Source: Pseudaquabacterium pictum (lineage in GTDB: Bacteria; Pseudomonadota; Gammaproteobacteria; Burkholderiales; Burkholderiaceae_C). Taken from it: a stretch of DNA of 64,000 nt. The position numbers and the translations under genes are program-made. The stretch is from assembly GCF_005403045.1 (NCBI RefSeq), contig NZ_BJCL01000012.1, positions 1 to 64,000 of the forward strand, read 5' to 3'. This document shows, piece after piece, positions 1 through 64,000 of this stretch (position 1 is the stretch's first letter; each line of letters opens with the position of its first letter). A model generated the notes under the pieces. That model saw only the letters and a program-made list of their open reading frames with translations, ran no database searches and was not told where the DNA came from.

Positions 1-390
1 GCCGTGGCCGCCGCGCCGCCGCGCGCGCCGGCGCCGGCCAGCGGTCAGCCCGCGGCCGAGATCGCCGCCGCCACCGCCACGCTGGTGGCCGATGCCGACT
101 GCATCCAGCTGGCGCTGGTGGCGCTGGAGAAGGGCAAGCCGGTGCCGGCGGCCGCGGCCGGCCAGCAGGTCACCGGCAGCGGACGGCTGCAGTTCCACGC
201 CGCGCCCGATGCCAATTGCCGCATGCAGGGCGTGTTCATCCTGCCGGGCGAGCCGGTGGAGGCCGACCGTGAACTGGGTGGCTTCACGGCGGTGTGGTAC
301 CGCAACCCGCGCACTGGCGGCGAGGCCACCGGCTGGGTGCGCAGCAGCCGCCTCGCGGCAGGTGCGGCACCCGCCACCCAGCGGCCCTGA
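1..390 (+). CDS. SH3-like domain protein, 5' end outside window
   Basis: The reading frame is open from the first base and stops at 388-390, so the gene starts left of the window and only about 129 C-terminal residues are visible. They contain a short Ala/Pro-rich linker and then a segment resembling bacterial SH3-like domains: a GQQVTGSGRLQFHAAP stretch, a conserved-looking Cys pair (DADC and NCRM) and a terminal ATGWVRSSRL strand typical of SH3_3-type folds. Such domains usually sit in periplasmic or cell-wall-associated proteins. The GTG at position 4 is probably internal. I cannot assign a specific function. Confidence 0.5.
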   Translation, partial: AVAAAPPRAPAPASGQPAAEIAAATATLVADADCIQLALVALEKGKPVPAAAAGQQVTGSGRLQFHAAPDANCRMQGVFILPGEPVEADRELGGFTAVWYRNPRTGGEATGWVRSSRLAAGAAPATQRP

Positions 391-411
391 GCGCGGGCCG
401 GCGGCGCTGGA

Positions 412-720
412 TCAGGTCTTGACGTAGGAGCTGCACCAGCCGCCATTGGCCACCAGGCGGTCGGCGGTCAGGTCGCACTCGGCCCAGGCATCCGTCGGCT
501 TGCCCAGCCAGGCCATGCAGTTGTTGCACTTCTCCGCCGGCGTGTGCTTGGGGAAGCGGGCCTTGTCGACCTGCGCCGAATCATGCTTGTAGCCGAGCGA
601 CACGGCCTTGGCCTCGCTCTCCTCGAACCGCTTCGGGGCGGCCATGGCGCGGCCGCAGGCGAGGGCACCGCCGGCGGCGGCCACGTGGATGACGAAACTG
701 CGACGACTGGATGGCTTCAT
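412..720 (-). CDS. High-potential iron-sulfur protein (HiPIP)
   Basis: A 102-residue periplasmic electron carrier. The N-terminus has a twin-arginine signal (SRRSFV, residues 5-10, then a hydrophobic Ala/Gly stretch ending near AMAA). The mature part has four cysteines, C65, C68, C82 and C96, in the C-x2-C-x13-C-x13-C spacing that binds the single [4Fe-4S] cluster of HiPIPs, with the typical NNCMAW and GGWCSSY contexts. HiPIPs carry electrons between membrane complexes and terminal oxidases or reaction centres. It lies downstream of the enamidase gene on the same strand after a 138-bp gap in which I see no signal. A role in taking electrons from the nicotinate hydroxylase is possible but speculative. 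Confidence 0.93.
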   Translation of the reverse strand: MKPSSRRSFVIHVAAAGGALACGRAMAAPKRFEESEAKAVSLGYKHDSAQVDKARFPKHTPAEKCNNCMAWLGKPTDAWAECDLTADRLVANGGWCSSYVKT

Positions 721-858
721 GGACAGGGCTCCTGCAGAGGATGGGGCGCTGGCCGCTGCAGTCTCCGGTGGATCCGGCTGATCGCGACCATGCGGTGGGA
801 CTGCTGCAGGAGGTTTCGGCCCTGACGTGCCGAACTTGAGCGCCTGCCCGGCGCCCGG

Positions 859-2052
859 TCAGTGGCCGACCACCACCGGCACCTCCGCCGCTGGCGGCGT
901 GTTGCGGCTGCGGCCGCAGCGCACGATGCCGTCGATCACCACCATGCCCACGCCCGGGATGTCGCCGAGCTGCACGCTCTCCAGCAGCGTGCGGCCGGCG
1001 GTGTGCTGGGCGCGGTCGAGGAAGACGAAATCGGCATCGCGGCCGGGCTCGATCAGGCCGCAGTTCAGGCTGCGCAGCCGGGCGGTGTTGCCGGTGGCGA
1101 AGCAGAACACCAGCTCGGCCGGGATGTTGCCCAGCGACGAGAGCAGGGCGATCATCCGCAGCATGCCCAGGGGCTGCACGCCCGAGCCGGCCGGCCCGTC
1201 GGTGCCCAGGATCACCCGGTGCGGGCATTTCAGCTGCATGGCGGCCTGGGCCGCGGCGATGGCCACCTTCTCGTTGCCGTTGTGCACGATCTCGATGGCG
1301 CGCGGGCTCTTCTCGCACAGGTCGCACACATCCCGCTCGGGCAGGCTGGTGTGGCCGCCGTTGATGTGGCCGATGACGTCGGCATCGGCCTCCAGCACCA
1401 CGTCCTTGTCGATCAGGCCCGAGCCGGGGATGCTGGGCCCACCGGTGTGGATGGTGCTCTGGATGCCATGCTTGCGCGCCCAGGCCACCATCTCCTTCGC
1501 TTCGTAGCCGGCCTTGACCGAGCCCAGGCCCACTTCGCCCAGCAGCTTGACGCCGGCGGCGGCCAGCTCGGCGAAGTCGCCCTCGACCATGCCCTTCTCG
1601 ATGACGGGCGCGCCGGCCAGCACCTTCACGCCGCCGGGGCGGAAGTTGTCGAAGGCGCGCTGGGCGGTGATGGCCAGGGCCTTCAGGCCGACGATGTCCT
1701 TGGGCCGACCGGGCAGGTGCACCTCACCGGCGGAGATCATCGTCGTCACGCCGCCGTGCATGGTGCTGTCGATCCAGCCGATCTGGTTCTGCCGCGGTGT
1801 CCAGTCGCCGAAGACCGGGTGCACATGGCTGTCGATCAGGCCCGGCGCCACACAGGTGCCGCGGGCGTCGATCAGGGTGGTGGGAAGGGCGGTGTCGCAG
1901 TCCTTCTCGCGGCCCACCTGGGTGATGATGCCGTCGACCACCACGATGGTGTCGGCGTCCAGGATCGGCCGCTCCAGATCACCTGACAGCAGCAGCCCGA
2001 TGTTGCGGATCACCACCTTGCCCGACTTGCCACCTGCTGCCACATCTGCCAT
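859..2052 (-). CDS. ena: Enamidase-like amidohydrolase (6-oxo-1,4,5,6-tetrahydronicotinate ring opening)
   Basis: A 397-residue metal-dependent amidohydrolase. Visible motifs are the N-terminal beta-sandwich, the metal-binding HxH in GLIDSHVHP, later histidines in STIHTGG and GHINGGH, and the metal aspartate in ILGTDGPAGSG. The pattern and length match enamidase of nicotinate fermentation, a bifunctional Fe-Zn enzyme that hydrolyses 1,4,5,6-tetrahydro-6-oxonicotinate to ammonium and 2-formylglutarate. The 6-hydroxynicotinate reductase and nicotinate-hydroxylase homologues nearby make this specificity likely. I chose the ATG at 2052 (MADVAAGG), with GGAG just upstream. A longer start at 2109 would run through the operator-like palindrome at 2072-2089. 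The gene has its own regulated promoter region between tetR and its start. Confidence 0.85.
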   Translation of the reverse strand: MADVAAGGKSGKVVIRNIGLLLSGDLERPILDADTIVVVDGIITQVGREKDCDTALPTTLIDARGTCVAPGLIDSHVHPVFGDWTPRQNQIGWIDSTMHGGVTTMISAGEVHLPGRPKDIVGLKALAITAQRAFDNFRPGGVKVLAGAPVIEKGMVEGDFAELAAAGVKLLGEVGLGSVKAGYEAKEMVAWARKHGIQSTIHTGGPSIPGSGLIDKDVVLEADADVIGHINGGHTSLPERDVCDLCEKSPRAIEIVHNGNEKVAIAAAQAAMQLKCPHRVILGTDGPAGSGVQPLGMLRMIALLSSLGNIPAELVFCFATGNTARLRSLNCGLIEPGRDADFVFLDRAQHTAGRTLLESVQLGDIPGVGMVVIDGIVRCGRSRNTPPAAEVPVVVGH

Positions 2053-2071
2053 CGCTGCGCTCCGAAAGTTG

Positions 2072-2089
2072 ATGTAGCAAAGGCTACAT
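2072..2089. promoter_or_regulatory. Operator candidate 1 (perfect 7-4-7 palindrome) before enamidase
   Basis: ATGTAGC-AAAG-GCTACAT is a perfect inverted repeat in the 61-bp gap between the tetR stop and the enamidase start, 19 bp upstream of the ATG. The same TGTAGC-N4-GCTACA core recurs at 3710-3725 and, with one mismatch per arm, at 3732-3747 and 6361-6376. Repeated occurrence at promoter positions of one pathway suggests the binding site of the adjacent TetR-family regulator (inference). Confidence 0.7.
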
Positions 2090-2113
2090 GAAGCGGCGTG
2101 CCTGCTCAAGCGC

Positions 2114-2815
2114 TCAGGTGGCAGGCGGCGACAGGCAGACGGCGCGGCGCACCGCGTCGATGACGAACGCCTCCCAGTGCGCCAGTGCGGTGGGCGCCTC
2201 CAGGTTCTCGCCCAGGAAGGAGCTCAGCGTGAAGCGGTTGCTGAGGTAGAAGTAGGCCATCGACGCGATCATCAGGTACACGTCGCGCGCGTTCAGCGTG
2301 GGCCGGAACAGGCCCTGGGCGATGCCGGCCTGCAGCACGCTGTCGGTGATGGCCAGGGCGGGGGACGAATAGTCCTTGGCCCGCACGCTCTTGGCGATGT
2401 GCTTGCCGCGCAGCAGGTTCTCGCTGTTGAGCAAGGTGATGAACTCGGGGTTCTTCTGGTAGTAGGTCCAGACGAAGCGGATCATCGCGTCCAGCGCGGC
2501 CAGCGGCTGCGTGGTGTCCAGCACCAGGCCCTGCTCGGCCTCGTTGAAGCGGCGGTAGGTGTCCTCGATGACCGCGATGAACAACCCTTCCTTGCTGCCG
2601 AAGTAGTAGTAGATCATCCGGTCGTAGGACTTGGCCGCCTTGCTGATCTGCTCGACGCGGCCACCGGCAAAGCCGTGGCGGGCGAACACCTTGGTGGCCG
2701 CGCGCAGGATGGCATCACGGGTGGCCTGCGCGGCCAGCGCACGCACGCCGGGTGCGCGGCTGCCATCGGCCCGGGCGGGCCGGGCAGCGGGCTTCTTCCG
2801 GGCGGCGGTGGCCAT
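2114..2815 (-). CDS. TetR/AcrR-family transcriptional regulator of the island
   Basis: A 233-residue regulator. After a basic Ala/Arg-rich N-terminal extension (residues 1-30) comes the TetR helix-turn-helix: a TRDAILRAATKVFARHGF helix, then GGRVEQISKAAKSYDRMIYYYFGSKEGLF, which holds the recognition helix and the conserved YYYFGSKEGLF end. The C-terminal ligand-binding half is divergent, as usual. It sits between the ferredoxin reductase (24 bp upstream) and enamidase genes on the same strand, so fpr-tetR-ena may be co-transcribed, with enamidase also having its own operator. I infer that it represses the island and is released by nicotinate or an intermediate. The evidence is the four TGTAGC-type palindromes found only near these genes. 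Confidence 0.88.
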   Translation of the reverse strand: MATAARKKPAARPARADGSRAPGVRALAAQATRDAILRAATKVFARHGFAGGRVEQISKAAKSYDRMIYYYFGSKEGLFIAVIEDTYRRFNEAEQGLVLDTTQPLAALDAMIRFVWTYYQKNPEFITLLNSENLLRGKHIAKSVRAKDYSSPALAITDSVLQAGIAQGLFRPTLNARDVYLMIASMAYFYLSNRFTLSSFLGENLEAPTALAHWEAFVIDAVRRAVCLSPPAT

Positions 2816-2839
2816 GCGGTCAGCGCGGGCCGGCGGGTC

Positions 2840-3613
2840 TCACTGCTCGACGAAGGCGCGCTCGATCACGTACTCGCCGGGCGTGGTGGTGTTGCCTTCC
2901 TTGAAGTGGCGGGCTTCCAGCAGGGCCTTCAGGTCCTTCAGCAGCGCCGGGCTGCCGCAGATCATCACCCGGTCTTCGGCCGGGTTGATGTTGGGCAGGC
3001 CGAGGTCGCTGAACATCTTGCCGCTGTCGAGCAGATCGGTGATGCGGCCCATGTTGCGGTAGGTCTCGCGGGTGACCGTGGGGTAGTACAGCAGCTGCTG
3101 GCTGATCATCTCGCCCAGGAACTCGTGCTTGGGCAGTTCCTGCGTGATGTAGTCGTGGTAGGCCAGCTCGTTGACCTGGCGCACGCCGTGCACCAGCACC
3201 ACCTGCTCGAACTTCTCATAGGTCTCGGGGTCGCGGATGATGCTCATGAACGGCGCCAGGCCGGTGCCGCTGCCCATCAGGTACAGGCGCTTGGCCGGCA
3301 GCAGGTAGTCGATCAGCAGCGTGCCGGTGGGCTTGTTGCCGACGATGACCTTGTCGCCTGGCTGGATGTGCTGCAGCCGGCTGGTCAGCGGGCCGTCCTG
3401 CACCTTGATGCTGAGGAACTCCAGCGTCTCTTCGTAGTTGGCGCTGACCACGCTGTAGGCACGCAGCAGCGGCTTGCCGTCCACCCGCAGGCCGATCATC
3501 GTGAAATGGCCGTTCTTGAACCGCAGCGTGGTGCCGCGGGTGGTGGTGAAGCTGAACAACCGGTCGGTCCAGTGGTGGACGGTGAGGACGGTTTCTTCGT
3601 TGAAGGCGCTCAT
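2840..3613 (-). CDS. fpr: Ferredoxin--NADP(+) reductase
   Basis: A 257-residue FAD enzyme of the bacterial Fpr type. Key parts are the FAD-binding RAYSVVSAN motif (R-x-Y-S), the NADP(H)-binding glycine-rich GSGTGLAPFMSI, a CGSP-type segment (VMICGSPALL) and an aromatic-poor C-terminus (YVIERAFVEQ) of the subclass seen in proteobacteria. It moves electrons between NADPH and ferredoxin or flavodoxin. It is divergent from the 6-hydroxynicotinate reductase gene, an enzyme that needs low-potential ferredoxin electrons, so I infer that it supplies that reduction. No ferredoxin gene is visible in the island. The start at 3613 (MSAFNEE) is the family-typical one. The longer frame upstream would run towards the promoter region. 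Confidence 0.9.
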   Translation of the reverse strand: MSAFNEETVLTVHHWTDRLFSFTTTRGTTLRFKNGHFTMIGLRVDGKPLLRAYSVVSANYEETLEFLSIKVQDGPLTSRLQHIQPGDKVIVGNKPTGTLLIDYLLPAKRLYLMGSGTGLAPFMSIIRDPETYEKFEQVVLVHGVRQVNELAYHDYITQELPKHEFLGEMISQQLLYYPTVTRETYRNMGRITDLLDSGKMFSDLGLPNINPAEDRVMICGSPALLKDLKALLEARHFKEGNTTTPGEYVIERAFVEQ

Positions 3614-3709
3614 GGTGGTGCGGCAGTGTTCGGAAAGGGTGCGGTCCGGGCACCAGGCCGGCGCGGCGGTGGACGCCCCCCGCTGCGCTTGCATGGCCTG
3701 CGGCCTGAA

Positions 3710-3725
3710 TGTAGCATCGGCTACA
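3710..3725. promoter_or_regulatory. Operator candidate 2 (perfect 6-4-6 palindrome)
   Basis: TGTAGC-ATCG-GCTACA is a perfect inverted repeat in the 239-bp divergent gap between fpr and the 6-hydroxynicotinate reductase gene. Its core is identical to operator 1, and it starts 22 bp (about two helical turns) before operator 3, so two regulator dimers could bind the same DNA face. Likely TetR operator (inference). Confidence 0.7.
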
Positions 3726-3731
3726 CATTGG

Positions 3732-3747
3732 TTTAGCAGGCACTACA
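3732..3747. promoter_or_regulatory. Operator candidate 3 (degenerate copy)
   Basis: TTTAGC-AGGC-ACTACA matches the TGTAGC-N4-GCTACA pattern with one mismatch in each arm. The same two degenerate half-sites occur, in reverse orientation, in operator 4 (reverse complement TTTAGC-AATT-ACTACA). Together with operator 2 it covers the divergent promoter region of fpr and the reductase gene. Confidence 0.55.
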
Positions 3748-3852
3748 TGAATTTCCGGCCTGCCGAGCTGGCCCGCATTGTGCCTCAGGCACCGGGTTGT
3801 CCCTGGGATGAAGGGTTGCAGGGGCTTGTCGTGGATCAGCCGGAGGGCAGGC

Positions 3853-5460
3853 ATGTCGGAGCATGAGCACACCAAGACCGATGGTCTGGGTGAATCGTTG
3901 GCGGTGGCGCCGGCGGCCCCGGTGGCCGACTGGCGTGCCGCGCCACGCAACCAGCGCATGGCCGCGCACAAGATCGAATGCAATGCCTGCCCGGTGCTGT
4001 GCCAGATCAGCGAGGGCAAGGTGGGCGCCTGCGACCGCTATGCCAACCACGGCGGCACCCTGGTGCGCGTGGACCCGGTGCTGCTCGTGCGCCAGCGGTT
4101 GGATGCCGCGGCCGGTGATGCTGCTTCAGCCGATCTGGTGCCCTTCCTGCCGCAGGGCGCGCCGGCCGAGGCACTGGATGCCGATGCCCCGTCGCTGTTC
4201 GTCACCGCGGTGGGTGCCGGCACCACCTACCCCGACTACAAGCCGGCGCCGTTCATCGTGTCCAGCCAGCTGCAGGGTGTGGACATGGTGACCGTGGTCA
4301 CCGAGGGCATCTTCAGCTACTGCAGCCTGAAGCTGAAGATCGACACCGACCGCTGGCTGGGCCCCGAGCAGGCCAACGTGCGCTGCAACGGCGAGGTGGT
4401 GGGCCATGTCACCACCGCCGAGTACGGCAGCCAGATGCTGAGCCTGGGCGGTGTGCACCACATCACCGGCGGCAGCAAGAAGGAAGGCCGCGTCACCGTC
4501 GACATGCTGTGCGCGATGGGCAACCACCAGGCGGTGGATCTCAGCATCGACGGCGGCGCCCAGGTGCGGGTGCAGGCCGGCCAGCCGCCCATCGTCAACG
4601 GCGTGCCCGAGCAGCGCATGCGGCTGGGTTGCGGCTCGGCCACCATCGGCATCTTCGCCCAGCAGTTCGCCGGGCTGGTGGACGAGGTGGTGGTGGTCGA
4701 CGACCACATCACCGGCGTGCTCACCGAGCACCAGGCCGGCCGCTGCCTCAGCCTGAGGCCGTCGGGCCTGAAGATCCGTGGCCGCAAGAGCACGCCGGGC
4801 CGCTACTTCCAGGTGGCCAACCCCGGCACCGGCTGGGGCGGCACCGACATCGCCGACCCGCTGTCGATCCTGGAGCCCTGGGATGCCGACGAAGCCTGGC
4901 CGGGCCAGCGCCTGCTGATGGTCAGCACCACCGGCGAGCATGCGGCCTGGTTCGAGCTGGACGCGGCGCTGCAGCCGCAGCCCGCGGCCATGCCGGCGGC
5001 GGTGCAGGCCATCGTCGACCGCATCGGCGAGAACTGCGAGCCGGCGCTGTGCACCGTGCTGTTCCTCGCCGGCGCGGGCGGCAGCCTGCGCGCCGGCGTG
5101 ACCGACAACCCGGTGCGCCTCACGCAAGCCATCAAGCAGAGCCTGGTCAACGTGACCTGCGGCGGCGCGCCGGCCTATGTGTGGCCCGGCGGCGGCATCA
5201 CCGTGATGGTGGATGTGCTGCGCATGCCGGCCCACAGCTTCGGCACCGTGCCCACGCCGGCCATCGTGGCGCCGATCGAGTTCAGCATGCGGCTGGGCGA
5301 CTACCAGCGCCTGGGCGGCCACATGGCCTATGTGCGCACGCTGGGACAGACGCTGGCCACCGGTGCGTGGCATGGCGATGGGGCACCCGTGGCCCGCCGC
5401 ATCGCCGATGCGGCACCGGCCAACCCCTGGCCGCTGGGGCGCGCCCCGCTGCTGGGCTGA
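3853..5460 (+). CDS. hnr: 6-hydroxynicotinate reductase
   Basis: A 535-residue protein resembling 6-hydroxynicotinate reductase of nicotinate fermenters, which reduces 6-hydroxynicotinate to 1,4,5,6-tetrahydro-6-oxonicotinate with ferredoxin. The N-terminus carries a Cys cluster, C43-x2-C46-x3-C50-x9-C60, in KIECNACPVLCQI and GACDRY, fitting a [4Fe-4S] site. Later Gly-rich segments include PGTGWGGTDIADP and LAGAGGSLRAG. The characterised Eubacterium enzyme has several Fe-S clusters and a covalently bound flavin. The start at 3853 has GGAGGG upstream. The stop overlaps the next gene (TGATG), so translation is probably coupled to the ApbE-like protein. It is divergent from fpr, the presumed electron source. 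I identified it from the Cys pattern, length and context; I did not run an alignment. Confidence 0.82.
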   Translation: MSEHEHTKTDGLGESLAVAPAAPVADWRAAPRNQRMAAHKIECNACPVLCQISEGKVGACDRYANHGGTLVRVDPVLLVRQRLDAAAGDAASADLVPFLPQGAPAEALDADAPSLFVTAVGAGTTYPDYKPAPFIVSSQLQGVDMVTVVTEGIFSYCSLKLKIDTDRWLGPEQANVRCNGEVVGHVTTAEYGSQMLSLGGVHHITGGSKKEGRVTVDMLCAMGNHQAVDLSIDGGAQVRVQAGQPPIVNGVPEQRMRLGCGSATIGIFAQQFAGLVDEVVVVDDHITGVLTEHQAGRCLSLRPSGLKIRGRKSTPGRYFQVANPGTGWGGTDIADPLSILEPWDADEAWPGQRLLMVSTTGEHAAWFELDAALQPQPAAMPAAVQAIVDRIGENCEPALCTVLFLAGAGGSLRAGVTDNPVRLTQAIKQSLVNVTCGGAPAYVWPGGGITVMVDVLRMPAHSFGTVPTPAIVAPIEFSMRLGDYQRLGGHMAYVRTLGQTLATGAWHGDGAPVARRIADAAPANPWPLGRAPLLG

Positions 5461-6365
5461 TGCCGATGTGGCAGGCGCAACGCGCAGTGCTGCCAGGCGG
5501 GCGCTGGCACTTCCAGCATGGCCCGATCGACATCGTGATCGCCGCCGAAGGCGCCGCCGATGCGGTGGCCGCGGCGCATGCAGCTGCCTGGGCCTGCTTC
5601 CAGCCGCTGCTGACCGATCTGGTGGCCGAGCTGCCATTGCTGCGCCAGCCGGTGGCCGCAGCAGGCACCAACCCGTTGCAGGGTGCTGTGGCGCGGCGCA
5701 TGTGGGCCGCCTGTGCGCCGCTGCGCGCTGCGGCCGACGGCTTCCTCACGCCGATGGCTGCCGTGGCCGGTGCGGTGGCGCAGGAATTGATCACCGCCTA
5801 CCAGCGGCCGGGCATCACCCGCGCCTGGGTGAACAACGGCGGCGACATCGCGCTGCACCTGGCGCCCGGCCAGTCGGCCCGGGTGGGGCTGGTGGCTGAC
5901 CTGTCGCGTTTTGATGCCGATGCCCTGGCGCGCACCGCGGCGGGGACGCTGCGCACCGATGCGGGCTTCACCGTGGCGCACGCCAGCCTGGTGCGGGGCG
6001 TGGCCACCAGCGGCTGGCGCGGCCGCAGCCACTCGCTGGGCATCGCCGACAGCGTGACGGTGCTGGCGGCCACCGCGGCGCAGGCCGATGCCGCCGCCAC
6101 GGTGATCGCCAATGCGGTCAATCTGGACGATGCCCGCATCCAGCGTGCGCCCGCCAGCAGCCTGCGCGACGACAGCGACCTGGGCGAGCGGCTGGTCACC
6201 GTGGCCGTGCCGCCCTTGCCGGCCGCTGCGGTGCAGCAGGCCTTGCAGGCCGGCCTGCAACTGGCGCAGCGGCTGCAGGCGCAGGGCCTGGTGCAGGCGG
6301 CGCTGCTGGCCTGTCAGGGTTCTCTCGCTCGGCTGGCGCCGGTGGGCGCGCTAGAGTTGGTGTAG
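5460..6365 (+). CDS. UPF0280 (ApbE-like) family protein
   Basis: A 301-residue UPF0280 protein. The family shares the fold of ApbE, the enzyme that attaches FMN covalently to target proteins. Features typical of the family are the N-terminal MWQAQRAVLPGGRWHFQHGPIDI, a central VAGAVAQELI helix, the WVNNGGDIAL strand (corresponding to the NxGGD of ApbE) and a VATSGWRGRSHSLGIADSVTVLA segment with Ser/Asp residues near the flavin site in ApbE. The start overlaps the stop of hnr by one base, so the pair is translationally coupled. Because the characterised Hnr holds a covalent flavin, a flavin-insertion role is attractive. That is inference: UPF0280 function is not established. Operator 4 overlaps the 3' end. 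Confidence 0.85.
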   Translation: MPMWQAQRAVLPGGRWHFQHGPIDIVIAAEGAADAVAAAHAAAWACFQPLLTDLVAELPLLRQPVAAAGTNPLQGAVARRMWAACAPLRAAADGFLTPMAAVAGAVAQELITAYQRPGITRAWVNNGGDIALHLAPGQSARVGLVADLSRFDADALARTAAGTLRTDAGFTVAHASLVRGVATSGWRGRSHSLGIADSVTVLAATAAQADAAATVIANAVNLDDARIQRAPASSLRDDSDLGERLVTVAVPPLPAAAVQQALQAGLQLAQRLQAQGLVQAALLACQGSLARLAPVGALELV

Positions 6366-6376
6366 TAATTGCTAAA
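6361..6376. promoter_or_regulatory. Operator candidate 4, overlapping the UPF0280 stop codon
   Basis: TGTAGT-AATT-GCTAAA sits over the UPF0280 stop (TAG at 6363-6365) and 12 bp before the next start. Each arm differs by one base from TGTAGC-N4-GCTACA. Its reverse complement has exactly the half-sites of operator 3. This suggests an internal regulated promoter for the PF06684-liv-nic block. Confidence 0.5.
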
Positions 6377-6388
6377 CGAATTGCAGCC

Positions 6389-7030
6389 ATGAACCTCATC
6401 GACATTCGACGTGTCTTCACCCAGGTGGAAGACATCCACCATGAAGGCGGTCCACGCGCCGCGCAGCCGCTGCGGCGCGGCGCCATCGCCGCGGTGCTGA
6501 CCAACCCGTATGCCGGTCGCTACGAGCCCGACATCCTGCCGATGATGGAGGCGCTGAACCGCGTGGGCCTGGACATGGCGCGCCGCCTGCTGGCCGCCAT
6601 GGCGGTGCCGGTGGAGGCGATCCAGGGCTACGGCAAGGGCGCGATCATCGGCGCCGCGGGTGAACTGGAGCACGGTGCGCTGTGGCATGTGCCCGGCGGC
6701 TATGCCATGCGCGAGCTGCTGGGCTGGAAGGGCGACGCCGCGGCCTACAAGCGTGGCGAAGGCAGCAGCGGCCAGAGCGGCAACGCGCTGGCCATCGTGC
6801 CCAGCACCAAGAAGGTGGGCGCGCCCGGCACCGCGCTGGACGTGCCGCTGACCCACATCAACGCCAGCTATGTGCGCAGCCATTTCGACGCGATGGAAGT
6901 GCGTGTGCCCGGCGCGCCCAAGCCCGACGAGCTGGTCGTGATCCTGGCGATGAGCTGCGGCGCGCGGGTGCATGCCCGGGTCGGCGGCCTGGCGGCCGAC
7001 GCCATCGCCAAGTGGGATGGACAACGCTGA
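6389..7030 (+). CDS. Amino acid synthesis (PF06684/DUF1185) family protein, copy 1
   Basis: A 213-residue protein of PF06684. Hallmarks are the RGAIAAVLTNPYAGRYEPDI segment, the GYGKGAIIGAAGELEHGA loop and the PLTHINASYVRSHFDAMEVRV strand. The biochemical role of the family is not established; its name comes from an indirect genetic association. It is the first of two tandem paralogues, 21 bp apart, in what looks like the same transcript as the transport and hydroxylase genes. Their place in a ring-degradation island suggests a catabolic job, such as hydrolysis or isomerisation of a pathway intermediate, but nothing in the sequence proves this. Copy 1 has an insertion (GWKGDAAAYKRGEGSSGQSGN) that copy 2 lacks. 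Confidence 0.85.
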   Translation: MNLIDIRRVFTQVEDIHHEGGPRAAQPLRRGAIAAVLTNPYAGRYEPDILPMMEALNRVGLDMARRLLAAMAVPVEAIQGYGKGAIIGAAGELEHGALWHVPGGYAMRELLGWKGDAAAYKRGEGSSGQSGNALAIVPSTKKVGAPGTALDVPLTHINASYVRSHFDAMEVRVPGAPKPDELVVILAMSCGARVHARVGGLAADAIAKWDGQR

Positions 7031-7051
7031 ATATCACCAGGAGAGCAAGCC

Positions 7052-7636
7052 ATGCCCGCCGAGATCCGCAAGCTGATTGTCCAGGTCGACGAAACCCGCC
7101 GCGAGATGGGCCGCGACGTGAACCCGCCCACCCGCCGCGCGCTGGCGATGGCGGTGATCACCAACCCGTTCGCTGGCCGCTATGAAGACAACCTCGATGC
7201 GCTGATCGCCATCGGCGAGGAACTGGGCGCGCTGCTGGGTGACAAATGCGTGCAGGCCCTGGGCATCCAGCCCGGCCAGGCGCAGAGCTACGGCAAGGCC
7301 GCCATCGTCGGCGAGGCCGGCGAGCTGGAGCATGCCGCCGCCATCCTGCACCCCAAGCTCGGCGCGCCGCTGCGCAAGGCGGTGGAGAAGGGCGCCGCCC
7401 TGGTGCCCAGCGCCAAGAAGCAGGGCGGCGTGGGCACCGCGGTGGACGTGCCGCTGGGCCACAAGGATGCCGCCTTCGTGCGCAGCCACTTCGATGCCAT
7501 CGAGGCCCGCGTGGCCGATGCCCCCCGCGCCAACGAGATCGTGGTGGCGGTGGCTGTCACCGACAGCGGCCGGCCGCTGCCCCGCGTTGGTGGCCTGCAG
7601 GCGCATGAGGTCATCGGCCAGGACGGCCTGCGCTAG
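7052..7636 (+). CDS. Amino acid synthesis (PF06684/DUF1185) family protein, copy 2
   Basis: A 194-residue paralogue of the preceding gene with the same landmarks: MAVITNPFAGRYEDNL, SYGKAAIVGEAGELEHAAA and PLGHKDAAFVRSHFDAIEARV. It is preceded by AGGAGAG, a good ribosome-binding site. Keeping two diverged copies side by side suggests a heteromeric complex or two related substrates (inference). The next gene, the ABC binding protein, starts 43 bp downstream, so co-transcription is likely. Confidence 0.86.
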   Translation: MPAEIRKLIVQVDETRREMGRDVNPPTRRALAMAVITNPFAGRYEDNLDALIAIGEELGALLGDKCVQALGIQPGQAQSYGKAAIVGEAGELEHAAAILHPKLGAPLRKAVEKGAALVPSAKKQGGVGTAVDVPLGHKDAAFVRSHFDAIEARVADAPRANEIVVAVAVTDSGRPLPRVGGLQAHEVIGQDGLR

Positions 7637-7679
7637 CCGTTATCGTTCCACCCGTTTCCACTCCGTCGAGGACCCCCGC

Positions 7680-8885
7680 ATGAACCGCAAGCACTTCCTG
7701 GCTGCCCTGGCCACCCTGACCGCCGGCCTGGCGTCCACCGGCGCCCAGGCCCAGGGCGGACCGATCAAGATCGGCGAGGTCAACAGCTACAAGGTGCAGC
7801 CCGCCTTCCTGGAGCCCTACAAGAAGGGCATGGAGCTGGCCGTCGAGGAGATCAACGCCGCCGGCGGCCTGCTGGGCCGCAAGGTGGAACTGATCACCCG
7901 TGACGACAACGGCAACCCGGGTGATGCGGTGCGCGCCGCCGAAGAGCTGGTCTCGCGCGAGAAGGTGGACGTGCTGACCGGCGCGTTCCTCAGCAACATC
8001 GGCCTGGCGCTGACCGATTTCGCCAAGCAGAAGAAGTTCTTCTACCTGGCCAGCGAGCCGCTGACCGACAAGATCGTCTGGCAGAACGGCAACCGCTACA
8101 CCTACCGGCTGCGGCCCAGCACCTACATGCAGTCGGCCATGCTGGTGCCTGAAGCTGCCAAACTGAAGAAGAAGCGCTGGGCCATCGTCTACCCCAACTA
8201 CGAATACGGCCAGAGCGCCGCGGCCACCTTCAAGCAACTGCTGAAGGCGGCCCAGCCGGATGTGGAGTTCGTCGCCGAGCAGGCGCCGCCGCTGGGCAAG
8301 CTGGACGCCGGCAGCGTGGTGCAGGCCCTGGCCGACGCCAAGCCCGATGCGATCATGAACGTGCTGTTCGGCGCCGACCTGGCCAAGTTCGTGCGCGAGG
8401 GCAACACCCGCGGCCTGTTCCAGGGCCGCGAGGTGGTCAGCATGCTGACCGGTGAGCCGGAGTATCTGGATCCGCTGAAGGACGAGACACCCAATGGCTG
8501 GATCGTCACCGGCTACCCCTGGTACGGCATCCAGACGCCGGAGCACAAGGCCTTCTACCTGGCCTACCACCGCAAGTTCAACGACTACCCGCGCCTGGGC
8601 TCGGTGGTGGGCTATTCGGCCATCAAGAGCCTGGCCGCCGGCATCACCAAGGCCAAGAGCACCGACACCGAGAAGCTGATCGCCGCCTTCAAGGGCCTGG
8701 AGCTGATGACGCCGTTCGGCAAGGCGGTGTACCGCCCGCAGGACAACCAGAGCACCATGGGCGCCTTTGTCGGCAAGACCAAGAACGACAAGGGCCGCGG
8801 CACGATGGTCGACTACGTCTACCTCGACGGCGCCAAGTTCCAGCCGACGGATGCAGAGGTCAAGAAGCTCCGCCCGGCTGAATGA
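7680..8885 (+). CDS. livK: Branched-chain-amino-acid-type ABC transporter, periplasmic binding protein
   Basis: A 401-residue substrate-binding protein of the Leu/Ile/Val-binding (Peripla_BP_6) family. It begins with a Sec signal peptide (MNRKHFLAALATLTAGLASTGAQAQ). Typical parts are PIKIGEVNSY, the GMELAVEEINAAGGLLGRKVEL helix-turn, DDNGNPGDAVRAAEEL and a WAIVYPNYEYGQ segment. Proteins of this family bind amino acids but also aromatic acids, amides and urea. Position between the ring-degradation genes suggests uptake of nicotinate or a related acid (inference). The permease gene follows after a 129-bp gap filled by a structured repeat. Confidence 0.9.
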   Translation: MNRKHFLAALATLTAGLASTGAQAQGGPIKIGEVNSYKVQPAFLEPYKKGMELAVEEINAAGGLLGRKVELITRDDNGNPGDAVRAAEELVSREKVDVLTGAFLSNIGLALTDFAKQKKFFYLASEPLTDKIVWQNGNRYTYRLRPSTYMQSAMLVPEAAKLKKKRWAIVYPNYEYGQSAAATFKQLLKAAQPDVEFVAEQAPPLGKLDAGSVVQALADAKPDAIMNVLFGADLAKFVREGNTRGLFQGREVVSMLTGEPEYLDPLKDETPNGWIVTGYPWYGIQTPEHKAFYLAYHRKFNDYPRLGSVVGYSAIKSLAAGITKAKSTDTEKLIAAFKGLELMTPFGKAVYRPQDNQSTMGAFVGKTKNDKGRGTMVDYVYLDGAKFQPTDAEVKKLRPAE

Positions 8886-8970
8886 CCCCCCCCGAAGCGC
8901 CTGCGGCGCTCCCCCCCAGGGGGGCGCACCCAGCGGCCCGGCGAAGCCGGTTCCGCGGCTGCCGCTGGGT
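8886..8970. repeat. G/C-rich palindromic intergenic element (REP-like)
   Basis: Directly after the livK stop is a structured block: C-run, GAAGCGCCTGCGGCGCT, C-run/G-run, then nested hairpins. The outer arms are CCCAGCGGC (8929-8937) and GCCGCTGGG (8961-8969), and the inner stem-loop is CCGGC-GAA-GCCGG (8938-8950). The GCGCCTGCGGCGC core also appears as tandem units at 62863-62895. Similar C/G-run elements are common between genes in Burkholderiales. It may stabilise the livK mRNA end and lower expression of the permease genes (inference). Confidence 0.6.
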
Positions 8971-9014
8971 TGGTCGGCATCCAGAAGTTCTGCCAACGTG
9001 ATCACGCCGCGTTC

Positions 9015-10897
9015 ATGACCTTTTCAGCTTTCATCGTCCAGCTGCTCAACGGGCTGGCCGGTGCCTCGTCGCTGTTCCTGGTGGCTGCGGGCCTGTCGCT
9101 GATCTTCGGCGTCACCCGCATCGTCAACTTCGCCCACGGCTCGTTCTTCATGCTGGGCGTGTACATCGCGTACACGCTGGTGGAGAAGCTGGGCGCTGGC
9201 CTGGGCTTCTGGCCGGCGCTGCTGCTGTCGGCGCTGGCGGTGGGCGCCATCGGCGCGGCGGTGGAGGTGTTGCTGCTGCGCCGCATCTACCGCGCGCCCG
9301 AGCTGTTCCAGCTGCTGGCCACCTTTGCCCTGGTGCTGGTGATCAAGGACGCGGCGCTGTGGCTGTGGGGGGCGGAAGACCTGCTGGGCCCTCGGGCGCC
9401 GGGCCTGCAGGGCTCGGTCGACATCCTGGGGCGGCGCTTCCCCACCTACGACCTGTTCCTGATCGTGGTGGGCCCGGCCGTGCTGGGCCTGCTGTGGCTG
9501 CTGCTCACCCGCACCCGCTGGGGCACGCTGGTGCGTGCCGCCACGCAGGACCGCGAGATGGTCGGCGCGCTGGGCGTCAACCAGGCCTGGCTGTTCACCA
9601 GCGTGTTCGCGCTGGGCGCGATGCTGGCCGGCCTGGGCGGCGCGCTGCAGCTGCCGCGTGAGCCGGCCTCGCTCAACCTGGATCTGCTGACCATCGGCGA
9701 TGCCTTCGTGGTGGTGGTGGTCGGCGGCATGGGCTCGATCCCCGGCGCCTATGTGGCCGCGCTGCTGATCGCCGAGATCAAGGCGCTGTGCGTCGGCATC
9801 GGCAATGTCAGCGCCTTCGGCATCGAGTTCAACTTCAGCAAGCTCACCCTGGTCGCCGAGTTCCTGGTGATGGCGGTGGTGCTGGTGTGGCGGCCCTGGG
9901 GCCTGCTGGGCAGGCCACAGGCGGCCACCCGCAACAACGCGGCGGTGGAGCCGCCGCTGCGCGCCGCCGGCAAGCCGCTGCTGATGGCCGCCGCCGCGCT
10001 GGCCATCGCCCTGGTGGCGCTGCCGGTGGCCACTGCCGGCAGCCCGTACGTCACCGTGCTGGCCATCGACCTGCTGACGGCCGCGCTGTTCGCCGCCAGC
10101 CTGCACTTCATCATGGGCCCGGCGGGCATGCACAGCTTCGGCCATGCGGCCTACTTCGGCTTGGGCGCCTATGCCGCCGCGCTGCTGATGCTGAAGGCCG
10201 GCTGGCCGATGGAGGCCGCGCTGCTGGGCGCGCCGCTGGTGGCCGGCCTGGGGGCGGTGGTGTTCGGCTGGTTCTGCGTGCGGCTGTCGGGTGTGTACCT
10301 GGCGATGCTGACGCTGGCGTTCGCCCAGATCGTCTGGTCCATCACCTTCCAGTGGGACGACTTCACCGGCGGCAGCAACGGCCTCACCGGCGTGTGGCCG
10401 GCTGAATGGCTGACCGACAAGACGGCCTACTACTTCGCCACGCTGGTGCTGGTGGCTGGTGGTGTGCTGGCGCTGCGCCGGGTGCTGTTCTCGCCCTTCG
10501 GCCTGGCCATGCGCGCCGGGCGCGATTCGCCGCTGCGGGCCGATGCCATCGGCATCGACATCAAGCAGATCCAGTGGCTGGCCTTCGTGCTGGCGGCGGT
10601 GGCCGCCGGCCTGGCGGGCAGCCTGTACGCCTTCAGCAAGGGCAGCATCTCGCCCGACAGCATGGCCGTGGGCAAGAGCGTCGACGGCCTGGTGATGGTG
10701 CTGCTGGGCGGCGTGCAGACGTTGACCGGCCCGGTGGTCGGCGCCGTCAGCTTCACCTGGCTGCAGGACACCGTGGCCCGCAGCACCGACTACTGGCGCG
10801 CGTTGCTGGGCGGCATCATCCTGCTGCTGGTGCTGGCCTTCCCGCAAGGCATCGCCGGGTTCGTGGGCCAGCTGTTCGACCGCCGGAAGGCCGTGTG

Positions 10898-10898
<1 letters not shown>
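9015..10898 (+). CDS. livHM: Fused LivH-LivM ABC transporter permease
   Basis: A 627-residue membrane protein joining two permeases that are usually separate. Residues 1 to about 300 are LivH-like (FIVQLLNGLAGASSLFLVAAGLSLIFGVTRIVNFAHGSFFMLG, and GDAFVVVVVGGMGSIPGAYVAAL as the cytoplasmic EAA-type loop). About residues 320-627 are LivM-like (HFIMGPAGMHSFGHAAYFGLGAYAAAL, and SVDGLVMVLLGGVQTLTGPVVGA as the second loop). The linker is PQAATRNNAAVEPP. The start at 9015 (MTFSAFIVQLL) fits LivH. The stop overlaps livG by one base (TGATG). The fusion fixes permease stoichiometry at 1:1 and is seen in some proteobacterial importers of aromatic acids and amides. Confidence 0.9.
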
Positions 10899-11661
<763 letters not shown>

Positions 11662-11665
<4 letters not shown>

Positions 11666-12390
11666 CCGATGCGTTGTTGCAGGTCGACGGCCTGAATGCC
11701 TGGTACGGTGCCGCGCAGATCCTCTTCGGCGTCGGCCTGGAAGTGCGCCGCGGCGAGGTGGTGGCACTGATGGGCCGCAACGGTGCCGGCAAGAGCACCA
11801 CGCTGAAGGCCACCATGGGCATGCTGCAGCGGCGCAGCGGGCAGGTGAGTTTCATGGGCCGCGACATCGCCCGCGCCGAGCCGCATGCCATCGCCCGCGC
11901 CGGCCTGGGCTATGTGCCGGAGGACCGCCGCATCTTCAGCGACCTGACGGTGCTGGAGAACCTCGACGTCGGCCGCCAGCCAGCCCGCACCTGGCCCGAT
12001 GGCACCGCAGCGCCCACCTGGACGCCGGAGGCGCTGTTCCAGCTGTTCCCCAACCTGGGCGAGATGCCGCACCGCCCCGGCGGCCGCATGAGCGGCGGCG
12101 AGCAGCAGATGCTGACCGTCGCCCGCACGCTGATGGGCAACCCCTTCCTGGTGCTGCTGGATGAGCCCAGCGAGGGCGTGGCGCCGCTGATCGTCGAGCA
12201 GATGGCGCAGATGATCATCGCGCTCAAGCGCCAGGGCGTCAGCATCCTGCTGTGCGAGCAGAACATGCACTTCGCCGAGCTGGTCAGCGACCGCGCCTAT
12301 GTGCTGGAGAAGGGCCAGATCCGCTACACCGGCACCATGGCCGAGCTGGCTGCCGACGACGCGGTGCGTCGGGCCTACCTGTCGATGTGA
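11662..12390 (+). CDS. livF: ABC transporter ATP-binding protein (LivF type)
   Basis: A 242-residue ATPase with Walker A GRNGAGKST, the LivF-type LGYVPEDRRIFSDLTVLENL segment, the signature MSGGEQQML, Walker B LLDEPSEGVAPLIVEQM and the switch histidine region LCEQNMHFA. It starts inside the livG stop (ATGA overlap). The five liv functions are therefore encoded as livK, livHM, livG and livF. It is followed at once by the hydroxylase small-subunit gene (17-bp gap), which ties transport to the first catabolic step. Confidence 0.93.
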
Positions 12391-12407
12391 GCGTCTCGAA
12401 AGCCGCC

Positions 12408-12890
12408 ATGCCTCAGGCCGTTGAACTGCGGGTGAACGGCCGGGTGCAGACGCTGGCGGTCGACGGCCGCGTGCCGCTGCTGCAGGTGCTGCGCAACGAC
12501 CTGGGCCTGAACGGCCCCAAGTACGGCTGCGGCCTGGGCGAGTGCGGCGCCTGCGCGGTGCTGATCGACGGTGTGGCCGCGCGGTCCTGCAGCATCCCGC
12601 TGGATGGCGTGGCCGGCCGTGCCGTCACCACGCTGGAAGGCCTGGGCACGGCCGAGCGCTTGCACCCGGTGCAGCAGGCCTTCATCGACACCCAGGCCGC
12701 CCAGTGCGGCTACTGCCTCAACGGCATGCTGATGGCCACCGTGGCGCTGTTGCAGCGCCATCCGCGGCCCACCGATGCCCAGGCCCGCACAGCACTGCAG
12801 CACCATTTGTGCCGTTGCGGCACGCACCTCGAGATCCTGGCCGCGGTGCAGCGGGCGGCCGATCTGATGTCAGCCGGCGCCCCACCATGA
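12408..12890 (+). CDS. nicA: Nicotinate dehydrogenase-type [2Fe-2S] subunit
   Basis: A 160-residue iron-sulfur subunit of a xanthine-dehydrogenase-family hydroxylase. The N-terminal plant-type [2Fe-2S] domain has YGCGLGECGACAV plus RSCSIPL. The C-terminal helical domain has the second cluster in QCGYCLNGM and CRCGTHLEI. NicA of Pseudomonas putida nicotinate hydroxylase has the same size and design. It passes electrons from the molybdenum site to the cytochrome domains of NicB. I chose ATG 12408. A GTG at 12387 overlapping the livF stop is an alternative. The substrate assignment rests on the Hnr and enamidase homologues upstream. Related enzymes oxidise isoquinoline or aldehydes. Confidence 0.88.
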   Translation: MPQAVELRVNGRVQTLAVDGRVPLLQVLRNDLGLNGPKYGCGLGECGACAVLIDGVAARSCSIPLDGVAGRAVTTLEGLGTAERLHPVQQAFIDTQAAQCGYCLNGMLMATVALLQRHPRPTDAQARTALQHHLCRCGTHLEILAAVQRAADLMSAGAPP

Positions 12891-15800
12891 GCTTCCGCGC
12901 GGCTGCCTGGCGCACCCGGGCCGACTTCCGTGCCGCCACCGGCGTGCTGCTGGTGCTGCGTGATCCACCGCCACCGCCGCCGCCCGCCAGGGGCCAGCCG
13001 CCGGCGGTACCGGCCAACCCGGCCGAAGGACAGGAAGTGCTGCTGGCCCTGGTCGACGAGGGCGACGGCCGGCTGACCGCCACCGCGCTGGCCGGCCATG
13101 TCGACCTGGGCACCGGCATCCGCACCGCCTACGGCCAGATCGTGGCCGAGGAACTGGGCCTGCCGATGGCTGCCGTGCAGGTGCTCCTGGGCGACACCGC
13201 CCGCGCGCCCAACCAGGGCCCGACCATCGCCAGCAGCTCGCTGCAGCTGCATGCCCAGCCGCTGCGGGCGGCGGCGGCGCAGGCCCGGGCCTGGCTGCTG
13301 GCGCAGGCAGCAGCGCAGTGGGGCGTGCCGGCCGACCAGCTGCGCAGCAATGGCGACGCCTGGCTGGCGCCCGATGGGCAGCGCTTGCCGATGGCCCAGC
13401 TGGTGGCCGGCAGCCATGCCGAGTTGCTGCTCGACCTGGCCACGCCCACCAAGCCGCCGGCCGAGTACACCGTGGTCGGCATCAGCGCGCCGCGGGTCGA
13501 CCTCACCGCCAAGGCCACCGGTGGCGAGGTCTATGTGCACGATGTGCGCCGCCCCGGCATGCTGCACGGCCGGGTGGTGCGCCCGCCTTATGCCGGGCTG
13601 GACGCCGGCCCCTTCGTCGGCACCAGCCTGCTGGCGGTGGACGAGGCCTCGATCGCCCAGGTGCCCGGCATCGTGAAGCTGGTGGTGCAGGGCGACTTCA
13701 TCGGCATCGTCGCCGAGCGGGAAGACCAGGCCGAGGCGGCGATGCACGCGCTGCGGGTGCAGTGGCAGCCGCACATGCCCACCGCACTGCCGCTGGACGA
13801 CATGGCGGCCGCCCTCAGCGCCCATCCGTCCACGCCGCGTGTGGTCTCCGAGAGCGGCGACGTGGATGCCGCCATCGACGCCAGCAGCCGCGCCTTTGCG
13901 CGCACCTACGTCTGGCCCTACCAGCTGCATGCCTCCATCGGCCCCAGCTGCGCGGTGGCCGAATGGCATGGTGACCGCGCGACCGTCTGGGCCGGCACCC
14001 AGAACCCGCATGCGCTGCGGGCCGACCTGGCCAAGCTGACCGGCCTGCCCGACACCGCCATCGACGTGGTGCGGCTGGAAGCCTCGGGCTGCTACGGCCG
14101 CAACAGTGCCGACGACGTGGCTGCCGACGCGCTGCTGCTGGCCCGCGCCGCCGGCGCGCCGGTGCGGGTGCAGCTCACGCGGGAACAGGAACACGCCTGG
14201 GAGCCCAAGGGCGCCGCCCAGCTGATGACGGTGCGCGGTGGCCTGGCCGACGACGGCACGCCGCTGGGCTATGACTTTTCCACCAGCTACCCCAGCAACG
14301 GCGCGCCCACGCTGGCCCTGCTGCTCACCGGCACGGTGCCGGCGGTGGCCCAGGCCTTCGAGATGGGCGACCGCACGTCGGTGCCACCGTACGCCTATGC
14401 CGACCAGCGCATCACCGTGCACGACATGGCGCCCATCCTGCGCGCCAGCTGGCTGCGCGGCGTGTCGGCCCTGCCCAACAGCTTTGCCCACGAGAGCTAC
14501 ATCGACGAGCTGGCCACCGCCGCCGGTGTCGACCCGGTGGCCTACCGCCTGCGCCACCTGCCAGACCAGCGCGCCGCCGAGCTGCTGCGCGCCACCGCCG
14601 ACAAGGCGGGCTGGAAGCCGCACACCGCGCCGCAGCAGCAGCCACCCGACGGTGACTGGCTGCGCGGGCAGGGCGTGGCCTATGCCCGCTACATCCACAG
14701 CAAGTTTCCCGGCTACGGTGCCGCCTGGGCCGCCTGGGTGGCCGATGTGCAGGTGCACAAGGTCACCGGCGAGGTGCATGTCAGCCGGGTGGTGGTGGGC
14801 CACGACGCCGGCCTGATGGTCAACCCCAAGGGCGTGGAACAGCAGGTGCACGGCAATGTGCTGCAGACCACCAGCCGGGCGCTGAAGGAGCAACTGCGGG
14901 TGGACACCACCACCGGCACCGTGGCCACGCGGGACTGGGGCAGCTACCCCATCCTCAGCTTCCGCGAGGTGCCGGTGGTCGAGGTGCTGCTGATGCCGCG
15001 CCCTGGCGAGCCGCCGCTGGGTGCTGGTGAATCCGCCTCGGTGCCCGGCACCGCGGCCATCGCCAATGCGATCTTCGATGCCACCGGCGTGCGCTTCCGT
15101 AACCCGCCGTTCACGCCCGAGGTGGTGCGTGCCGCGATCAACCCGCTGCCGGCGCCGCCGCCGGTGGCCGCTCCGGCGCCACCACCGCCGCCCGTGGTGG
15201 CCGATCCGCAGCGCCGCCGCAAGCCGGTGTGGGCCATCGCCGGCGCCCTTGCCACTGCGGCGCTGGGCCTGGGCGCTGCGCTGCTGGGCCTGCGGCCGGG
15301 CGCCATCGCACCGGTGCAGGCCAGCGCTGCCGGCCTGTACAGCCCGCAAGTGCTGGAGCGCGGCCGCCAACTGGCTGCGCTGGGCAACTGCGTGGCCTGC
15401 CACACCGCAGAGGGCGGCGTGCCCAACGCCGGCGGCCGGCCGATGGCCACGCCCTTCGGCACCATCCACAGCACCAACCTCACGCCCGATCCGGCCACCG
15501 GCATCGGCGCCTGGAGCTTCAGCGCCTTCCAGCGGGCGATGCGAGAGGGCATCTCGCGCGACGGCCACCACCTCTACCCGGCCTTCCCCTATACGGCCTT
15601 CACCCAGGCCAGCGACGACGACCTTCAGGCGCTCTATGCCCACCTGATGGCCCAGCCGGCGGTGGTCAACGCCGTGCCCGAGACACGCCTGGCCTTCCCC
15701 TACAACATCCGCCCGCTGATGGGCCTGTGGAACGCGCTGCACCACCAGAGCGGCCCGGTGGCGCCGGTGGCCGGGCAGAGTGCGCTGTGGAACCGCGGCG

Positions 15801-16513
15801 CCGCCCTGGTCAACGGCCTGGGCCACTGCACCGCCTGCCACACCCCGCGCGATGCGCGGGGTGGCGAGCTGGCCCGCAGCGCCTACCTGGGTGGCGCCCT
15901 GGTCGACGGCTGGGAGGCGCCGCCGCTGGGCGCGCTCAGCCGCGGCCCGGTGCCCTGGACCGAAGACGCGATGGCCCAGTACCTGCGCACCGGCCACCAT
16001 GCCCACCACGGCATCGCCGGCGGGCCGATGGCGCCGGTGGTGCAGGCCCTGGCCCAGGCCGATGAGGCCGACGTGCGGGCGATGGCGCACTACCTGGTGG
16101 CATTGCAGCCGCCGGCGCCGGCTGTGGATGCCCAGGCGCTGGTGCGGCAAGCCGCCGCCCAGCCCGGCCTGCTGCCTGGCCCGGCGCAGCGGCTGTTCAC
16201 CACCGCCTGCGGCGCCTGCCACCATGATGGTGACGGCCCGCCCGTGCTGGGGCTGAACCAGCCGCTGGCGCTGAATGCCAACCTGCACAGCACCCGGCCC
16301 GACAACCTGCTGCGCACCATCGTCGAGGGCCTGCAGAGGCCGGCCTTCCCGGCCATCGGCCACATGCCGGCCTTCGGCCAGGCACTGGACGACCGGCAAC
16401 TGGTGGAGCTGGCCGCCTGGATGCGCCAGCGCTTCGCGCCGCAGCAGCCGCCCTGGGCCGACCTGCCAGCTGCGGTGGCGCGGGTGCGGGCCGCGGTGGC
16501 CCACACGCCTTGA
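12887..16513 (+). CDS. nicB: Nicotinate dehydrogenase-type molybdopterin subunit with three c-type haem domains
   Basis: A 1208-residue fusion, close to the 1187 residues of P. putida NicB. Residues 1 to about 760 form the xanthine-oxidase-type molybdopterin domain, with the catalytic glutamate likely E715 in GAGESASVPGTAA. A Pro-rich linker and a hydrophobic segment (VWAIAGALATAALGLGAALL, about 785-805) anchor it. The C-terminal third has three haem motifs: CVACH (835-839), CTACH (981-985) and CGACH (1108-1112). It hydroxylates the pyridine ring (expected: nicotinate to 6-hydroxynicotinate) and hands electrons to the respiratory chain instead of NAD. The start overlaps the nicA stop (ATGA). 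A Pro-run (DPPPPPPPARG) near residue 30 is unusual. Confidence 0.9.
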   Translation: MSFRAAAWRTRADFRAATGVLLVLRDPPPPPPPARGQPPAVPANPAEGQEVLLALVDEGDGRLTATALAGHVDLGTGIRTAYGQIVAEELGLPMAAVQVLLGDTARAPNQGPTIASSSLQLHAQPLRAAAAQARAWLLAQAAAQWGVPADQLRSNGDAWLAPDGQRLPMAQLVAGSHAELLLDLATPTKPPAEYTVVGISAPRVDLTAKATGGEVYVHDVRRPGMLHGRVVRPPYAGLDAGPFVGTSLLAVDEASIAQVPGIVKLVVQGDFIGIVAEREDQAEAAMHALRVQWQPHMPTALPLDDMAAALSAHPSTPRVVSESGDVDAAIDASSRAFARTYVWPYQLHASIGPSCAVAEWHGDRATVWAGTQNPHALRADLAKLTGLPDTAIDVVRLEASGCYGRNSADDVAADALLLARAAGAPVRVQLTREQEHAWEPKGAAQLMTVRGGLADDGTPLGYDFSTSYPSNGAPTLALLLTGTVPAVAQAFEMGDRTSVPPYAYADQRITVHDMAPILRASWLRGVSALPNSFAHESYIDELATAAGVDPVAYRLRHLPDQRAAELLRATADKAGWKPHTAPQQQPPDGDWLRGQGVAYARYIHSKFPGYGAAWAAWVADVQVHKVTGEVHVSRVVVGHDAGLMVNPKGVEQQVHGNVLQTTSRALKEQLRVDTTTGTVATRDWGSYPILSFREVPVVEVLLMPRPGEPPLGAGESASVPGTAAIANAIFDATGVRFRNPPFTPEVVRAAINPLPAPPPVAAPAPPPPPVVADPQRRRKPVWAIAGALATAALGLGAALLGLRPGAIAPVQASAAGLYSPQVLERGRQLAALGNCVACHTAEGGVPNAGGRPMATPFGTIHSTNLTPDPATGIGAWSFSAFQRAMREGISRDGHHLYPAFPYTAFTQASDDDLQALYAHLMAQPAVVNAVPETRLAFPYNIRPLMGLWNALHHQSGPVAPVAGQSALWNRGAALVNGLGHCTACHTPRDARGGELARSAYLGGALVDGWEAPPLGALSRGPVPWTEDAMAQYLRTGHHAHHGIAGGPMAPVVQALAQADEADVRAMAHYLVALQPPAPAVDAQALVRQAAAQPGLLPGPAQRLFTTACGACHHDGDGPPVLGLNQPLALNANLHSTRPDNLLRTIVEGLQRPAFPAIGHMPAFGQALDDRQLVELAAWMRQRFAPQQPPWADLPAAVARVRAAVAHTP

Positions 16514-17424
16514 TGACGCCTGCCAGCCGCGGCCTCTGGCTGGGCGTGGCCGCGATGGCCATGTTCGGCATGACGCTGCCGATGACCCAGCTGGCCACCG
16601 GCACCGCCGCCGCACCGCAGTTCACGCCGCTGTTCGTCACCTGTGCCCGGGCGGTGGTGGCGGCCGGGCTGTCGGCGCTGTGGCTGTGGCATGCGCGGGC
16701 GCCGTGGCCCACGCTGGCGCAGTGGTGGCTGCTGGCCGTGGCTGCTGCCGGCAATGCGCTGGCCTATCCGCTGACCCTGGCCTGGGCCCTGCGCACCGAG
16801 ACCAGCCAGCATGCCGCGGTGGTCACCGCGCTGGCGCCGCTGGCCACGTCGGCGGTGGCGGCGCTGGTGCTGCGACAGCGGGTCGGTCGCGGCTTCTGGG
16901 CGTGCGCCGTGGCCGGTTGCGCGCTGGTGGTGGCCTTCAGCCTCTGGCGGGCGCAGCGGGCCGGGCTGGGCTGGCAGCCATCACCGGCCGATGCCTGGCT
17001 GGCGCTGGGTGTGCTGGCGGCATCGGTGGGTTATGTGGCCGGCGCCCGCATCACGCCGGCGCTGGGCGCCGAGCGGGTGATCTGCTGGGTGACGCTGGCC
17101 GCGCTGCCGGTCACTTTGCCGCTGGCGCTGCAGCAGTGGCCCGACCAGCCGGCATTGCACACCGTGCCATGGACTGCCTGGCTGGGCTTCGCCTACGTCA
17201 GCCTGTTCTCGATGTGGATCGCCTTCTTCGCCTGGTACCGGGCGCTGGCGCAGGGTGATGCGGTGCGCGTCAGCCAGGTGCAACTGCTGCAGCCGTTCTT
17301 CGCGATGGCCTTTGCCTGGCCCATCCACGGCCAGCCGGTGGCGCCGTCCAGCCTGGGCTTCGGTGCGGCGGTGGTGGCCACGGTGTGGCTGGGCCGGCGC
17401 TTCGGCAGCGCGCCGGCGCGCTGA
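16513..17424 (+). CDS. EamA/DMT-family transporter
   Basis: A 303-residue membrane protein with about ten hydrophobic segments arranged as two EamA repeats; TAAPQFTPLFVTCARAVVAAGL and WIAFFAWYRALAQGDAVRVSQVQ are typical DMT sequences. Substrates in this superfamily include amino acids and other metabolites, usually exported. Its start overlaps the nicB stop by one base (TGATG), so it is coupled to the hydroxylase and may export or import a pathway metabolite (inference). It ends 10 bp before the convergent outer-membrane-type gene. Confidence 0.88.
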   Translation: MTPASRGLWLGVAAMAMFGMTLPMTQLATGTAAAPQFTPLFVTCARAVVAAGLSALWLWHARAPWPTLAQWWLLAVAAAGNALAYPLTLAWALRTETSQHAAVVTALAPLATSAVAALVLRQRVGRGFWACAVAGCALVVAFSLWRAQRAGLGWQPSPADAWLALGVLAASVGYVAGARITPALGAERVICWVTLAALPVTLPLALQQWPDQPALHTVPWTAWLGFAYVSLFSMWIAFFAWYRALAQGDAVRVSQVQLLQPFFAMAFAWPIHGQPVAPSSLGFGAAVVATVWLGRRFGSAPAR

Positions 17425-17434
17425 ATCGGGCCGC

Positions 17435-18901
17435 TCAGGGCCCCACCTGGCCGAACGCCACCTGCCAGGTGGCCGAGGCCACCGGCCGCGCGCCGCCGCC
17501 ACCCGATCCGGCCAGCGCACCCAGGCCGATGCGCAGGCGCTGCGTGCCGTCGCCCAGCGGCAGCGCCGCCCAGCCCTGGGCCAGGGCCACCGCGCCGGCC
17601 GCGCCGCGCACGCCACCGCCGCCGGCACCGCCGGCCAGCAGTTCGGCGCCCAGCTGCCAGCGTGCCGGCCCGGCGGCCGTGGCCACGCCGGCGCCCACCA
17701 GGCCGATGGAGTAGCCGCCGGCATTGCCGCCCAGCGCGCTGTGGGCCTGGCCGGTCAGGTAGGTGTGCGGGCTGGTCCAGCGTTCCAGCACCAGGCTGGC
17801 GGCTTGCAGGCTCTGGCGGCTGCCGTCGGCGCGCGGTACCTGGGCGGCATGCAGCAGGCCGCCGCCCCAGGTGGTGCGCACCACCGTGCCGGCGCGGCCC
17901 GGGCTGCCCGGTCGGGCCAGCGGTTCCAGGTCCATGGCCAGCCACAGCTCGCGCCGCTCGGCCTTCATCGCCGGCGTGCGGCCCTGGGTGCGGCCCCAGG
18001 CGCCACCGATCTGCCAGCCCGGTGCCAGATCCCAGGCCAAGGTTGCATCGGCGCGCAGCAGGCTGCCGCCGCCTGTCAGCACGGCGCCACCGCCGCCCAG
18101 GCCGGCCGCGCCGCGCAGTCCCAGCTTCAGGGACGGCAACGGCCGCCAGCCCAGGCCGGCATGGGCCAGGATCTCCATGTAGCCGGCGGCGCGGCCCTGG
18201 GCGGCCGCGGCGGCTTCCAGGCCCCAGCTGCCGTCCAGGCCGTCGAAGTGGCGCTCCAGCCGGGCGCCCACCAACTGGAACGGCGCGGTGCCACCGCCAT
18301 CGCCGCGTGGCTGGTGACGGGCCACGGTCAGCGCAAACTGGTCCAGACCCAGGCCGCTGCGCTGGGGCGCGGCCCGGCGCTGGCCGACAGCGGCCACCGG
18401 CAGGCGGTCGAAGGTGCCGGTCCAGCCCAGCACCAGGCCGGCCTGCCGGCTGCGGATCTCGGTGCCTGGGAACTGCACCTGCGACAGCGTCAACCCCGCT
18501 TGCAGCGGCCCCCACTGGCGCACCAGGCCCAGCGCGGCGCGCAGCATCAGGCCGTCGCCCACCGGCGCACCGGCGCCGCCGCCGCCGCCGGCCGACAGGC
18601 TGCTGGCCAGGTGCAGGCCGCCGCCCAGCGGCCACTGGTGCTGCACCGCCAGACCGCCGACGAAGAAGCCGCCGCGCGCGCCGGTGGCCGCGCCATGCAC
18701 CACCGGGCCCAGCCACCATGCGCCGCCGACGTTGAACAGCAGCTGGCCCGTGGCCAGGCCCATGCGCTCCTGGCCGGGCAGGCGGATGCGTTCCACGCCC
18801 AGGCTGGCCTGCACCGGCAGCGGCGCATCGGGCGTCTCCGCTGCCATGGCCACCTGGGCAGCCATGGCCAGCAGCCCGGTGGTGATGCGCCGGCGGCTCA
18901 T
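17435..18901 (-). CDS. Putative outer-membrane beta-barrel protein, unknown function
   Basis: A 488-residue protein with a Sec signal (MSRRRITTGLLAMAAQVAMAAE) followed by Gly-rich alternating hydrophobic strands and loops, for example GMEILAHAGLGWRPL-like patterns and a C-terminal WQVAFGQVGP. The composition, lack of helices and aromatic strand ends suggest an outer-membrane barrel, though the last residue is not the usual Phe. I recognise no family. The ATGA overlap with the upstream AEC transporter gene shows translational coupling, so the two probably act on the same compound across the two membranes. Longer frames upstream are just the shadow of the AEC gene. Confidence 0.6.
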   Translation of the reverse strand: MSRRRITTGLLAMAAQVAMAAETPDAPLPVQASLGVERIRLPGQERMGLATGQLLFNVGGAWWLGPVVHGAATGARGGFFVGGLAVQHQWPLGGGLHLASSLSAGGGGGAGAPVGDGLMLRAALGLVRQWGPLQAGLTLSQVQFPGTEIRSRQAGLVLGWTGTFDRLPVAAVGQRRAAPQRSGLGLDQFALTVARHQPRGDGGGTAPFQLVGARLERHFDGLDGSWGLEAAAAAQGRAAGYMEILAHAGLGWRPLPSLKLGLRGAAGLGGGGAVLTGGGSLLRADATLAWDLAPGWQIGGAWGRTQGRTPAMKAERRELWLAMDLEPLARPGSPGRAGTVVRTTWGGGLLHAAQVPRADGSRQSLQAASLVLERWTSPHTYLTGQAHSALGGNAGGYSIGLVGAGVATAAGPARWQLGAELLAGGAGGGGVRGAAGAVALAQGWAALPLGDGTQRLRIGLGALAGSGGGGARPVASATWQVAFGQVGP

Positions 18902-19800
18902 CGCAGCCATCCCAGGGCCAGCAGCGCGGCCGGCAGCCCGACCATCGCCAGCAGTGTCGACACCGTGACCAGCCCGGCCACGTAGGCGCCGTTGCCGCCC
19001 ATGCGGGCGGCCAGCACATAGGCGCTGGCGGCCGTGGGCATGGCGGCAAAGGCCACGATCACCGCCTGCTGGGCCGGCGGCAACTGCAGCCACAGCACCA
19101 GGGCGATGCCCACCACCGGCAGCACCAGGTGGCGGATGGACATCAGGCCGGCGGCCAGCCACGGTGCCTCGCGCAGGGCGCCGAAGCGCAGACCGGCGCC
19201 CACCGCCATCAGGCCCAGCGGCAAGGCCGCCGCGCCGATGCGCGACAGCGTGGTGCCCGCCAGCTCGGGCAGCCGCACGCCGGCCAGGTTGCAGGCCAGG
19301 CCCGACAGCGTGGCCAGGATCAGCGGGTTGCGCGCCAGCTCCTTCAGGTAGCCCTGCCCGCCCTGGCGGGCCAGCGGCCACACCGCCGCCACGTTGCACA
19401 CCGGCACGCACACCGCCATCAGCAGCGCCTGCCAGGCCACGCCCGGCGCACCGGCCAGCCGTTCGGACAGCGCCAGGGCCACATAGCTGTTGAAGCGGAA
19501 GGCGGTCTGCGCGCCGCTGGCGTGGGTCATCGGGTCGACACCTGGCGCGCGGCCCAGCGCGTAGGCCAGCACGATGCCGGTGCCCACCACCGCCAGCCCC
19601 ACGCCGCCCAGCGACACGATCTCGGCCGGCCGGATCGGATTGCGCACAATCGCCTGGAACAACAGGCAGGGGAACAGCAGGTAATACACCAGGCGCTCGG
19701 CACTGTCCCAGACCGGGCGGTCCAGGGCGGTGTAGCGGCAGATCAGGTAGCCCAGCGCGATCAGCGCAAAGTCGGGCAGCAGCAGCAGCAAGTCAGGCAT
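18898..19800 (-). CDS. AEC-family (auxin efflux carrier-like) transporter
   Basis: A 300-residue membrane protein with about ten hydrophobic helices in the AEC pattern: an N-terminal LLLLPDFALIALGYLICRY, an ALDRPVWDSAERLVYYLLFPCLLFQAI segment, NPLILATLSGLACNLAGVRLP and a C-terminal AAMPTAASAYVLAARMGGNGAYVAGLVT. The family exports or takes up organic acids such as malonate, malate and auxin. It forms a two-gene operon with the barrel-like protein (4-bp overlap). The gene is divergent from the Bug-type binding protein with a gap of about 90 bp. Confidence 0.87.
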   Translation of the reverse strand: MPDLLLLLPDFALIALGYLICRYTALDRPVWDSAERLVYYLLFPCLLFQAIVRNPIRPAEIVSLGGVGLAVVGTGIVLAYALGRAPGVDPMTHASGAQTAFRFNSYVALALSERLAGAPGVAWQALLMAVCVPVCNVAAVWPLARQGGQGYLKELARNPLILATLSGLACNLAGVRLPELAGTTLSRIGAAALPLGLMAVGAGLRFGALREAPWLAAGLMSIRHLVLPVVGIALVLWLQLPPAQQAVIVAFAAMPTAASAYVLAARMGGNGAYVAGLVTVSTLLAMVGLPAALLALGWLR

Positions 19801-19889
19801 GCGGCAGTGTGCCAGCCGTCACGCGGCCGGCCCTGGGCAGCCGGGCACAATGACCGCCGTTCCGTGCAGACACCCAGGAGACACCCGGC

Positions 19890-20873
19890 ATGACCTCTCG
19901 CCTGACCATGACCCTGAAGCGTTCCACCTTGCTGCTGGCCCTGGCCGCGGCCCCGTTGGCCGCGCTGGCCCAGGCCTACCCGGCCAAGCCGGTGCGCCTG
20001 GTGGTGCCCTTCGCCCCCGGCGGCACCACCGACATCATTGCCCGCGTGCTGGCCGAGAAGATCGGCCCGGCCCTGGGCCAGACCATGGTGGTGGAGAACA
20101 AGGCCGGCGGCGGCGGCTCGGTGGGCGCCACCGAGACCGCCCGCGCCACGCCCGACGGCTATGCCCTGGGCATGGCCACGGTGAGCACCACGGCCGCCAA
20201 CCCGGCCATCAACCCGAAGATCGCCTACAACCCGCTGACCGACTTCACGCCGATCACCAACGTGGCGGCCACGCCCAACGTCATCGCGGTGCATCCCAGC
20301 TTCCCGGCGCGCGACTACAAGGGCTTCCTGGCCGAGCTGAAGAAGAGCCCGGGCAAGTACAGCTTTGCCAGCTCGGGCACCGGCGGCATCGGCCACCTGC
20401 AGATGGAGCTGTTCAAGAGCCTGTCGGGCACCTTCGTCACCCACATCCCCTACCGCGGCGCCGGCCCGGCGCTGAACGACACCGTGGCCGGCCAGGTGCC
20501 GATCATCTTCGACAACATGCCCTCGGCGCTGCCCTTCATCAAGGAGGGCCGGCTGATCGCCATCGTGGTGGCCGCGCCGCAGCGCCTGACCCAGCTGCCC
20601 AACGTGCCCACCTTCAAGGAAGTCGGCCTGGAGCCGGTCAACCGCATGGCCTACTACGGCATCTACGGCCCCAAGGGCCTGCCGAAGGAGGTGGTCGACA
20701 AGGTGCATGCCGCCGTCAAGACCACGGTGGCGCTGCCCGATGTGCGCGCCCGCATCGAAGGCACGGGCTCGCTGGTGGTGGCCAATGCGCCGGCCGAGTT
20801 CGGCGCCCAGATCGCCGCCGAGTTCGACGTCTACAAGAAGGTGGTGGCGGCGCAGAAGCTGTCGCTGGACTGA
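19890..20873 (+). CDS. Bug-family tripartite tricarboxylate transporter binding protein
   Basis: A 327-residue periplasmic binding protein with a signal peptide (to ALAQA, residue about 29) and family landmarks: [74 protein letters not shown] and the [17 protein letters not shown] segment. Bug proteins bind carboxylates and small aromatics. No TctA/TctB membrane genes are nearby, so it is an orphan, which is common in Burkholderiales. ACCCAGGAGACAC upstream supplies the ribosome-binding site. A link to the nicotinate island is possible only by position. Confidence 0.92.
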
Positions 20874-20895
20874 GCCTCCGGCCCGGCCGCCCGCC

Positions 20896-21822
20896 ATGCC
20901 GCTGGACGAGCCCGGCCCGGTGCCGCTGCCGGCGGCCAGCCGGGCCGTGCTGCAGCGCTTCGTCGACGCGCTGTGGATCGAGGACGGCCTGGCGAAGCTG
21001 ACGCTGGAGGCCTACCGGCGCGACCTGACGCTGTACGCCCACTGGCTGGCCGACCGCAGCGGCCGCGCCATCACCAGCAGCAGCGAGAGCGACCTGCTGG
21101 CCTACATCGCCCACCGCCATGCCGGCACCCGCGCCACCACCGCCAACCGGCGGCTGACGGTGTTCAAGCGCTTCTTCCGCTGGGCACTGCGCGAACGGCT
21201 GGTGACGGAGGATGCCACCCTGCGCCTGGGCCATGCCCGCCAGCCGCTGCGCGTGCCCCAGGTGCTGAGCGAGGCCCAGGTGGAAGCGCTGCTGGCCGCG
21301 CCCGACGTGGCCACGCCGCTGGGCCTGCGCGACCGCGCCATGCTGGAGCTGCTGTACGCCAGCGGCCTGCGGGTGAGCGAGCTGGTGACGATTGCCAGCG
21401 TGCGGGTGGACCTGCGCGCCGGCGTGCTGCGGGTGGTGGGCAAGGGCAGCAAGGAGCGCCTGGTGCCCTTTGGTGCCGAGGCGCAGGACTGGATCACCCG
21501 CTACCTGGCCGAAGGGCGTGCGGCCATCCTGGCCGGCCAGCAGAGCGATGCCCTGTTCGTCACCGCCCGCGGCGCGGCGATGACGCGGCAGATGTTCTGG
21601 GCCCTGGTCAAGCGCCATGCGGCGACCGCCGGCATCACCGCGCCGCTGTCACCGCACACCCTGCGCCATGCTTTCGCCACCCACCTGCTGAACCACGGCG
21701 CCGACCTGCGCGCGGTGCAGCTGCTGCTGGGCCACGCCGACATCTCCACCACCACCATCTACACCCATGTGGCGCGCGAGCGGCTGCGCGCGCTGCATGC
21801 GGCGCACCATCCGCGTGGCTGA
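20896..21822 (+). CDS. xerD: Tyrosine recombinase XerD
   Basis: A 308-residue site-specific recombinase that with XerC resolves chromosome dimers at dif. The N-terminal SAM-like domain (LQRFVDALWIEDGLAKLTLEAYRRDL) is complete. The catalytic domain keeps the Arg in YASGLRVSEL, the Lys in GKGSKERLVP, the H-x-x-R in SPHTLRHAFATHLLNHGADLRAVQ, the His in LLGHADISTT and the nucleophile Tyr in TIYTHVARERL. Length and motifs match housekeeping XerD, so I do not regard it as a phage integrase. The start at 20896 (MPLDEPG) is 22 bp after the Bug gene stop. A stem-loop follows the stop. Confidence 0.93.
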   Translation: MPLDEPGPVPLPAASRAVLQRFVDALWIEDGLAKLTLEAYRRDLTLYAHWLADRSGRAITSSSESDLLAYIAHRHAGTRATTANRRLTVFKRFFRWALRERLVTEDATLRLGHARQPLRVPQVLSEAQVEALLAAPDVATPLGLRDRAMLELLYASGLRVSELVTIASVRVDLRAGVLRVVGKGSKERLVPFGAEAQDWITRYLAEGRAAILAGQQSDALFVTARGAAMTRQMFWALVKRHAATAGITAPLSPHTLRHAFATHLLNHGADLRAVQLLLGHADISTTTIYTHVARERLRALHAAHHPRG

Positions 21823-21830
21823 GCCTGGAC

Positions 21831-21858
21831 GCATGACAGGACCTGCGTCCTGGCATGC
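21831..21858. terminator. Stem-loop between convergent xerD and the dehydrogenase gene
   Basis: GCATGACAGGAC (21831-21842), loop CTGC, then GTCCTGGCATGC (21847-21858). This is a 12-bp stem with one mismatch and a 4-base loop, 8 bp after the xerD stop. No U-run follows on either strand, so it may mark a Rho-dependent or RNA-stabilising end for both converging transcripts. Confidence 0.45.
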
Positions 21859-21902
21859 GCCTGGCGAAGCGGCGGAGCTCTGCGACGCCGTGGGAGAGCG
21901 GC

Positions 21903-24110
21903 TCAGGGCGCCGCGCTGATGCGGTAGATGGCGTTGTCGGTGAGGGAGACGACGTAGAGGCTGCCGTCCGGGCCTTGCTGGATGTCGGTGACCGTGCCGA
22001 AGCCGCGCCCGATGACCATGGTCTCGGTCTCGGTGCCCTCGAATTTCTGGGCGCGGAACTGGTTGTCGATCACCTTGTCGGCCAGGCGCGGGTCGGCGCT
22101 GGTGTCCACGCCCAGGCGGTCGGCCGTGAGCCGCAGGCGGTACAGGCTGCCGCCATTGGCGCCCACCGCCTGGAAGGCGCGTGCCGAGCCGAACCAGAAC
22201 GTGCCGTTGTAGGCCGGGCCCAGCCCATTGCCGTCGACAAAGGCAGCGCCCGACGGGCCGATCTCGTAGCGTGCGCTCAGCTCCGGATCCTTGTAGACAG
22301 CCCCGGGCAGCATGAACAGCCGCGATCCCGCGGCCGCCGGCGTGTAGGACGCCCGGGTCGGCGGGTAGCGCCGCTGCTGCAGCGCCAGGCCGAACTGCGT
22401 GGCCTCGATGGTGCGCCAGTCGCGGATGCGGCTGATCGGGCCGGCGAACTGGATCCAGCCGCCGTTCATGCCGGGCACCAGGCGGTTGATCTCGGAGTAG
22501 GCGTCGTCGGCGTTCTCGGTCAGCCACAGGTAGCCGGTCAGCGGGTCGAAGGCCATGCCGAAGCCGTTGCGGTGGCCGTAGGAGTACAGCTTCTGGATGT
22601 TGGCGCCGACCTCGCCGCCCAGGCTGGCACCCACCCCGAAGAACGGGTTGTCGGGGGGTGTGGTGCCGTCGGTGTTGAGCCGCAGCACCACGCCGGCCAG
22701 GTGGTTGTCGTCGGGCGACGGACCACCGAAGGTGTCGTCCACGAAGGGCGCCACCAGGAAGGGACCGTTGACCAGGTTCTGCAGCCAGCCGCGGCGGCCC
22801 TGGTCGCCGAAGAAGATGTAGAGCTTGCCGTCCGGGCCGATGCGCACCGTGCCGCCGTTGTGGTTGCCCTGGGGGTTGGCATTGGCGGTGGTGGTGGGCT
22901 GGCCCGGCACCGTGGTGTTGTCGGTCTGCAGCGACCGCAGCTTGATGATGTTCTGCCCGAAGGTCAGCGCATTGCCGTCCCAGATGAACATGTCCACCCG
23001 GTTGCCCCGCAGCGGCACGTTCAGCACCACCGGGTTGTCGGCCCCGGTGCTGCTTTCGGTCCAGAAGATGTACACCCGGCCGTTGGCCGAGAACTGCGGG
23101 TCCAGCGCCATGCTCAGCAGGCCGCGTTCGGATGCGGAATTCACTGCCAGGTCCAGCACCGGCGTGGGCAGCAGCGTGCCATTGAGCACCCGCTTGACCT
23201 GGCCCGAGGCCTTCTCGAGCACCAGATAGTCGTTGCGGCCGATGAACACCATGCCGATGGGCTGGCTGACGCCGGTGCCGAGCACCGTGGTCACCTGGAG
23301 CGACGGGTCCAGCAGCGTCAGCGGGGTGGTGTCGGCCAGTGCCGGCCCGGTCAGGCAGGCGGCCACGGCTGCTCCGGCCAGCGCACGGCGCCGCCGGGTG
23401 GCGGCCAGGCCGAGCAGCGCCAGGCCGGCCAGCGTCCAGCTGGCGGGCTCGGGCACCGGCTTGCCCGCGTCCACGAAGCGCACGTTGTCCACGCCCATCT
23501 GGAATTCACCCAGGTTGTCGGTCTCGGCGAAGCGCAGCCGCAGCGACTGGCCGGCATAGGTGGTCATCAGGCTGCTGACATCGACGCTGAAGCTGACATA
23601 GCCGTCGGGCAGGGCCGCGCCATTGGGCGTCTGGTAGAGGTTGAGCAGCACATCGGTGGTCGACACGCTGAAGTCATCGGCGACGCTGTCGAGCAGGATG
23701 TCGATGCGGGCCTGCTGGTTCGGCGCGCCGCTGAAATCCAGTGTGTCCGGACTCGGCACGACCGGCACTGACCAGAAGCTCTTCAGCAGCAGGTCGAACT
23801 TCAACAGCACGTTGGTGCCGGAGGCCGTGAAGCGTTGCCACAACAGGTGGGCGCCCGGGTCGCCGGCGGAATCCGACATGGCCGCCTGGGTGCCTTCGGT
23901 GGGGGCCGCGACCGTGGTGCCGCTCAGGGGGCTGGTGGTGCCGGTCTGGACGCCGAAGCTGCCGCCGTTCACATCGGCGGTCGACCAGCCATTCAGCCCG
24001 CTCTCGAAGCCGCCGTTGGTGAGGACCGGTGTGGCGCCGGCGGGCAGGGCCAGTCCGATGGCCGTGGCCAGCGTGGCGGCCGACAGGGTGACGCGGTGCA
24101 AGGTCTGCAT
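21903..24110 (-). CDS. PEP-CTERM protein fused to a PQQ-dependent sugar-dehydrogenase-like domain
   Basis: A 735-residue protein made of what look like two complete proteins. Residues 1-26 are a signal peptide, and about 27-215 form a jelly-roll domain (NGGFESGLNGWSTAD, ending VDNVRFVDAG). Residues 219-242 are a full PEP-CTERM sorting signal (VPEPASW, hydrophobic helix, RRRR). It does not stop there: a second signal-like stretch (to about 262, GPALA) leads into a GSDH-type six-bladed propeller (263-735). That propeller keeps the probable catalytic His in NHNGGTVRIGPDG, SYGHRNGFGMAFDP, and ERGLLSMALDPQF. ATG 24110 has GGAGGAG upstream. PEP-CTERM proteins are processed by an exosortase/archaeosortase-type system. 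None is in the window. Confidence 0.85.
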   Translation of the reverse strand: MQTLHRVTLSAATLATAIGLALPAGATPVLTNGGFESGLNGWSTADVNGGSFGVQTGTTSPLSGTTVAAPTEGTQAAMSDSAGDPGAHLLWQRFTASGTNVLLKFDLLLKSFWSVPVVPSPDTLDFSGAPNQQARIDILLDSVADDFSVSTTDVLLNLYQTPNGAALPDGYVSFSVDVSSLMTTYAGQSLRLRFAETDNLGEFQMGVDNVRFVDAGKPVPEPASWTLAGLALLGLAATRRRRALAGAAVAACLTGPALADTTPLTLLDPSLQVTTVLGTGVSQPIGMVFIGRNDYLVLEKASGQVKRVLNGTLLPTPVLDLAVNSASERGLLSMALDPQFSANGRVYIFWTESSTGADNPVVLNVPLRGNRVDMFIWDGNALTFGQNIIKLRSLQTDNTTVPGQPTTTANANPQGNHNGGTVRIGPDGKLYIFFGDQGRRGWLQNLVNGPFLVAPFVDDTFGGPSPDDNHLAGVVLRLNTDGTTPPDNPFFGVGASLGGEVGANIQKLYSYGHRNGFGMAFDPLTGYLWLTENADDAYSEINRLVPGMNGGWIQFAGPISRIRDWRTIEATQFGLALQQRRYPPTRASYTPAAAGSRLFMLPGAVYKDPELSARYEIGPSGAAFVDGNGLGPAYNGTFWFGSARAFQAVGANGGSLYRLRLTADRLGVDTSADPRLADKVIDNQFRAQKFEGTETETMVIGRGFGTVTDIQQGPDGSLYVVSLTDNAIYRISAAP

Positions 24111-24127
24111 GGCAAGGCTCCTCCAGG

Positions 24128-24150
24128 GCGTGCCTGGCAATGTGGCACGC
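24128..24150. promoter_or_regulatory. Leader hairpin upstream of the PEP-CTERM fusion gene
   Basis: GCGTGCC (24128-24134) and GGCACGC (24144-24150) form a perfect 7-bp stem with a 9-base loop, just outside the GGAGGAG ribosome-binding site (about 24118-24124) of the leftward gene. It could modulate translation or be a protein-binding palindrome. I see no experimental parallel. Confidence 0.3.
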
Positions 24151-24225
24151 GAGGCCGCCACCGGTCCATACCCCCCCAGTTTGCAGACCCTGTCCGCGGG
24201 GCGGGAGAACCCGCACCCGAGCGGA

Positions 24226-26430
24226 TCAGTCCGCCGCTGGCGCGCCCGGCTGACCGGCCAGCACCTGGCGCTGCCATCGGCACAGGCCGGCCAGGCCCGG
24301 CTGCTGCTGGAGGACATCCAGCAGTGCATGGGCCTCGACCGGCCGGCCGGCCTGCACGGCCGCCAGCAGCTGCGCCCAACGGGTCGCCACCCCGCCCGCA
24401 TCGGCCGGCCCCTGCGGTGGCGGCGCCAGCGGCGCCCAGGCCGGCAGGCCGGTGGCGCGGCCGCGCACCGGCAGGGTGCCCAGGGGCAGGCAGGGCGCGT
24501 CGCCCAGCGCGGTTTGCGTGGCCTCGCCCACCACCAGCCCGAGACCGTAGCGGCTGCTGAAGGCCTGCAGGCGGGCAGCCAGGTTCACCACGTCGCCCAT
24601 CACCGTGTAGGCACGGCGGTGGCGCGAACCCATGTCGCCCACCACCACCACGCCGGTGTTGATGCCGATGTTCAGCTGCAGTGCAGGCCAGCCGCGCGCG
24701 GCCAGCTCGGCGTGGATCTGCGGGAGCCGGGCCTGCATCGCCAGCGCGGCATCCACCGCATGGCGGGCATGGGCGGGGTCGTCCAGCGGCGCGCCCCAGA
24801 AGGCCATCACCGCATCGCCGATGTACTTGTCCAGCGTGCCGCGGTGGGCGCGCACCACGTCGGTCAGGTGCGAGAACAGCAGGTTCATCATCGCGCCCAG
24901 CTCGGCCGGCGGCATGCGCTCGGCCACCGCGGAGAAGCCCGAGACATCGGCGAACAGCACCGTCAGCTCGGCGCTGCGGCTGCCCATGGTGTGCCGCTCG
25001 GGCGCCAGGCTCATCTCGTCAACCAGCTCGGGCGGCACGTACTGGCCGAACAGCTGGGCCAGCTGCCGCCGCGCGCCGGTGGCCCGCCGGTAGGCCAGCA
25101 CGCCGTGCAGCACCAGCAGCAGCGGCGGCACCAGCAGGCTGGCGGCCAGCGGCAGCACCCAGCCCTGCTGCGACCAGGCCCACAGGTTCAAAGCCACCGT
25201 GCCGGCCACCAGGCCGGCCGCCAGCAGGCAGCCCTGCCACAACGGCCGCCGCGGCAGCTGCCACAGCAGCACGGCCGCCAGCAGCGCCAGACCCGCCACC
25301 TGCATCGCCGGCGCCCAGGCCGGCACCACGGCCACCCGCTGCTGCAGCATCCCCGACAGCAACTCGGCATGCACCAGGGTCCCGAGCATGGCGTCGTCCA
25401 CCGGCGTGCGGTGCTGGTCGATCAGGCCCGGGGCGCTGACGCCCACCAGCACCGCCTTGCCGCGCAGTGCATCGGCCGGCAGCCGGCCGGCCAGCAGATC
25501 AGCGGCCGACACCCGGGTGCTGGGCACCGCGCTGAACGGCACCAGGGCCTGGGCCTGCGCATCCACCGGCACCCGCAGTGCACCGGCCGCGCCGCGCAAG
25601 TGCAGGGCGCGCAGCGGGCCGTCGGCCGGCTCCAGCGACAGCGCGGCCAGTGCGCCGGGCCCGCCCAGCAGCACCCGGGCCATGGCCAGCGACAGCGTGG
25701 GCTGCACGCCTTGCTGGTGCTGCACCAGCAATGGCACCCGGCGCACGGTGCCATCGCTGTCCAGGCTGGCGTTCAGGTGACCGCCGCCCAGCGTGGCGGC
25801 CTGCTGCAGCTGGGCCAGGTTGCCACCATGGCCGACCCAGGCCGGCAGCGACGCGGCGGCGGGGCCCAGCATGGCCACCGGCAGCAGCGGCGTCGGCAGC
25901 GCGCCCACCTGCGCAGCGCCGGCCTCGTTGGACAGGTGGAAGCCCAGCACCACCGGCAGCCGCTGCAGTGCCGCGGCGAGCTGGCCATCGTCGTCCAGCT
26001 GTGGCCGCAGCGTCTGCCAGGCGGCCTGGAAGCCGGCGTCATCACGCAGCGCGCCCTGGGCCAGCCGGTCCACCGCCGCCAGACCGGAGCTCTGGTCGGG
26101 CTGGGCCAGCACCAGGTCCAGCCCGACCAGGCGGGCACCGCCGTCCTGCACGGCAGCCTGCAGCAGCGCTGCCAGCTGCCGACGCGGCCAGGGCCAACGG
26201 CCATGGTCCGCCAGCGCGCGCTCGTCGATGTCGACCACCACCACCTGGGCATCGGCCTGGGGCGGTGCCAGCATCCGCAGGCGCGCGTCGTACAGGCTGT
26301 CGTCCAGCGCCTGCAGCGGCGAACCTGGCCACCAGGCCAGGGCGATCACCAGCAGCACCAGGGCGGCGCCCCAGCGCAGGCCGGATGTGCCGGCCGCTGC
26401 GGACAGCTCAGCGGATCTTGATCTCGACAC
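24226..26430 (-). CDS. CHASE2-domain class III adenylate/guanylate cyclase
   Basis: A membrane cyclase of about 734 residues. One N-terminal helix (WGAALVLLVIALAWW) leads to an extracytoplasmic CHASE2 sensor (about 40-340, with QALDDSLYDARLRMLAPP and VVVVDIDERALADHGRWPWPR). Three helices follow (about 372-445), then the catalytic domain (about 490-670): metal aspartates in TVLFADVSGFSAVAERM and GDAVMAFWGAP, and the NTP-contact Asn/Arg in YTVMGDVVNLAARLQAF. It should make cAMP in response to an outside signal. Upstream in-frame sequence belongs to ompA, so I chose GTG 26430 (MSRSRSAELS), which gives a 23-bp overlap with the OmpA gene. The start is uncertain by a few codons. It is the third gene of a FecR-OmpA-cyclase operon. 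Confidence 0.85.
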   Translation of the reverse strand: MSRSRSAELSAAAGTSGLRWGAALVLLVIALAWWPGSPLQALDDSLYDARLRMLAPPQADAQVVVVDIDERALADHGRWPWPRRQLAALLQAAVQDGGARLVGLDLVLAQPDQSSGLAAVDRLAQGALRDDAGFQAAWQTLRPQLDDDGQLAAALQRLPVVLGFHLSNEAGAAQVGALPTPLLPVAMLGPAAASLPAWVGHGGNLAQLQQAATLGGGHLNASLDSDGTVRRVPLLVQHQQGVQPTLSLAMARVLLGGPGALAALSLEPADGPLRALHLRGAAGALRVPVDAQAQALVPFSAVPSTRVSAADLLAGRLPADALRGKAVLVGVSAPGLIDQHRTPVDDAMLGTLVHAELLSGMLQQRVAVVPAWAPAMQVAGLALLAAVLLWQLPRRPLWQGCLLAAGLVAGTVALNLWAWSQQGWVLPLAASLLVPPLLLVLHGVLAYRRATGARRQLAQLFGQYVPPELVDEMSLAPERHTMGSRSAELTVLFADVSGFSAVAERMPPAELGAMMNLLFSHLTDVVRAHRGTLDKYIGDAVMAFWGAPLDDPAHARHAVDAALAMQARLPQIHAELAARGWPALQLNIGINTGVVVVGDMGSRHRRAYTVMGDVVNLAARLQAFSSRYGLGLVVGEATQTALGDAPCLPLGTLPVRGRATGLPAWAPLAPPPQGPADAGGVATRWAQLLAAVQAGRPVEAHALLDVLQQQPGLAGLCRWQRQVLAGQPGAPAAD

Positions 26431-27025
26431 GGCGGTTGCGTGCCTCGGCCACCTCGTCGGCCGTGGGCACGGCCGGTTCGCGCTCACCGCGGCCGGCCAC
26501 CGTGATCGCCGCGGCCGGCACGCCGCCGCGCACCAGGATCTCGCGCACCGCCTCGGCACGGACGAGTGACAGGCGGTCATTCGCCTCGACCGTGCCCACC
26601 CGGTCGGTGTGGCCGGTGACCACCACCTCGGGCGCCGGCAGCTGCGCCAGCGCAGCACGCATGTCCGCCAGCACCGCATCCGCACCGGCCGCCAGCCGGT
26701 TGCCGTTGGGCTCGAACTGGACGGTGAACAGCCGGGGACGTGCGGGCAATTGGGACAGCAGCGCACCGTAGGCTTGCTGGACGGCCTGCGCGGTGGTCGT
26801 GCCGGGCGCCAGGCGGCCGTCACGCAGGTCGGCCGTGGCATAGGGCGTCTCGAGCTGCAGCCGCTGGCTGCCGGCGGTCACCTCGACGGCGCTGGGACTG
26901 CCGTCGGGCTGCGGCAGCAGGATCACCCGGTCACCGGGTGTGCTGCTGCAGCCGGCGACAACGGCCAGCACCGCTGCAGCGCCCAGGCGGCGCCAGGTGC
27001 CGAACCTGCAAGCGACGGCTGTCAC
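26408..27025 (-). CDS. OmpA-family peptidoglycan-associated lipoprotein
   Basis: A lipoprotein of about 205 residues. With the GTG start at 27025 (overlapping the FecR stop as GTGA) the N-terminus is a lipoprotein signal with lipobox VAG-C26. The C-terminal OmpA domain (about 95-205) has the diaminopimelate-binding pattern: VVVTGHTDRVGTVEANDRLSLVRAEAV, AGRGEREP and ARNRRVEIKI. It anchors the outer membrane to the wall. Its place between a FecR-domain protein and a CHASE2 cyclase suggests that the three genes report envelope state to cAMP synthesis (inference). Longer ATG starts upstream overlap fecR deeply and lack a signal peptide. Confidence 0.83.
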   Translation of the reverse strand: MTAVACRFGTWRRLGAAAVLAVVAGCSSTPGDRVILLPQPDGSPSAVEVTAGSQRLQLETPYATADLRDGRLAPGTTTAQAVQQAYGALLSQLPARPRLFTVQFEPNGNRLAAGADAVLADMRAALAQLPAPEVVVTGHTDRVGTVEANDRLSLVRAEAVREILVRGGVPAAAITVAGRGEREPAVPTADEVAEARNRRVEIKIR

Positions 27026-27519
27026 GGCGCGCCCCGCCCGGCGTCGACGATGAACTCGGTGCCCCGCACCCCGAGGACCACCGTGCGGGTCTGGACCCGC
27101 ACGTTCGTGGGTGCACGCTTGGCGATCAGGCCCGTGACGAAGGCGGCTGTTCCACGCCACACCGAGGCGAGCATCTGACCGTCCTGGGTGGTGGAGTCGA
27201 AGCTGAACGCGGTCACCTGCAGTTCGCTGTCGGGCCCGACGGACAGCAGCGTGTCATCGGCCAGGGCCAGCGCGATGGCGCCGTCGGCGCCGGTGCGGAA
27301 GCCGTCACCCACCAGGACGGCCAGTCCTGGTTGGACGGGCGACAGCACGCCGTCCCGCACCAGCGACACCGCACCTGCCACGCGCTTGACCATTCCTGCG
27401 GCCGGGGTGGCGGTGGCCACCTGTGCGGTTGCGGGGCTGCTGGTCAAGCCGAGACAGACGGCGATGCACCACACCACCAGGGCGTGACGCAGGAGCTGGA
27501 AGCGGGTGTTCCCTGGCAT
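27022..27519 (-). CDS. FecR-domain periplasmic protein
   Basis: A 165-residue secreted protein. The signal peptide runs to SSPATAQ (about residue 34), then a FecR domain: VKRVAGAVSLVRDGVLSPVQPGLAVLVGDGFRTGADGAIALALADDTLLSVGPDSELQV and the terminal TRTVVLGVRGTEFIVDAG. Unlike FecR of iron uptake it has no cytoplasmic anti-sigma part and no membrane helix beyond the signal. No ECF sigma gene is adjacent. ATG 27519 gives the signal peptide at the right place. The stop overlaps the OmpA start by 3 bp (GTGA). Confidence 0.85.
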   Translation of the reverse strand: MPGNTRFQLLRHALVVWCIAVCLGLTSSPATAQVATATPAAGMVKRVAGAVSLVRDGVLSPVQPGLAVLVGDGFRTGADGAIALALADDTLLSVGPDSELQVTAFSFDSTTQDGQMLASVWRGTAAFVTGLIAKRAPTNVRVQTRTVVLGVRGTEFIVDAGRGAP

Positions 27520-27831
27520 GGATCCAGTGTATCGGCCGGCGGCGTGGCACCGCAGCCGCTTCCGGGCCTGGCGCGCCATGGCAGCCAGCCCGCCATGGCT
27601 GCCACATCCACAATGGACAGGACAAACCAGCGGTGGCATGCAAGAGACGGCGGAGGGCTCTGCACGAGGGAGGAATTGGCTGCCCCCGGGCATTTGTTCA
27701 CACCTCAGATCGGGGGGCAGAGCGCGTCCGTTCATGGGAATACCGTGTCTTTGCTGCTATCTTCGCCGCATTGCGGAACGCGGCGTGCTGTTGGCTGCCT
27801 CCGGTTGCACCATAAAGATTCAGGAAGTGAC
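27520..27831. other. Divergent intergenic region (fecR leftward / HPr-rel-A locus rightward)
   Basis: These 312 bp must hold promoters for both directions. The stretch 27700-27830 is clearly less G+C-rich than its neighbours. I see a long-loop inverted repeat, CTGCCCCC (27680-27687) with GGGGGCAG (27713-27720), and CAGGAAG just before the rightward start at 27832. A CATAAA near 27811 could be a -10 element, but no convincing -35 is at the right distance. No short gene is supported. Confidence 0.5.
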
Positions 27832-28671
27832 ATGAACACCACCCCCCCGCCTGACACCGGCAGCCCGACCCCTTCAACGGAAGACGCGGCGGTGTCCGCA
27901 CGGCGTCAGGCCATCCTGCGCGGTCTGGGCAAGGGCGGCGCGGCGCTGGCAGCGCTGTCGCCAGTGGTGAGCCATGCCACGCGGGATTTCAAGCTCAAGA
28001 ATGACGCGCTGCCGGCGCCGGGTTTTGGCTATTGCACCGTGTCCGGTTTTCAATCTGCCGCCATGTCCGGCAGCCCGGCGCCCGCTGTCTGCGGCGCGCT
28101 GGAGCCGAAGGACTTCATCGAGCCGTTGACTTCGCTGGACTATGACGCGCTCGTCGGCACGCATGCTTCGGGTGTCACGGGGAGCCCCAAAAAGAAGCTG
28201 GCTGCCGCGCTGAACAGCTATTTCGGTGCTGGTGCCAACCTGACCGAGGACGAGGTCGGGCGCACACTGCTCAACAACCCGCCGGCGAAGCTGCTCATCA
28301 ACGCCACGTCCAAGAAGGCCGTGATCGTCCCCGGTGTGCTGGGTGGCGCAGCATCGCGGACGTCCGGCACCGAACTGCGTTCGACGACGAACTTCCCATC
28401 CGACATCAATCCGACCGGGGCGTTCAATTCGCTCTTTTCCACGAGCGCAGAGACCCGCACGCTGCTGGAGGTGCTGCAGGATGGCGTGGCCAGTGCCGCG
28501 CCGGCCTCCGCGAACTCCTATGTGCTGGCGGCCTACCTGTCGGTGGCGGCCCCCGGTTCGTCACTGCCGCCATCGCTGAACCGCGGCTACATCCAGCGGC
28601 AGTACACCGCGTCCAGCTACGGGCCGGCGAGCAACCTGTACAAGTTCTTCCAGGCGCTGTGCATCGGTTGA
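27832..28671 (+). CDS. Unrecognised Tat/Sec-signal protein heading the HPr-rel-A cassette
   Basis: A 279-residue protein that I do not recognise. The first 25 residues are polar and Pro/Thr-rich, followed by an RRQAILRGLGKGGAALAALSPVVSHA segment that looks like a twin-arginine-type or Sec signal. The remainder is soluble, with two Cys close together (GYCTVSG, AVCGAL) and one at the very end (ALCIG). CAGGAAG precedes the ATG. Only 27 bp separate it from the PqqD-like gene, so it is probably co-transcribed with the cassette and may be the substrate or effector of the modification system (inference). G+C content and codon use are less extreme than in the flanking genes. Confidence 0.65.
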   Translation: MNTTPPPDTGSPTPSTEDAAVSARRQAILRGLGKGGAALAALSPVVSHATRDFKLKNDALPAPGFGYCTVSGFQSAAMSGSPAPAVCGALEPKDFIEPLTSLDYDALVGTHASGVTGSPKKKLAAALNSYFGAGANLTEDEVGRTLLNNPPAKLLINATSKKAVIVPGVLGGAASRTSGTELRSTTNFPSDINPTGAFNSLFSTSAETRTLLEVLQDGVASAAPASANSYVLAAYLSVAAPGSSLPPSLNRGYIQRQYTASSYGPASNLYKFFQALCIG

Positions 28672-28698
28672 CCGACCGTCTGTCGCGCCGCCCGGCGC

Positions 28699-28995
28699 GT
28701 GACTGCTGAGACGCCACCGCCCGACAGGCGGTATGCGCTCGCTGGCCCATTGAACTGGCGTTTGCTGGACAGCACCTGGCTGGTGCACAGCAGCGCGAGC
28801 GGAGCCACGCTGGCCGCAGACGCGGTGGACGCGGTGTTGCTCGAATTCCTGGGCGACGGCCCGGCGTCGGTGGCAGACCTGACTGCACAGTTGGCAGGCG
28901 CATCCGATGCCGTGCTTCCACCCGACGCCGCCCAGGGCATCGAGGCCCGGCTGCTGGCCTGGGTGCAGCAGGGACTGGTCGTGCTGGATGACTGA
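28699..28995 (+). CDS. HPr-rel-A system PqqD-family protein
   Basis: A 98-residue PqqD-like protein with a GTG start. The family pattern is visible in LNWRLLDSTWLVHSSASGATLAADAVDAVLLEFL, then the winged-helix part SVADLTAQLAG and a C-terminal helix WVQQGLVVLDD. PqqD proteins are peptide chaperones that hand a leader peptide to a modifying enzyme. The last 8 bp overlap the HprK-related kinase gene, so the two are co-translated. The short length and its companions match the HPr-rel-A cassettes known from proteobacteria, whose biochemical role is not established. Confidence 0.8.
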   Translation: MTAETPPPDRRYALAGPLNWRLLDSTWLVHSSASGATLAADAVDAVLLEFLGDGPASVADLTAQLAGASDAVLPPDAAQGIEARLLAWVQQGLVVLDD

Positions 28996-29920
28996 GGCCG
29001 GCGTGCAGGGCCCTGTTCTGACGAACACGTGGGAGGAACGCCTGCGTTCCGGTGGCTTGGTGCTGCAGACCGGACCGTTCACATTCAGCATCCGGTCGCC
29101 GCACGCGGGCGTTGCCCGCAATCTGCGCCTTCTCTACGCCAACCACGCCCTACCGGCGGACGACACGCCGGCTGATTTTGCGCTGGAGATTGCAGACGGC
29201 GCCGCCTGGCGCCGGTTCTGGCGGCGGCAGGCCTGCTTCGTGTTCGACGGCCGGGCCGTGTTCGAGCCACTGCCCGCAGCCCATGCGTTTGCGTTGCTGG
29301 AGTGGTCCATGAACTGGTGCATCTCCAGCCATGCCCACCAGTACCTGATCGTCCATGCGGCCGTGCTGGCGCATGGCGACCGGGCGCTGATCCTCCCGGC
29401 GCCGCCCGGATCGGGGAAAAGCACGCTGTGTGCGGCGCTCACCCACAGCGGTTGGCGCCTGTTGTCCGACGAGCTGACCTTGATCGACATGCGGGACGGC
29501 CGCATCTGGCCGCTGTGCCGGCCGGTCAGCCTGAAGAATGCGTCGATCCCGGTGATCCGGCAGTTCGCGCCGCAGGCGGTGTTCGGCGAGGTCACGCGTG
29601 ACACCACCAAGGGCGACGTGATCCACATGGCCGTGCCGCCGGACCACCTGCGGCAGGTGCAGCAGCCGGCACGGGCGCGCTGGATCGTCTACCCACGCTA
29701 CGTGTCCGGTGCCGACACCCAGTTGCAACCACGGCCGCGCGCCGGGGCCGTGGTGGACCTGGCGCGCAACGCCTTCAATTACCACTTCCAGGGCAAGGCC
29801 GGTTTTGACCTGCTGTGCGATGTGGTCGAGGGCTGTGACTGCTTCGATTTCCGCTACAGCCGGCTGCCCGAGGCGATGGCAGCCTTCAACGCGCTGGCCG
29901 GCGCAGCGCCTGCAGGCTGA
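28988..29920 (+). CDS. HprK-related kinase A
   Basis: A 310-residue member of the HPr-kinase-like P-loop family. The Walker A motif APPGSGKST is at about residue 138, followed by ALTHSGWRLLSDELTLIDMRDG, where SDE parallels the Asp of the HprK catalytic region. The N-terminal half (ARNLRLLYANHALP, ADFALEI) is typical of HprK-related A proteins. No PTS gene is nearby, so the target is unlikely to be HPr. I infer phosphorylation of a peptide or protein presented by the PqqD-like partner, with which it shares an 8-bp overlap. Confidence 0.85.
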   Translation: MTEAGVQGPVLTNTWEERLRSGGLVLQTGPFTFSIRSPHAGVARNLRLLYANHALPADDTPADFALEIADGAAWRRFWRRQACFVFDGRAVFEPLPAAHAFALLEWSMNWCISSHAHQYLIVHAAVLAHGDRALILPAPPGSGKSTLCAALTHSGWRLLSDELTLIDMRDGRIWPLCRPVSLKNASIPVIRQFAPQAVFGEVTRDTTKGDVIHMAVPPDHLRQVQQPARARWIVYPRYVSGADTQLQPRPRAGAVVDLARNAFNYHFQGKAGFDLLCDVVEGCDCFDFRYSRLPEAMAAFNALAGAAPAG

Positions 29921-29923
29921 GCC

Positions 29924-31036
29924 ATGCAGCGCGACGCCCTGCAACACCCCGATCTGCTGGCGCAAGTGCTCACCGGCCGTTGCGCGCCGCCGGCGTCGGA
30001 CGCGGGCTGGCTGGTGCTGCTGTCGCAGGCGCGGCGCGCCAATCTGGCGGCGCGCCTGGCCAGTCACCTGGACGCTGCCGGCATCGCCGTGCCGCCACAG
30101 GCACGCTGGCAGCTCGACGGGGCGGTGAAGGCGCAGCGCCACGTCGCGCGGCTGATGGACCTGGAACTGCGCCGCGTGGCGCAGGCGCTGCGGGGCGACG
30201 GCGTCGAATTCGTCCTGCTCAAGGGGGCCGCCTACCAGGCCGCAGGCCTGCCGGCTGCCAGCGCACGGCAGTTCGGCGACATCGACCTGCTGGTGCGACG
30301 GGCCGATCTCGCCGCGGCCGAGGCCGCCCTGATGGGCGGTGGCTGGGTCAACCTCGACGCCTCCGCCTATGACCAGCGTTACTACCGCGAGTGGATGCAC
30401 GAGATTCCGCCGCTGACCCACATCGGCCGCGGCTCGGTGATCGACCTGCACCACACGATCGTGCCGCCAACCTCGGTGTTCCGCGTCGACGGTGGCGCGC
30501 TGCTGGCCAACGCCTTGCCGGTGGCGGGCAGGCCGGGCCTGCAGGTGCTGCAGCCCGAGGACATGGTGCTGCACAGCATGGTGCATCTGTTCACCGACGG
30601 TGAGTTCGACAACGGGCTGCGCGATCTGCTCGATCTGTGGGACCTGGTGCGGCACTTCAGCGCGCGCGATGCCGGCTTCTGGGACAGGCTGCTGGTGCGC
30701 GCGGGTCAGCTTGGTCTGGAGCGGCCCCTGCACCATGCGCTGCAACACCTGGAGCGGCTTGCCGGCCCGACCATGCCCGAACGCCTGCGCCCGCAGGTGC
30801 GGCGTCTGCAACCACCACTGCCAGTGCGCGGGATGATGCAGTGGCTGCTGGGTGTCGGGTTGCGGCCGCAGCACCCTGCTTGCCGCCAGACAGGTGACGG
30901 CCTGGCGCGCTGGCTGCTCTATGTGCGCTCGCACTGGTTGCGCATGCCGCTGCGCCTGCTGTTGCCGCACCTGTTGCGCAAGGCGTGGGTGCAGCGCTTT
31001 CCTGCCAAGGCGAGCCCGCAGGCGCCTGCTGCCTGA
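29924..31036 (+). CDS. Nucleotidyltransferase-family protein of the HPr-rel-A cassette
   Basis: A 370-residue protein with the nucleotidyltransferase core FVLLKGAAYQAAGLP...RQFGDIDLLVRRADLAAAEAAL, where GDIDLLV carries the two metal-binding aspartates. Further matches are DLHHTIVPP and MVLHSMVHLFTDGEFDNGLRDLLDLWDL, typical of the NTP_transf_5 type. It starts 3 bp after the kinase stop and completes the three-gene cassette. The role may be NMP transfer or, in the same fold, a scaffold. The substrate is unknown. The C-terminus is basic and hydrophobic. Confidence 0.83.
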   Translation: MQRDALQHPDLLAQVLTGRCAPPASDAGWLVLLSQARRANLAARLASHLDAAGIAVPPQARWQLDGAVKAQRHVARLMDLELRRVAQALRGDGVEFVLLKGAAYQAAGLPAASARQFGDIDLLVRRADLAAAEAALMGGGWVNLDASAYDQRYYREWMHEIPPLTHIGRGSVIDLHHTIVPPTSVFRVDGGALLANALPVAGRPGLQVLQPEDMVLHSMVHLFTDGEFDNGLRDLLDLWDLVRHFSARDAGFWDRLLVRAGQLGLERPLHHALQHLERLAGPTMPERLRPQVRRLQPPLPVRGMMQWLLGVGLRPQHPACRQTGDGLARWLLYVRSHWLRMPLRLLLPHLLRKAWVQRFPAKASPQAPAA

Positions 31037-31072
31037 GGGCGGATCAGCGTTGCGGTGCGGCGGCAACGCCCC

Positions 31073-31882
31073 TCAGGTGGCGTCGATCAGCCAGCGCAGT
31101 TCCCCCTCGCTGAACCCCGCCGCCCGCCGCGCGTCCAGGTTGAACGGCCCGCGCAGCCGCGGCGCTGCGTACCGTGCCACCAGCTGCGGGTACAGCGCCT
31201 CGGCATCCAGCCCATCCCGCCGGCACAGCCAGGCGTACCAGTGGTTGCCGATGGCCACATGGCCGATCTCGTCGCGCAGGATCACGTCGAGGATGGCCAC
31301 GGCGGCCTGATCGCCGGCCTTGCGCAGCTTGGCCTGGATCGGCGGCGTGGCGTCCAGGCCGCGGGCCTCCAGCGTGCGCGGCACCAGGGCCATGCGGGCG
31401 ACGATGTCATGCGCGGTGGCGGCGGTCATGCGCCACAGGCCATCGTGGGCGTCGAAGTCGCCGTAGTCGTGGCCCAGGGTCTGCAAGTGGGCGCGCAGCA
31501 GGCTGAAGTGCAGCGCTTCTTCGCCAGCCACGCGCAGCCAGTCGCGGTAGAAGGCCCCGGGCATGCCGGCAAAGCGCCAGACGGCATCCAGCGCCAGGTT
31601 GATGGCGTTGAACTCGATGTGGCAGATGGCATGCAGCAGCGCCGCCCGGCCCGCCGGCGTGAATGGCGAGCGGGTGGGCACCTGGTCGGCCGGCACCAGC
31701 CGGGGCAGGGCGGGGCGGCCGGGCAGGTCCGGCGGCGCGCTCAGCGCGGTGTCGGGGTCGATGGCCAGCGCACCGGACTGCAGCGCCTGCCACAGGGCCT
31801 GGGTCTGGGCGGCCTTGGTGGCCGGATCGGCCTGCTGCAGCGTGGCCAGCGCGGCAGGGCGGAGCAGGGGGATGGTCGGCAT
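31073..31882 (-). CDS. DUF455 ferritin-like (MiaE-type) protein
   Basis: A 269-residue ferritin-like protein. Carboxylate/His metal ligands typical of a di-iron four-helix bundle are visible in [55 protein letters not shown] and [17 protein letters not shown]. The family is related to tRNA hydroxylase MiaE, but its substrate is unknown. ATG 31882 (MPTIPLL) is preferred; ATG 31894 is possible. It is divergent from the carbonic-anhydrase-like gene with a 46-bp gap, and convergent with the HPr-rel-A cassette. Confidence 0.87.
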
Positions 31883-31928
31883 CCCTAGAATCATAGGCTT
31901 CGCTCCACGCATCCCACCGCAGCAGCCC

Positions 31929-32453
31929 ATGGCCATCTACCAGCTCGAAGACGACATCCCCGACGTGCACCCCACCGCCTGGGTGGCCGAGAGTGCCGAG
32001 GTCGTCGGCCGCGTGACGCTGGGCGAGCAGGCCAGCGTCTGGTACGGCGCCGTGCTGCGCGGCGACAACGACCGCATCACCATCGGCGCCCACAGCAATG
32101 TGCAGGACGGCAGCGTGCTGCACACCGACACCGGCGTGCCGCTGACCATCGGCGCCAACGTCACCATCGGCCACCAGGTGATGCTGCATGGCTGCACCAT
32201 CGGTGACGGCAGCCTGGTGGGCATCCAGAGCATCGTGCTCAACGGCGCGAAGATCGGCCGCAACAGCCTGGTGGGTGCCGGCTCGCTGGTCACCGAGGGC
32301 AGGGAGTTTCCCGACGGCGTGCTGATCATGGGCCGCCCGGCCAAGGTGGTGCGTGAGCTCACCCCGGAGCAGATCGCCAACCTGCAGGGCAGTGCCGAGC
32401 ACTATGTGCACCAGCAGCAGCGCCACGCCAAGCAGCGCAAGCGCATCGGCTGA
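31929..32453 (+). CDS. Gamma-class carbonic anhydrase family protein
   Basis: A 174-residue left-handed beta-helix protein with hexapeptide repeats. Metal-binding histidines occur in [13 protein letters not shown] and [31 protein letters not shown] is the family hallmark. Members are carbonic-anhydrase-like trimers (YrdA/CaiE type), many with unproved activity. It is followed 10 bp later by hslO and probably forms an operon with it. Confidence 0.92.
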
Positions 32454-32463
32454 TCGGCCGCCC

Positions 32464-33444
32464 ATGGACCAGCTCCACAAGTTCCTGTTCGAAGGCCTGC
32501 CGGTGCGCGGCATGCTGGTGCGCCTGGAAGGCAGCTGGCGCGACGTGCTGGCCCGCCGCACCAGCGCCAGCGACGGCGGCCACGCCTTTCCCGCACCGGT
32601 GCGGGCCCTGCTGGGCGAGATGGCCGCCGCCGCCGTGCTGATGCAGGGCAGTCTGAAGTTCAACGGCGCGCTGATCCTGCAGATGCAGGGCGATGGTCCG
32701 GTGCGCCTGGCGGTGGCCGAGGTGCAGTCCGACCTGAGCTTCCGCGTGACGGCCAAGGTGGTGGGCGAGGTGCCCGCCGATGCCCGGCTGGAGGCGATGC
32801 TGAATGTGCAGGGCCAGGGCCGCTGCGCGATCACGCTGGACCCGCAGGACCGCCAGCCCGGCCAGCAGCCCTACCAGGGCGTGGTGCCGCTGCATGGCGA
32901 CCGGCGTGAGCCGCTGCAGCAGCTGAGCGACGTGCTGGAGCACTACATGCTGCAGAGCGAGCAGCTCGACACCCGCCTGGTGCTGGCCGCCAACGACGAC
33001 GTGGCCGCCGGCCTGCTGATCCAGCGGCTGCCGATGGCCGGCGGCGCCAACCTGGCCGGCGAGGTGCTGGTCAGCGCCGACGAGGACCAGATCGGCCGCA
33101 GCGAGGACTACAACCGCATCGCGATGCTGGCCGGCACGCTGACGGCCGACGAGTTGCTCACGCTGCCGCCCGAGCAGCTGATGCACCGGCTGTTCTGGGA
33201 GGAGACGCTGCGTGTCTTCGAGCCGCAGCCGGCGCGCTTTGCCTGCCGCTGTTCGCGCGAGCGGGTGGGCAACATGCTGCTCGGGTTGGGTGCCGAGGAG
33301 ATCAACGGCCTGATCGCCGAGCGCGGCGAGGCCGAGGTGGGCTGCGATTTCTGCGGTGCGGTCTACCGCTTCGATCCGGTGGATGTGGGCAGCCTGTTCA
33401 GCGCCGGGCGCGAGGCGCCGCCGGCATCGGGCAACCTGCACTGA
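32464..33444 (+). CDS. hslO: Redox-regulated chaperone Hsp33
   Basis: A 326-residue holdase activated by oxidation. The four zinc-binding cysteines are C-x-C in FACRCSRERV and C-x-x-C in GCDFCGAVYRF near the C-terminus. The core pattern RGMLVRLEGSWRDVLARR...VRALLGEMAAAAVLMQGSLKFNGALILQMQGDGPV is typical. The length is slightly above the E. coli protein (292) because of the N- and C-terminal extensions. It lies in the usual neighbourhood of a gamma carbonic anhydrase gene in Burkholderiales. Confidence 0.95.
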   Translation: MDQLHKFLFEGLPVRGMLVRLEGSWRDVLARRTSASDGGHAFPAPVRALLGEMAAAAVLMQGSLKFNGALILQMQGDGPVRLAVAEVQSDLSFRVTAKVVGEVPADARLEAMLNVQGQGRCAITLDPQDRQPGQQPYQGVVPLHGDRREPLQQLSDVLEHYMLQSEQLDTRLVLAANDDVAAGLLIQRLPMAGGANLAGEVLVSADEDQIGRSEDYNRIAMLAGTLTADELLTLPPEQLMHRLFWEETLRVFEPQPARFACRCSRERVGNMLLGLGAEEINGLIAERGEAEVGCDFCGAVYRFDPVDVGSLFSAGREAPPASGNLH

Positions 33445-33456
33445 GCGGCATGCCGC
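33445..33456. terminator. 12-bp palindrome after hslO
   Basis: GCGGCATGCCGC is a perfect palindrome beginning on the base after the hslO stop, in the 27-bp gap between convergent hslO and flgN. There is no U-run, so terminator function is weakly supported. A short hairpin could only form with a small loop. Confidence 0.25.
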
Positions 33457-33471
33457 CGGTGCGCGCCGTGC

Positions 33472-33876
33472 TCAGGCGTTGAGGTTGGTGTTGCTGCGCA
33501 GCGGCGCGCTCAGGCCGCTGGCGGTGTAGACGCGGCCGACCGGCGCGGCGGTGCCGGGCATCAGCACGTCGATGGCGCGGTCCAGCGCCGCGGTGGCGCG
33601 CGACAGCGCCTCGCGCTGGCGGGCCAGCTGCGCGCTGGCACGGGCCAGACGCAGGCGCATGGCCTCGGGCACGCCGCCATGGCGGGCGGCATGCATGAAG
33701 GATTCGACCGCCCGGGCCAGCGCCCGGTGCAGTTCCTGGGCCTGCAGCTCGATGGCCTGGACGTCGCGCTCGCGCAGCGAATCGGCCAGGGCGCCCAGGC
33801 GCTGCTCGACATGGGCCACCAGCGGCTCCAGGTCGTCGGCGGGCGTGGCCGGGTCCAGGCGCACATCCACCTCCAT
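33472..33876 (-). CDS. flgN: FlgN-like export chaperone
   Basis: A protein of 134 residues from ATG 33876 (140 if GTG 33894 is used) predicted to be all-helical with heptad-like patterns (VEQRLGALADSLRERDVQAIELQAQELHRALARAVE). It has the size and place of FlgN, the cytoplasmic chaperone that keeps the hook-filament junction proteins FlgK and FlgL export-ready. It directly follows flgM on the same strand, the standard flgM-flgN order. Sequence conservation in FlgN is low, so context weighs heavily here. The C-terminal tail (YTASGLSAPLRSNTNLNA) is Ser/Asn-rich and probably flexible. Confidence 0.8.
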   Translation of the reverse strand: MEVDVRLDPATPADDLEPLVAHVEQRLGALADSLRERDVQAIELQAQELHRALARAVESFMHAARHGGVPEAMRLRLARASAQLARQREALSRATAALDRAIDVLMPGTAAPVGRVYTASGLSAPLRSNTNLNA

Positions 33877-33908
33877 GGGCTGCAATCCCGCCACGGGATC
33901 CGCCAGGT

Positions 33909-34211
33909 TCAGCGCTTGCCCACCGCGCCCAGCAACTCCTGGGCGTTGGCGATGAGCTTGTCGGCGATGGCGTCGGCGTTGACGCTGAACTTGCCGTCGC
34001 GGATGGCTTCGGAGATGCGCTGCACCTTGTCGGCATCGAACACACCTTCCTGGCTGCCTGCGGCCAGCTGCGACACCGTGGGCGACAGTGCCACCTGGGC
34101 ACTGGGCTCCACGCCGCTGCCGGCCGCTGGCGCCGGCGTTGCCGCCGGGCCGGGCTTGCGTTCGTTGACGGCCGGTGTGGCCGCATTGTTTTCGAGATGA
34201 CCGATCTTCAT
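33909..34211 (-). CDS. flgM: Anti-sigma-28 factor FlgM
   Basis: A 100-residue protein. It starts MKIGHLENN, has a Pro/Ala-rich disordered middle, and ends in the conserved FliA-binding half (VALSPTVSQLA, then DADKVQRISEAIRDGKFSVNADAIADKLI). FlgM holds FliA inactive until the hook is complete and is then secreted. The ATG at 34211 has GGAG upstream (TGGAGTCCATC); a longer frame from 34256 would start at the promoter. A sigma-28 promoter lies 53-79 bp upstream, giving the usual autoregulated loop. flgN follows. Confidence 0.93.
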   Translation of the reverse strand: MKIGHLENNAATPAVNERKPGPAATPAPAAGSGVEPSAQVALSPTVSQLAAGSQEGVFDADKVQRISEAIRDGKFSVNADAIADKLIANAQELLGAVGKR

Positions 34212-34263
34212 GATGGACTCCAGCAGAGTGGGCCTGAGTACCCGACCCTGAGACATGTTCGGG

Positions 34264-34290
34264 GTATCGGCGCCGGCTGCGCGGACTTTA
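34264..34290 (-). promoter_or_regulatory. Sigma-28 (FliA) promoter of flgMN
   Basis: On the minus strand the sequence reads TAAAGTCC-N11-GCCGATAC. It differs from the enterobacterial FliA consensus TAAAGTTT-N11-GCCGATAA only at the last two bases of the -35 and the last base of the -10, with exact 11-bp spacing. It points at flgM, whose ATG is 53 bp further on. Confidence 0.85.
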
Positions 34291-34356
34291 GGGCCTGCGC
34301 ACCGAAATTCATTGTGTCCCCTTGTTCAAGGGGGGTCCATCGGTGGCACGGCCGTG

Positions 34357-35190
34357 TCACAGCGCCACCTCCACCCGGCGCACGGCCGTGGCCGTGCCGG
34401 TGACGATGCGGCCGCTGTCGGTGCGCACCCGGGCGTTCTGGCCTTCCAGCCCCGGGCCCATGGCCTGGCCCTCGCTGCTGATGGCATAGCCCGCGCCGAC
34501 GGCGACGATGCGCACGGTGTCGCCGGCGGCGAACAGCTGCCGCGCCCGCAGATCGCCCCGGCGCAGGGCCTCGCCGCCGGCCAGACCGCGTTGCAGTGTG
34601 CGGCCCACGGCCAGGTCGACCTGGCCGATGGCCGGATCGGGCCGCTCGGCCAGGTCCACCTCGGCGGTGTGCAGGTGCCGGGCCTCCAGCAGGGTGCCGG
34701 CCGGCAGTGCGCCGTTGGCCACCAGTGACGGTGCCCACAGCCGCACGGTGACCGGCACGAAGACATTCCAGCGTGTCGTGCCCTGGGCGCAGCGCAGGCC
34801 GAGCCGGCTGCGGCCCAGTGGCCGCACGCCATTGGGAAGGTAGGGCACGACCTGGCTGCAGGGCGCCAGCTTCAGCTGCGCCGGCAGGTTGCCCACCGCC
34901 ACCTCCACCCTCGGCGCGGGCGTGGCCTGGCCCCACAGCACCAGCGCGGCATCCTGCGCCATGCGCTGCAGTTCCACCCGCAGCGCCTCGCTCAGCGGGC
35001 TCTCGGCCGGGGCAACGGGCGCCCCTTGCGCCCCTTGCGCCCCTTGCGCCCCTTGCGCCTGCGCGCCCGCAGCCAGCACAAGCGCCAGCAGCGCGGCGGC
35101 GGCCGGCGCGGCACGGCGCAGCCGGGGCAGGGGATGGAGTGGCGGGCAGTTGAGCACGGCGTGATCTTGCAGCCACTGCGCGCTGCCCAT
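34357..35190 (-). CDS. flgA: Flagellar P-ring assembly chaperone FlgA
   Basis: A protein of about 277 residues from ATG 35190 (MGSAQWLQ), with a Sec signal (RRAAPAAAALLALVLAAGAQAQ). GTG 35157 and ATG 35232 are alternative starts. After a repeat-encoded AQG linker come the SAF-type domains: an ASLVANGALPAGTLLEARHLHTAEVDL stretch, GRTLQRGLAGGEALRRGDLRARQLFAAGDTVRIVAVGAGYAISSEGQAM and VRTDSGRIVTGTATAVRRVEVAL. FlgA helps FlgI assemble the P-ring in the periplasm. It is divergent from flgB with a gap of about 118 bp that must hold both promoters. Confidence 0.9.
   Translation of the reverse strand: MGSAQWLQDHAVLNCPPLHPLPRLRRAAPAAAALLALVLAAGAQAQGAQGAQGAQGAPVAPAESPLSEALRVELQRMAQDAALVLWGQATPAPRVEVAVGNLPAQLKLAPCSQVVPYLPNGVRPLGRSRLGLRCAQGTTRWNVFVPVTVRLWAPSLVANGALPAGTLLEARHLHTAEVDLAERPDPAIGQVDLAVGRTLQRGLAGGEALRRGDLRARQLFAAGDTVRIVAVGAGYAISSEGQAMGPGLEGQNARVRTDSGRIVTGTATAVRRVEVAL
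35021..35056. repeat. 9-bp tandem repeat (4 units) inside flgA
   Basis: Four exact copies of GCCCCTTGC-type 9-mers (plus strand) encode successive Ala-Gln-Gly units on the minus strand just after the FlgA signal peptide. Copy-number change would stay in frame and alter only linker length. Confidence 0.85.
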
Positions 35191-35308
35191 GGGCCGGAAA
35201 TGCCCGGTCTTGCCGTCGTTGTTCCCGCTCATGTTGGCGACTTGGCTGCCCACAATCGCCACGACCCGAACCCCTGGCCGATGTGCCAGCCTTCACAAGG
35301 GGCCGTGC

Positions 35309-35728
35309 ATGCAGAACCGATTGACCCAAGCGCTCGACTTCCAGTCCCAGGCCCTGGTGCTGCGGGCCGAGCGCCAGCGGCTGATCGCCAGCAACATCGC
35401 CAACAGCGACACGCCCGGCTACCAGGCCCGCGAGATGGACTTCGCCAAGGCGCTGCGCCAGGCCACCGGCACCCGCGAGGCCGGCAGCCAGCCGCTGGCC
35501 CTGGCCACCACCCAAGCCGGCCACGAGGCCGCCACCGTGAACCTGCTCGGTGACAACGGTCTGCTGTACGCGCGCCACAGCCAGGATGCCATCGACCGCA
35601 ACACCGTTGACATGGACCGCGAGCGCGCCAGCTTCACCGACAACACGGTGAAGTACGAGGCCACGCTGCGCTTCATCAACGGCAGCGTGCGCTCCCTGCT
35701 CGACGCCATGAAGAGCCACAACCAATGA
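35309..35728 (+). CDS. flgB: Flagellar proximal rod protein FlgB
   Basis: A 139-residue rod subunit. It shows the N-terminal LIASNIANSDTPGYQAREMDF motif shared by axial proteins and a C-terminal TVKYEATLRFINGSVRSLLDAM helix that polymerises with it. The start at 35309 (MQNRLTQALDF) is typical; the longer frame upstream overlaps the flgA promoter area. It is the first gene of the rightward flgBCDEF block. Confidence 0.95.
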   Translation: MQNRLTQALDFQSQALVLRAERQRLIASNIANSDTPGYQAREMDFAKALRQATGTREAGSQPLALATTQAGHEAATVNLLGDNGLLYARHSQDAIDRNTVDMDRERASFTDNTVKYEATLRFINGSVRSLLDAMKSHNQ

Positions 35729-35765
35729 CCCCGGCCGGATTCGCCGGTGGACAAGGAGAACTGTC

Positions 35766-36173
35766 ATGAGCATGTTGAGGATCTTCGACGTGTCGGGCAG
35801 CGCCGCCAGTGCGCAGACCCAGCGCCTGAACGTGGTGGCCAGCAACGTGGCCAATGCCGACACCGTGGCCGGGCCCGACGGCCAGGCCTACAAGGCGCGG
35901 CATGTGGTGTTCCAGTCGCTGCTGATGGGCGAGGCCACCTCCACCGGCGTGCAGGTCAGCCAGGTGGTCGAGAGCGACAAGGAAGGCCGCAAGGTGCACG
36001 ACCCCAACAACCAGGCCGCCGACGCCCAGGGTTACGTCACCTACAGCAACGTGAACCCGATCGAGGAGATGGTGGACATGATCTCCGCCTCGCGCTCGTA
36101 CCAGAACAACGTGGAGGTGATGAACACCGCCAAAGGCCTGCTGTTGAAGACGCTGCAGCTGGGCCAGTCGTGA
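35766..36173 (+). CDS. flgC: Flagellar proximal rod protein FlgC
   Basis: A 135-residue rod subunit with NVVASNVANADTVAGPDGQAYKARHVVFQ at the N-terminus and the C-terminal NVNPIEEMVDMISASRSYQNNVEVMNTAKGLLLKTLQLGQ signature. AAGGAGAAC precedes the ATG. It lies 37 bp after flgB. Confidence 0.96.
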   Translation: MSMLRIFDVSGSAASAQTQRLNVVASNVANADTVAGPDGQAYKARHVVFQSLLMGEATSTGVQVSQVVESDKEGRKVHDPNNQAADAQGYVTYSNVNPIEEMVDMISASRSYQNNVEVMNTAKGLLLKTLQLGQS

Positions 36174-36201
36174 TGCACTACCCCCACTCCAGGAGCACTG
36201 C

Positions 36202-36879
36202 ATGAGCACCGTCAGTTCCACCGGCAGCAATGCCTTCCTCGACAGCCTGAGCGGCAGCAGCACCGCGGCCAAGGCCGTCAGCGAGGGTGCGGCCACCGCC
36301 AAGGAGGCCAGCGAGCGCTTCCTGAAGCTGCTGGTCACCCAGTTGCAGAACCAGGATCCGATGAACCCGGTGGACAACGCGCAGATGACCTCGCAGATGG
36401 CGCAGATCAGCACCGTCAGCGGCATCGAGAAGCTCAACACCACGGTCGAGCGGCTGAACGGCCAGTTCGTGCAGATGCAGGCGGTGCAGGGCGCCGGACT
36501 GGTCGGCAAGGATGTGCTGATCCAGGGCGACCGGCTGTCGGTGGTCGATGGCACGCCGCAGGCCACCTTCGAGATCGGCAGCCCTGCCAGCCGGGTGAAG
36601 CTGGAGGTGCTGAGCCCGGCTGGCCGACTGGTCGACACCATCAACCTGGCCACCACCGCCGCCGGCCGGCACGATGTGCCATGGGCCGCCGGCAAGGACC
36701 TGCCCGACGTGGCCAGCTACCGCTTCCGCGTCAGCGCGGCCACCGGCTCGACGCCGATCGACGCGGTGTCGCTCACCCGCGACAGGGTCGACGCGGTCAA
36801 CACCGGCGGCAGCTCGCTGACGGTGGAGCTGGAGCGCGCCGGCCGCGTGCCCTACAACCAGATCACGGCGCTGGACTGA
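36202..36879 (+). CDS. flgD: Flagellar hook-capping protein FlgD
   Basis: A 225-residue hook scaffold. The N-terminal SERFLKLLVTQLQNQDPMNPVDNAQMTSQMAQISTVSGIEKLN is the export and capping region. The C-terminal half is FlgD Ig-like/tudor (GKDVLIQGDRL, FEIGSPASRVKLEVLSPAGRLV, DVASYRFRVSA). It caps the growing hook and is discarded afterwards. It lies between flgC and flgE in the standard order. Confidence 0.95.
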   Translation: MSTVSSTGSNAFLDSLSGSSTAAKAVSEGAATAKEASERFLKLLVTQLQNQDPMNPVDNAQMTSQMAQISTVSGIEKLNTTVERLNGQFVQMQAVQGAGLVGKDVLIQGDRLSVVDGTPQATFEIGSPASRVKLEVLSPAGRLVDTINLATTAAGRHDVPWAAGKDLPDVASYRFRVSAATGSTPIDAVSLTRDRVDAVNTGGSSLTVELERAGRVPYNQITALD

Positions 36880-36955
36880 ACCCGGCCACGCCAACGTTTC
36901 CCCACCCGGGCGGCTGCCACGGCCGGCCCGGCTCCGTGTCCCCAGGAGAGAGTCC

Positions 36956-38239
36956 ATGAGTTTCCAGCAAGGTGTATCCGGCCTGACCGCCTCGGCCCGC
37001 AATCTCGAGGTGATCGGCAACAACGTGGCCAATGCCAGCACCGTGGGCGCCAAGGTTGCGCGCGCGGAGTTCGCCGATGTCTATGCACGCGCCATCTCCG
37101 GCGGTGCCAGCTCCATCGGTCTGGGCGTCAGCCAGACGGCGGTGACGCAGCAGTTCTCCCAGGGCAGCTTCAAGTCCACCGACGGCCCGCTGGACATGGC
37201 CATCAACGGCGGCGGCTTCTTCCAGTTGAAGGACCTGAGCGGCAACAGCCAGTTCACCCGCAACGGCCAGTTCAAGGTCGACCGCGACGGCTTCATCACC
37301 AACACCCAGGGCGCCCGCCTGCTGGGCTACCCGGCCAACGACCAGGGCGTGCTGGTGCCCGGCCAGGCCCAGCCCCTGGTGCTGCCCACCGCCGGCATCA
37401 AGCCCAGCGTGACCACCGCCGTGACGCTGGAGCTGAACCTGGATGCACGGGCGTCGAGCCTGTACGACGAGACCGTCACGCCGCTGATCGACTTCAACGA
37501 CGCCAAGACCTACAACAACGCCACGTCGGTCAACGTCTACGACAGCAAGGGCCAGGAAGTCTCGCTGACCTACTACTTCCAGAAAGCGGCCGCCGACACC
37601 TGGAACGTCTATGCCGCGGCCAACGGCGCGGTGGTCAACCCCGACGGCGAAGGCCTGCCGCAGCCGATCAGCACCATCACCTTCCCGCCCAACGGCACGG
37701 CGCCGATCAACCTGGAGGACGACACCCTGCCGCTGGCGCCGATCGCGTTCGACGTGCCGGCGACCAGCAACTTCCAGGGCGCGGTGACCGAGCCCATCCC
37801 CGGCGTGGAACTGGACATGTCGACGCTGACCCAGTACGGCGCCATCTTCGGCGTCACCAACGTCACCCAGGACGGCTTCCCGCCCGGCCAGCTCAACGCC
37901 ATCAAGATCCAGCCCAACGGCATCGTGCTGGCCACCTATTCCAGCGGCCAGAGCACGCCGGTGGGCCAGGTGGAACTGGTCACCTTCCGCAACGTGCAGG
38001 GCCTGCAGCCCCTGGGTGGCAATGTGTGGGGCGCCACCTTTGAATCCGGTGATGCGGTGCCGGGCACGCCGGGCAGCGGCAACCTGGGCGTGCTGCAGGC
38101 CGGCGTGGTGGAGGAGAGCAACGTCGACCTCACCCAGGAGCTGGTGGCCATGATGGTGGCCCAGCGCATCTACCAGGCCAACGCGCAGACCATCAAGACG
38201 CAGGACTCGGTGCTGCAGACCCTGGTCAACCTGCGCTGA
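36956..38239 (+). CDS. flgE: Flagellar hook protein FlgE
   Basis: A 427-residue hook subunit. It starts MSFQQGVSGLTASARNLEVIGNNVANASTVGAKVARAEF and ends GVVEESNVDLTQELVAMMVAQRIYQANAQTIKTQDSVLQTLVNLR, the paired terminal helices of axial proteins. The middle is the exposed hook domain. AGGAGAGAG precedes the start. flgF follows after 20 bp. Confidence 0.95.
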   Translation: MSFQQGVSGLTASARNLEVIGNNVANASTVGAKVARAEFADVYARAISGGASSIGLGVSQTAVTQQFSQGSFKSTDGPLDMAINGGGFFQLKDLSGNSQFTRNGQFKVDRDGFITNTQGARLLGYPANDQGVLVPGQAQPLVLPTAGIKPSVTTAVTLELNLDARASSLYDETVTPLIDFNDAKTYNNATSVNVYDSKGQEVSLTYYFQKAAADTWNVYAAANGAVVNPDGEGLPQPISTITFPPNGTAPINLEDDTLPLAPIAFDVPATSNFQGAVTEPIPGVELDMSTLTQYGAIFGVTNVTQDGFPPGQLNAIKIQPNGIVLATYSSGQSTPVGQVELVTFRNVQGLQPLGGNVWGATFESGDAVPGTPGSGNLGVLQAGVVEESNVDLTQELVAMMVAQRIYQANAQTIKTQDSVLQTLVNLR

Positions 38240-38259
38240 TCCTGAACGGCTGACCCACC

Positions 38260-38988
38260 ATGGACCGCGTGATCTACCTGGCCATGGCCGGGGCCAAGGC
38301 CAACATGCAGCGGCAGGACGTGCTGGCCAACAACCTGGCCAATGCGTCTACCACCGGCTTCCGCGCCGAGATGATGGCCTTCCGTGCCGTGCCGGTGCTG
38401 GGCGACGGCGCCAGCACGCGGGTCTATGCCATCGAGACCACGCCCGGCTACAACCCGGCGCCCGGCCCGGTGGCGGCCACCGGCCGCAACCTGGACGTGG
38501 CGATGAAGGGCAATGCCTGGCTGGCGGTGCAGTCGGCCGACGGCACCGAGGCCTACACCCGCGGCGGCGCGCTGGACGTCAACACCGAGGGCGTGCTGGT
38601 CACCCGCGGCGGCCTGCCGGTGGTGGGCGACGGTGGGCCGATCACCATCCCGCCGAATGCGCGGGTGCTGATCGGCGGCGATGGCACGGTGACGGCCACC
38701 GTGGGCACCGGCGCGCCGCAGGGCGTGGGCCGCATCAAGCTGGTGACGCCCGAGGCGCCGATGGTGCGCGGCACCGATGGTCTGTTCCGCGCTGCCGAGG
38801 GGGACGACCTGCCGGCCGATGCCACGGCCGGCCTGCAGACCGAGGCGCTGGAGGGCAGCAATGTCAGCCCGGTCGAATCGATGGTGGCGATGATCTCGGC
38901 CGCGCGCCAGTTCGAGCAGCAGATGAAGATGCTGCAGACCGCGCAGGAGCGCGAGCAGTCGGCCACGCGCCTGTTGTCCGGCAGCTGA
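38260..38988 (+). CDS. flgF: Flagellar proximal rod protein FlgF
   Basis: A 242-residue rod protein beginning [38 protein letters not shown] and ending [46 protein letters not shown]. An intrinsic terminator follows within 50 bp, so it is the last gene of the flgBCDEF transcript unless there is read-through. Confidence 0.95.
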
Positions 38989-39013
38989 CCGCCAGCCTCC
39001 GCCCACCCGAGAG

Positions 39014-39038
39014 AAGCACCGCCCGCGCGGTGCTTTTT
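39014..39038 (+). terminator. Intrinsic terminator between flgF and flgG
   Basis: AAGCACCGC-CCGC-GCGGTGCTT forms a perfect 9-bp stem with a 4-base loop followed by a T-run (39034-39038). It stands 25 bp after the flgF stop and about 65 bp before the flgG start, in the middle of the flagellar gene string. Confidence 0.85.
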
Positions 39039-39103
39039 GCTTGTTGGGCGGCCTCAAGTTGCCGCGATCATCGTCCACGAGACCAGGCAACCGAAGGCGC
39101 CGC

Positions 39104-39889
39104 ATGATCCGATCACTCTGGATATCGAAGACCGGGATGGAAGCCCAGCAGACCGCGCTGGACGCCATCTCCAACAACCTGGCCAACACCGCCACCACCG
39201 GCTACAAGCGCAGCCACGCGGTGTTCGAGGACCTGATGTACCAGAACCTGCGCCAGGTGGGTGCCAACAACGCCGAGCAGGCGCAGCTGCCCACCGGCCT
39301 GCAGCTGGGCCTGGGCGTCAAGCCCGTCGGCACGGCGCGCAACTTCGCCCAGGGCAACCTGCAGCAGACCGGCGGCGCCTACGACCTGGCGGTGCTGGGC
39401 CACGGCTTCTTCCAGGTGACCATGCCCGACGGCACCACCGGCTACACCCGCGACGGCAGCTTCAAGACCAACGCCCAGGGCCAGCTGGTGACCAACGGCG
39501 GATACCTGCTGCAGCCGGGCATCACCATCCCGGTGAATGCGCTGTCGATCAACGTCACCAAGGACGGCATCGTCGAGGTGACCACGGCGGCCAACCAGAC
39601 CGCGCCCACCCAGCTGGGCCAGATCCAGCTGGCCGGCTTCGTCAACCCCGGGGGCCTGGAGCCGCGCGGCGAGAACCTGTATGCCGAGAGCGCCGCGTCC
39701 GGCGCGCCGCAGGCCGGCGCGCCCGATGCCGGCGGGTTGGGCTCCATCGCCTACGGCAGCCTGGAGACCAGCAACGTCAACGTGGTCGAGGAGCTGGTGA
39801 CGATGATCCAGACGCAGCGTGCCTACGAGATGAATTCCAAGGCCGTGCAGACCTCCGATCAGATGCTGCAGAAATTGTCCCAGCTATGA
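39104..39889 (+). CDS. flgG: Flagellar distal rod protein FlgG
   Basis: A 261-residue rod protein. [51 protein letters not shown] at the start and [44 protein letters not shown] at the end are diagnostic. ATG 39104 is the family start. The terminator upstream implies a separate promoter in 39039-39103, in which I could not pick a convincing motif. It overlaps flgH by four bases (ATGA). Confidence 0.95.
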
Positions 39890-40608
39890 GTCGCCTGACC
39901 GTGTTGTCACCACGCATGCTGCTGGCGGCTGGCCTGCTGGCGCTGTTGTCCGGCTGTGCCGGATGGAGCGAGCGCATCCAGCAGGTGCCGGTGGTCGATC
40001 TGGTGCAGCCCAGTGCGGCGATGCCGGTGGCCGAGCCGCTGGCGCCGCAGGGCAGCGAGCCGCCGGTGCTGACCGGCTCGATCTTCCAGGCCGACCGCTA
40101 CCGGCCGTTGTTCGAGAACCACCGCGCCCGCATCGTCGGCGACACGCTGCAGATCACCATCACCGAGAAGGTCAGCGCGGTGCAGAAGAGCACCAGCAGC
40201 GTCAACCGCAAGAGCGCGGTGGATGCCGGCGTCAGCGCGCTGCCGTTCCTCAAGAGCAGTGCGCTCACCCGCGCCAGCGCCACCGGCAACGGCAACAGCG
40301 AGTTCTCGGGCAACGGCACCACCGAGAACAGCAACGACTTCTCCGGCGTGATCACCGCCACCGTGGTGCAGGTGCTGCCCAACGGCCACCTGGTCGTCTC
40401 GGCCGAGAAGCAGATCGGCGTCAATGCCAATGTCGACGTGCTGCGCTTCTCCGGCCAGGTCGATCCGCGGGCCATCGCCCCGGGCAACACCATCGCCAGC
40501 ACCCAGATCGCCAACGTGCGGGTGATGCAGCGCGGCCGCGGCCAGGCTGCCGAAGCCCAGTCCATCGGCTGGCTGGGCCGCTTCTTCCTGAACGTGCTTC
40601 CCATCTGA
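39886..40608 (+). CDS. flgH: Flagellar L-ring lipoprotein FlgH
   Basis: A 240-residue outer-membrane lipoprotein. The signal ends in a lipobox LLSGC (Cys at about residue 24). [51 protein letters not shown] and ending [13 protein letters not shown] are L-ring hallmarks. It forms the outer-membrane bushing of the motor. It is translationally coupled to flgG and followed 10 bp later by flgI. Confidence 0.95.
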
Positions 40609-40618
40609 CGCTTCTGCC

Positions 40619-41767
40619 ATGCGCCCGCGCCTCAAGCCCATCAAATCCAACCCCGACCGCCTGCTGCGCCTGGTGGTGCTGGTCAGCCTGTTCGCCGCCA
40701 GCGCGGCCGTGTGGTGGCCGGTGCAGGCCGCGCGGCTGAAGGAGGTGGCCAAGGTGCAGGGCGTGCGGCCCAACCAGCTCACCGGCTTCGGCCTGGTGTT
40801 CGGGCTGGATGGCACCGGCGACCAGTCCACCCAGGCGCCGTTCACGCCCCAGGCGCTGGCCGCCTTCCTGCAGCAGAACGGCATCACCCTGCCGCCGGGC
40901 ATGACCATGCAGCCGCGCAACCTGGCGGCGGTGGTGGTCACCGCCGAGCTGCCGCCGTTTGCCCAGCCCGGCCAGCGCATCGATGTCAACGTGTCGTCGG
41001 CCGGCAATGCCAAGAGCCTGCGCGGCGGCCTGCTGCTGCAGACGGCGCTGAAAGGTGTCGACGGCCAGATCTATGCCATCGCCCAGGGCAACCTGATCGT
41101 CGGCGGCGCTGGTGCGTCGGCTGGTGGCGCCAAGGTGCAGATCAACCACCTGGCCGCCGGCCGCGTGCCCGAGGGCGCCACGGTGGAGCGCAGCGTGCCG
41201 ATGTCGGTGGGCCACAACGGTCTGCTGCAGCTCGACCTGCAGAGCAACGACTTCGCCACCGCCCGCGCGGTGGCCGATGCCATCAACGGCGCCAAGGGCC
41301 CGGGCACGGCCCAGGCCATCGATGGCCGGGTGGTGCGGGTGCGCATGCCGGCCCAGCCGGCCGAGCATGTGGCCTTCGTGGCCGATCTGGAGAACCTCGA
41401 GGTCGGCCTGCAGCGGCCGTCGGCACGGGTGGTGATCAATGCCCGCACCGGCTCGGTGGTGATGAACGAGGCGGTCACGCTGGGCAGCTGTGCGGTGGCG
41501 CATGGCTCGCTCACCGTCACCGTCAATTCCACGCCCCAGGTCAGCCAGCCCAATGCGCTAGCCGGCGGGCAGACGGTGCAGTCGGAGAAGAACGACATCG
41601 CCATCACCCAGCAGGGCGGCCAGCTGATGCACCTGCCGGCAGGCGCCAAGCTGGCCGATGTGGTGCGGGCGCTCAACACCCTGGGTGCCACGCCGCAGGA
41701 CCTGCACGCCATCCTGCAGGCGATGAAGACCGCAGGCGCACTCAATGCCGAGATCGAGGTGATCTGA
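40619..41767 (+). CDS. flgI: Flagellar P-ring protein FlgI
   Basis: A 382-residue periplasmic ring protein with a signal peptide (LLRLVVLVSLFAASAAVWWPVQA). Family motifs are RLKEVAKVQGVRPNQLTGFGLVFGLDGTGD, NLAAVVVTAELPPFAQPGQRIDVNVSSAGNAKSLRGGLLLQT and NTLGATPQDLHAILQAMKTAGALNAEIEVI. Together with FlgA and FlgH it builds the P/L rings of a Gram-negative motor. Confidence 0.95.
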   Translation: MRPRLKPIKSNPDRLLRLVVLVSLFAASAAVWWPVQAARLKEVAKVQGVRPNQLTGFGLVFGLDGTGDQSTQAPFTPQALAAFLQQNGITLPPGMTMQPRNLAAVVVTAELPPFAQPGQRIDVNVSSAGNAKSLRGGLLLQTALKGVDGQIYAIAQGNLIVGGAGASAGGAKVQINHLAAGRVPEGATVERSVPMSVGHNGLLQLDLQSNDFATARAVADAINGAKGPGTAQAIDGRVVRVRMPAQPAEHVAFVADLENLEVGLQRPSARVVINARTGSVVMNEAVTLGSCAVAHGSLTVTVNSTPQVSQPNALAGGQTVQSEKNDIAITQQGGQLMHLPAGAKLADVVRALNTLGATPQDLHAILQAMKTAGALNAEIEVI

Positions 41768-41769
41768 CC

Positions 41770-42663
41770 ATGGGAACCCTGTCGAACATGTCGCTGCAGT
41801 CGCCCAGCGCGTCCGACGTCAAGCTGGCCAGCGATGGCCGCACGCTCGACGGCCTGAAGCGCGATGCGACCGGCAACCCCAAGGGCGCCGCCAGGGAGGC
41901 GGCCAAGCAGTTCGAGTCGCTGTTCATGGGCGAGCTGCTCAAGAGCATGCGCGCGGCCACCGAGACCAGCGGCCTGATGGACAACCCCGGCACCAAGCTG
42001 GGCACCGAGATGCTGGACGCCCAGCTGGCGGCCAAGTCCGCCGGCCGCCCGGGCAGCCTGTCCGAGGTGATCGAGAAGCAGCTGGAACGCCAGATGGGCC
42101 TGGTGCCAGGCCCCATCCCCAGCACCCGCCGCGCCAACGAGAGCCTGCCGACGGTGCAGGAGACGACCGCCGCGCCCAAGGTGCCCGAGAAGAGCGCCGC
42201 CGGCTTCGTGCGCCAGCACACCGCGGCGGCCGAGAGCGCGGCCAGCGAGACCGGCATCCCGGCGCCCTTCATGCTGGCCCAGGCGGCGCTGGAGACCGGC
42301 TGGGGCAAACGCGAGATCATCGGCCGCGATGGCACCAACAGCCACAACCTGTTCGGCATCAAGGCCGGCGGCAGCTGGAACGGCCCCACGGTGGAGGTGA
42401 CCACCACCGAGTACATCGGCGGCCAGCCGCGCAAGATGATCCAGAAGTTCCGTGCCTATGCGAACGAGGCCGAGTCCTTCGCCGACTATGCCCGCCTGAT
42501 GAAGGAGAGCCCGCGCTACGCCAAGGTGGTCGAACGCGCCGCCGATGCCAAGGCCTTCGCCATGGGCCTGCAGAAGGCCGGCTACGCCACCGATCCGCTG
42601 TATGGCCAGAAGCTCGGTCAGGTGATCAACACCACCCTCCGCTTGCAGCGGGACATGGCCTGA
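41770..42663 (+). CDS. flgJ: Flagellar rod-capping muramidase FlgJ
   Basis: A 297-residue two-domain protein. Residues about 25-105 are the rod-binding cap (AAKQFESLFMGELLKSMRAATETSGLMDNPGTKLGTEMLDAQLA). About 145-297 form the glucosaminidase domain with the catalytic Glu in MLAQAALETGWGKREI and NLFGIKAGGSWNGP. It makes the hole in peptidoglycan for the rod. The dual-domain form is typical of beta- and gammaproteobacteria. It starts 2 bp after the flgI stop. Confidence 0.94.
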   Translation: MGTLSNMSLQSPSASDVKLASDGRTLDGLKRDATGNPKGAAREAAKQFESLFMGELLKSMRAATETSGLMDNPGTKLGTEMLDAQLAAKSAGRPGSLSEVIEKQLERQMGLVPGPIPSTRRANESLPTVQETTAAPKVPEKSAAGFVRQHTAAAESAASETGIPAPFMLAQAALETGWGKREIIGRDGTNSHNLFGIKAGGSWNGPTVEVTTTEYIGGQPRKMIQKFRAYANEAESFADYARLMKESPRYAKVVERAADAKAFAMGLQKAGYATDPLYGQKLGQVINTTLRLQRDMA

Positions 42664-42691
42664 GCCTCCGCATGCGCAGGGCTGAGCCGGC

Positions 42692-44611
42692 ATGACCACC
42701 ACTTCCTTGCTGTCGCTGGGCAGCTCGGCGCTGTACGCCGCCAATGCCCAGCTGCTGACCACCAGCAACAACATCGCCAATGCCAACACGCCGGGCTATT
42801 CACGCCAGTCGGTGGAGCTGGCCACGGCGGGCAGCGCCTACAACGGCTCGGGCTACTTCGGCCGCGGTGTCACCGTGTCCACCGTCACCCGCGCGGCCAA
42901 CATGTTCCTCAGCCAGCAGGCCGTGGCCACCGGCTCGGCCGCGGCCGCCGATGGTGTGCGCCGCGACATGCTGCAGCAGCTGGAGAAGGTGTTCGCCGGT
43001 GGCGAGGCCGGCCTGGGCCACGCCGCCACGCAGATCTTCAATGCCTTTGCCGACGTGGCGGCCAACCCGTCGGACCTGGCCGCGCGCCAGGCGGTGCTGG
43101 GCCGGCTGGAGGACTTTGCCTCGCTGGTGCGCTCGTCGTCCGACCAGATCGAGGCGTTGCAGGCCAACCTGGTGCATGACGTGCAGGGCGGCCTGTCCGA
43201 GGTGAACACCCTGGCCAGGGAAATGGCCAGTCTGAACCTGTCGATCGCCGCCGCCACCAACCGCGGCCATTCGCCCAACGAGCTGCTGGACCAGCGCGAT
43301 GAACTGGTGCGCCGCATCGGCGCACAGATGCAGGTGCAGACGGTGCTGGCGCCCGACCAGACGATGGCGGTCTACGTCGGCAGCGGCCAGACCCTGGTGC
43401 TGGGCGGTGCGTCGTTCAAGCTGGTGCCCCAGGCCGACACGCACGACTCCAGCCGCATCGGCGTGGCCATCGACATCAACGGCCAGCTGACCCAGCTGCC
43501 CACCGAGGCCATCGGCGAGGGCCAGGTGGCCGGGCTGCTGCGCTTCCAGCGCGACGACCTGGCGGAGGCGCGCAGCCGCCTGGGCCAGCTGGTGTCCGGC
43601 CTGGGCCTGGCGCTGAACGACCAGCAGGCCCTGGGCCTGGACCTGAGCGGCCAGCCCGGCAGCCCGCTGTTCAGGATCCAGGGTCCGCAGGTGCTGCCGG
43701 CCGGCACCAATGCCCGCGATGGCGGCGGCGGCTTCGTGGCCGATGTCGGCATCAGCATCGCCGACCCCAGCGCGCTGGTGGCCAGCGAGTACCTGCTGGA
43801 GCCCGACCCCGCCAGTGACGGCCAGTACACCCTGACCCGCCTGGTCGACGGCAAGGTGTTCCCGCCGCTGTACAACGGCGACACCGTCGACGGCTTCGCC
43901 CTGGCCATCGGCGACAACGCGCCGGCGGCGGGTGAATCCTTCCTGCTCAAGCCGGTGTCCAATGCCGCCGCGGGCATCACCGTGGTGCTGAAGAACCCGC
44001 GCGGCCTGGCAGCCGCCAACCCGCTGACCGGCGTGGTCAACCCGGCCAACACCGGCACCGCCACCATCGCCGCGCTGACGGTGGAAGCACCGCCGGCCGC
44101 CGGCTACCAGCCGCTGACGCTGCGCTTCACCGACGACGCCGGCAACTACGAGCTGCTGGACGCAGACAGCACCCCGCTGGCCACCGGCACCCACACGGCC
44201 GGCGTGCCCATCCGCCACGATGGGGTGGCGCTGTCGCTCAACGGCCTGCCGCGCAGCGGCGACCGCATCAGCCTGTCGCCCACCAGCCACCCGGCGGCCA
44301 GCAACGGCAACGCACTGCGTTTCGACAACCTGGCCAACCGCGGCCTGATCGACGGCGTGACCGTCGGTGACGCCTATGCCAACGTGCTGGCCGACGTGGG
44401 CGTGCGGGTGCAGGGTGCGGTGGCCTCGGCCGACAACACCGCCACCGTGGCGGCCCGCGCCCGCGCCGAGCTGAGCACCGATGTCGGCGTCAACCTCGAC
44501 GAGGAAGCCGCCCGGCTGATCCAGTTCCAGCAGAGCTACCAGGCGGCAGCCAAGATGCTGCAGACCGCGCAGACCCTGTTCGACGCACTCCTCGCGAGCG
44601 TGTCGCGCTGA
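42692..44611 (+). CDS. flgK: Hook-filament junction protein 1, FlgK
   Basis: A 639-residue axial protein. The N-terminal LLSLGSSALYAANAQLLTTSNNIANANTPGYSRQSVEL and C-terminal GVNLDEEAARLIQFQQSYQAAAKMLQTAQTLFDALLASVSR helices are diagnostic. The middle holds a large, variable surface domain. It joins hook and filament and is a client of FlgN. flgL follows after 19 bp. Confidence 0.94.
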   Translation: MTTTSLLSLGSSALYAANAQLLTTSNNIANANTPGYSRQSVELATAGSAYNGSGYFGRGVTVSTVTRAANMFLSQQAVATGSAAAADGVRRDMLQQLEKVFAGGEAGLGHAATQIFNAFADVAANPSDLAARQAVLGRLEDFASLVRSSSDQIEALQANLVHDVQGGLSEVNTLAREMASLNLSIAAATNRGHSPNELLDQRDELVRRIGAQMQVQTVLAPDQTMAVYVGSGQTLVLGGASFKLVPQADTHDSSRIGVAIDINGQLTQLPTEAIGEGQVAGLLRFQRDDLAEARSRLGQLVSGLGLALNDQQALGLDLSGQPGSPLFRIQGPQVLPAGTNARDGGGGFVADVGISIADPSALVASEYLLEPDPASDGQYTLTRLVDGKVFPPLYNGDTVDGFALAIGDNAPAAGESFLLKPVSNAAAGITVVLKNPRGLAAANPLTGVVNPANTGTATIAALTVEAPPAAGYQPLTLRFTDDAGNYELLDADSTPLATGTHTAGVPIRHDGVALSLNGLPRSGDRISLSPTSHPAASNGNALRFDNLANRGLIDGVTVGDAYANVLADVGVRVQGAVASADNTATVAARARAELSTDVGVNLDEEAARLIQFQQSYQAAAKMLQTAQTLFDALLASVSR

Positions 44612-44630
44612 TTCCACCCGAGGCTGACCC

Positions 44631-45827
44631 ATGCGAGTCTCCACCGCCAACCGCTATGAAGCGGCCGTCGACACCCTGCAGCAGCGCCAGCGCGACATGG
44701 CCGAGGCGCAGACGGCCATGACCAACGGCAAGCGCATCAACAAGCCCAGCGACGACCCGACCGGCGCCGCCCGCGCCGAGCGCGCCTACCTGAGCGGCCA
44801 GCGCATCGCCAGCGAGCAGCGCTCGGTCGACGCCAGCCGCAGTGCGATGACGCTGGCCGAAGCGGCGCTGGGCCAGGCCGGCGAGCTGATGCAGACCGCC
44901 CGCGAGACCCTGGTGGCCGCCGGCAACGGCAGCTACAGCCCGTCGGAGCGCCAGGCCCAGGCCAACGCGCTGAGCAACCTGCGCAGCCAGCTGCTGGCGC
45001 TGGCCAACCAGGGCAACGGCGCCGGCGGTTTCCTGTTCGGCGGGCAGGGCGCCACCACCGTGCCCTTCCTCGACACGCCGGCCGGCGTGGTGCCCGGTGC
45101 GGCCGGCGGCCAGTCGCTGCTGTCGTCCACCGAGCTGATGCCCAGCACCGTCGACGGCCAGGCCATCTGGCTGTCGGCGCGCAGCGGCAACGGCGTGTTC
45201 ACCACTGCCGCCAACCCGGCCAACACCGGGACGGGTTGGATCGACGCCGGCACCGTCAGCGACCCCGCGGCCATCACCGGCGGCAGCTACGAGGTCGAGG
45301 TGGTCGACAACGCCGGCGTGCTCAGCATCAGCGTGCTGAACGGCGGCAGCGCCACCGCCATCGACAACCAGCCCTACCGGGCCGGCCAGGCCATCACCGT
45401 CGACGGCATGACCCTGCACCTGAAGGGCACGCCGGTGGTGGGCGACCGCTTCAGCATCACGCCCTCGCAGCCCGACCTGGATGTCTTCGCCGCGCTGGAC
45501 CGCAGCATCGCCATCCTGAAGGACCCGACGACCAACAGCGGCCAGATCGCCCAGGCCGTCAACAGCGGCCTGCGCGACATGGATGCGGTGATGGGCCACA
45601 TGCAGGCCGCCCGCGCCGAGGCCGGCGCCATGCTCAACCGGCTGGACGCGCTGGATGGCCGCAACCAGGACCGCGCGCTGTGGGCCAAGACGGTGCAGGC
45701 CGATGCCGAGGACCTGGACATGCTGCAGGCCATCAGCAACTTCCAGAACCAGCAGACCGGCTACCAGGCGGCGCTGCAGAGCTACGCGATGGTGCAGCGC
45801 ATGTCGCTGTTCGACTACGTCAAGTGA
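44631..45827 (+). CDS. flgL: Hook-filament junction protein 2, FlgL
   Basis: A 398-residue flagellin-like protein. It starts MRVSTANRYEAAVDTLQQRQRDMAEAQTAMTNGKRINKPSDDPTGAARAERA and ends DLDMLQAISNFQNQQTGYQAALQSYAMVQRMSLFDYVK, both typical of FlgL. It is the last flagellar structural gene here; no flagellin is in the window. I see no clear terminator before the next gene 43 bp on. Confidence 0.94.
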   Translation: MRVSTANRYEAAVDTLQQRQRDMAEAQTAMTNGKRINKPSDDPTGAARAERAYLSGQRIASEQRSVDASRSAMTLAEAALGQAGELMQTARETLVAAGNGSYSPSERQAQANALSNLRSQLLALANQGNGAGGFLFGGQGATTVPFLDTPAGVVPGAAGGQSLLSSTELMPSTVDGQAIWLSARSGNGVFTTAANPANTGTGWIDAGTVSDPAAITGGSYEVEVVDNAGVLSISVLNGGSATAIDNQPYRAGQAITVDGMTLHLKGTPVVGDRFSITPSQPDLDVFAALDRSIAILKDPTTNSGQIAQAVNSGLRDMDAVMGHMQAARAEAGAMLNRLDALDGRNQDRALWAKTVQADAEDLDMLQAISNFQNQQTGYQAALQSYAMVQRMSLFDYVK

Positions 45828-45870
45828 TCTCCAGGTGCTTGGCAACGCCTCACGCGCACACAATCCCCCG

Positions 45871-47070
45871 ATGACCGACCTCTCCGTGCTGGGCCAGGTG
45901 GCCCTGGGTTATTCGCCGATGATCGACCGCCACAAGGCGATCACCGCGCTGCGACTGACCGTGTTCCCGATCCGCCCGGAGGCCAAGCCCGAGGTGCCGG
46001 CGCTGCTGGAGGCGCTGGCCGCCGCCTGGCCCGATGCGGCGCACCGGGTGTCGCTGAACATCGTCGGCGAGATGCTGCTCGATGCCGTGCTGCGCACCGA
46101 CCTGCCGCTGAACATGATGCTGGAGGTGCCGGCCTTCATGGCCAGCGACCTGGCCTGCACCGATGCGCTGGCCGCGCTGCACACCCGCGGCAACACCCTG
46201 CTGATCAAGGGCCGGCCGCTGCAGCCGCTGCCGCGCGAGGTGCTGCCGTGCTTTGCCTATTCCATCATCGACCTGGCCGACGAGCGCCGCGACGGCATGC
46301 CGCCACCCGGCGGCGTGTCGCGCAACATCCCGCATGTGCAGGCCGGCGTGCAGACCAATGCGCAGATGGCCGACGCCTTCGGCCGCGGCGCCATCGCGGT
46401 GCTGGGCTGGCCGATCGACGACCCCGCGCCGCCGCGCCCGGGCAGCAGCCGCGGTGCCCAGCCCGAGCTGAGCGCCATCGTCGAGCTGATCAACCGGGTC
46501 GACCGCCAGGAGAGCGCCGACCGGCTGGAAGCGGTGATGAAGAACGACCCGACCATGGCGTTCAAGCTGATGCGCTACATCAACTCGCCGGCCTTCGGGC
46601 TGGCCGTGGAGGTGACCAGTTTCCGCCACGCCATCATGCTGCTGGGCTACCAGCGCCTCAAGCGCTGGCTGGCCCTGCTGCTGGCCGCCGGCAGCCGCGA
46701 TGCCAGCATGAAGCCGGTGATCTACGCCGCCGTGCGCCGCGGCCTGCTGATGGAAGAGCTGGGCCGCGACAGCGGCTGCGACGACGAGCGCCGCGGCGAG
46801 CTGTTCATCTGCGGCGTGTTCTCGCTGCTCGACCGGCTGATGCACCAGCCGTTTGCCGAGCTGCTCAAGGGCATCCCCACCACCGAGGCGGTGCGCGACG
46901 CCCTGCTGCACCAGACCGGCCCGCACCAGCCCTACCTCAGCCTGGTGCTGGCCATCGAGGCCGCGTCGCTGCTGGACATCCGCGAGGCCAGCGATGCGCT
47001 GATGATGACGCCCCAGGCCGTCAACCAGGCCGTGCTGCGGGCGCTGGTGGCTGCCCGCCAGCTCGACTGA
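45871..47070 (+). CDS. EAL-like/HDOD-domain signalling protein
   Basis: A 399-residue YuxH-type protein. The N-terminal 200 residues resemble a degenerate EAL domain (LGYSPMIDRHKAITALRLTVFP, LLIKGRP) without the E-A-L catalytic set, so phosphodiesterase activity is unlikely. Residues about 205-390 are HDOD (IVELINRVDRQESADRLEAVMKNDPTMAFKLMRYINSPAFGLAVEVTSFRHAIMLLGYQRLKRWLALL). HDOD proteins act in c-di-GMP and motility signalling as scaffolds. Its position after flgL and before a PAS kinase suggests co-regulation with motility. Confidence 0.87.
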   Translation: MTDLSVLGQVALGYSPMIDRHKAITALRLTVFPIRPEAKPEVPALLEALAAAWPDAAHRVSLNIVGEMLLDAVLRTDLPLNMMLEVPAFMASDLACTDALAALHTRGNTLLIKGRPLQPLPREVLPCFAYSIIDLADERRDGMPPPGGVSRNIPHVQAGVQTNAQMADAFGRGAIAVLGWPIDDPAPPRPGSSRGAQPELSAIVELINRVDRQESADRLEAVMKNDPTMAFKLMRYINSPAFGLAVEVTSFRHAIMLLGYQRLKRWLALLLAAGSRDASMKPVIYAAVRRGLLMEELGRDSGCDDERRGELFICGVFSLLDRLMHQPFAELLKGIPTTEAVRDALLHQTGPHQPYLSLVLAIEAASLLDIREASDALMMTPQAVNQAVLRALVAARQLD

Positions 47071-47117
47071 CCGACCCGCCGGCCGGGAGCGGCCCACCCG
47101 GCCGCTAAACTGGGCCG

Positions 47118-50100
47118 ATGTCCCTGCTGCCGCGCGCTGCCACGCTGCCGTCCAACGCCCAGCTGTCGGCCCTGCTCGATGGCGTGGACGACACCCTGCT
47201 GCTGCTGCTCGACCAGCGCCAGCGCGTCAGCTACCGCAATCCGGCGGCACAACGCCTGCTGGGCTGCGAGGCCGGCCAGCCGCTGGACCAGGCCCTGGCC
47301 TGGCTGGATGCCGATGCCCGCCGGGCCCTGACGCAGGCCCTGACCCAGCCGCAGCCGGCCACGCCGCTGGACATCCGCCTCACCGATGGCCCGCTGCGCG
47401 GCGCCCGTCTGCCGCTGACGCTGACGCGTGCCGGTGGTGGTGGCTGGGCCCTGCGCGCCCCGGCCGTGCTGCCGCCGCCACCGCAGCCGCCGCTGGCCGC
47501 CGGCACCACCAGCGAGCTGGTGCGCCTGCTCTGGGATGCCCCCCAGCCACTGACGGTGCAGGACCGCCGCTTCGTCATCGTGGCGGCCAACCGCGCCTAC
47601 TTCGACGCGGTGGGCCGCAGCCCGGAGCAGGTGCTGGGCCATGATCCGCTGGGCTACGTCGGCAGCGAGGACCATGCCGACGTGCACCAGTCGCGCCAGG
47701 ACTGGCTGGCCGCGCTGCAGGCCGGCCGCCAGCCCGAGCGCCAGGTGGAGCGGCGGATCGTCGACGCCCAGGGCCGGCTGCGCTTCTTCCGCTTTGCGCC
47801 GCGCTGGGTCAGTGCCGACGATGGCGCACCGCTGCTGCTGGCCATCCTGCAGGATGTGACGCTGGAGCACCAGGCGCGCGATGCCGCCGCCCAGTCGGGC
47901 CATGAGCTGGACCAGTGGTTCGACCTGAGCCCGGTGGGCATGCTGGTCTACGACAGCCATGGCCAGGTGCTGCGCAGCAATGGCGCCTTCGCCGCGCTGG
48001 CCGGCCCGGTGCCGGCGCAGCTGCCCGACGCGCCGGCCGACCTGTGCCAGCTGCTGGCCTGGGCCGATGGCGGGCCGCAGGCGGCGCTGCAGCCTGGCGC
48101 CGCGCCGCTCGAAACCCTGGGCACCCTGGCCCTGGCCGACGGCCGCCGCCTCCGCCTGCGCGCGCGCCTGCGGGCCTTTGCCGGCGCCCAAGGCGGCCAG
48201 CGGGTGATGGCGGTGGTGGAAGACCGCAGCCTGGAGGACGAGCACGACCTGGCCCAGCTGGAGATCGGCGCACTGATGGACACCGCCAGCGTCGGCGTGG
48301 CCACCTACGAGGCCTCGCGCGGCTGGCTGCAGACCCGGCCGGTGCGCAGCAGTGCCGGTGGTGGCGGCACACCGTCGGGCGGTGCACCGGCCGGCCTGGC
48401 GGCCGGCCTGCAGTCGATCGGTCGCGACCAGGTCGAACCCGGCTCGCGCGAGGAGTTCGAGCGCCTGCAGCGGGCGCTGCGCGAGGGCCAGCGGGCCCAG
48501 GTGCGCTATGCGGTGCAGGTGCCCGACCTGGGCATCCGCTGGCTGCTCACCCGCGTCGAGCCCGGTGAGCTGACCGGCGGCCGCGCCGCGCTGTCGGTGG
48601 TGACGCTGGACATCACCGAGCAGGAGGAAGCCCACCGCCGCAGCGCCCAGCTGCTGCGCGAACTCTCGGGCATCCTGGACGGCACCAGCGCCGGCATCGC
48701 CTACCTGCGCGGCGACCGCCTGGTGCGCTGCAACCGCAGCTTCGAGGCCATGCTGGGCCTGCGCCCCGGCCGGGCCGTCGGGGCGCCGCCGGCCGACTGG
48801 TTGGCCGACCAGCCGGCCGTGCAGGCCCTGCTGGCCCGGGCGCTGGCCGACGAGCCCGGCGATGCGCCACCCGAGCGCCGCCACGAGACCGAGTTCTCCC
48901 GCCCGGGCCCCGGCGGCCAGCCGGTGTGGTATGCGCTGTCGGCCAGCCGGGCGCCGGCCGGCGGCGTGCCCGAGCTGGTGGTGGTGCTCACCGATGTCTC
49001 GCGGCTGAAGGCGCAGCAGGCCGAGCTGGAGGCGCTGGCCCGCGAGCGCGAGCTGATGTTCAGCCTGAGCGACGTCGGCCTGGCCTACCTGCGCGGCACC
49101 ACCATCGAGCGTGCCAACGAGGCCCTGGCCCGGCTGACCGGCTATGCCGTGGGCGAGCTGCTGGGCATGCACCTGGCCGTGCTGGCCGTCGACGCGCAGG
49201 ACCATGACCAGCTCTGGCAGCAGCAGCGCCTGGCGCTGACTTCGGCCGGGCGCTGGCAGGGTGAACGGCGGCTGCGCCGGCGTGACGGCCGGGCGCTGTG
49301 GGTGCAGGTGAGCAAGCGGCTGGTCGACGAGGCCCAGCCCGAGGCCGGCATGATCTGCAGCTATGTCGACGTGGACGAGCGCCGCCGTGCCCGCGAGGCG
49401 GTGCAGCTGCAGGCCGAGCGCACCCGCGCCATCCTCGATTCGGTGCTGGTGGGCATCGTCACCGTGGGCGATGGCGGCATCGAATGGATGAACCGTTCGG
49501 CCCGGCGCATGTTCGGCGGCGAGCTGGCCGACTTCGTCGGCGAGCCCATCGCCATCGTCGCCACCGCCGATCCCGACCACCCGCTGCGCGCCACCCACTA
49601 CCGCCAGCACCTGGCCGACGGCCAGGCCGAAACCTTCGAATGCCGGCTGCGCGGGCGCGACGGCCGCGAATTCTGGGTGGTCGGCAATGCCGTGGTCACC
49701 GGCCGCGGTGCGGATGGCGGGCTGCCCGGCGCCGATGCGGCCCGCGGCAGCGGCAGCCAGATCACCTTTGCGCTGCTGGACATCGAACGCCGCCGCCAGG
49801 CCGAGGTCAGCATCGCCCAGGCGCAGGATTCGCTGCAGCGCATCATCGACACCGCGCCGCTGGCCATCGCGCTGTTCGACGCTGCCAGCGGCGCGGTGCT
49901 GCGGCTCAACCAGATGGCGGCGATGTTCTTCGACCGGCCGGTGGAGGCGGTGCTGGGCCGCCGGCCCGAGGACTGGTTCAGCCCCGACGATGCCGCCGCC
50001 TTGCGCGACGACCTGCAGGCCGCCCAGCAGCAGACCGACGTGCTGCGCCGCGAGCTGCCGCGCCCGGTGCGCGCCGGCAGCACACCCGGTGCGGTGGAGA

Positions 50101-50855
50101 CGCGGATGTGGGACGTGCGCATCGTCTCGCTGCAGACCGGCCCTGCCGGCCAGGCCGGCGCGGCCGAGGCCCAGCTGCTGCTGGTGGCCAGCGACGTGAC
50201 CGAGCAGCGCGCCGCCGAGCAGGCCCGCTTCGACGCCGCGGTGTCGCAGCGCGAGATGCTGGTCAAGGAAGTGCACCACCGCATCAAGAACAACCTGCAG
50301 GGTGTGGCCGGCCTGCTGCAGCAGACGGCGGCGCGCCGGCCCGAGGTGGCGGCGCTGATCAGCGAGGCGGTGGGCCAGGTGCAGGCCATCGCCCAGGTGC
50401 ACGGCCTGCAGGTGGGGGTGAGCGGCCCGCTGCGCATCCAGCCGCTGGTCGAGGCCATCACCGCCAGTGTGCAGCGCACCTTCGGCCGGCCGATCAGCGT
50501 CAGCGTGGAGGGCACGCCGGCGCACCGCTTCGCGCTGCCCGAGGCCGAGTCCATCCCGATCGCGCTGACCGTCAACGAGCTGCTGACCAATGCCATCAAG
50601 CACAGCGCGCCCGGCGACATCCGCTGCGTGCTGCACTGCGACGAGGCCCGGCTGGCCATCCAGATCCTGAGCCCCGGCCAGCTGCGGCCCGGCTTCAGCC
50701 TGGCCCAGGTGCCGCCGGGCGTCTCCGGCCTGGGCCTGGTGCGGGCGCTGCTGCCGCGGCGCACCGCCACCCTCACGCTCACCCAGCTGGGCGTGCAGGT
50801 GGAGGCCAAGGTGGTGCTGGTGCCGCCCAGCATCCACCTGCTGGAGCCGCTGTAG
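47118..50855 (+). CDS. Multi-PAS sensor histidine kinase (HisKA_2 type)
   Basis: A 1245-residue soluble kinase with no membrane helix. I count about eight PAS-like modules, most with a visible N-terminal PAS motif, for example QDRRFVIVAANRAYFDAVGRS, ERANEALARLTGYAVGELLGM and GIEWMNRSARRMFGGELADFVG. The HisKA_2 dimer box REMLVKEVHHRIKNNLQGVAGLL has the phospho-acceptor His near residue 1052. The ATPase part keeps the N-box (LTVNELLTNAIKHSAPGD, about 1153) and VSGLGLVRALLP. The usual DxGxG of the G1 box reads SPGQL, which may weaken ATP binding. It lies 49 bp before an ANTAR response regulator, its likely partner. Confidence 0.88.
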   Translation: MSLLPRAATLPSNAQLSALLDGVDDTLLLLLDQRQRVSYRNPAAQRLLGCEAGQPLDQALAWLDADARRALTQALTQPQPATPLDIRLTDGPLRGARLPLTLTRAGGGGWALRAPAVLPPPPQPPLAAGTTSELVRLLWDAPQPLTVQDRRFVIVAANRAYFDAVGRSPEQVLGHDPLGYVGSEDHADVHQSRQDWLAALQAGRQPERQVERRIVDAQGRLRFFRFAPRWVSADDGAPLLLAILQDVTLEHQARDAAAQSGHELDQWFDLSPVGMLVYDSHGQVLRSNGAFAALAGPVPAQLPDAPADLCQLLAWADGGPQAALQPGAAPLETLGTLALADGRRLRLRARLRAFAGAQGGQRVMAVVEDRSLEDEHDLAQLEIGALMDTASVGVATYEASRGWLQTRPVRSSAGGGGTPSGGAPAGLAAGLQSIGRDQVEPGSREEFERLQRALREGQRAQVRYAVQVPDLGIRWLLTRVEPGELTGGRAALSVVTLDITEQEEAHRRSAQLLRELSGILDGTSAGIAYLRGDRLVRCNRSFEAMLGLRPGRAVGAPPADWLADQPAVQALLARALADEPGDAPPERRHETEFSRPGPGGQPVWYALSASRAPAGGVPELVVVLTDVSRLKAQQAELEALARERELMFSLSDVGLAYLRGTTIERANEALARLTGYAVGELLGMHLAVLAVDAQDHDQLWQQQRLALTSAGRWQGERRLRRRDGRALWVQVSKRLVDEAQPEAGMICSYVDVDERRRAREAVQLQAERTRAILDSVLVGIVTVGDGGIEWMNRSARRMFGGELADFVGEPIAIVATADPDHPLRATHYRQHLADGQAETFECRLRGRDGREFWVVGNAVVTGRGADGGLPGADAARGSGSQITFALLDIERRRQAEVSIAQAQDSLQRIIDTAPLAIALFDAASGAVLRLNQMAAMFFDRPVEAVLGRRPEDWFSPDDAAALRDDLQAAQQQTDVLRRELPRPVRAGSTPGAVETRMWDVRIVSLQTGPAGQAGAAEAQLLLVASDVTEQRAAEQARFDAAVSQREMLVKEVHHRIKNNLQGVAGLLQQTAARRPEVAALISEAVGQVQAIAQVHGLQVGVSGPLRIQPLVEAITASVQRTFGRPISVSVEGTPAHRFALPEAESIPIALTVNELLTNAIKHSAPGDIRCVLHCDEARLAIQILSPGQLRPGFSLAQVPPGVSGLGLVRALLPRRTATLTLTQLGVQVEAKVVLVPPSIHLLEPL

Positions 50856-50904
50856 CCCGGCGGGCCACGGCACAATCCACCCCATCCGACGGAAGGCGAG
50901 CCGC

Positions 50905-51507
50905 ATGGCCGAGCAAGGCAAGATCCTGGTGGTGGACGACGACCGGCTGGTGCTGGCCACCGTCACCCACGGCCTGGCCCAGGCGGGCTACGACGTCATC
51001 GATGCCGACAACGGCGACGAGGCCATTCTGCTGGCGCGCCAGCACAAGCCCGACCTGGCCCTGCTGGACATCCGCATGGAAGGCATGAGCGGCTTCGACG
51101 TGGCCGCCTACCTGCGCGACCACCTGCATGTGCCGTTCATGTTCCTGTCGGCCTTTGCCGACGACGACACGGTGCAGAAGGTCAAGGCGCTGGGCGCGGT
51201 GGCCTACCTGGTCAAGCCGCTGGACATCGGCCAGATCCTGCCCACGGTGGCCGCGGCGCTGGCCCAGCTGCCGGCACGGGCCGACCGTGCGGCAGCGCCG
51301 GCAGCCGCGCCCGCCATGTCCGACAGCGCCGCGGCGCTGGATCTGGTGCCGCTGGCCGTGGGCGTGCTGATGCACCGCTACAGCCTGCAGCGCGCCACCG
51401 CGCTGGAGCGGCTGCGCCGCATGGCCGCCGACGAGCAGCGCAGCCTGGCCGACCAGGCCGGGCGGCTGGTCGATGCGGTGGAGCTGCTGTCGCGCGGTCA
51501 GGCCTGA
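50905..51507 (+). CDS. ANTAR-domain response regulator
   Basis: A 200-residue regulator. The receiver domain (6-125) has acidic D11-D13, phospho-acceptor D55 in LALLDIRMEG and K104 in YLVKPLD. An Ala/Pro linker leads to a C-terminal three-helix ANTAR domain (about 145-197: LAVGVLMHRYSLQRATALERLRRMAADEQRSLADQAGRLVDAVELL). ANTAR proteins bind hairpins in leader RNA and prevent early termination. Pairing with a HisKA_2 kinase is the common arrangement. Its RNA target is not obvious. The stop is part of a palindrome shared with the convergent gene. Confidence 0.92.
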   Translation: MAEQGKILVVDDDRLVLATVTHGLAQAGYDVIDADNGDEAILLARQHKPDLALLDIRMEGMSGFDVAAYLRDHLHVPFMFLSAFADDDTVQKVKALGAVAYLVKPLDIGQILPTVAAALAQLPARADRAAAPAAAPAMSDSAAALDLVPLAVGVLMHRYSLQRATALERLRRMAADEQRSLADQAGRLVDAVELLSRGQA

Positions 51508-51519
51508 TCAGGCCTTTTT
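51500..51519 (+). terminator. Palindromic terminator built over two convergent stop codons
   Basis: AGGCCTGATCAGGCCT (51500-51515) is a perfect 16-bp palindrome whose centre TGATCA is the stop of the regulator (TGA) and, on the other strand, the stop of the DUF900 hydrolase (TCA). A T-run (51515-51519) follows on the plus strand. This gives a 5-bp G/C stem, 6-base loop and U-tract, a compact intrinsic terminator for the rightward transcript. Confidence 0.6.
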
Positions 51520-52533
51520 CAGCCGGTAGGTGCGCAGCTCCGGCAGGTACTTGCGGGTCTTGATGTCGACCGGCGCCTGGCCGGACAGCAGGGCCAGCAC
51601 ATCCTGGCGCACCGTCTCGTTCAGGCAGTAGTAGCCGTGGCCGTCCGGGTCCAGCTTGCGGCTGGTGACCGGTTCGCAGTCGACCACGTTCACCTTGTCG
51701 GGCAGGGCGCGGGCATTGCGCGGGCCGGCGGCGCCCAGGCGGTCGGGGTTGCCCTTGGTCACGTCGCTGGTCACCAGGGCCAGGTCGCCGGCGTTGTGGT
51801 AGAGGCTCAGCCTGCGGGCCATGTCGGGCAGGGCCTGCAGCTTGTGCTCCAGCTCGAAGGCATCGTCGTCTTCGTCCGGCGCGAACATCAGGATGTGCTC
51901 CAGCAGCCGGCGCAGGTTGCCGCCGCTGCCGCCGCGGATCGACTGGAAGGCCCAGCGCAGCGCGTAGCCGCCCATGCTGTGCGTCATCAGGTGCACGCTC
52001 TGGCCGCAGTAGTCTTCGGGCCGGGTGCCGCTGAGGAAGCCGGCCAGCTTCTGCAGGCCGCGGCCCAGGGCCACGCCGGAGGCGCGGGCGTCATCGCGGT
52101 CGCTGGCATAGGCCTTGAACGGCAGCATCGACCCATCGGACGGCCAGGTGAACACCAGCCAGGTCATCGGCCGGCCGGCATAGAAGTGCTTGAGCTGGGC
52201 GCAGCGCTGCAGCGCCTGCTTGAAGCTGACGTTGAAGCCGTGGATGAAGACCATGCAGTCCTGCTTGTTGACCACCATCTCGGCGCGCATCTCCTCGAAC
52301 ACCTTGCGGCTGCCCAGCACCTGGCCGCTCAGGTCCTTGACCAGGGCCTTGTCGAGGCCGACGTCGAGCTTCTCGGGCGCCACGTCCAGCACGTACTTGT
52401 CGAACTTGCTGCCGGTGACCTCGGCGCTGCCGAAGCGCAGGTCGGTCAGGCCGCTGGCGGAGAAGCGGCTGCCGAAGTCGGTGGGCGCGGCGGCCTTGTT
52501 CGGATCGCGGTTGGTGGCGAAGTAGATCTTCAT
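51508..52533 (-). CDS. DUF900-type alpha/beta hydrolase
   Basis: A 341-residue cytoplasmic hydrolase. The nucleophile elbow is LMTHSMGGYALRWA (G/H-x-S-x-G type) and the oxyanion region is MVFIHGFNVSFKQALQRCAQL. Acidic residues in MFAPDEDDDAFE and a late His in DPDGHGYYCL complete a plausible Ser-Asp-His set. DUF900 proteins are esterase-like with unknown substrates. It is monocistronic by position, convergent with the ANTAR regulator and 52 bp upstream of the end of the kinase gene on the same strand. Confidence 0.85.
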   Translation of the reverse strand: MKIYFATNRDPNKAAAPTDFGSRFSASGLTDLRFGSAEVTGSKFDKYVLDVAPEKLDVGLDKALVKDLSGQVLGSRKVFEEMRAEMVVNKQDCMVFIHGFNVSFKQALQRCAQLKHFYAGRPMTWLVFTWPSDGSMLPFKAYASDRDDARASGVALGRGLQKLAGFLSGTRPEDYCGQSVHLMTHSMGGYALRWAFQSIRGGSGGNLRRLLEHILMFAPDEDDDAFELEHKLQALPDMARRLSLYHNAGDLALVTSDVTKGNPDRLGAAGPRNARALPDKVNVVDCEPVTSRKLDPDGHGYYCLNETVRQDVLALLSGQAPVDIKTRKYLPELRTYRLKKA

Positions 52534-52585
52534 CGGGGCTCCTCGTTGTGGTGGGCCCCGAAGCTAGGCGCCAGGACGTGCGGCG

Positions 52586-54208
52586 TCAATCCTTCAGGCG
52601 GAAGTGGAAACGCGCCCCCTGGCCGACGGCGCTTTCGGCCCAGATCTCGCCGCCATGGCGCCGGACGATGCGCCGCACCGAGGCCAGGCCGATGCCGGTG
52701 CCCTGGAAGTCGCTGCTGCTGTGCAGGCGCTGGAACACACCGAACAGCCGGTCGGCAAAACGCATGTCGAAGCCGGCGCCGTTGTCGCTGACGACGAAGC
52801 CGGGCCGGCCGCTCTGCACCTCGGGCTCGAAGCGCACCACCGCCTGCGCCACCTTGGCGCTGTACTTCCAGGCATTGCCCAGCAGGTTCTCCAGCGCCAT
52901 GCGCAGCAGCGTCGGGTCGCCCTGGGCCACCATGCCGGGGGCGATGTGCACCGCCACCTGGCGCTCCGGCGCGCTGCGACGCAGCTCGTCCACCACGAAG
53001 CCCGCCAGCTGCGACAGGTCCACCGGCTGGCGCACCAGCGGCTGGCTGGACAGGCGCGACAGCGACAGCAGCGCGTCGATCATGTGGTTCATGCGGGCGG
53101 CGGCGGCCATCACCCGGTCGATGTGGTCGCGGCCGACCCGGTCGAGCGCCGTGCCGTAGTCTTCCTTGAGGATGCGGCCGAAGCCCTCGACCACCCGGAT
53201 CGGCGCCCGCAGGTCGTGCGAGATGGTGTAGCTGAAGGCCGCATGCTCGGCGGCCAGTGCCTGGGTGGCGGTGTCGGCCACGGCCGCGGTGGGCGCCAGC
53301 GCCAGCAGCAGCTGGCCCTGGCAGGGCGTGTTGGCAGCGGCATCCGCGGGGCTGATCACCTGCAGGCAGGCCTGCCAGCCATCGGCTTCGGCCGTGCCGC
53401 CGGGCTGCAGACCCAGCACCTGCTGGCGCAAGCCGTCGGGCAGGGCGGCCAGGGCCTGGTCCCAGGGCAGGGCAGGCGCGTCGGGGCCGTCGGCTGCCGA
53501 GGCAGGCAGGCCCAGCAGCTGGCGCGCCGCCGGGCTGGCGCGCTGCAGCTGCCAGCCCTGACCGTCGGCATCCGGCACGGCCAGGCACAGCGCGGCCGGT
53601 CCCTGGGTCAGCAGCGCGTCCAGGGCCTGGCGGGCAGCGGCGGCCTGGTCGTCGGCATCGGACGGCCAGGCCACGCCGGTGTAGCCGGCAAAACGGCCGC
53701 GGCCGTCCAGCCGTGGCAAGCCGCGCAGACGCCAGCGCCGTGGCGGTGCGCCAGCCACCGCGGGGGCCTGCAGCACCCGCAGCTCGCCCAAGGGTGCCTG
53801 GGCCTGCATGCGCGGCTGCAGGCTGTGGGCGGCATCGTCGAATCGCTGCCACAGGCAGTCACCGCTGAAGGCGCCGGCCACCCAGGCCGACGACGGTGCG
53901 CCCTGCGGCGGCTGCAGCTTCACCAGCCGGTGGCCGGCATCGGTCTGCCAGCACCACACATCGACCAGCTGGCCCAGCAGCTGGGCCTGCTGGCGGGCCT
54001 CGTGCAGGTGGTCCAGCTGGCGCTGGCGGCTCCACAGTGCGCCGGCCAGCAGCGCGGCAGTGGTGGCCAGCAGCAGCGCTAGCGCCAGCAGCCAGCCCGG
54101 CAGCAGGCCCTGGCCGGCCAGCAAGCCTGCCAGCAGCGCGGCCAGGCCCAGCAGCGTCGGCATCCAGCCGGTCGACATCCAGGACGGCATCCGCATCAGC
54201 GCCGGCAT
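52586..54208 (-). CDS. Membrane sensor histidine kinase
   Basis: A kinase of about 540 residues. Two N-terminal helices (MPTLLGLAALLAGLLAGQGLL, WLLALALLLATTAALLAGALW) with almost no periplasmic loop are followed by two PAS-like cytoplasmic regions. The HisKA domain has H331 in AFSYTISHDLRAPIRVVEGFGRIL, and the ATPase domain has MALENLLGNAWKYS, VVSDNGAGFDM, LFGVFQRLH and GTGIGLASVRRIV, all catalytic boxes intact. Phytochrome-like kinases share this core. I used ATG 54208; the start is uncertain and ATG 54196 is possible. The divergent Hpt and response-regulator genes are its likely relay partners (inference). Confidence 0.87.
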   Translation of the reverse strand: MPALMRMPSWMSTGWMPTLLGLAALLAGLLAGQGLLPGWLLALALLLATTAALLAGALWSRQRQLDHLHEARQQAQLLGQLVDVWCWQTDAGHRLVKLQPPQGAPSSAWVAGAFSGDCLWQRFDDAAHSLQPRMQAQAPLGELRVLQAPAVAGAPPRRWRLRGLPRLDGRGRFAGYTGVAWPSDADDQAAAARQALDALLTQGPAALCLAVPDADGQGWQLQRASPAARQLLGLPASAADGPDAPALPWDQALAALPDGLRQQVLGLQPGGTAEADGWQACLQVISPADAAANTPCQGQLLLALAPTAAVADTATQALAAEHAAFSYTISHDLRAPIRVVEGFGRILKEDYGTALDRVGRDHIDRVMAAAARMNHMIDALLSLSRLSSQPLVRQPVDLSQLAGFVVDELRRSAPERQVAVHIAPGMVAQGDPTLLRMALENLLGNAWKYSAKVAQAVVRFEPEVQSGRPGFVVSDNGAGFDMRFADRLFGVFQRLHSSSDFQGTGIGLASVRRIVRRHGGEIWAESAVGQGARFHFRLKD

Positions 54209-54595
54209 GGCGGTCGCGCGGGCGGCCGGAGGGGGGGGAGTTGCTGGCGAGCGTCGTGGCGCCAGCGGCGCGGGTGCACGACATGTCAAACATTGTACGA
54301 AAGCGGCCTTTGCTCCAGCGTCCGGTGGATGCCGCCGCTCAAGACCGCCGCTGGGTGGCCGACAGTGCTGGTGGATCACCGGCACCAGTGGCCGGTCACT
54401 GTCGGCATGAACGGTTACATGCGGTCACCTGCTGTTGCACGCGCACCCCACCCGGGGGGCGCGCGGGCGTTTTCCAGCGGCAGGCTGTCAGGCAATCTTG
54501 ATTGACGCGGCCAGGACGGCGCGCCATGCTCAGCCATGGCTGTCAAGGAGGAATCGTTCGCGCGGACACCCCGTTCCTTTTCAGGGTGCACCCCG
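54209..54595. other. 387-bp divergent intergenic region
   Basis: The region separates the leftward kinase gene from the rightward Hpt gene. It is less coding-like, with a G-run (54230-54239). On the minus strand TACAAT (54292-54297) could be a -10 element for the kinase, with only a weak -35 17 bp away. Toward Hpt I see AAGGAGG at about 54545, but it is not placed near a usable start. No RNA gene or short protein is supported. Confidence 0.4.
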
Positions 54596-55012
54596 ATGAC
54601 TTTGCCATTCACTCCCGCCAACGGACCGCAGGCCAGCCCCGATGGCAGCACCTCCGGAGACACCGTGCTGGATGCCGATGCCCTGGCCAACCTGGCGCAG
54701 CTCGATCCCACCGGCGCCAACCGGCTGATGCAGCGGGTGCTGACGACCTACCGCAGCTCGATGGCGCGCCTGCTGGCGCAACTGACACAGGCGCGGGCGC
54801 AGCCTGACCCTGCAAGTCAGCGGCTGGTGGCGCACACCCTAAAATCGAGTTCGGCGAGCGTGGGTGCGCTGGTGCTGTCCCAGTTGTGTGGTGATGCCGA
54901 GAAGGCATTGCGCGAAGGGCGGCTGGACGATGTGCCCGCCTTGCTGGACCAGTTGGTGGCCGAAGCCGCAAGGGTGGACGCCGCTGTTCTTCAACTCCTC
55001 GCCGACACGTAG
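54596..55012 (+). CDS. Hpt-domain phosphotransfer protein
   Basis: A 138-residue phosphorelay protein. The phospho-acceptor is H80 in RLVAHTLKSSSASVGA, the core Hpt motif, within a four-helix arrangement (VLDADALANLAQLDPTGANRLMQRVLTTYRSSMARLLAQL before it, and ALVLSQLCGDAEKALREGRLDDVPALLDQL after). It shuttles phosphate between a kinase and a response regulator. The next gene, 12 bp later, starts with a receiver domain. A longer frame from 54536 is possible but has no better start. Confidence 0.9.
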   Translation: MTLPFTPANGPQASPDGSTSGDTVLDADALANLAQLDPTGANRLMQRVLTTYRSSMARLLAQLTQARAQPDPASQRLVAHTLKSSSASVGALVLSQLCGDAEKALREGRLDDVPALLDQLVAEAARVDAAVLQLLADT

Positions 55013-55024
55013 TTCGCGCCATCG

Positions 55025-57277
55025 ATGACCCTGCCGCACAGCCTGGATGCCGACGACTCGCCTGAGCGGCCGAAGGTATTGCTGGTCGATGACGACGACC
55101 TGGCGCTGATGCTGACGGCGGAGGCCCTGCGCGGCCGCGGCTTCGAGATCACCGAGTCCAGCAGCGGTGAGCAGGCGCTGGCCATGCTCAGCGACTGGAC
55201 CCCCGACATCATCGTGCTCGACGCGGTGATGCCCGGCCTCGACGGCTTCGACACCTGCCGCGAGCTGCGTGAATCGCCCGGCTTCGAGAACATGCCGGTG
55301 CTGATGCTGACCGGCCTGGACGACGAGGTCTCGATCAACCGCGCCTACCAGGTCGGCGCCACCGATTTTTTCGTCAAGAGCACGCAGTGGAGCCTGCTGG
55401 CCGGCCGCCTGCGCCATGTGCTGCGCTCGGCCCGCACCCGGCAGGAGCTCGAGCGCCACAAGAGCAAGCTGGCCCGTGCCCAGGACCTGGCCCGCATGGG
55501 CAGCTTCGACTGGCGCAAGCCCAGTGCCAGCCACCACCCCACCGGCGGTCTGACGCTGGCGCCGGAGACCCTGCGGGTGTTCGGGTTCACCACCCAGGAC
55601 CGGGTGTCGATGCGCCGCCTGGTGCGCATGGTGCCGTTGCCCGAGCGCCGCGCGATGACCCGGGTGCTGGCCGAGGTGCAGGCGCAGAACACGGTGCTGG
55701 CCATCGATGTACCGGTCACCTTGCCCGACGGCCGCATGCGCATCGTGCATGTCGAGGCCGAGCCCGAGTTCAACGAGCATGGCCACGGCATCGGCTACAC
55801 CGGCATCGTGCAGGACGTGACCGACCGCCGCGTGGCCGAGGACCGCATCCGCCACCTGGCCAACTTCGACGCGCTGACCGGCCTGCCCAACCGCCGCCAG
55901 CTGATCTGGCGCACCGAGCGGGCGCTGGACCACGCCCGCCGCCTGGGCCACCTGGCCGCGCTCCTGCTGATCGACCTCGACCGCTTCAAGGTCATCAATG
56001 ACACCCTGGGCCATGCCTCGGGCGACGAGTTGCTGGTGGAGGTGGCGCGCCGCCTGCGCGGCTGCGTGCGCCACTCCGACCAGGTGATGGACAGCGCGCT
56101 GGAATCGGCCGGCGCCCGCAGCCACCGCACGCTGGAGGCGGTGGGCCGGCTGGGCGGCGATGAATTCGTCGCCCTGCTGCCCGAGGTGGCCGACGAGGAC
56201 GATGCCGAGCGTGTCTCGGCCCGCATCCTGGAGGCGATGCGCGATCCGATCTTCGTCGGCGGCCAGGAGTGCTTCGTCACTGCCAGCGTGGGCATCGCGA
56301 TGTACCCGCGCGATGGCCAGTCGGTGGCCGACCTGATGCGCAATTCCGACGTGGCGATGTACTCGGTGAAGGATGCCGGGCGCAATGCCAGCGCCGTCTA
56401 CAGCCCGATGCTGGCCGGCCACGGCCGCAAGAAGCTGGAGCTGGAGAGCGCGCTGCACAAGGCCATCGAGCGCGACGAGCTGGTGCTGCACTACCAGCCC
56501 AAGATCGACGTGCGCTCGGCCCGCATGGTCGGCGTCGAGGCGCTGATGCGCTGGCAGCGCGGCAGCGTGCTGGTGCCGCCGGGCGATTTCATCCAGCTGG
56601 CCGAGGACACCGGCCTGATCGTGCCGATGAGCGACTGGCTGCTGCGCGAGGCGGCGCGCCAGGTCAAGGAATGGCAGACCAACTTCGGCTTCTCCGACTC
56701 CATCGCGGTGAACCTGCCGAACCGGCTGTTCGAGCGCAGCGACCTGGTCGAGAAGATCCACAGCTGCGTCTCGGCCTACGGCGTGCCGCACCGGTCGATC
56801 CAGCTCGAGATCACCGAGACGGGGCTGATGAAGGACCTGCAGAACGTCATCCCGTTGCTGCACCGGCTCACCGAGATCGGTGTCGAGATCTCGATCGACG
56901 ACTTCGGCACCGGCTATTCCAGCCTGGCCTACCTGACCACGCTGCCGATCGCCGAGCTGAAGATCGACATCCAGTTCGTGCGCGATCTGGGCATCACGCC
57001 GCAGAGCTCGGCGGTGGTCACCGCCATCATCGCGCTGGCCCGCAGCCTGGGCCTGCGGGTGATCGCCGAGGGCGTGGAGAACCTGCGCCAGATGGAGGTG
57101 CTGCACCGGCTGGGCTGCGGCGTGATGCAGGGCTTCCTGTTCAGCCGGCCGATCCCGGCCAACGAGCTGGAAAGCTGGTTGCACCAGACCGTGCTGCCGC
57201 GCAAGGCGCCCTGGATCGTGCAGGCCGGCGGCGACCGGCTGGAGCCCCCGCGCAGCACCGGCGGCCGGCGGCCATGA
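55025..57277 (+). CDS. Response regulator with PAS, GGDEF and EAL domains
   Basis: A 750-residue c-di-GMP enzyme. Residues 15-135 are a receiver with D66 in IIVLDAVMPGLDG and K118 in FFVKS. A PAS region follows (160-275), then GGDEF (about 285-465, motif GGDEF at 377-381) and EAL (about 475-735). The EAL catalytic set is complete: EALMRW (505-507), QLEITETG, DDFGTGYSSLAYL, KIDIQFVRDL and EGVEN. The GGDEF half is unusual: the inhibitory-site-like RHSD is separated from GGDEF by 24 residues instead of 5. It probably takes phosphate from the Hpt protein just upstream. Confidence 0.92.
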   Translation: MTLPHSLDADDSPERPKVLLVDDDDLALMLTAEALRGRGFEITESSSGEQALAMLSDWTPDIIVLDAVMPGLDGFDTCRELRESPGFENMPVLMLTGLDDEVSINRAYQVGATDFFVKSTQWSLLAGRLRHVLRSARTRQELERHKSKLARAQDLARMGSFDWRKPSASHHPTGGLTLAPETLRVFGFTTQDRVSMRRLVRMVPLPERRAMTRVLAEVQAQNTVLAIDVPVTLPDGRMRIVHVEAEPEFNEHGHGIGYTGIVQDVTDRRVAEDRIRHLANFDALTGLPNRRQLIWRTERALDHARRLGHLAALLLIDLDRFKVINDTLGHASGDELLVEVARRLRGCVRHSDQVMDSALESAGARSHRTLEAVGRLGGDEFVALLPEVADEDDAERVSARILEAMRDPIFVGGQECFVTASVGIAMYPRDGQSVADLMRNSDVAMYSVKDAGRNASAVYSPMLAGHGRKKLELESALHKAIERDELVLHYQPKIDVRSARMVGVEALMRWQRGSVLVPPGDFIQLAEDTGLIVPMSDWLLREAARQVKEWQTNFGFSDSIAVNLPNRLFERSDLVEKIHSCVSAYGVPHRSIQLEITETGLMKDLQNVIPLLHRLTEIGVEISIDDFGTGYSSLAYLTTLPIAELKIDIQFVRDLGITPQSSAVVTAIIALARSLGLRVIAEGVENLRQMEVLHRLGCGVMQGFLFSRPIPANELESWLHQTVLPRKAPWIVQAGGDRLEPPRSTGGRRP

Positions 57278-57363
57278 GGCGTTGAGCATCGGCGCGGCTC
57301 AAGGCCGCGCCCCGCCGGCCGATGAAGAACCATCCCCGCTGATGAGTTCTGGAGCCGCTCCCG

Positions 57364-59166
57364 ATGGACGCTGACCGTCCCGCCCCCGCGCAGCTGGCCA
57401 AGGGCGCCCTGCGCCGGCTGGCCATGTCCAAGCGCGAGCCCACCCCGGCCAACTTCGCCCGTGCCTATGCCGAGGAGGCCGGCGAGCCCGTCCCGGCCGA
57501 GGGCCTGCTGCCGCCGCGCGCGCGGGCGCAGGTCGAGCGTCTGGTGGCCCGCGCCAGCGACGACACCACCCTGCGCACCGAGCTCACCGCCGCGCTGATG
57601 GAGGCCCGCTACGACGATCTGCAGCGTGCGCTGGACCGCGGCGCCGGCGCCGCCGCCAGCCAGGGCGCGGCCTGGGCCCAGCTGATCGACCGGCTGGCAC
57701 GCGGCCTGGAACGTGGCGCCCGCCATTGGACCGGCGCCCGCAAGAAGGACAGCCTGCAGCGGGTGCTCGACGGCAGCCGCAGCGATGCCCAGCGGCTGCA
57801 GCAACGGCTCAAGCAGCTGGTCAGCGCCTGGGAGAACGACCAGCCCGACGACGATGTGGATGTGGACGCGACCGACGCGGCAGCGCTGCCGGCCACCGAG
57901 CCGCTGCCGCCCGCAGCGGTGTCAGCCGCCGCGGCGCAGATCGCCGAACCTGCTGCGGCGAGCACCGACGCCCATCCCCGCATCGTCGACAACCTGCGCA
58001 CCACGGTGTGCGCCGGTCTGCCGCCCGGCGAGCCGCGCGCCGTCGAGCTGGCCGACGAACTGTCCGCCCTGGCCGCCCGGGTGGCCCGCGAGGGCGCCAC
58101 GCCGCTGCTGGCCGATGCCGTGGCCGATGTCTGCCACCGGGTGCAGCGGCTGTTCGGCCTGCGCCATGAGCTGGTGGACGAACTGCTGGCGCTGTGCCGC
58201 TCGCTCACCGAGGGCATGGCCGACCTGGCCGAGGACCGCCGCTGGGCCGAAGGCCAGGCCGAGGGCCTGCGCCAGCGGCTGCAGGGCGCCGCCGGCGCCC
58301 GGGCGGTGCGCGCCGCCCGCGAGCTGCTGGACGACACCCGCGCCGCCCAGCGCAGCCTGCAGGCCGAGCGCGCCCTGGCGCGCGATGCGCTGAAGGACAT
58401 GGTGCGCCAGGTGCTGGCCGAGCTGGGCGAGCTCGGCACCGCCACCGGCCGCTTCAGCGACAAGGTGGCCGGTTACGCCCAGGCCATCGAGGCGGCCGAT
58501 TCCCTCGACAGCCTGGCCGCCGCGGTGCGCGAGATGCTCGACGAAAGCCGCACGGTGCATGACCTGGTGGCCGGCGCGCGCGACCGCCTGGCCGCCGAGC
58601 ATGCCCGTGCCAGCGCCCTTGAAGCCCAGGTGCTGGGCCTGGAGGCCGAGCTGCGCCGGCTGTCCGACGAGGTGTCGACCGATGCCCTGACCCAGGTGGC
58701 CAACCGCCGCGGCCTGGCCCAGGCCTTCGAGGTGGAGACCGCCCGCGTGCTGCGCGAGGGACCGGCGCAGGCGCCGCTGGCGGTGGGCCTGATCGACATC
58801 GACAACTTCAAGAAGCTCAACGACAGCCTGGGCCATGCCGCTGGCGACGTGGCGCTGCAGAGCCTGGCCGCGCGGGTGAAGGAATGGCTGCGGCCGGTGG
58901 ACCACATCGCCCGCTTCGGCGGCGAGGAATTCGTGCTGCTGCTGCCCGGCACGCCGGTGGACGAGGCGCAGCAGGTGCTGACGCGGCTGCAGCGCCGGCT
59001 GAGCGCCAGCCTGTTCATGCACGAGGGGAAGGAGGTGTTCGTCACCTTCTCCGCCGGCGTGACGGCCTGGCGGCCCGGCGAGACGGTGGACACCGCGCTG
59101 GCCCGCGCCGACGAAGGCCTGTACGAGGCCAAGCGCACCGGCAAGAACCGCAGCTGCATCGCCTGA
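57364..59166 (+). CDS. Diguanylate cyclase with long helical N-terminal region
   Basis: A 600-residue protein. The first 430 residues are Ala/Leu/Arg/Glu-rich and predicted helical and coiled coil (AAQRSLQAERALARDALKDMVRQVLAELGEL; ARDRLAAEHARASALEAQVLGLEAELRRLSDEV), without a membrane segment. The C-terminal GGDEF domain has LTQVANRRGLAQAF, DIDNFKKLNDSLGHAAGD and the active-site RFGGEEFVLLLPG. An RPVD inhibitory site sits exactly five residues before GGEEF, so product inhibition is expected. It makes c-di-GMP. The start at 57364 (MDADRPAPAQ) is 86 bp after the previous gene. Confidence 0.9.
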   Translation: MDADRPAPAQLAKGALRRLAMSKREPTPANFARAYAEEAGEPVPAEGLLPPRARAQVERLVARASDDTTLRTELTAALMEARYDDLQRALDRGAGAAASQGAAWAQLIDRLARGLERGARHWTGARKKDSLQRVLDGSRSDAQRLQQRLKQLVSAWENDQPDDDVDVDATDAAALPATEPLPPAAVSAAAAQIAEPAAASTDAHPRIVDNLRTTVCAGLPPGEPRAVELADELSALAARVAREGATPLLADAVADVCHRVQRLFGLRHELVDELLALCRSLTEGMADLAEDRRWAEGQAEGLRQRLQGAAGARAVRAARELLDDTRAAQRSLQAERALARDALKDMVRQVLAELGELGTATGRFSDKVAGYAQAIEAADSLDSLAAAVREMLDESRTVHDLVAGARDRLAAEHARASALEAQVLGLEAELRRLSDEVSTDALTQVANRRGLAQAFEVETARVLREGPAQAPLAVGLIDIDNFKKLNDSLGHAAGDVALQSLAARVKEWLRPVDHIARFGGEEFVLLLPGTPVDEAQQVLTRLQRRLSASLFMHEGKEVFVTFSAGVTAWRPGETVDTALARADEGLYEAKRTGKNRSCIA

Positions 59167-59247
59167 ACGGCAGCGCGCCCGCTTGATGCCCGGCAGGCTT
59201 GGCGTCAGGTGGCTGTGGTCAGATCGCCAGCGGAGCCCCGCTGACGC

Positions 59248-60786
59248 ATGCCACACCCTGATCCAGCCACCGCCGGTCCGATGCCTGCCGATCTGGACGC
59301 CGGCCTGGGCCGCCACCAGCTGCAGAGCCTGACGCTGGCGCCGGTGCGGGCGGTGGGCGTGCGGCCGCTGCACACGGTGGAGGCGGCCATGGATGTGGTG
59401 TCGGTGGTGCGGCTGTTCCGCAGCGCCCGCACGACGCAGGTGCTGGTGCGCGGCGACGGCCTGCCGCAGCCGGGACTCGGCATCTTCAGCACCTCGGGGC
59501 TGCAGCGGGCCATCCTCGACGGCCGGCCGCTGGCGCAGCTGGCGGTGGGCGTTCTGGCCAGCCAGCCGCTGGTGGTGGTGGCGCTGGACACGCCGGTGTT
59601 CGATGCCCTGGCGCTGATGATCCGCCACCGGGTGCAGCGCCTGGTGGTGCTGCACGCACCGCATGACCAGCTGCCGGCCGTGCCTGCCGAGGCCGACGTG
59701 GCCGGCGTGCTGGAGCAGGCCGACCTGCTGAGCTTCCTGTCCAACCACAGCTACCTGGTGACGCGGCAGATCCTGGACGCGGCCGACCTGGCGGCGCTGG
59801 AGGCGGCGGCGGCGCAGATCACCCGGATGATCGGCCTGATGCATGCCAGCGGCACCCGGGTGGCCCTGATCGCGCGGCTGGTGCAGGCGTTGAATGCGCG
59901 CCTGTTCGAGCGCGCCTGGCAGCTGATCGCCCCGGGCGACCTGGTGGCCCACAGCTGCCTGTTCGTGATGGGCAGCGAGGGCCGCGGCGAGCAACTGCTG
60001 AAGACCGACCAGGACAACGCCCTGGTGCTGCGTGACGGCTACCAGCCGCCGGCCGACCTGGACGCCATCTGCCAGCGCTTCAGCCAGGCGCTGACCCGCT
60101 TCGGCTACCCGCCGTGCCCGGGCCGCATCATGCTCAGCAACCCCGACTGGCGCGGCAGTGCCAGCGCGCTGGCGCAGCGGGCGCGGCGCTGGCTGCTGAT
60201 GCCCACCGCCGACAGCGTGATGGCGCTGGCCATCTTCCTGGATGCCCATGCAGTCTGCGGCGATGCGCGCCTGCTGGCCCAGGTGCAGGGCGCGGTGTGG
60301 GATCTGGCGGCCGACAACGATGCGCTGCTGGCCCGCTTCGCCGCGGTGGCGCTGGCTTTCGACGGCGCCGCCGAGGCCGCCCACGGCAGCTGGTGGAGCC
60401 GCCTGCTGCACCCCGGCGCGCCGCCGCCGCCCGAGGCCGCGCTGGACCTGAAGAAGGCCGGCCTGTTCCCGCTGGTGCACGGCGTGCGGGCGCTGGCCCT
60501 GGCCGGCCATGTGCCGGCCACCGGCACGGCCGAACGGGTGGCTGCCCTGGTGGCCGCCGGCAGCCTGCCGGCCGACCTGGGCACTGCCCTGGTGGAGGCC
60601 CTGCATGTGCTGATGCGGCTGAAGCTCGACGCCGGCCTGGCGGCGCTGGCCGCCGGCCGGGCCGATGACGGCGTGCACCTGGCCGCGCTGAGCACGCTGG
60701 ACCGGGACCTGCTGCGGGACACGCTGGCGGTGGTGCGTCGCTTCAAGGCGCTGCTGAGGCAGCGCTTTCATCTCGACGCGCTGTAG
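59248..60786 (+). CDS. CBS/DUF294 putative nucleotidyltransferase
   Basis: A 512-residue protein of the DUF294 group. A CBS-like pair occupies about 30-165 (HTVEAAMDVVSVVRLF, PLVVVALDTPVFDALALMIRHRVQRLVVL). The nucleotidyltransferase-like core follows with LFVMGSEGRGEQLLKTDQDNALVL, where GSEGRGE and TDQDN hold the metal-binding acids (same pattern as the GlnD class). The DUF294_C part ends the protein (LRDTLAVVRRFKALLRQRFHLDAL). Such proteins are thought to regulate transport or signalling by nucleotide transfer; targets are unknown. Confidence 0.86.
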   Translation: MPHPDPATAGPMPADLDAGLGRHQLQSLTLAPVRAVGVRPLHTVEAAMDVVSVVRLFRSARTTQVLVRGDGLPQPGLGIFSTSGLQRAILDGRPLAQLAVGVLASQPLVVVALDTPVFDALALMIRHRVQRLVVLHAPHDQLPAVPAEADVAGVLEQADLLSFLSNHSYLVTRQILDAADLAALEAAAAQITRMIGLMHASGTRVALIARLVQALNARLFERAWQLIAPGDLVAHSCLFVMGSEGRGEQLLKTDQDNALVLRDGYQPPADLDAICQRFSQALTRFGYPPCPGRIMLSNPDWRGSASALAQRARRWLLMPTADSVMALAIFLDAHAVCGDARLLAQVQGAVWDLAADNDALLARFAAVALAFDGAAEAAHGSWWSRLLHPGAPPPPEAALDLKKAGLFPLVHGVRALALAGHVPATGTAERVAALVAAGSLPADLGTALVEALHVLMRLKLDAGLAALAAGRADDGVHLAALSTLDRDLLRDTLAVVRRFKALLRQRFHLDAL

Positions 60787-60937
60787 CAGCGCCGGCGGCC
60801 GGGGCGCCCGCCGGGCACCACTTGCTCAGCATCGCCGACACGGGCTGGTGCCCGGCTGCAGGCCAACGCGCGACAACACGCTCATGCAGGCAGGCGGGAC
60901 GGTGTTCAAGGGGAGATGCCGATGGCCGCGGCGCGCA

Positions 60938-61354
60938 TCAGGTCCGCGTCGCCCAGTCCAGCGCCGCCTTGCCGCCGGCCGCCGAGGCTGTGCTGACCAC
61001 CGTGCCCCAGGCCATGTCGATCAGCGACAGACCCAGCGGCCAGCCCTTCAGCGTGGCCAGGTTGGTCAGATCGTAGGTGGCGTAGGCGAAGAAGCCGAAC
61101 AGCGCCGCCATGCCCAGCGTTTCGGCCCAGCCGCGCGGCGCGGCCGGCGCCAGCTGCGGTGCCACCGCGAACACCACCACCGCCACCGCGTACAGCAGGT
61201 AGAACAGCACGGCCACCGGCACCACGGGCTGCTCGGCCATCAGGTGGCCGATGCCCTGCTGGTACAGCGGCTTGGCGATGACGCCCAGCCACAACAGGTC
61301 GAGCGCCACCAGCACGGTGGCGGTGCCGGCGTAGGCGGCGGCGTAGCGGTTCAT
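60938..61354 (-). CDS. DUF2177 family membrane protein
   Basis: A 138-residue protein with four hydrophobic helices: AGTATVLVALDLLWLGVIAKPLYQ, PVAVLFYLLYAVAVVVFAVAPQL, TLGMAALFGFFAYATYDLTNLATL and LSLIDMAWGTVVSTASAAGGKAAL. The YDLTNLATLKGWP and IDMAWG signatures are those of DUF2177. Function unknown. It lies downstream of the truncated dehydrogenase on the same strand and probably was part of its operon before the deletion. Confidence 0.9.
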   Translation of the reverse strand: MNRYAAAYAGTATVLVALDLLWLGVIAKPLYQQGIGHLMAEQPVVPVAVLFYLLYAVAVVVFAVAPQLAPAAPRGWAETLGMAALFGFFAYATYDLTNLATLKGWPLGLSLIDMAWGTVVSTASAAGGKAALDWATRT

Positions 61355-61455
61355 CGTTTCGGCTTCCAGGGTCAGGGTCAGGGTCGGGGGTGGTAGGCCG
61401 GAGGCGGCGGCGGGGGGGCAGGAAGTCGCGGCATGATGGCGCCACGGCACGACCA

Positions 61456-61917
61456 TCAAGGCGCAGCGGTCACGCGCCAGACGGTGTTGCCCACGTCGTC
61501 GGCCACCAGCAGGCCACCGCGCGTGTCGACGGCCACACCCACGGGCCGGCCCCAGGCGTCGCCATCGCCACTGAGGAAGCCGCCCAGCAGTTCCACCGCC
61601 GGCCCAGCCGGGCGGCCATCGCGGAATGGCACGAAGACGACCTGGTAGCCGCTCTTCGGGCGCCGGTTCCACGAACCGTGCAGGCCGACGAACATGCCCC
61701 GCGCGAACGGCGCCGGCAGGTCGCTGCCCGCCGACGCGGCCAGCCCCAGCGGCGCCACGTGGGTTCCCAGTGCGAAATCGGGCGTGACGGCCGAGGCCAC
61801 GCGCGCCGGGTCGCCGGGCTGCACCCGCACGTCGACATGGTGGCCGTGATAGCTGTACGGCCAGCCGTAGAAGGCGCCGTCTCGCACCGACGTCAGGAAA
61901 TCGGGCACCAGGTCGCT
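61456..61917 (-). pseudogene. 3' fragment of a sorbosone/PQQ-dependent sugar dehydrogenase gene
   Basis: About 154 residues matching the C-terminal third of the sorbosone-dehydrogenase family: [61 protein letters not shown] and [27 protein letters not shown]. Full-length members have over 350 residues. The reading frame upstream hits a TAG at once, and the DNA beyond about 61,917 encodes RpoN on the other strand. The 5' two-thirds and start are gone, so this is a broken gene. A GTG at 61908 could allow translation of a useless fragment. Confidence 0.85.
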
Positions 61918-62446
61918 GGTCTATGCGGAACTGTTCAAGCGCCATCGCTCGGCCCAGCACACCGAGATGGCCGGCCAGCTGCTGGAGGCGAGCTGGACGT
62001 TGCACAATGTCGAGCAGCGCTTTGCCACCATTCTCGATGTGGCCGAGGCCATCCTGCGGCGGCAGCGGCACTTCTTCGAGTTCGGACCCATGGCGATGAA
62101 GCCGATGGGTCTGAAGGAGATCGCCGAGGAGGTGGGCATCCATGAATCCACCGTGTCACGCGTGACCAGCAACAAGTACATGTCCACCCCCTTGGGCGTG
62201 TTCGAGCTGAAGTACTTCTTCTCGCGGGCGATGGTCAGTGCCAGCGGCAGCGCATGCTCAGGTACCGCCATCCGCGGGCTGGTCAAGGACATCATCGAGG
62301 CGGAGCGGCAGGCCGCGCCACTGTCCGATGCCGACATCACCCGCCAGCTGGCAGACCAGGGCCTGGTGGTGGCGCGCCGCACGGTCACCAAGTACCGTCA
62401 GATGCTGCGCATCGAGTCGGTGGAGCGGCGCCGCCGTCAGGCCTGA
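61916..62446 (+). pseudogene. rpoN: 3' fragment of an RNA polymerase sigma-54 gene
   Basis: The last 176 or so codons of rpoN. The fragment begins in frame at [11 protein letters not shown] and has FGPMAMKPMGLKEIAEEVGIHESTVSRVTSNKY (helix-turn-helix), FELKYFFSRAM and the RpoN box ARRTVTKYR. The activator-binding region I and most of the core-binding domain are missing, from an expected total of about 480-500 residues. No start codon lies at the break. ATG 61967 could make a 159-residue DNA-binding piece. It is joined head to head with the broken dehydrogenase at about 61,917. A second, intact rpoN must exist elsewhere if sigma-54 is used. Confidence 0.88.
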
Positions 62447-62675
62447 GCGGGCGTTCGGGCGCAGGCGCTGGCCTGGCGCGGTCCCGGCCAGGGCCGGACG
62501 CCAGTCGATCCATGGCATCGCAGCGTTCGTCCAGTGTCTTGGCTGCCGGCGGTTGCCGTCGCCACCTGGGTGGCAACCCGCAGGCCTGTGGCTGTCTGTT
62601 GCCACCCGTGTTGCGCGGGCATGCCGTTTGCCCGATCTGGACGGGCGAATCCCCGCCCGACCAGGAGCACGACGC

Positions 62676-62861
62676 ATGAACAAGGACCAGATCAGGGGCG
62701 CCGCCAAGGAAGTGGCCGGCAAGATCCAGCGCAAGACCGGTGACTTGTTGGACAGCCCCGAGCAGGAAGCCAAGGGCACGGCCAGGGAAGTGGCCGGCAA
62801 GGTGCAGAAGCAGGTGGGCAATGCCAAGGAAGCGTTGAAGGACGGCGCCCGCAAGACCTGA
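62676..62861 (+). CDS. CsbD-family stress protein
   Basis: A 61-residue hydrophilic protein with two copies of the CsbD pattern: MNKDQIRGAAKEVAGKIQRKTGDLLDSPEQEAKGTAREVAGKVQKQVGN. It is Lys/Ala-rich and probably unfolded or helical. CsbD proteins are general-stress proteins of unknown mechanism. CCAGGAG precedes the start. A short tandem repeat follows the stop. In the 229-bp gap to the rpoN fragment I see several imperfect hairpins (for example GCCACC-TG-GGTGGC near 62560) but no gene. Confidence 0.9.
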   Translation: MNKDQIRGAAKEVAGKIQRKTGDLLDSPEQEAKGTAREVAGKVQKQVGNAKEALKDGARKT

Positions 62862-62862
62862 C

Positions 62863-62895
62863 CGCCTGCGGCGCGCCTGCGGCGCGCCTGCGGCG
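62863..62895. repeat. 11-bp tandem repeat after csbD
   Basis: Three exact units of CGCCTGCGGCG begin 2 bp after the CsbD stop. Each unit contains the same GCCTGCGGCG core as the element after livK (8886-8970). Confidence 0.9.
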
Positions 62896-63052
62896 CCGCC
62901 CTTGCCATCGGCTGCGCTCCGTGTCAGGTGGCCGGGCCGGGCATGCTGGAAACCTGGACATGACCGGCGCCTTGGCCAGCCCTCACGGCGACCTGTTCAA
63001 CGCGCGCCCGTGTCTGCGCGCATGGCCATGCCGGTCAGACGCGGTGGCTGGC

Positions 63053-63400
63053 TCAGGGCTTGATCCGCAGTTCATTGCGCACGCTGGTCGTGCCGCTGGC
63101 GCGGGTGGCCACCAGGGCGGCTTGGTCGATCTGGGCCTGGTTGTCGACCAGACCGGTGAGCTTGACCTCGCCCTTGATGGTGTCGACGCTGATGTCCAGG
63201 CTCTTGATGTCGGGCTCGCCGAGCAGGGCTGCCTTGACGTTGGAGGTGATGACCGCGTCATCGATCTGGGTGCCGACCGTGCCGGATGAGGCAGGGGTGG
63301 GCGCGGTGGGCTCGGGTGCCTTGTTGCAGGCCACCAGCAGAGAGGCTGCCAGGGCCGTGGCAACTGCCGTCAGCAACAGGCGAGATGGGTGTGTCGTCAT
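63053..63400 (-). CDS. BON-domain lipoprotein
   Basis: A 115-residue lipoprotein. The signal ends in a lipobox LLVAC (Cys at about residue 25), followed by a Pro/Thr/Ala linker. The BON domain has TQIDDAVITSNVKAALLGEPDIKSLDISVDTIKGEVKLTGLVDNQAQIDQAALVATRASGTTSVRNEL. BON domains bind membranes or phospholipid, as in OsmY and DolP. Start 63400 (MTTHPSR) is preferred over 63442. It lies in a stress-type neighbourhood with CsbD. Confidence 0.9.
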   Translation of the reverse strand: MTTHPSRLLLTAVATALAASLLVACNKAPEPTAPTPASSGTVGTQIDDAVITSNVKAALLGEPDIKSLDISVDTIKGEVKLTGLVDNQAQIDQAALVATRASGTTSVRNELRIKP

Positions 63401-63566
63401 GGTGGACTCCAGAGTGGGTGAGGAAGGCGTCAGGCCGATCACGGAACCTTAGCGGTCGGCGAGGGCCACCGTCGGTGCGCTGGCGGACCGACGGGCGCGT
63501 TCATCGCCGGGGTGGCTTGCCGAGCCAGTGGTTGGCGCACCGCCAGGCACTTCTTGATCGAGCCCC

Positions 63567-64000
63567 ATGCTGTCCATCCAGTCCATCCCGCGGCCGTCGC
63601 TGACGCTGCTGGGCGCCGAGCCGCTGCGCGCCGCGGTCGAAGATGTGTCCCACCGTGCCTTCACACCGGCGCGCTGTCCCGTTGCCGGTGATGGCCATCC
63701 GGTGGTCATCTTCCCTGGCCTGGGCACCGACGGCCATGCGGTGGCCCCGCTGCGCCGCCACTGCGAGTCGCTGGGCTATGCGGCGCTCGACTGGGGCCGG
63801 GGCTTGAACCGCGGCCCGCAAGGCGACCCCGAGGCCTGGCTGGCCGACCTGCAGGCGCATGTGACCGATCTGCTCGGCGGATTCGAGCAGCACGCCACGT
63901 TCATCGGCTGGAAGCTGGGGGGCATCTGTGCGCGCGGGTTGGCAAAGTCCTTGCGTCCGCTGGTGTGTCAGGTCATCACCTTGGGCACGCCGTTCGATGC
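63567..64000 (+). CDS. Alpha/beta hydrolase, 3' end outside window; nucleophile Ser replaced by Lys
   Basis: The first 144 residues of an esterase/lipase-like protein cut by the window end. The oxyanion strand is HPVVIFPGLGTDGHAVAPLRRHCESLGYAALDWGRGLNRGP. The nucleophile elbow is expected as G-W-S-L-G-G but reads FIGWKLGGICARGLAK: codon AAG at 63912-63914 gives K116 in place of serine. TLGTPFD follows, as in triacylglycerol lipases. If real, the protein cannot use the usual serine mechanism and may be a non-catalytic homologue. It starts 166 bp from the divergent BON gene. Confidence 0.8.
   Translation, partial: MLSIQSIPRPSLTLLGAEPLRAAVEDVSHRAFTPARCPVAGDGHPVVIFPGLGTDGHAVAPLRRHCESLGYAALDWGRGLNRGPQGDPEAWLADLQAHVTDLLGGFEQHATFIGWKLGGICARGLAKSLRPLVCQVITLGTPFD

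Follow-up and report, generated by a model that had tools for sequence, protein, structure and literature searches.

The locus at 3853 to 6365 of the window, the whole 64,000-nucleotide stretch, raises the question of what a UPF0280 protein does for the enzyme whose gene it overlaps. That enzyme is a putative 6-hydroxynicotinate reductase (HnR), whose counterpart in E. barkeri (EC 1.3.7.1) reportedly has a covalently bound flavin. The initial annotation asked whether the UPF0280 protein attaches this flavin. The relevant features are as follows.

3853..5460, plus strand: hnr, the predicted HnR gene; ATG at 3853, stop codon TGA at 5458-5460, 535 amino acids
5458..5462, plus strand: TGATG junction, with one base common to the hnr stop and the UPF0280 start
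5460..6365, plus strand: UPF0280/COG2122 gene (NF003322); ATG at 5460-5462, stop ending at 6365, 301 amino acids, ApbE-superfamily fold

The positions of the stop and start codons bear out the TGATG overlap read in the initial annotation. Its UPF0280 label also holds, as the protein scores 368.8 bits against the NCBIfam model NF003322 (PRK04334.1-2; cut-off 290), and all 20 aligned homologues match this model (E <= 0.001). The name UPF0280 was not found in the literature searched. HnR owes its label to the cluster context and to close homologues that carry the annotation 6-hydroxynicotinate reductase. The HnR of CP099606.1, a close homologue, is 70% identical over 99%, and the 26 plasmid records with about 59% identity or more to HnR mostly carry this name where they are annotated. 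A Bradyrhizobiaceae homologue of HnR is 42% identical to the E. barkeri enzyme, according to a passage of PMC3511419.

The two genes are almost never separated. The initial annotation had proposed comparing their co-occurrence across genomes, and had named frequent hnr islands lacking any ApbE-like gene as a refuting result. Co-occurrence was counted in three samples of 150, 398 and 190 genomes. UPF0280 is present in 24/24, 32/32 and 28/28 HnR-positive genomes and in 0/126, 0/366 and 0/162 HnR-negative ones, respectively (Fisher p <= 2.6e-28 in each sample), so that no such island was found among the HnR-positive genomes. Three genomes in which contig ends cut UPF0280 (G104, G652 and G672) were counted as positive. 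Two weak UPF0280 matches in HnR-negative genomes were dropped before counting: one is a canonical ApbE (G166, E 3.4e-5), and the other lies inside an SDR gene (G692, E 2.6e-7). All of the evidence comes from Pseudomonadota, and the contig scan covered 80 relatives, the best of 593, whose records all appear Burkholderiales-like by their titles.

The arrangement of the genes is equally constant. In 130/130 loci, UPF0280 is the next gene downstream of hnr, with both on one strand; among 127 scored junctions, 38 overlap and 103 are at most 20 nucleotides apart. One hnr-UPF0280 locus (L072) is that of Paraburkholderia xenovorans LB400. On plasmids, UPF0280 is found in 26/26 HnR records. The only orphan UPF0280, on plasmid pBPS33-1, is preceded by an hnr tail cut by IS1071, and we therefore regard it as a remnant of an hnr-UPF0280 pair instead of an independent gene. 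Distance matrices of UPF0280 correlate best with those of HnR (r 0.90; 0.58-0.84 for the other five genes). No HnR-UPF0280 fusion protein was seen in the loci examined, and a search of viral contigs and phages gave no relatives.

The neighbourhood is an aerobic nicotinate-degradation cluster, in which the following genes flank the pair.

859..2109, minus strand: amidohydrolase, in 63/74 long HnR loci
2114..2815, minus strand: TetR-family regulator, in 60/74 long HnR loci
2840..3616, minus strand: fpr, ferredoxin/flavodoxin-NADP reductase-like, divergent, in 45/74 long HnR loci
6389..7030, plus strand: DUF1185 (AA_synth) gene 1, in 73/74 long HnR loci
7052..7636, plus strand: DUF1185 (AA_synth) gene 2, in 73/74 long HnR loci
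7680..12390, plus strand: branched-chain-type ABC transporter (binding protein, permease and two ATPases), named from homologues so annotated
12390..16513, plus strand: (2Fe-2S) subunit and molybdopterin-dependent subunit, named from homologues so annotated

From its context, the amidohydrolase is a probable enamidase for the reduced ring, and the last two products are probably the subunits of nicotinate dehydrogenase. The fpr product is likely to supply electrons; the fpr open reading frame starts further upstream, at 3694. Nicotinate clusters have been described in Azorhizobium caulinodans and Bradyrhizobiaceae SG-6C, where passages of the paper concerned give the unknown proteins no role. 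The present host has a Burkholderiales-type genome.

Co-inheritance of a cluster could by itself hold two pathway genes together, and the UPF0280 protein might be a further catabolic enzyme, for example one that acts on a product or isomer of the reduced ring and lies beside hnr through a common operon. The entire neighbourhood is devoted to nicotinate degradation, and the DUF1185 pair is nearly as tightly linked (73/74). However, UPF0280 stays next to hnr when the enamidase, transporter and dehydrogenase genes relocate or vanish. The order of hnr and UPF0280 is kept in 74/74 long loci while other cluster genes rearrange, and two loci (L187 and L188) retain UPF0280 where the DUF1185 pair is not seen. 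To our knowledge, the ApbE/COG2122 superfamily has no small-molecule catabolic member, which also counts against this explanation. We consider a catabolic role improbable.

The UPF0280 protein belongs to the ApbE superfamily and is cytosolic, with no obvious signal peptide when the sequence is judged by eye. The initial annotation had stated that the family shares the ApbE fold, and both profile comparison and a predicted structure confirm this. The UPF0280 profile matches ApbE with 96.3% probability (hhalign, E 1.8e-9), and the Pfam ApbE family (PF02424) is weakly matched by 16/20 homologues (best E 2e-6). The AlphaFold2 model (pLDDT 93.5) aligns with 19 ApbE/Ftp entries at Z 13.8-15.8, including Treponema Ftp at Z 15.8 over 216 residues, and the next T-fold protein scores 8.2. 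Its top match is DVU1097 (2o34; Z 19.7, rmsd 3.4, 212 aligned residues).

Like the ApbE/Ftp FAD:protein FMN transferases, UPF0280 has a two-domain T-fold, in which S184 corresponds by profile alignment to the serine of the TSG motif, and D210 and T214 to the metal-site Asp and Thr of ADAxAT. Residues D129, T183, S184, R189, S190, S192 and D210 are invariant in 129/129 rows, D197 is present in 128/129, and position 214 is T or S in 129/129. In contrast, profile alignment to ApbE shows a deletion of the HiiDPrtG (HxxDPxxG) block, whose His, Pro and Gly are invariant in 15 ApbE rows, so UPF0280 has no equivalent of His257, which is catalytic in Vibrio cholerae ApbE according to part of PMC12052999. 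The lysine of the KGY motif is also not seen, with AAVAGAVAD in UPF0280 against AIAKGYAVD in ApbE, at a position on the edge of the hhalign match.

Taken with the co-occurrence, the ApbE fold with its metal-site Asp and Thr and TSG serine makes it almost certain that the two products work together, as the initial annotation had suggested in proposing that they meet. We regard it as likely that UPF0280 is a dedicated maturation or accessory factor for HnR. A rather doubtful alternative is that the partnership is not enzymatic, with UPF0280 serving as an HnR subunit, or as a chaperone for inserting the Fe-S cluster or a non-covalently bound flavin, and the ApbE fold persisting as a scaffold whose transferase chemistry is lost. 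The missing histidine block is consistent with this, as is the near-stoichiometric layout, with UPF0280 directly downstream of hnr. UPF0280 has also diverged more quickly than HnR (mean distances of 0.383 and 0.236, respectively), which is often true of accessory proteins. However, the putative active site has strictly conserved polar residues, beyond what a pure scaffold would need.

Other members of COG2122 suggest a role unrelated to HnR, in which UPF0280 would handle sulfide or persulfide for homocysteine formation with DUF39, as in Desulfovibrio and Methanosarcina. Passages of PMC5764234 report that D. vulgaris needs COG2122 to synthesise homocysteine. They also present homocysteine formation as the role assigned to such members by genetics, and describe homology that stops short of the ApbE flavin-binding region. 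MA1715 is termed a sulfur trafficking protein in part of PMC12068725. DVU1097 and MA1715 belong to the same family as UPF0280, which matches the profile of 2o34 with E 1.9e-10 and, besides having DVU1097 as its top fold match, has in common with that protein the signatures AAVAG, NGGD, GxSxSxG and ADAAAT.

Nevertheless, the partner here is hnr and not DUF39, and it is hnr that UPF0280 tracks. DUF39 (PF01837) is absent from the host's own genome and from 398/398 Pseudomonadota genomes, in a search that detected known carriers (3/14 controls positive). No cysteine of UPF0280 is invariant (best column 98/129), and the cysteine of DVU1097 aligns with a valine, V181, in the present protein. The subfamily also differs, with UPF0280 well above the cut-off of NF003322 and below those of the other three NCBIfam models. 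Because DUF39 is absent from the 398 genomes and there is no invariant cysteine, a sulfur-relay role is unlikely here; together with the hnr partner, these observations largely refute a persulfide or homocysteine role for this subfamily, to which we give very little credence.

If UPF0280 acts on a flavin of HnR, the acceptor residue would have to be unusual. The initial annotation did not find the canonical D-x-x-[ST]-G-A-[ST] motif in HnR, and it is indeed absent, occurring in 0/136 aligned sequences. Two degenerate candidates are conserved, T205-G-G-S208 and D284-H-I-T287-G-V-x-T/S291. Given the protein composition, [ST]G[AGSV][ST] is expected by chance with P 0.21, and D..[ST]G..[ST], a motif picked after looking, with P 0.034, so these motifs are within or near chance expectation. 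Passages of PMC5861303, PMC5746545 and PMC12472160 gave nothing on the HnR flavin.

HnR might alternatively flavinylate itself through an 8-alpha linkage to an invariant Cys, His or Tyr, leaving UPF0280 with another role. Suitable residues are invariant in HnR (C157, C260, C395, H203, H285, H293, Y126, Y129, Y156 and Y191), in addition to an N-terminal cysteine set (C43, C46, C50 and C60), and a self-catalytic route is known for His-, Cys- and Tyr-linked FAD, according to part of PMC12052999. However, this would leave an obligate ApbE-fold gene beside hnr unexplained, and we consider it unlikely. The genome's own canonical ApbE, encoded elsewhere beside a NosR-like gene, was also considered as the enzyme that serves HnR, but it fails to explain the linkage.

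In the explanation that we favour, UPF0280 is an obligate, dedicated accessory protein that most likely matures HnR, and the mechanism that we rate highest is the loading or attachment of the HnR flavin. Its chemistry would be ApbE-like and metal-dependent with a diverged active site, and the acceptor could be a Ser or Thr in a degenerate motif such as either of the two above. For the flavin-attachment enzyme proposed in the initial annotation, the partnership, the ApbE fold and the Ser, Asp and Thr residues stand, whereas the HiiDPrtG block and a canonical acceptor do not, and the KGY lysine is not seen. The histidine block and canonical acceptor are missing and COG2122 has another role elsewhere; therefore, flavin attachment is one of several possible services to HnR. 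Within the maturation role, we put forward covalent attachment only tentatively, and we infer each of its parts: action on HnR, flavin as the cofactor, and a covalent bond. A partial parallel is found in Klebsiella pneumoniae, where a cytosolic ApbE-superfamily protein likewise serves one soluble reductase, fumarate reductase (described in part of PMC12052999). Unlike UPF0280, that ApbE is a canonical enzyme acting on a canonical motif.

Through this pairing, a widely conserved but unexplained gene can be tested as a maturation factor of a single, named enzyme, and it may offer a clue to the biochemistry of COG2122, another branch of which is needed for homocysteine formation. A flavin-attaching UPF0280 would be a transferase of the ApbE superfamily that works with a new acceptor motif and without the canonical histidine, which bears on tools for flavin tagging. 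Should UPF0280 not attach flavin, the ApbE fold is still set apart from ApbE chemistry. A speculative extension, for which we hold little expectation, is that the COG2122/UPF0280 proteins form a general class of ApbE relatives that are cytosolic and lack the histidine. Each subfamily would mature a single ferredoxin-linked reductase, whose fold is otherwise unrecognised, by attaching flavin at a non-canonical motif, with HnR as one such reductase and the DUF39/NIL-ferredoxin homocysteine synthase of Desulfovibrio and methanogens as another. The homocysteine enzyme would therefore be an unrecognised flavoprotein.

The fold of HnR itself could not be predicted (AlphaFold2 pLDDT 64.8), and therefore no docking argument can be made. 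HnR matches no Pfam family at its cut-off, DUF39 was not seen among its Pfam matches, profile comparison found no relation to UPF0280, and Foldseek gave no match below E 0.027 for the model. With VIA-align, the best Z is 3.0, and GcvT-type barrels are among the matches, at about residues 155-245. In agreement with these, the Pfam family GCV_T_C weakly matches HnR (E 0.0029, 20/20 rows).

The genes encoding 6-hydroxynicotinate reductase (HnR) and the UPF0280 (COG2122) protein lie within a nicotinate-degradation cluster, whose relevant features in the window are as follows.

3853-5460, + strand: hnr, ATG to TGA, 535 aa
3979-4032: HnR N-terminal Cys segment (C..CP..C.I..G..G.C.R..N), residues 43-60
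5460-6365, + strand: UPF0280 gene, starting with ATG, 301 aa
6389-7636: two DUF1185 (AA_synth) genes, 3' of UPF0280

As described in the initial annotation, hnr and UPF0280 overlap in a TGATG sequence, with a single base common to both. The second protein is assigned to UPF0280/COG2122 by NCBIfam model NF003322 (368.8 bits, cut-off 290). According to annotated homologues, one side of hnr carries a divergent enamidase-like amidohydrolase, a TetR regulator and a ferredoxin-NADP-reductase-like gene. On the other side are the DUF1185 genes, an ABC transporter of the branched-chain type and a pair of molybdenum hydroxylase genes. A passage in a 2010 structure paper ties the DUF1185 family to branched-chain amino-acid metabolism via transporter neighbours (PMC2954203). 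Here, cluster context suggests a role in the nicotinate pathway.

Coupling of the two genes is obligate and exclusive in Pseudomonadota. The comparison of their occurrence suggested by the initial annotation found UPF0280 in every HnR-containing genome of three samples: 24 of 24 among 150 genomes of the family, 32 of 32 among 398 of the phylum, and 28 of 28 among 190 of the class of sampled genome G363. UPF0280 occurred nowhere else in the family sample; the other two each gave one additional weak match, which proved to be a canonical ApbE (FAD:protein FMN transferase) in the phylum sample and to fall within an SDR gene in the class sample. Fisher tests gave p = 2.6e-28, 6.0e-48 and 3.9e-34, respectively, with the caveat that relatedness among the genomes makes the trials non-independent. 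At least seven positive genomes recur between samples; combined, the samples comprise 77 HnR-positive genomes, all 77 with UPF0280. From a scan of genome contigs, the best 80 of 593 relatives were taken, and each of these 80 likewise has UPF0280. Even in genome G165, where hnr is divided over two consecutive open frames (G165:C1:2969811-2971264), reflecting either a natural split or a frameshift, UPF0280 is next.

Among plasmid records, HnR is found in 26 and UPF0280 in 27. The additional plasmid is pBPS33-1 of Hydrogenophaga sp. BPS33, on which UPF0280 sits behind an IS1071 transposase gene (locus L135, 8687-9849). Because the intervening bases encode an HnR C-terminal remnant (best E 2.3e-7; 50-59% identical across 29-38 residues), this arrangement is an hnr-UPF0280 pair cut by IS1071, and the remnant rules the plasmid out as an exception to pairing. 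Matches to UPF0280 were reported at four places on pBPS33-1.

UPF0280 is located 3' of hnr on the same strand in 130/130 loci (134 in total, less four that duplicate the window or represent a fragment). Where a start could be assigned, 38 of 127 junctions overlap, 28 by four bases and 4 by one; 103 of the 127 lie within 20 nt, and the maximum gap is 545 nt. In the 74 HnR loci that span 15 kb or more (L135 and L181, which have no HnR match, were excluded), UPF0280 always adjoins hnr. The DUF1185 genes are each present in 73 of these loci and the permease in 71. The enamidase occurs in 63 loci, the TetR gene in 60, and fpr, the reductase-like gene, in 45, with part of the absences due to cut flanks. 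The pair is unchanged where the enamidase, transporter or dehydrogenase shifts or flips, and two loci (L187 and L188, 16 kb searched in each) retain UPF0280 with no DUF1185 pair detected. In pairwise distances across 60 loci, HnR is the gene most closely correlated with UPF0280 (r 0.90; UPF0280 with the other five genes 0.58-0.84). This is only supportive, because HnR and enamidase also reach 0.89. UPF0280 is probably a maturation or accessory factor that acts on HnR.

The reported function of COG2122 proteins is homocysteine formation with DUF39 (PF01837). In contrast to that pathway, DUF39 is absent from the P. pictum genome and from all 398 phylum-sample genomes, in searches whose positive controls did register, and UPF0280 has no invariant cysteine (best column 98/129). 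On these grounds the homocysteine role is rejected here.

An AlphaFold2 model of UPF0280 (67 sequences; pLDDT 93.5, pTM 0.92) bears out its proposed kinship with ApbE. Among solved structures, the COG2122 protein DVU1097 (2o34) matches best, at Z 19.7. ApbE/Ftp entries come second, with Z 13.8-15.8 across 203-218 residues, and are well clear of the T-fold proteins that rank next (urate oxidase, Z 8.2). A profile comparison with 15 ApbE sequences agrees (probability 96.3, E 1.8e-9), so UPF0280 has the ApbE-superfamily fold. In that alignment, S184 coincides with the serine of the ApbE TSG motif, and D210 and T214 with Asp and Thr of ADAxAT, but the HiiDPrtG stretch of ApbE is deleted. The V. 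cholerae ApbE triad is Asp285-Ser241-His257, with His257 as general base (review, PMC12052999). By our reading of the alignment, Ser241 and Asp285 would correspond to S184 and D210, and UPF0280 would thus keep two of three triad residues and lose the base, consistent with a remark in PMC5764234 that COG2122 homology stops short of the ApbE flavin-binding region. Across 129 rows, seven residues are invariant (D129, T183, S184, R189, S190, S192, D210); D197 is found in 128, and position 214 is always T or S. Selection therefore seems to act on a functional site. The site is conserved, ApbE-related and histidine-less. UPF0280 might also be an HnR subunit or loading chaperone, which we consider only slightly less likely than flavin attachment.

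Covalent flavin attachment to HnR, as initially proposed, would be the leading single mechanism for UPF0280, and is offered tentatively. HnR of E. barkeri reportedly contains covalent flavin. This premise is extended to the present HnR on the basis of that work and of the approximately 42% identity between the E. barkeri enzyme and a proteobacterial homologue (PMC3511419). The canonical acceptor motif, D-x-x-[ST]-G-A-[ST], occurs in 0/136 HnR rows, in agreement with the initial annotation. Two degenerate forms are conserved in these rows: T205-G-G-S208 (130 Ser and 6 Thr at position 208) and D284-H-I-T287-G-V-x-T291 (98 Thr and 38 Ser at position 291). Because both patterns were picked after inspection, and composition shuffles yield [ST]G[AGSV][ST] in 21% and D..[ST]G..[ST] in 3.4% of cases, they are leads only. 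In the ApbE motif, Asp-to-Ala changes have minor effects and Ala-to-Val leaves about 50% flavinylation (PMC12052999).

HnR has no significant relative in Pfam or PDB, and its structure model is poor. Residues 158-195 (window 4324-4437) weakly but consistently match the GcvT C-terminal barrel (Pfam GCV_T_C in 20/20 rows, best E 0.0029), and the model aligns to a GcvT-type barrel with a VIA-align Z of about 3. Cysteines 43, 46, 50, 60, 157, 260 and 395 are invariant, the first four in 135/135 rows with letters at those columns. These first four form an N-terminal C-x2-C-x3-C-x9-C segment that in 18/20 rows matches the beginning of the AmmeMemoRadiSam model (best E 0.0011), and the segment may represent a metal-binding module common to HnR and this radical-SAM family.

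The only canonical ApbE gene of the P. pictum genome (G000:C4:114771-115577) adjoins a gene that we read as NosR-like from its open frame, a location that would fit a NosR-dedicated flavin transferase.

Follow-up and report, generated by a model that had tools for sequence, protein, structure and literature searches.

By the definition of its family a PEP-CTERM signal stands at the C-terminus of a protein, a position which is near-universal for it (PMC1569441), and the locus described here raises the question of what such a signal does in the middle of an open reading frame. In the window (the whole stretch of 64,000 nucleotides of Pseudaquabacterium pictum that was analysed), a sequence-only reading had described a single frame in which a signal peptide, a jelly-roll domain and a complete PEP-CTERM tail are followed by a second signal-like stretch and a GSDH-type propeller. 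It had suggested that two genes had lost the stop and start between them, and an anchored module plus a released enzyme if an exosortase cuts at the internal motif. The frame runs from an ATG at 24110, with GGAGGAG just 5' of it, to a TGA at 21903-21905 with no stop between the halves, and contains the following features:

21903..24110, minus strand: whole fused gene, 735 aa plus stop (ORF translation; fused homologues)
24033..24110, minus strand: first signal peptide, residues 1-26, ending AGA/T (sequence inspection; helix at 2-21 in the model)
23460..24032, minus strand: module A, CBM-like beta-sandwich, residues 27-217 (AlphaFold2 on 44 homologues, pLDDT 88.5; fold matches)
23385..23456, minus strand: complete PEP-CTERM signal (VPEP, hydrophobic helix, RRRR), residues 219-242 (PF07589, 26.0 bits, over cut-off)
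23334..23384, minus strand: h- and c-region of a second signal peptide, residues 243-259, with RRRR as n-region and a predicted signal peptidase I site ALA/D (259/260) (match to the signal peptide carried by the stand-alone enzyme gene of relatives; small-x-Ala present in every fused relative)
21906..23333, minus strand: module B, GSDH-type beta-propeller, residues 260-735 (PF07995, 121 bits; aligns to soluble quinoprotein glucose dehydrogenases)

The single frame with its internal tail was borne out by the Pfam searches, in which PF07589 (PEP-CTERM) matched residues 218-241 with 26.0 bits against a cut-off of 20.7, and PF07995 (GSDH) matched residues 282-552. The tail has the complete tripartite form known from the PEP-CTERM/exosortase system (PMC1569441), with VPEP at 219-222, a hydrophobic stretch at 223-238 and RRRR at 239-242, and the source genome encodes both XrtA (341 bits) and XrtB (361 bits), each over its cut-off; the difference lies in the 493 residues which follow the tail. 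The XrtA gene (L001:760-2346) has a C-terminal EpsI domain, with the separate XrtB encoded elsewhere. The second signal-like stretch proved to be a near-complete signal peptide which borrows the RRRR of the tail as its n-region, a point absent from the earlier reading: it has the basic n-region, an h-region (243-256) and the ALA/D site expected for signal peptidase I, with the putative cut 37 aa after the PEP, although the hydrophobic segment at this junction is small and was judged by a fixed rule rather than by SignalP. The computed mass of the whole chain is 77.7 kDa, and the two products would be of about 20.5 and 51.1 kDa. The gene is flanked upstream by a CHASE2-cyclase gene on the same strand and downstream by a tyrosine recombinase (phage-integrase family) gene on the other strand, and a search for a sigma-54 promoter upstream of it gave none at two or fewer mismatches.

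The proposed jelly-roll held up as a beta-sandwich: the best fold match of the module A model was a porphyran-binding CBM (Z 14.3), followed by CBM4/16/61 at Z about 13, with MAM and other sandwiches scoring alike. We describe module A as closest to CBM4/16/61-type modules, and as a putative sugar binder. Module B resembles the soluble PQQ glucose dehydrogenases and the GSDH family in its propeller, and its NHNGG, GDQGR and GHRN motifs align with those of 5min/1c9u (catalytic His, PQQ-side Arg/Asn), whereas the remaining PQQ ligands did not align. It is a distant member, for which sugar oxidation and PQQ use are predictions, and TIGR03606 (non_repeat_PQQ, NCBIfam) scored 88.8 bits on the fused protein, below its curated cut-off of 434.55. 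It is plausible that a sugar-binding partner is paired with an enzyme that oxidises sugars at the cell surface. An AlphaFold2 model of the whole precursor from a mixed alignment was poor (pLDDT 45) and was left out of use.

The enzyme half was used as a query over a collection of 84,980 species, which gave 71 loci. In 43 of these a sandwich gene (A) adjoins the enzyme gene (B) in either order, making 44 pairs with the window, and these span the Pseudomonadota, Planctomycetota, Acidobacteriota, Verrucomicrobiota and Rokubacteria. The CBM-like PEP-CTERM protein and the GSDH-type enzyme are a conserved gene pair of at least five phyla (L045-L107). The sequence-only reading had stated that it would be refuted if relatives all had two separate genes, but both states occur: many relatives have the halves as adjacent separate genes, in line with the lost stop and start, and ten of the 19 pairs in A-B order (window included) are in one frame. 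These ten are the window gene, Ideonella sp. A 288, Zoogloea oleivorans (isolate and MAG), Z. dura, Zoogloea SB3, three Methylococcaceae MAGs and a Thiodictyon MAG. The A 288 gene has the same fused frame with 66% identity to the window gene and different flanks, and the four Zoogloea genomes carry compact fusions. There were no fused genes among the 25 pairs in B-A order versus the 10/19 in A-B order (Fisher p 4e-5), but this contrast is not an independent test because the A-B order is close to one clade. Some loci stood apart: in a Methylococcaceae MAG (L079:1424-3379) a stop lies inside the PEP-CTERM helix while the frame continues behind it into the Arg tail and second signal peptide, representing either a broken fusion or a MAG error; in Aquincola tertiaricarbonis (L042:4138-4872, also L075) the sandwich gene lacks a stop after the Arg tail and continues for about 130 codons, which looks like the antisense of the next gene; and a solitary GSDH relative that has a signal peptide of its own (L033:3856-5336, G020:C23) falls into two frames, with the break near 4.55 kb, through a frameshift or an assembly error.

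A tree of the concatenated A and B halves, with the junction excluded, required six changes of the fused state, or five when the doubtful L079 was dropped or treated as fused. A constraint that kept all fused rows together was rejected, as was one that did so for the compact ones (p 0.0056), and a single origin of the fusion was rejected accordingly. Within Zoogloea an unfused pair splits the two fused pairs, and the window gene groups with the unfused Methyloversatilis (97/94), while a joint origin of the window and Ideonella A288 fusions was not rejected (p 0.18). Several fusions are the simplest reading of this tree, although the changes on it can be gains or losses and thus do not fix how many fusions there were. 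In every pair compared, purifying selection acts on both halves, and the dN/dS of the junction was 0.30 for Z. dura/SB3, 0.47 for Z. oleivorans and 0.32 for the CBM96 fusion described below, with a value of about 0.84 for the window gene versus A288, on only 41 codons. Judged from these comparisons, the fusion is real and derived, has recurred and is under selection.

The sequence-only reading had missed that this fusion arose more than once and that the source genome has four more such joins. The position of PEP-CTERM tails was surveyed in that genome. It has 75 PEP-CTERM matches, of which 70 are followed by a stop within 45 aa (mostly 1-5), and the five internal tails are each followed directly by Arg, an h-region, a small-x-Ala site and a secreted-type domain:

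window fused gene: internal tail, then the GSDH-type propeller
C3:514628: internal tail, then a subtilase
C2:570933: internal tail, then another GSDH with its own terminal PEP-CTERM
C16:50124: DVUA0089-family domain and internal tail, then CBM96 and collagen repeats
C3:150131: internal tail, then a second PEP-CTERM protein

The fixed signal-peptide rule found a second signal after 4/5 internal tails (that of the window gene included) versus 2/70 terminal tails when these were translated past their stops (Fisher p 6e-5). Two other species (G010 and G015) also carry the CBM96 fusion, and G003, G004, G007 and G020 have two genes in its place, those of G004 sharing one frame that a single TGA interrupts. 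For the second GSDH fusion, G016 has two adjacent genes; G009 joins the PEP/PEP pair in the reverse order; and no relative of the subtilase fusion was found in the genus. Elsewhere, a PEP-CTERM protein is joined to a PKD protein in G001, and a tandem duplicate is joined in G368. Scans of family and class genomes with a junction profile, a search which finds only fusions with PEP-CTERM upstream, gave few unbroken junctions; since few candidates were scored per genome and the profile was partly trained on the source genome, these scans are no census, although the low yield suggests that internal-tail fusions are rare and that the source genome is an outlier. The PEP/PEP fusion is part of a tandem of three PEP-CTERM units (L146:1036-4079, G000:C3 about 148.0-151.1 kb), in which the stop of the first gene and the start of the second share an ATGA, while units two and three are joined in a single frame. 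Directly upstream of the fused CBM96 gene lies a CBM96/collagen paralogue (G000:C16:48529-49509, L188) which is 77% identical to its downstream half.

By sequence, the window gene is one open frame with a complete internal PEP-CTERM signal and a second signal peptide behind it, descended from separate neighbours, recurrent, and without a usable internal start. Our preferred reading, to which we give a probability of roughly 0.62, is that it is a genuine derived gene fusion encoding a two-protein secretory precursor, from which an exosortase and signal peptidase I would release two proteins. The first signal peptide would export module A, after which the PEP-CTERM helix would thread the chain back across the membrane and leave the Arg cluster in the cytoplasm. 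This cluster would give the second signal peptide its basic n-region, and that peptide would restart export with the enzyme; the exosortase (XrtA or XrtB) would then cut at the PEP and sort or anchor module A, and signal peptidase I would cut at ALA/D and free the enzyme. The products would equal those of the two ancestral genes, made from one chain in a 1:1 ratio. Since the n-region of a signal peptide has to lie in the cytoplasm, an exported domain cannot simply be followed by one, and the supply of such an n-region by the PEP-CTERM helix would explain why the B-A pairs are unfused.

Four other explanations were weighed, two of which would make the long frame an accident. A sequencing or assembly error is one of these, and the sequence-only reading had stated that a sequencing error restoring the stop would refute it; a single base can remove a stop, and the window comes from a draft assembly of 64 contigs. 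The same fused layout is nevertheless present in independent assemblies, isolates included, so that an error is refuted for the family, and the repeated joins, five of them in the source genome and one of the other four common to two other species, make it extremely improbable for the window gene as well. Translation of the enzyme from its own internal start, with the upstream gene merely having lost its stop, has real candidates in the Methylococcaceae MAGs, where the ATG and a GAGG site of the enzyme survive inside the open frame, 30 aa before the cut; this looks like an intermediate stage of the fusion. The compact fusions differ in that the stop, intergenic stretch, start codon and original n-region are all gone and the Arg tail leads directly into the next h-region, with the PEP, helix, Arg and h-region kept and the small-x-Ala site 37-46 aa after the PEP. 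The window gene does have an in-frame GTG with GGAG upstream, but this leaves only 11 aa before ALA/D and no n-region; in the other compact junctions nothing in frame combines a start codon and a ribosome site with a full signal peptide, and the L188 junction has no start at all after the PEP. An internal start was rejected on these grounds, and we regard it as very improbable.

The other two explanations accept the fusion and differ in its processing. In an uncleaved, two-headed membrane protein the PEP-CTERM helix and second signal would form a hairpin anchor which holds sandwich and enzyme together at the inner membrane; the topology allows this, and fusion would ensure that two functionally linked proteins, encoded side by side in 44 loci, stay close together. 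Against this, the small-x-Ala site is kept in all fused genes while the rest of the second h-region has diverged, whereas a plain anchor needs no such site, and both exosortases are present in the genome. We consider this anchor unlikely. Either cut alone would also fit the sequence: signal peptidase I could free the enzyme and leave module A as a membrane protein with a lengthened tail that the exosortase cannot use, or the exosortase could cut and leave the enzyme anchored by the second helix. The near-universal terminal position of PEP-CTERM means that exosortases may need a free end (PMC1569441); on the other side, ArtA accepts a central tail, and every fusion retains the PEP-CTERM tail along with the second signal peptide, which makes a single cut a distinctly improbable alternative. 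A plain linker would need neither the tail nor the second signal, and their joint retention counts for the two-protein precursor. An anchored module and a released enzyme, as had been proposed, remain the best, if putative, reading.

Bacterial precursors with an internal signal sequence are known from the cytochrome b/c1 precursor FbcH of Bradyrhizobium, which is cut by signal peptidase; this is a respiratory membrane protein with no sorting tag or exosortase. Closer to the present case is HVO_0405 of Haloferax volcanii, a natural fusion of two genes whose central tripartite sorting signal is cleaved by the archaeosortase ArtA, a member of the exosortase/archaeosortase family; it is archaeal, described as strain-specific and a Tat substrate, with no second signal peptide after the tail in the description consulted, whereas the window-type fusion recurs and carries one (PMC7157517). 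MXAN_5598 of Myxococcus likewise has an internal sorting tag (MYXO-CTERM) in a probable fusion of two genes for which processing was proposed, but differs in its tag and protease (myxosortase), in being a single case and in being followed by an outer-membrane barrel and OmpA domain (PMC11980579). A literature search, mostly outside subscription journals, gave no description of an internal PEP-CTERM with a signal peptide behind it; one archaeal and one myxobacterial case of the kind are known, and the recurrent bacterial PEP-CTERM/signal-peptide form was not found described in searchable papers.

Exosortase substrates have been defined by their C-terminal tail, and the founding paper of Haft et al. 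(2006) set the rare internal tails aside as possibly non-functional (PMC1569441). Recurrent fusions in which the tail is retained together with a second signal peptide argue for internal tails being functional in bacteria too, as they are with the archaeal ArtA, and since cleavage of such a fusion would give a large shift in size, these natural fused genes could be used to assay bacterial exosortases directly. The fusion appears to be a route by which one chain gives two secreted proteins. With somewhat better than even odds, exosortase-bearing bacteria may repeatedly make polyproteins from neighbouring genes for secreted proteins, with the PEP-CTERM tail as topology reset and cleavage hinge and the exosortase acting on internal signals, so that one chain would yield two independently sorted extracytoplasmic proteins.
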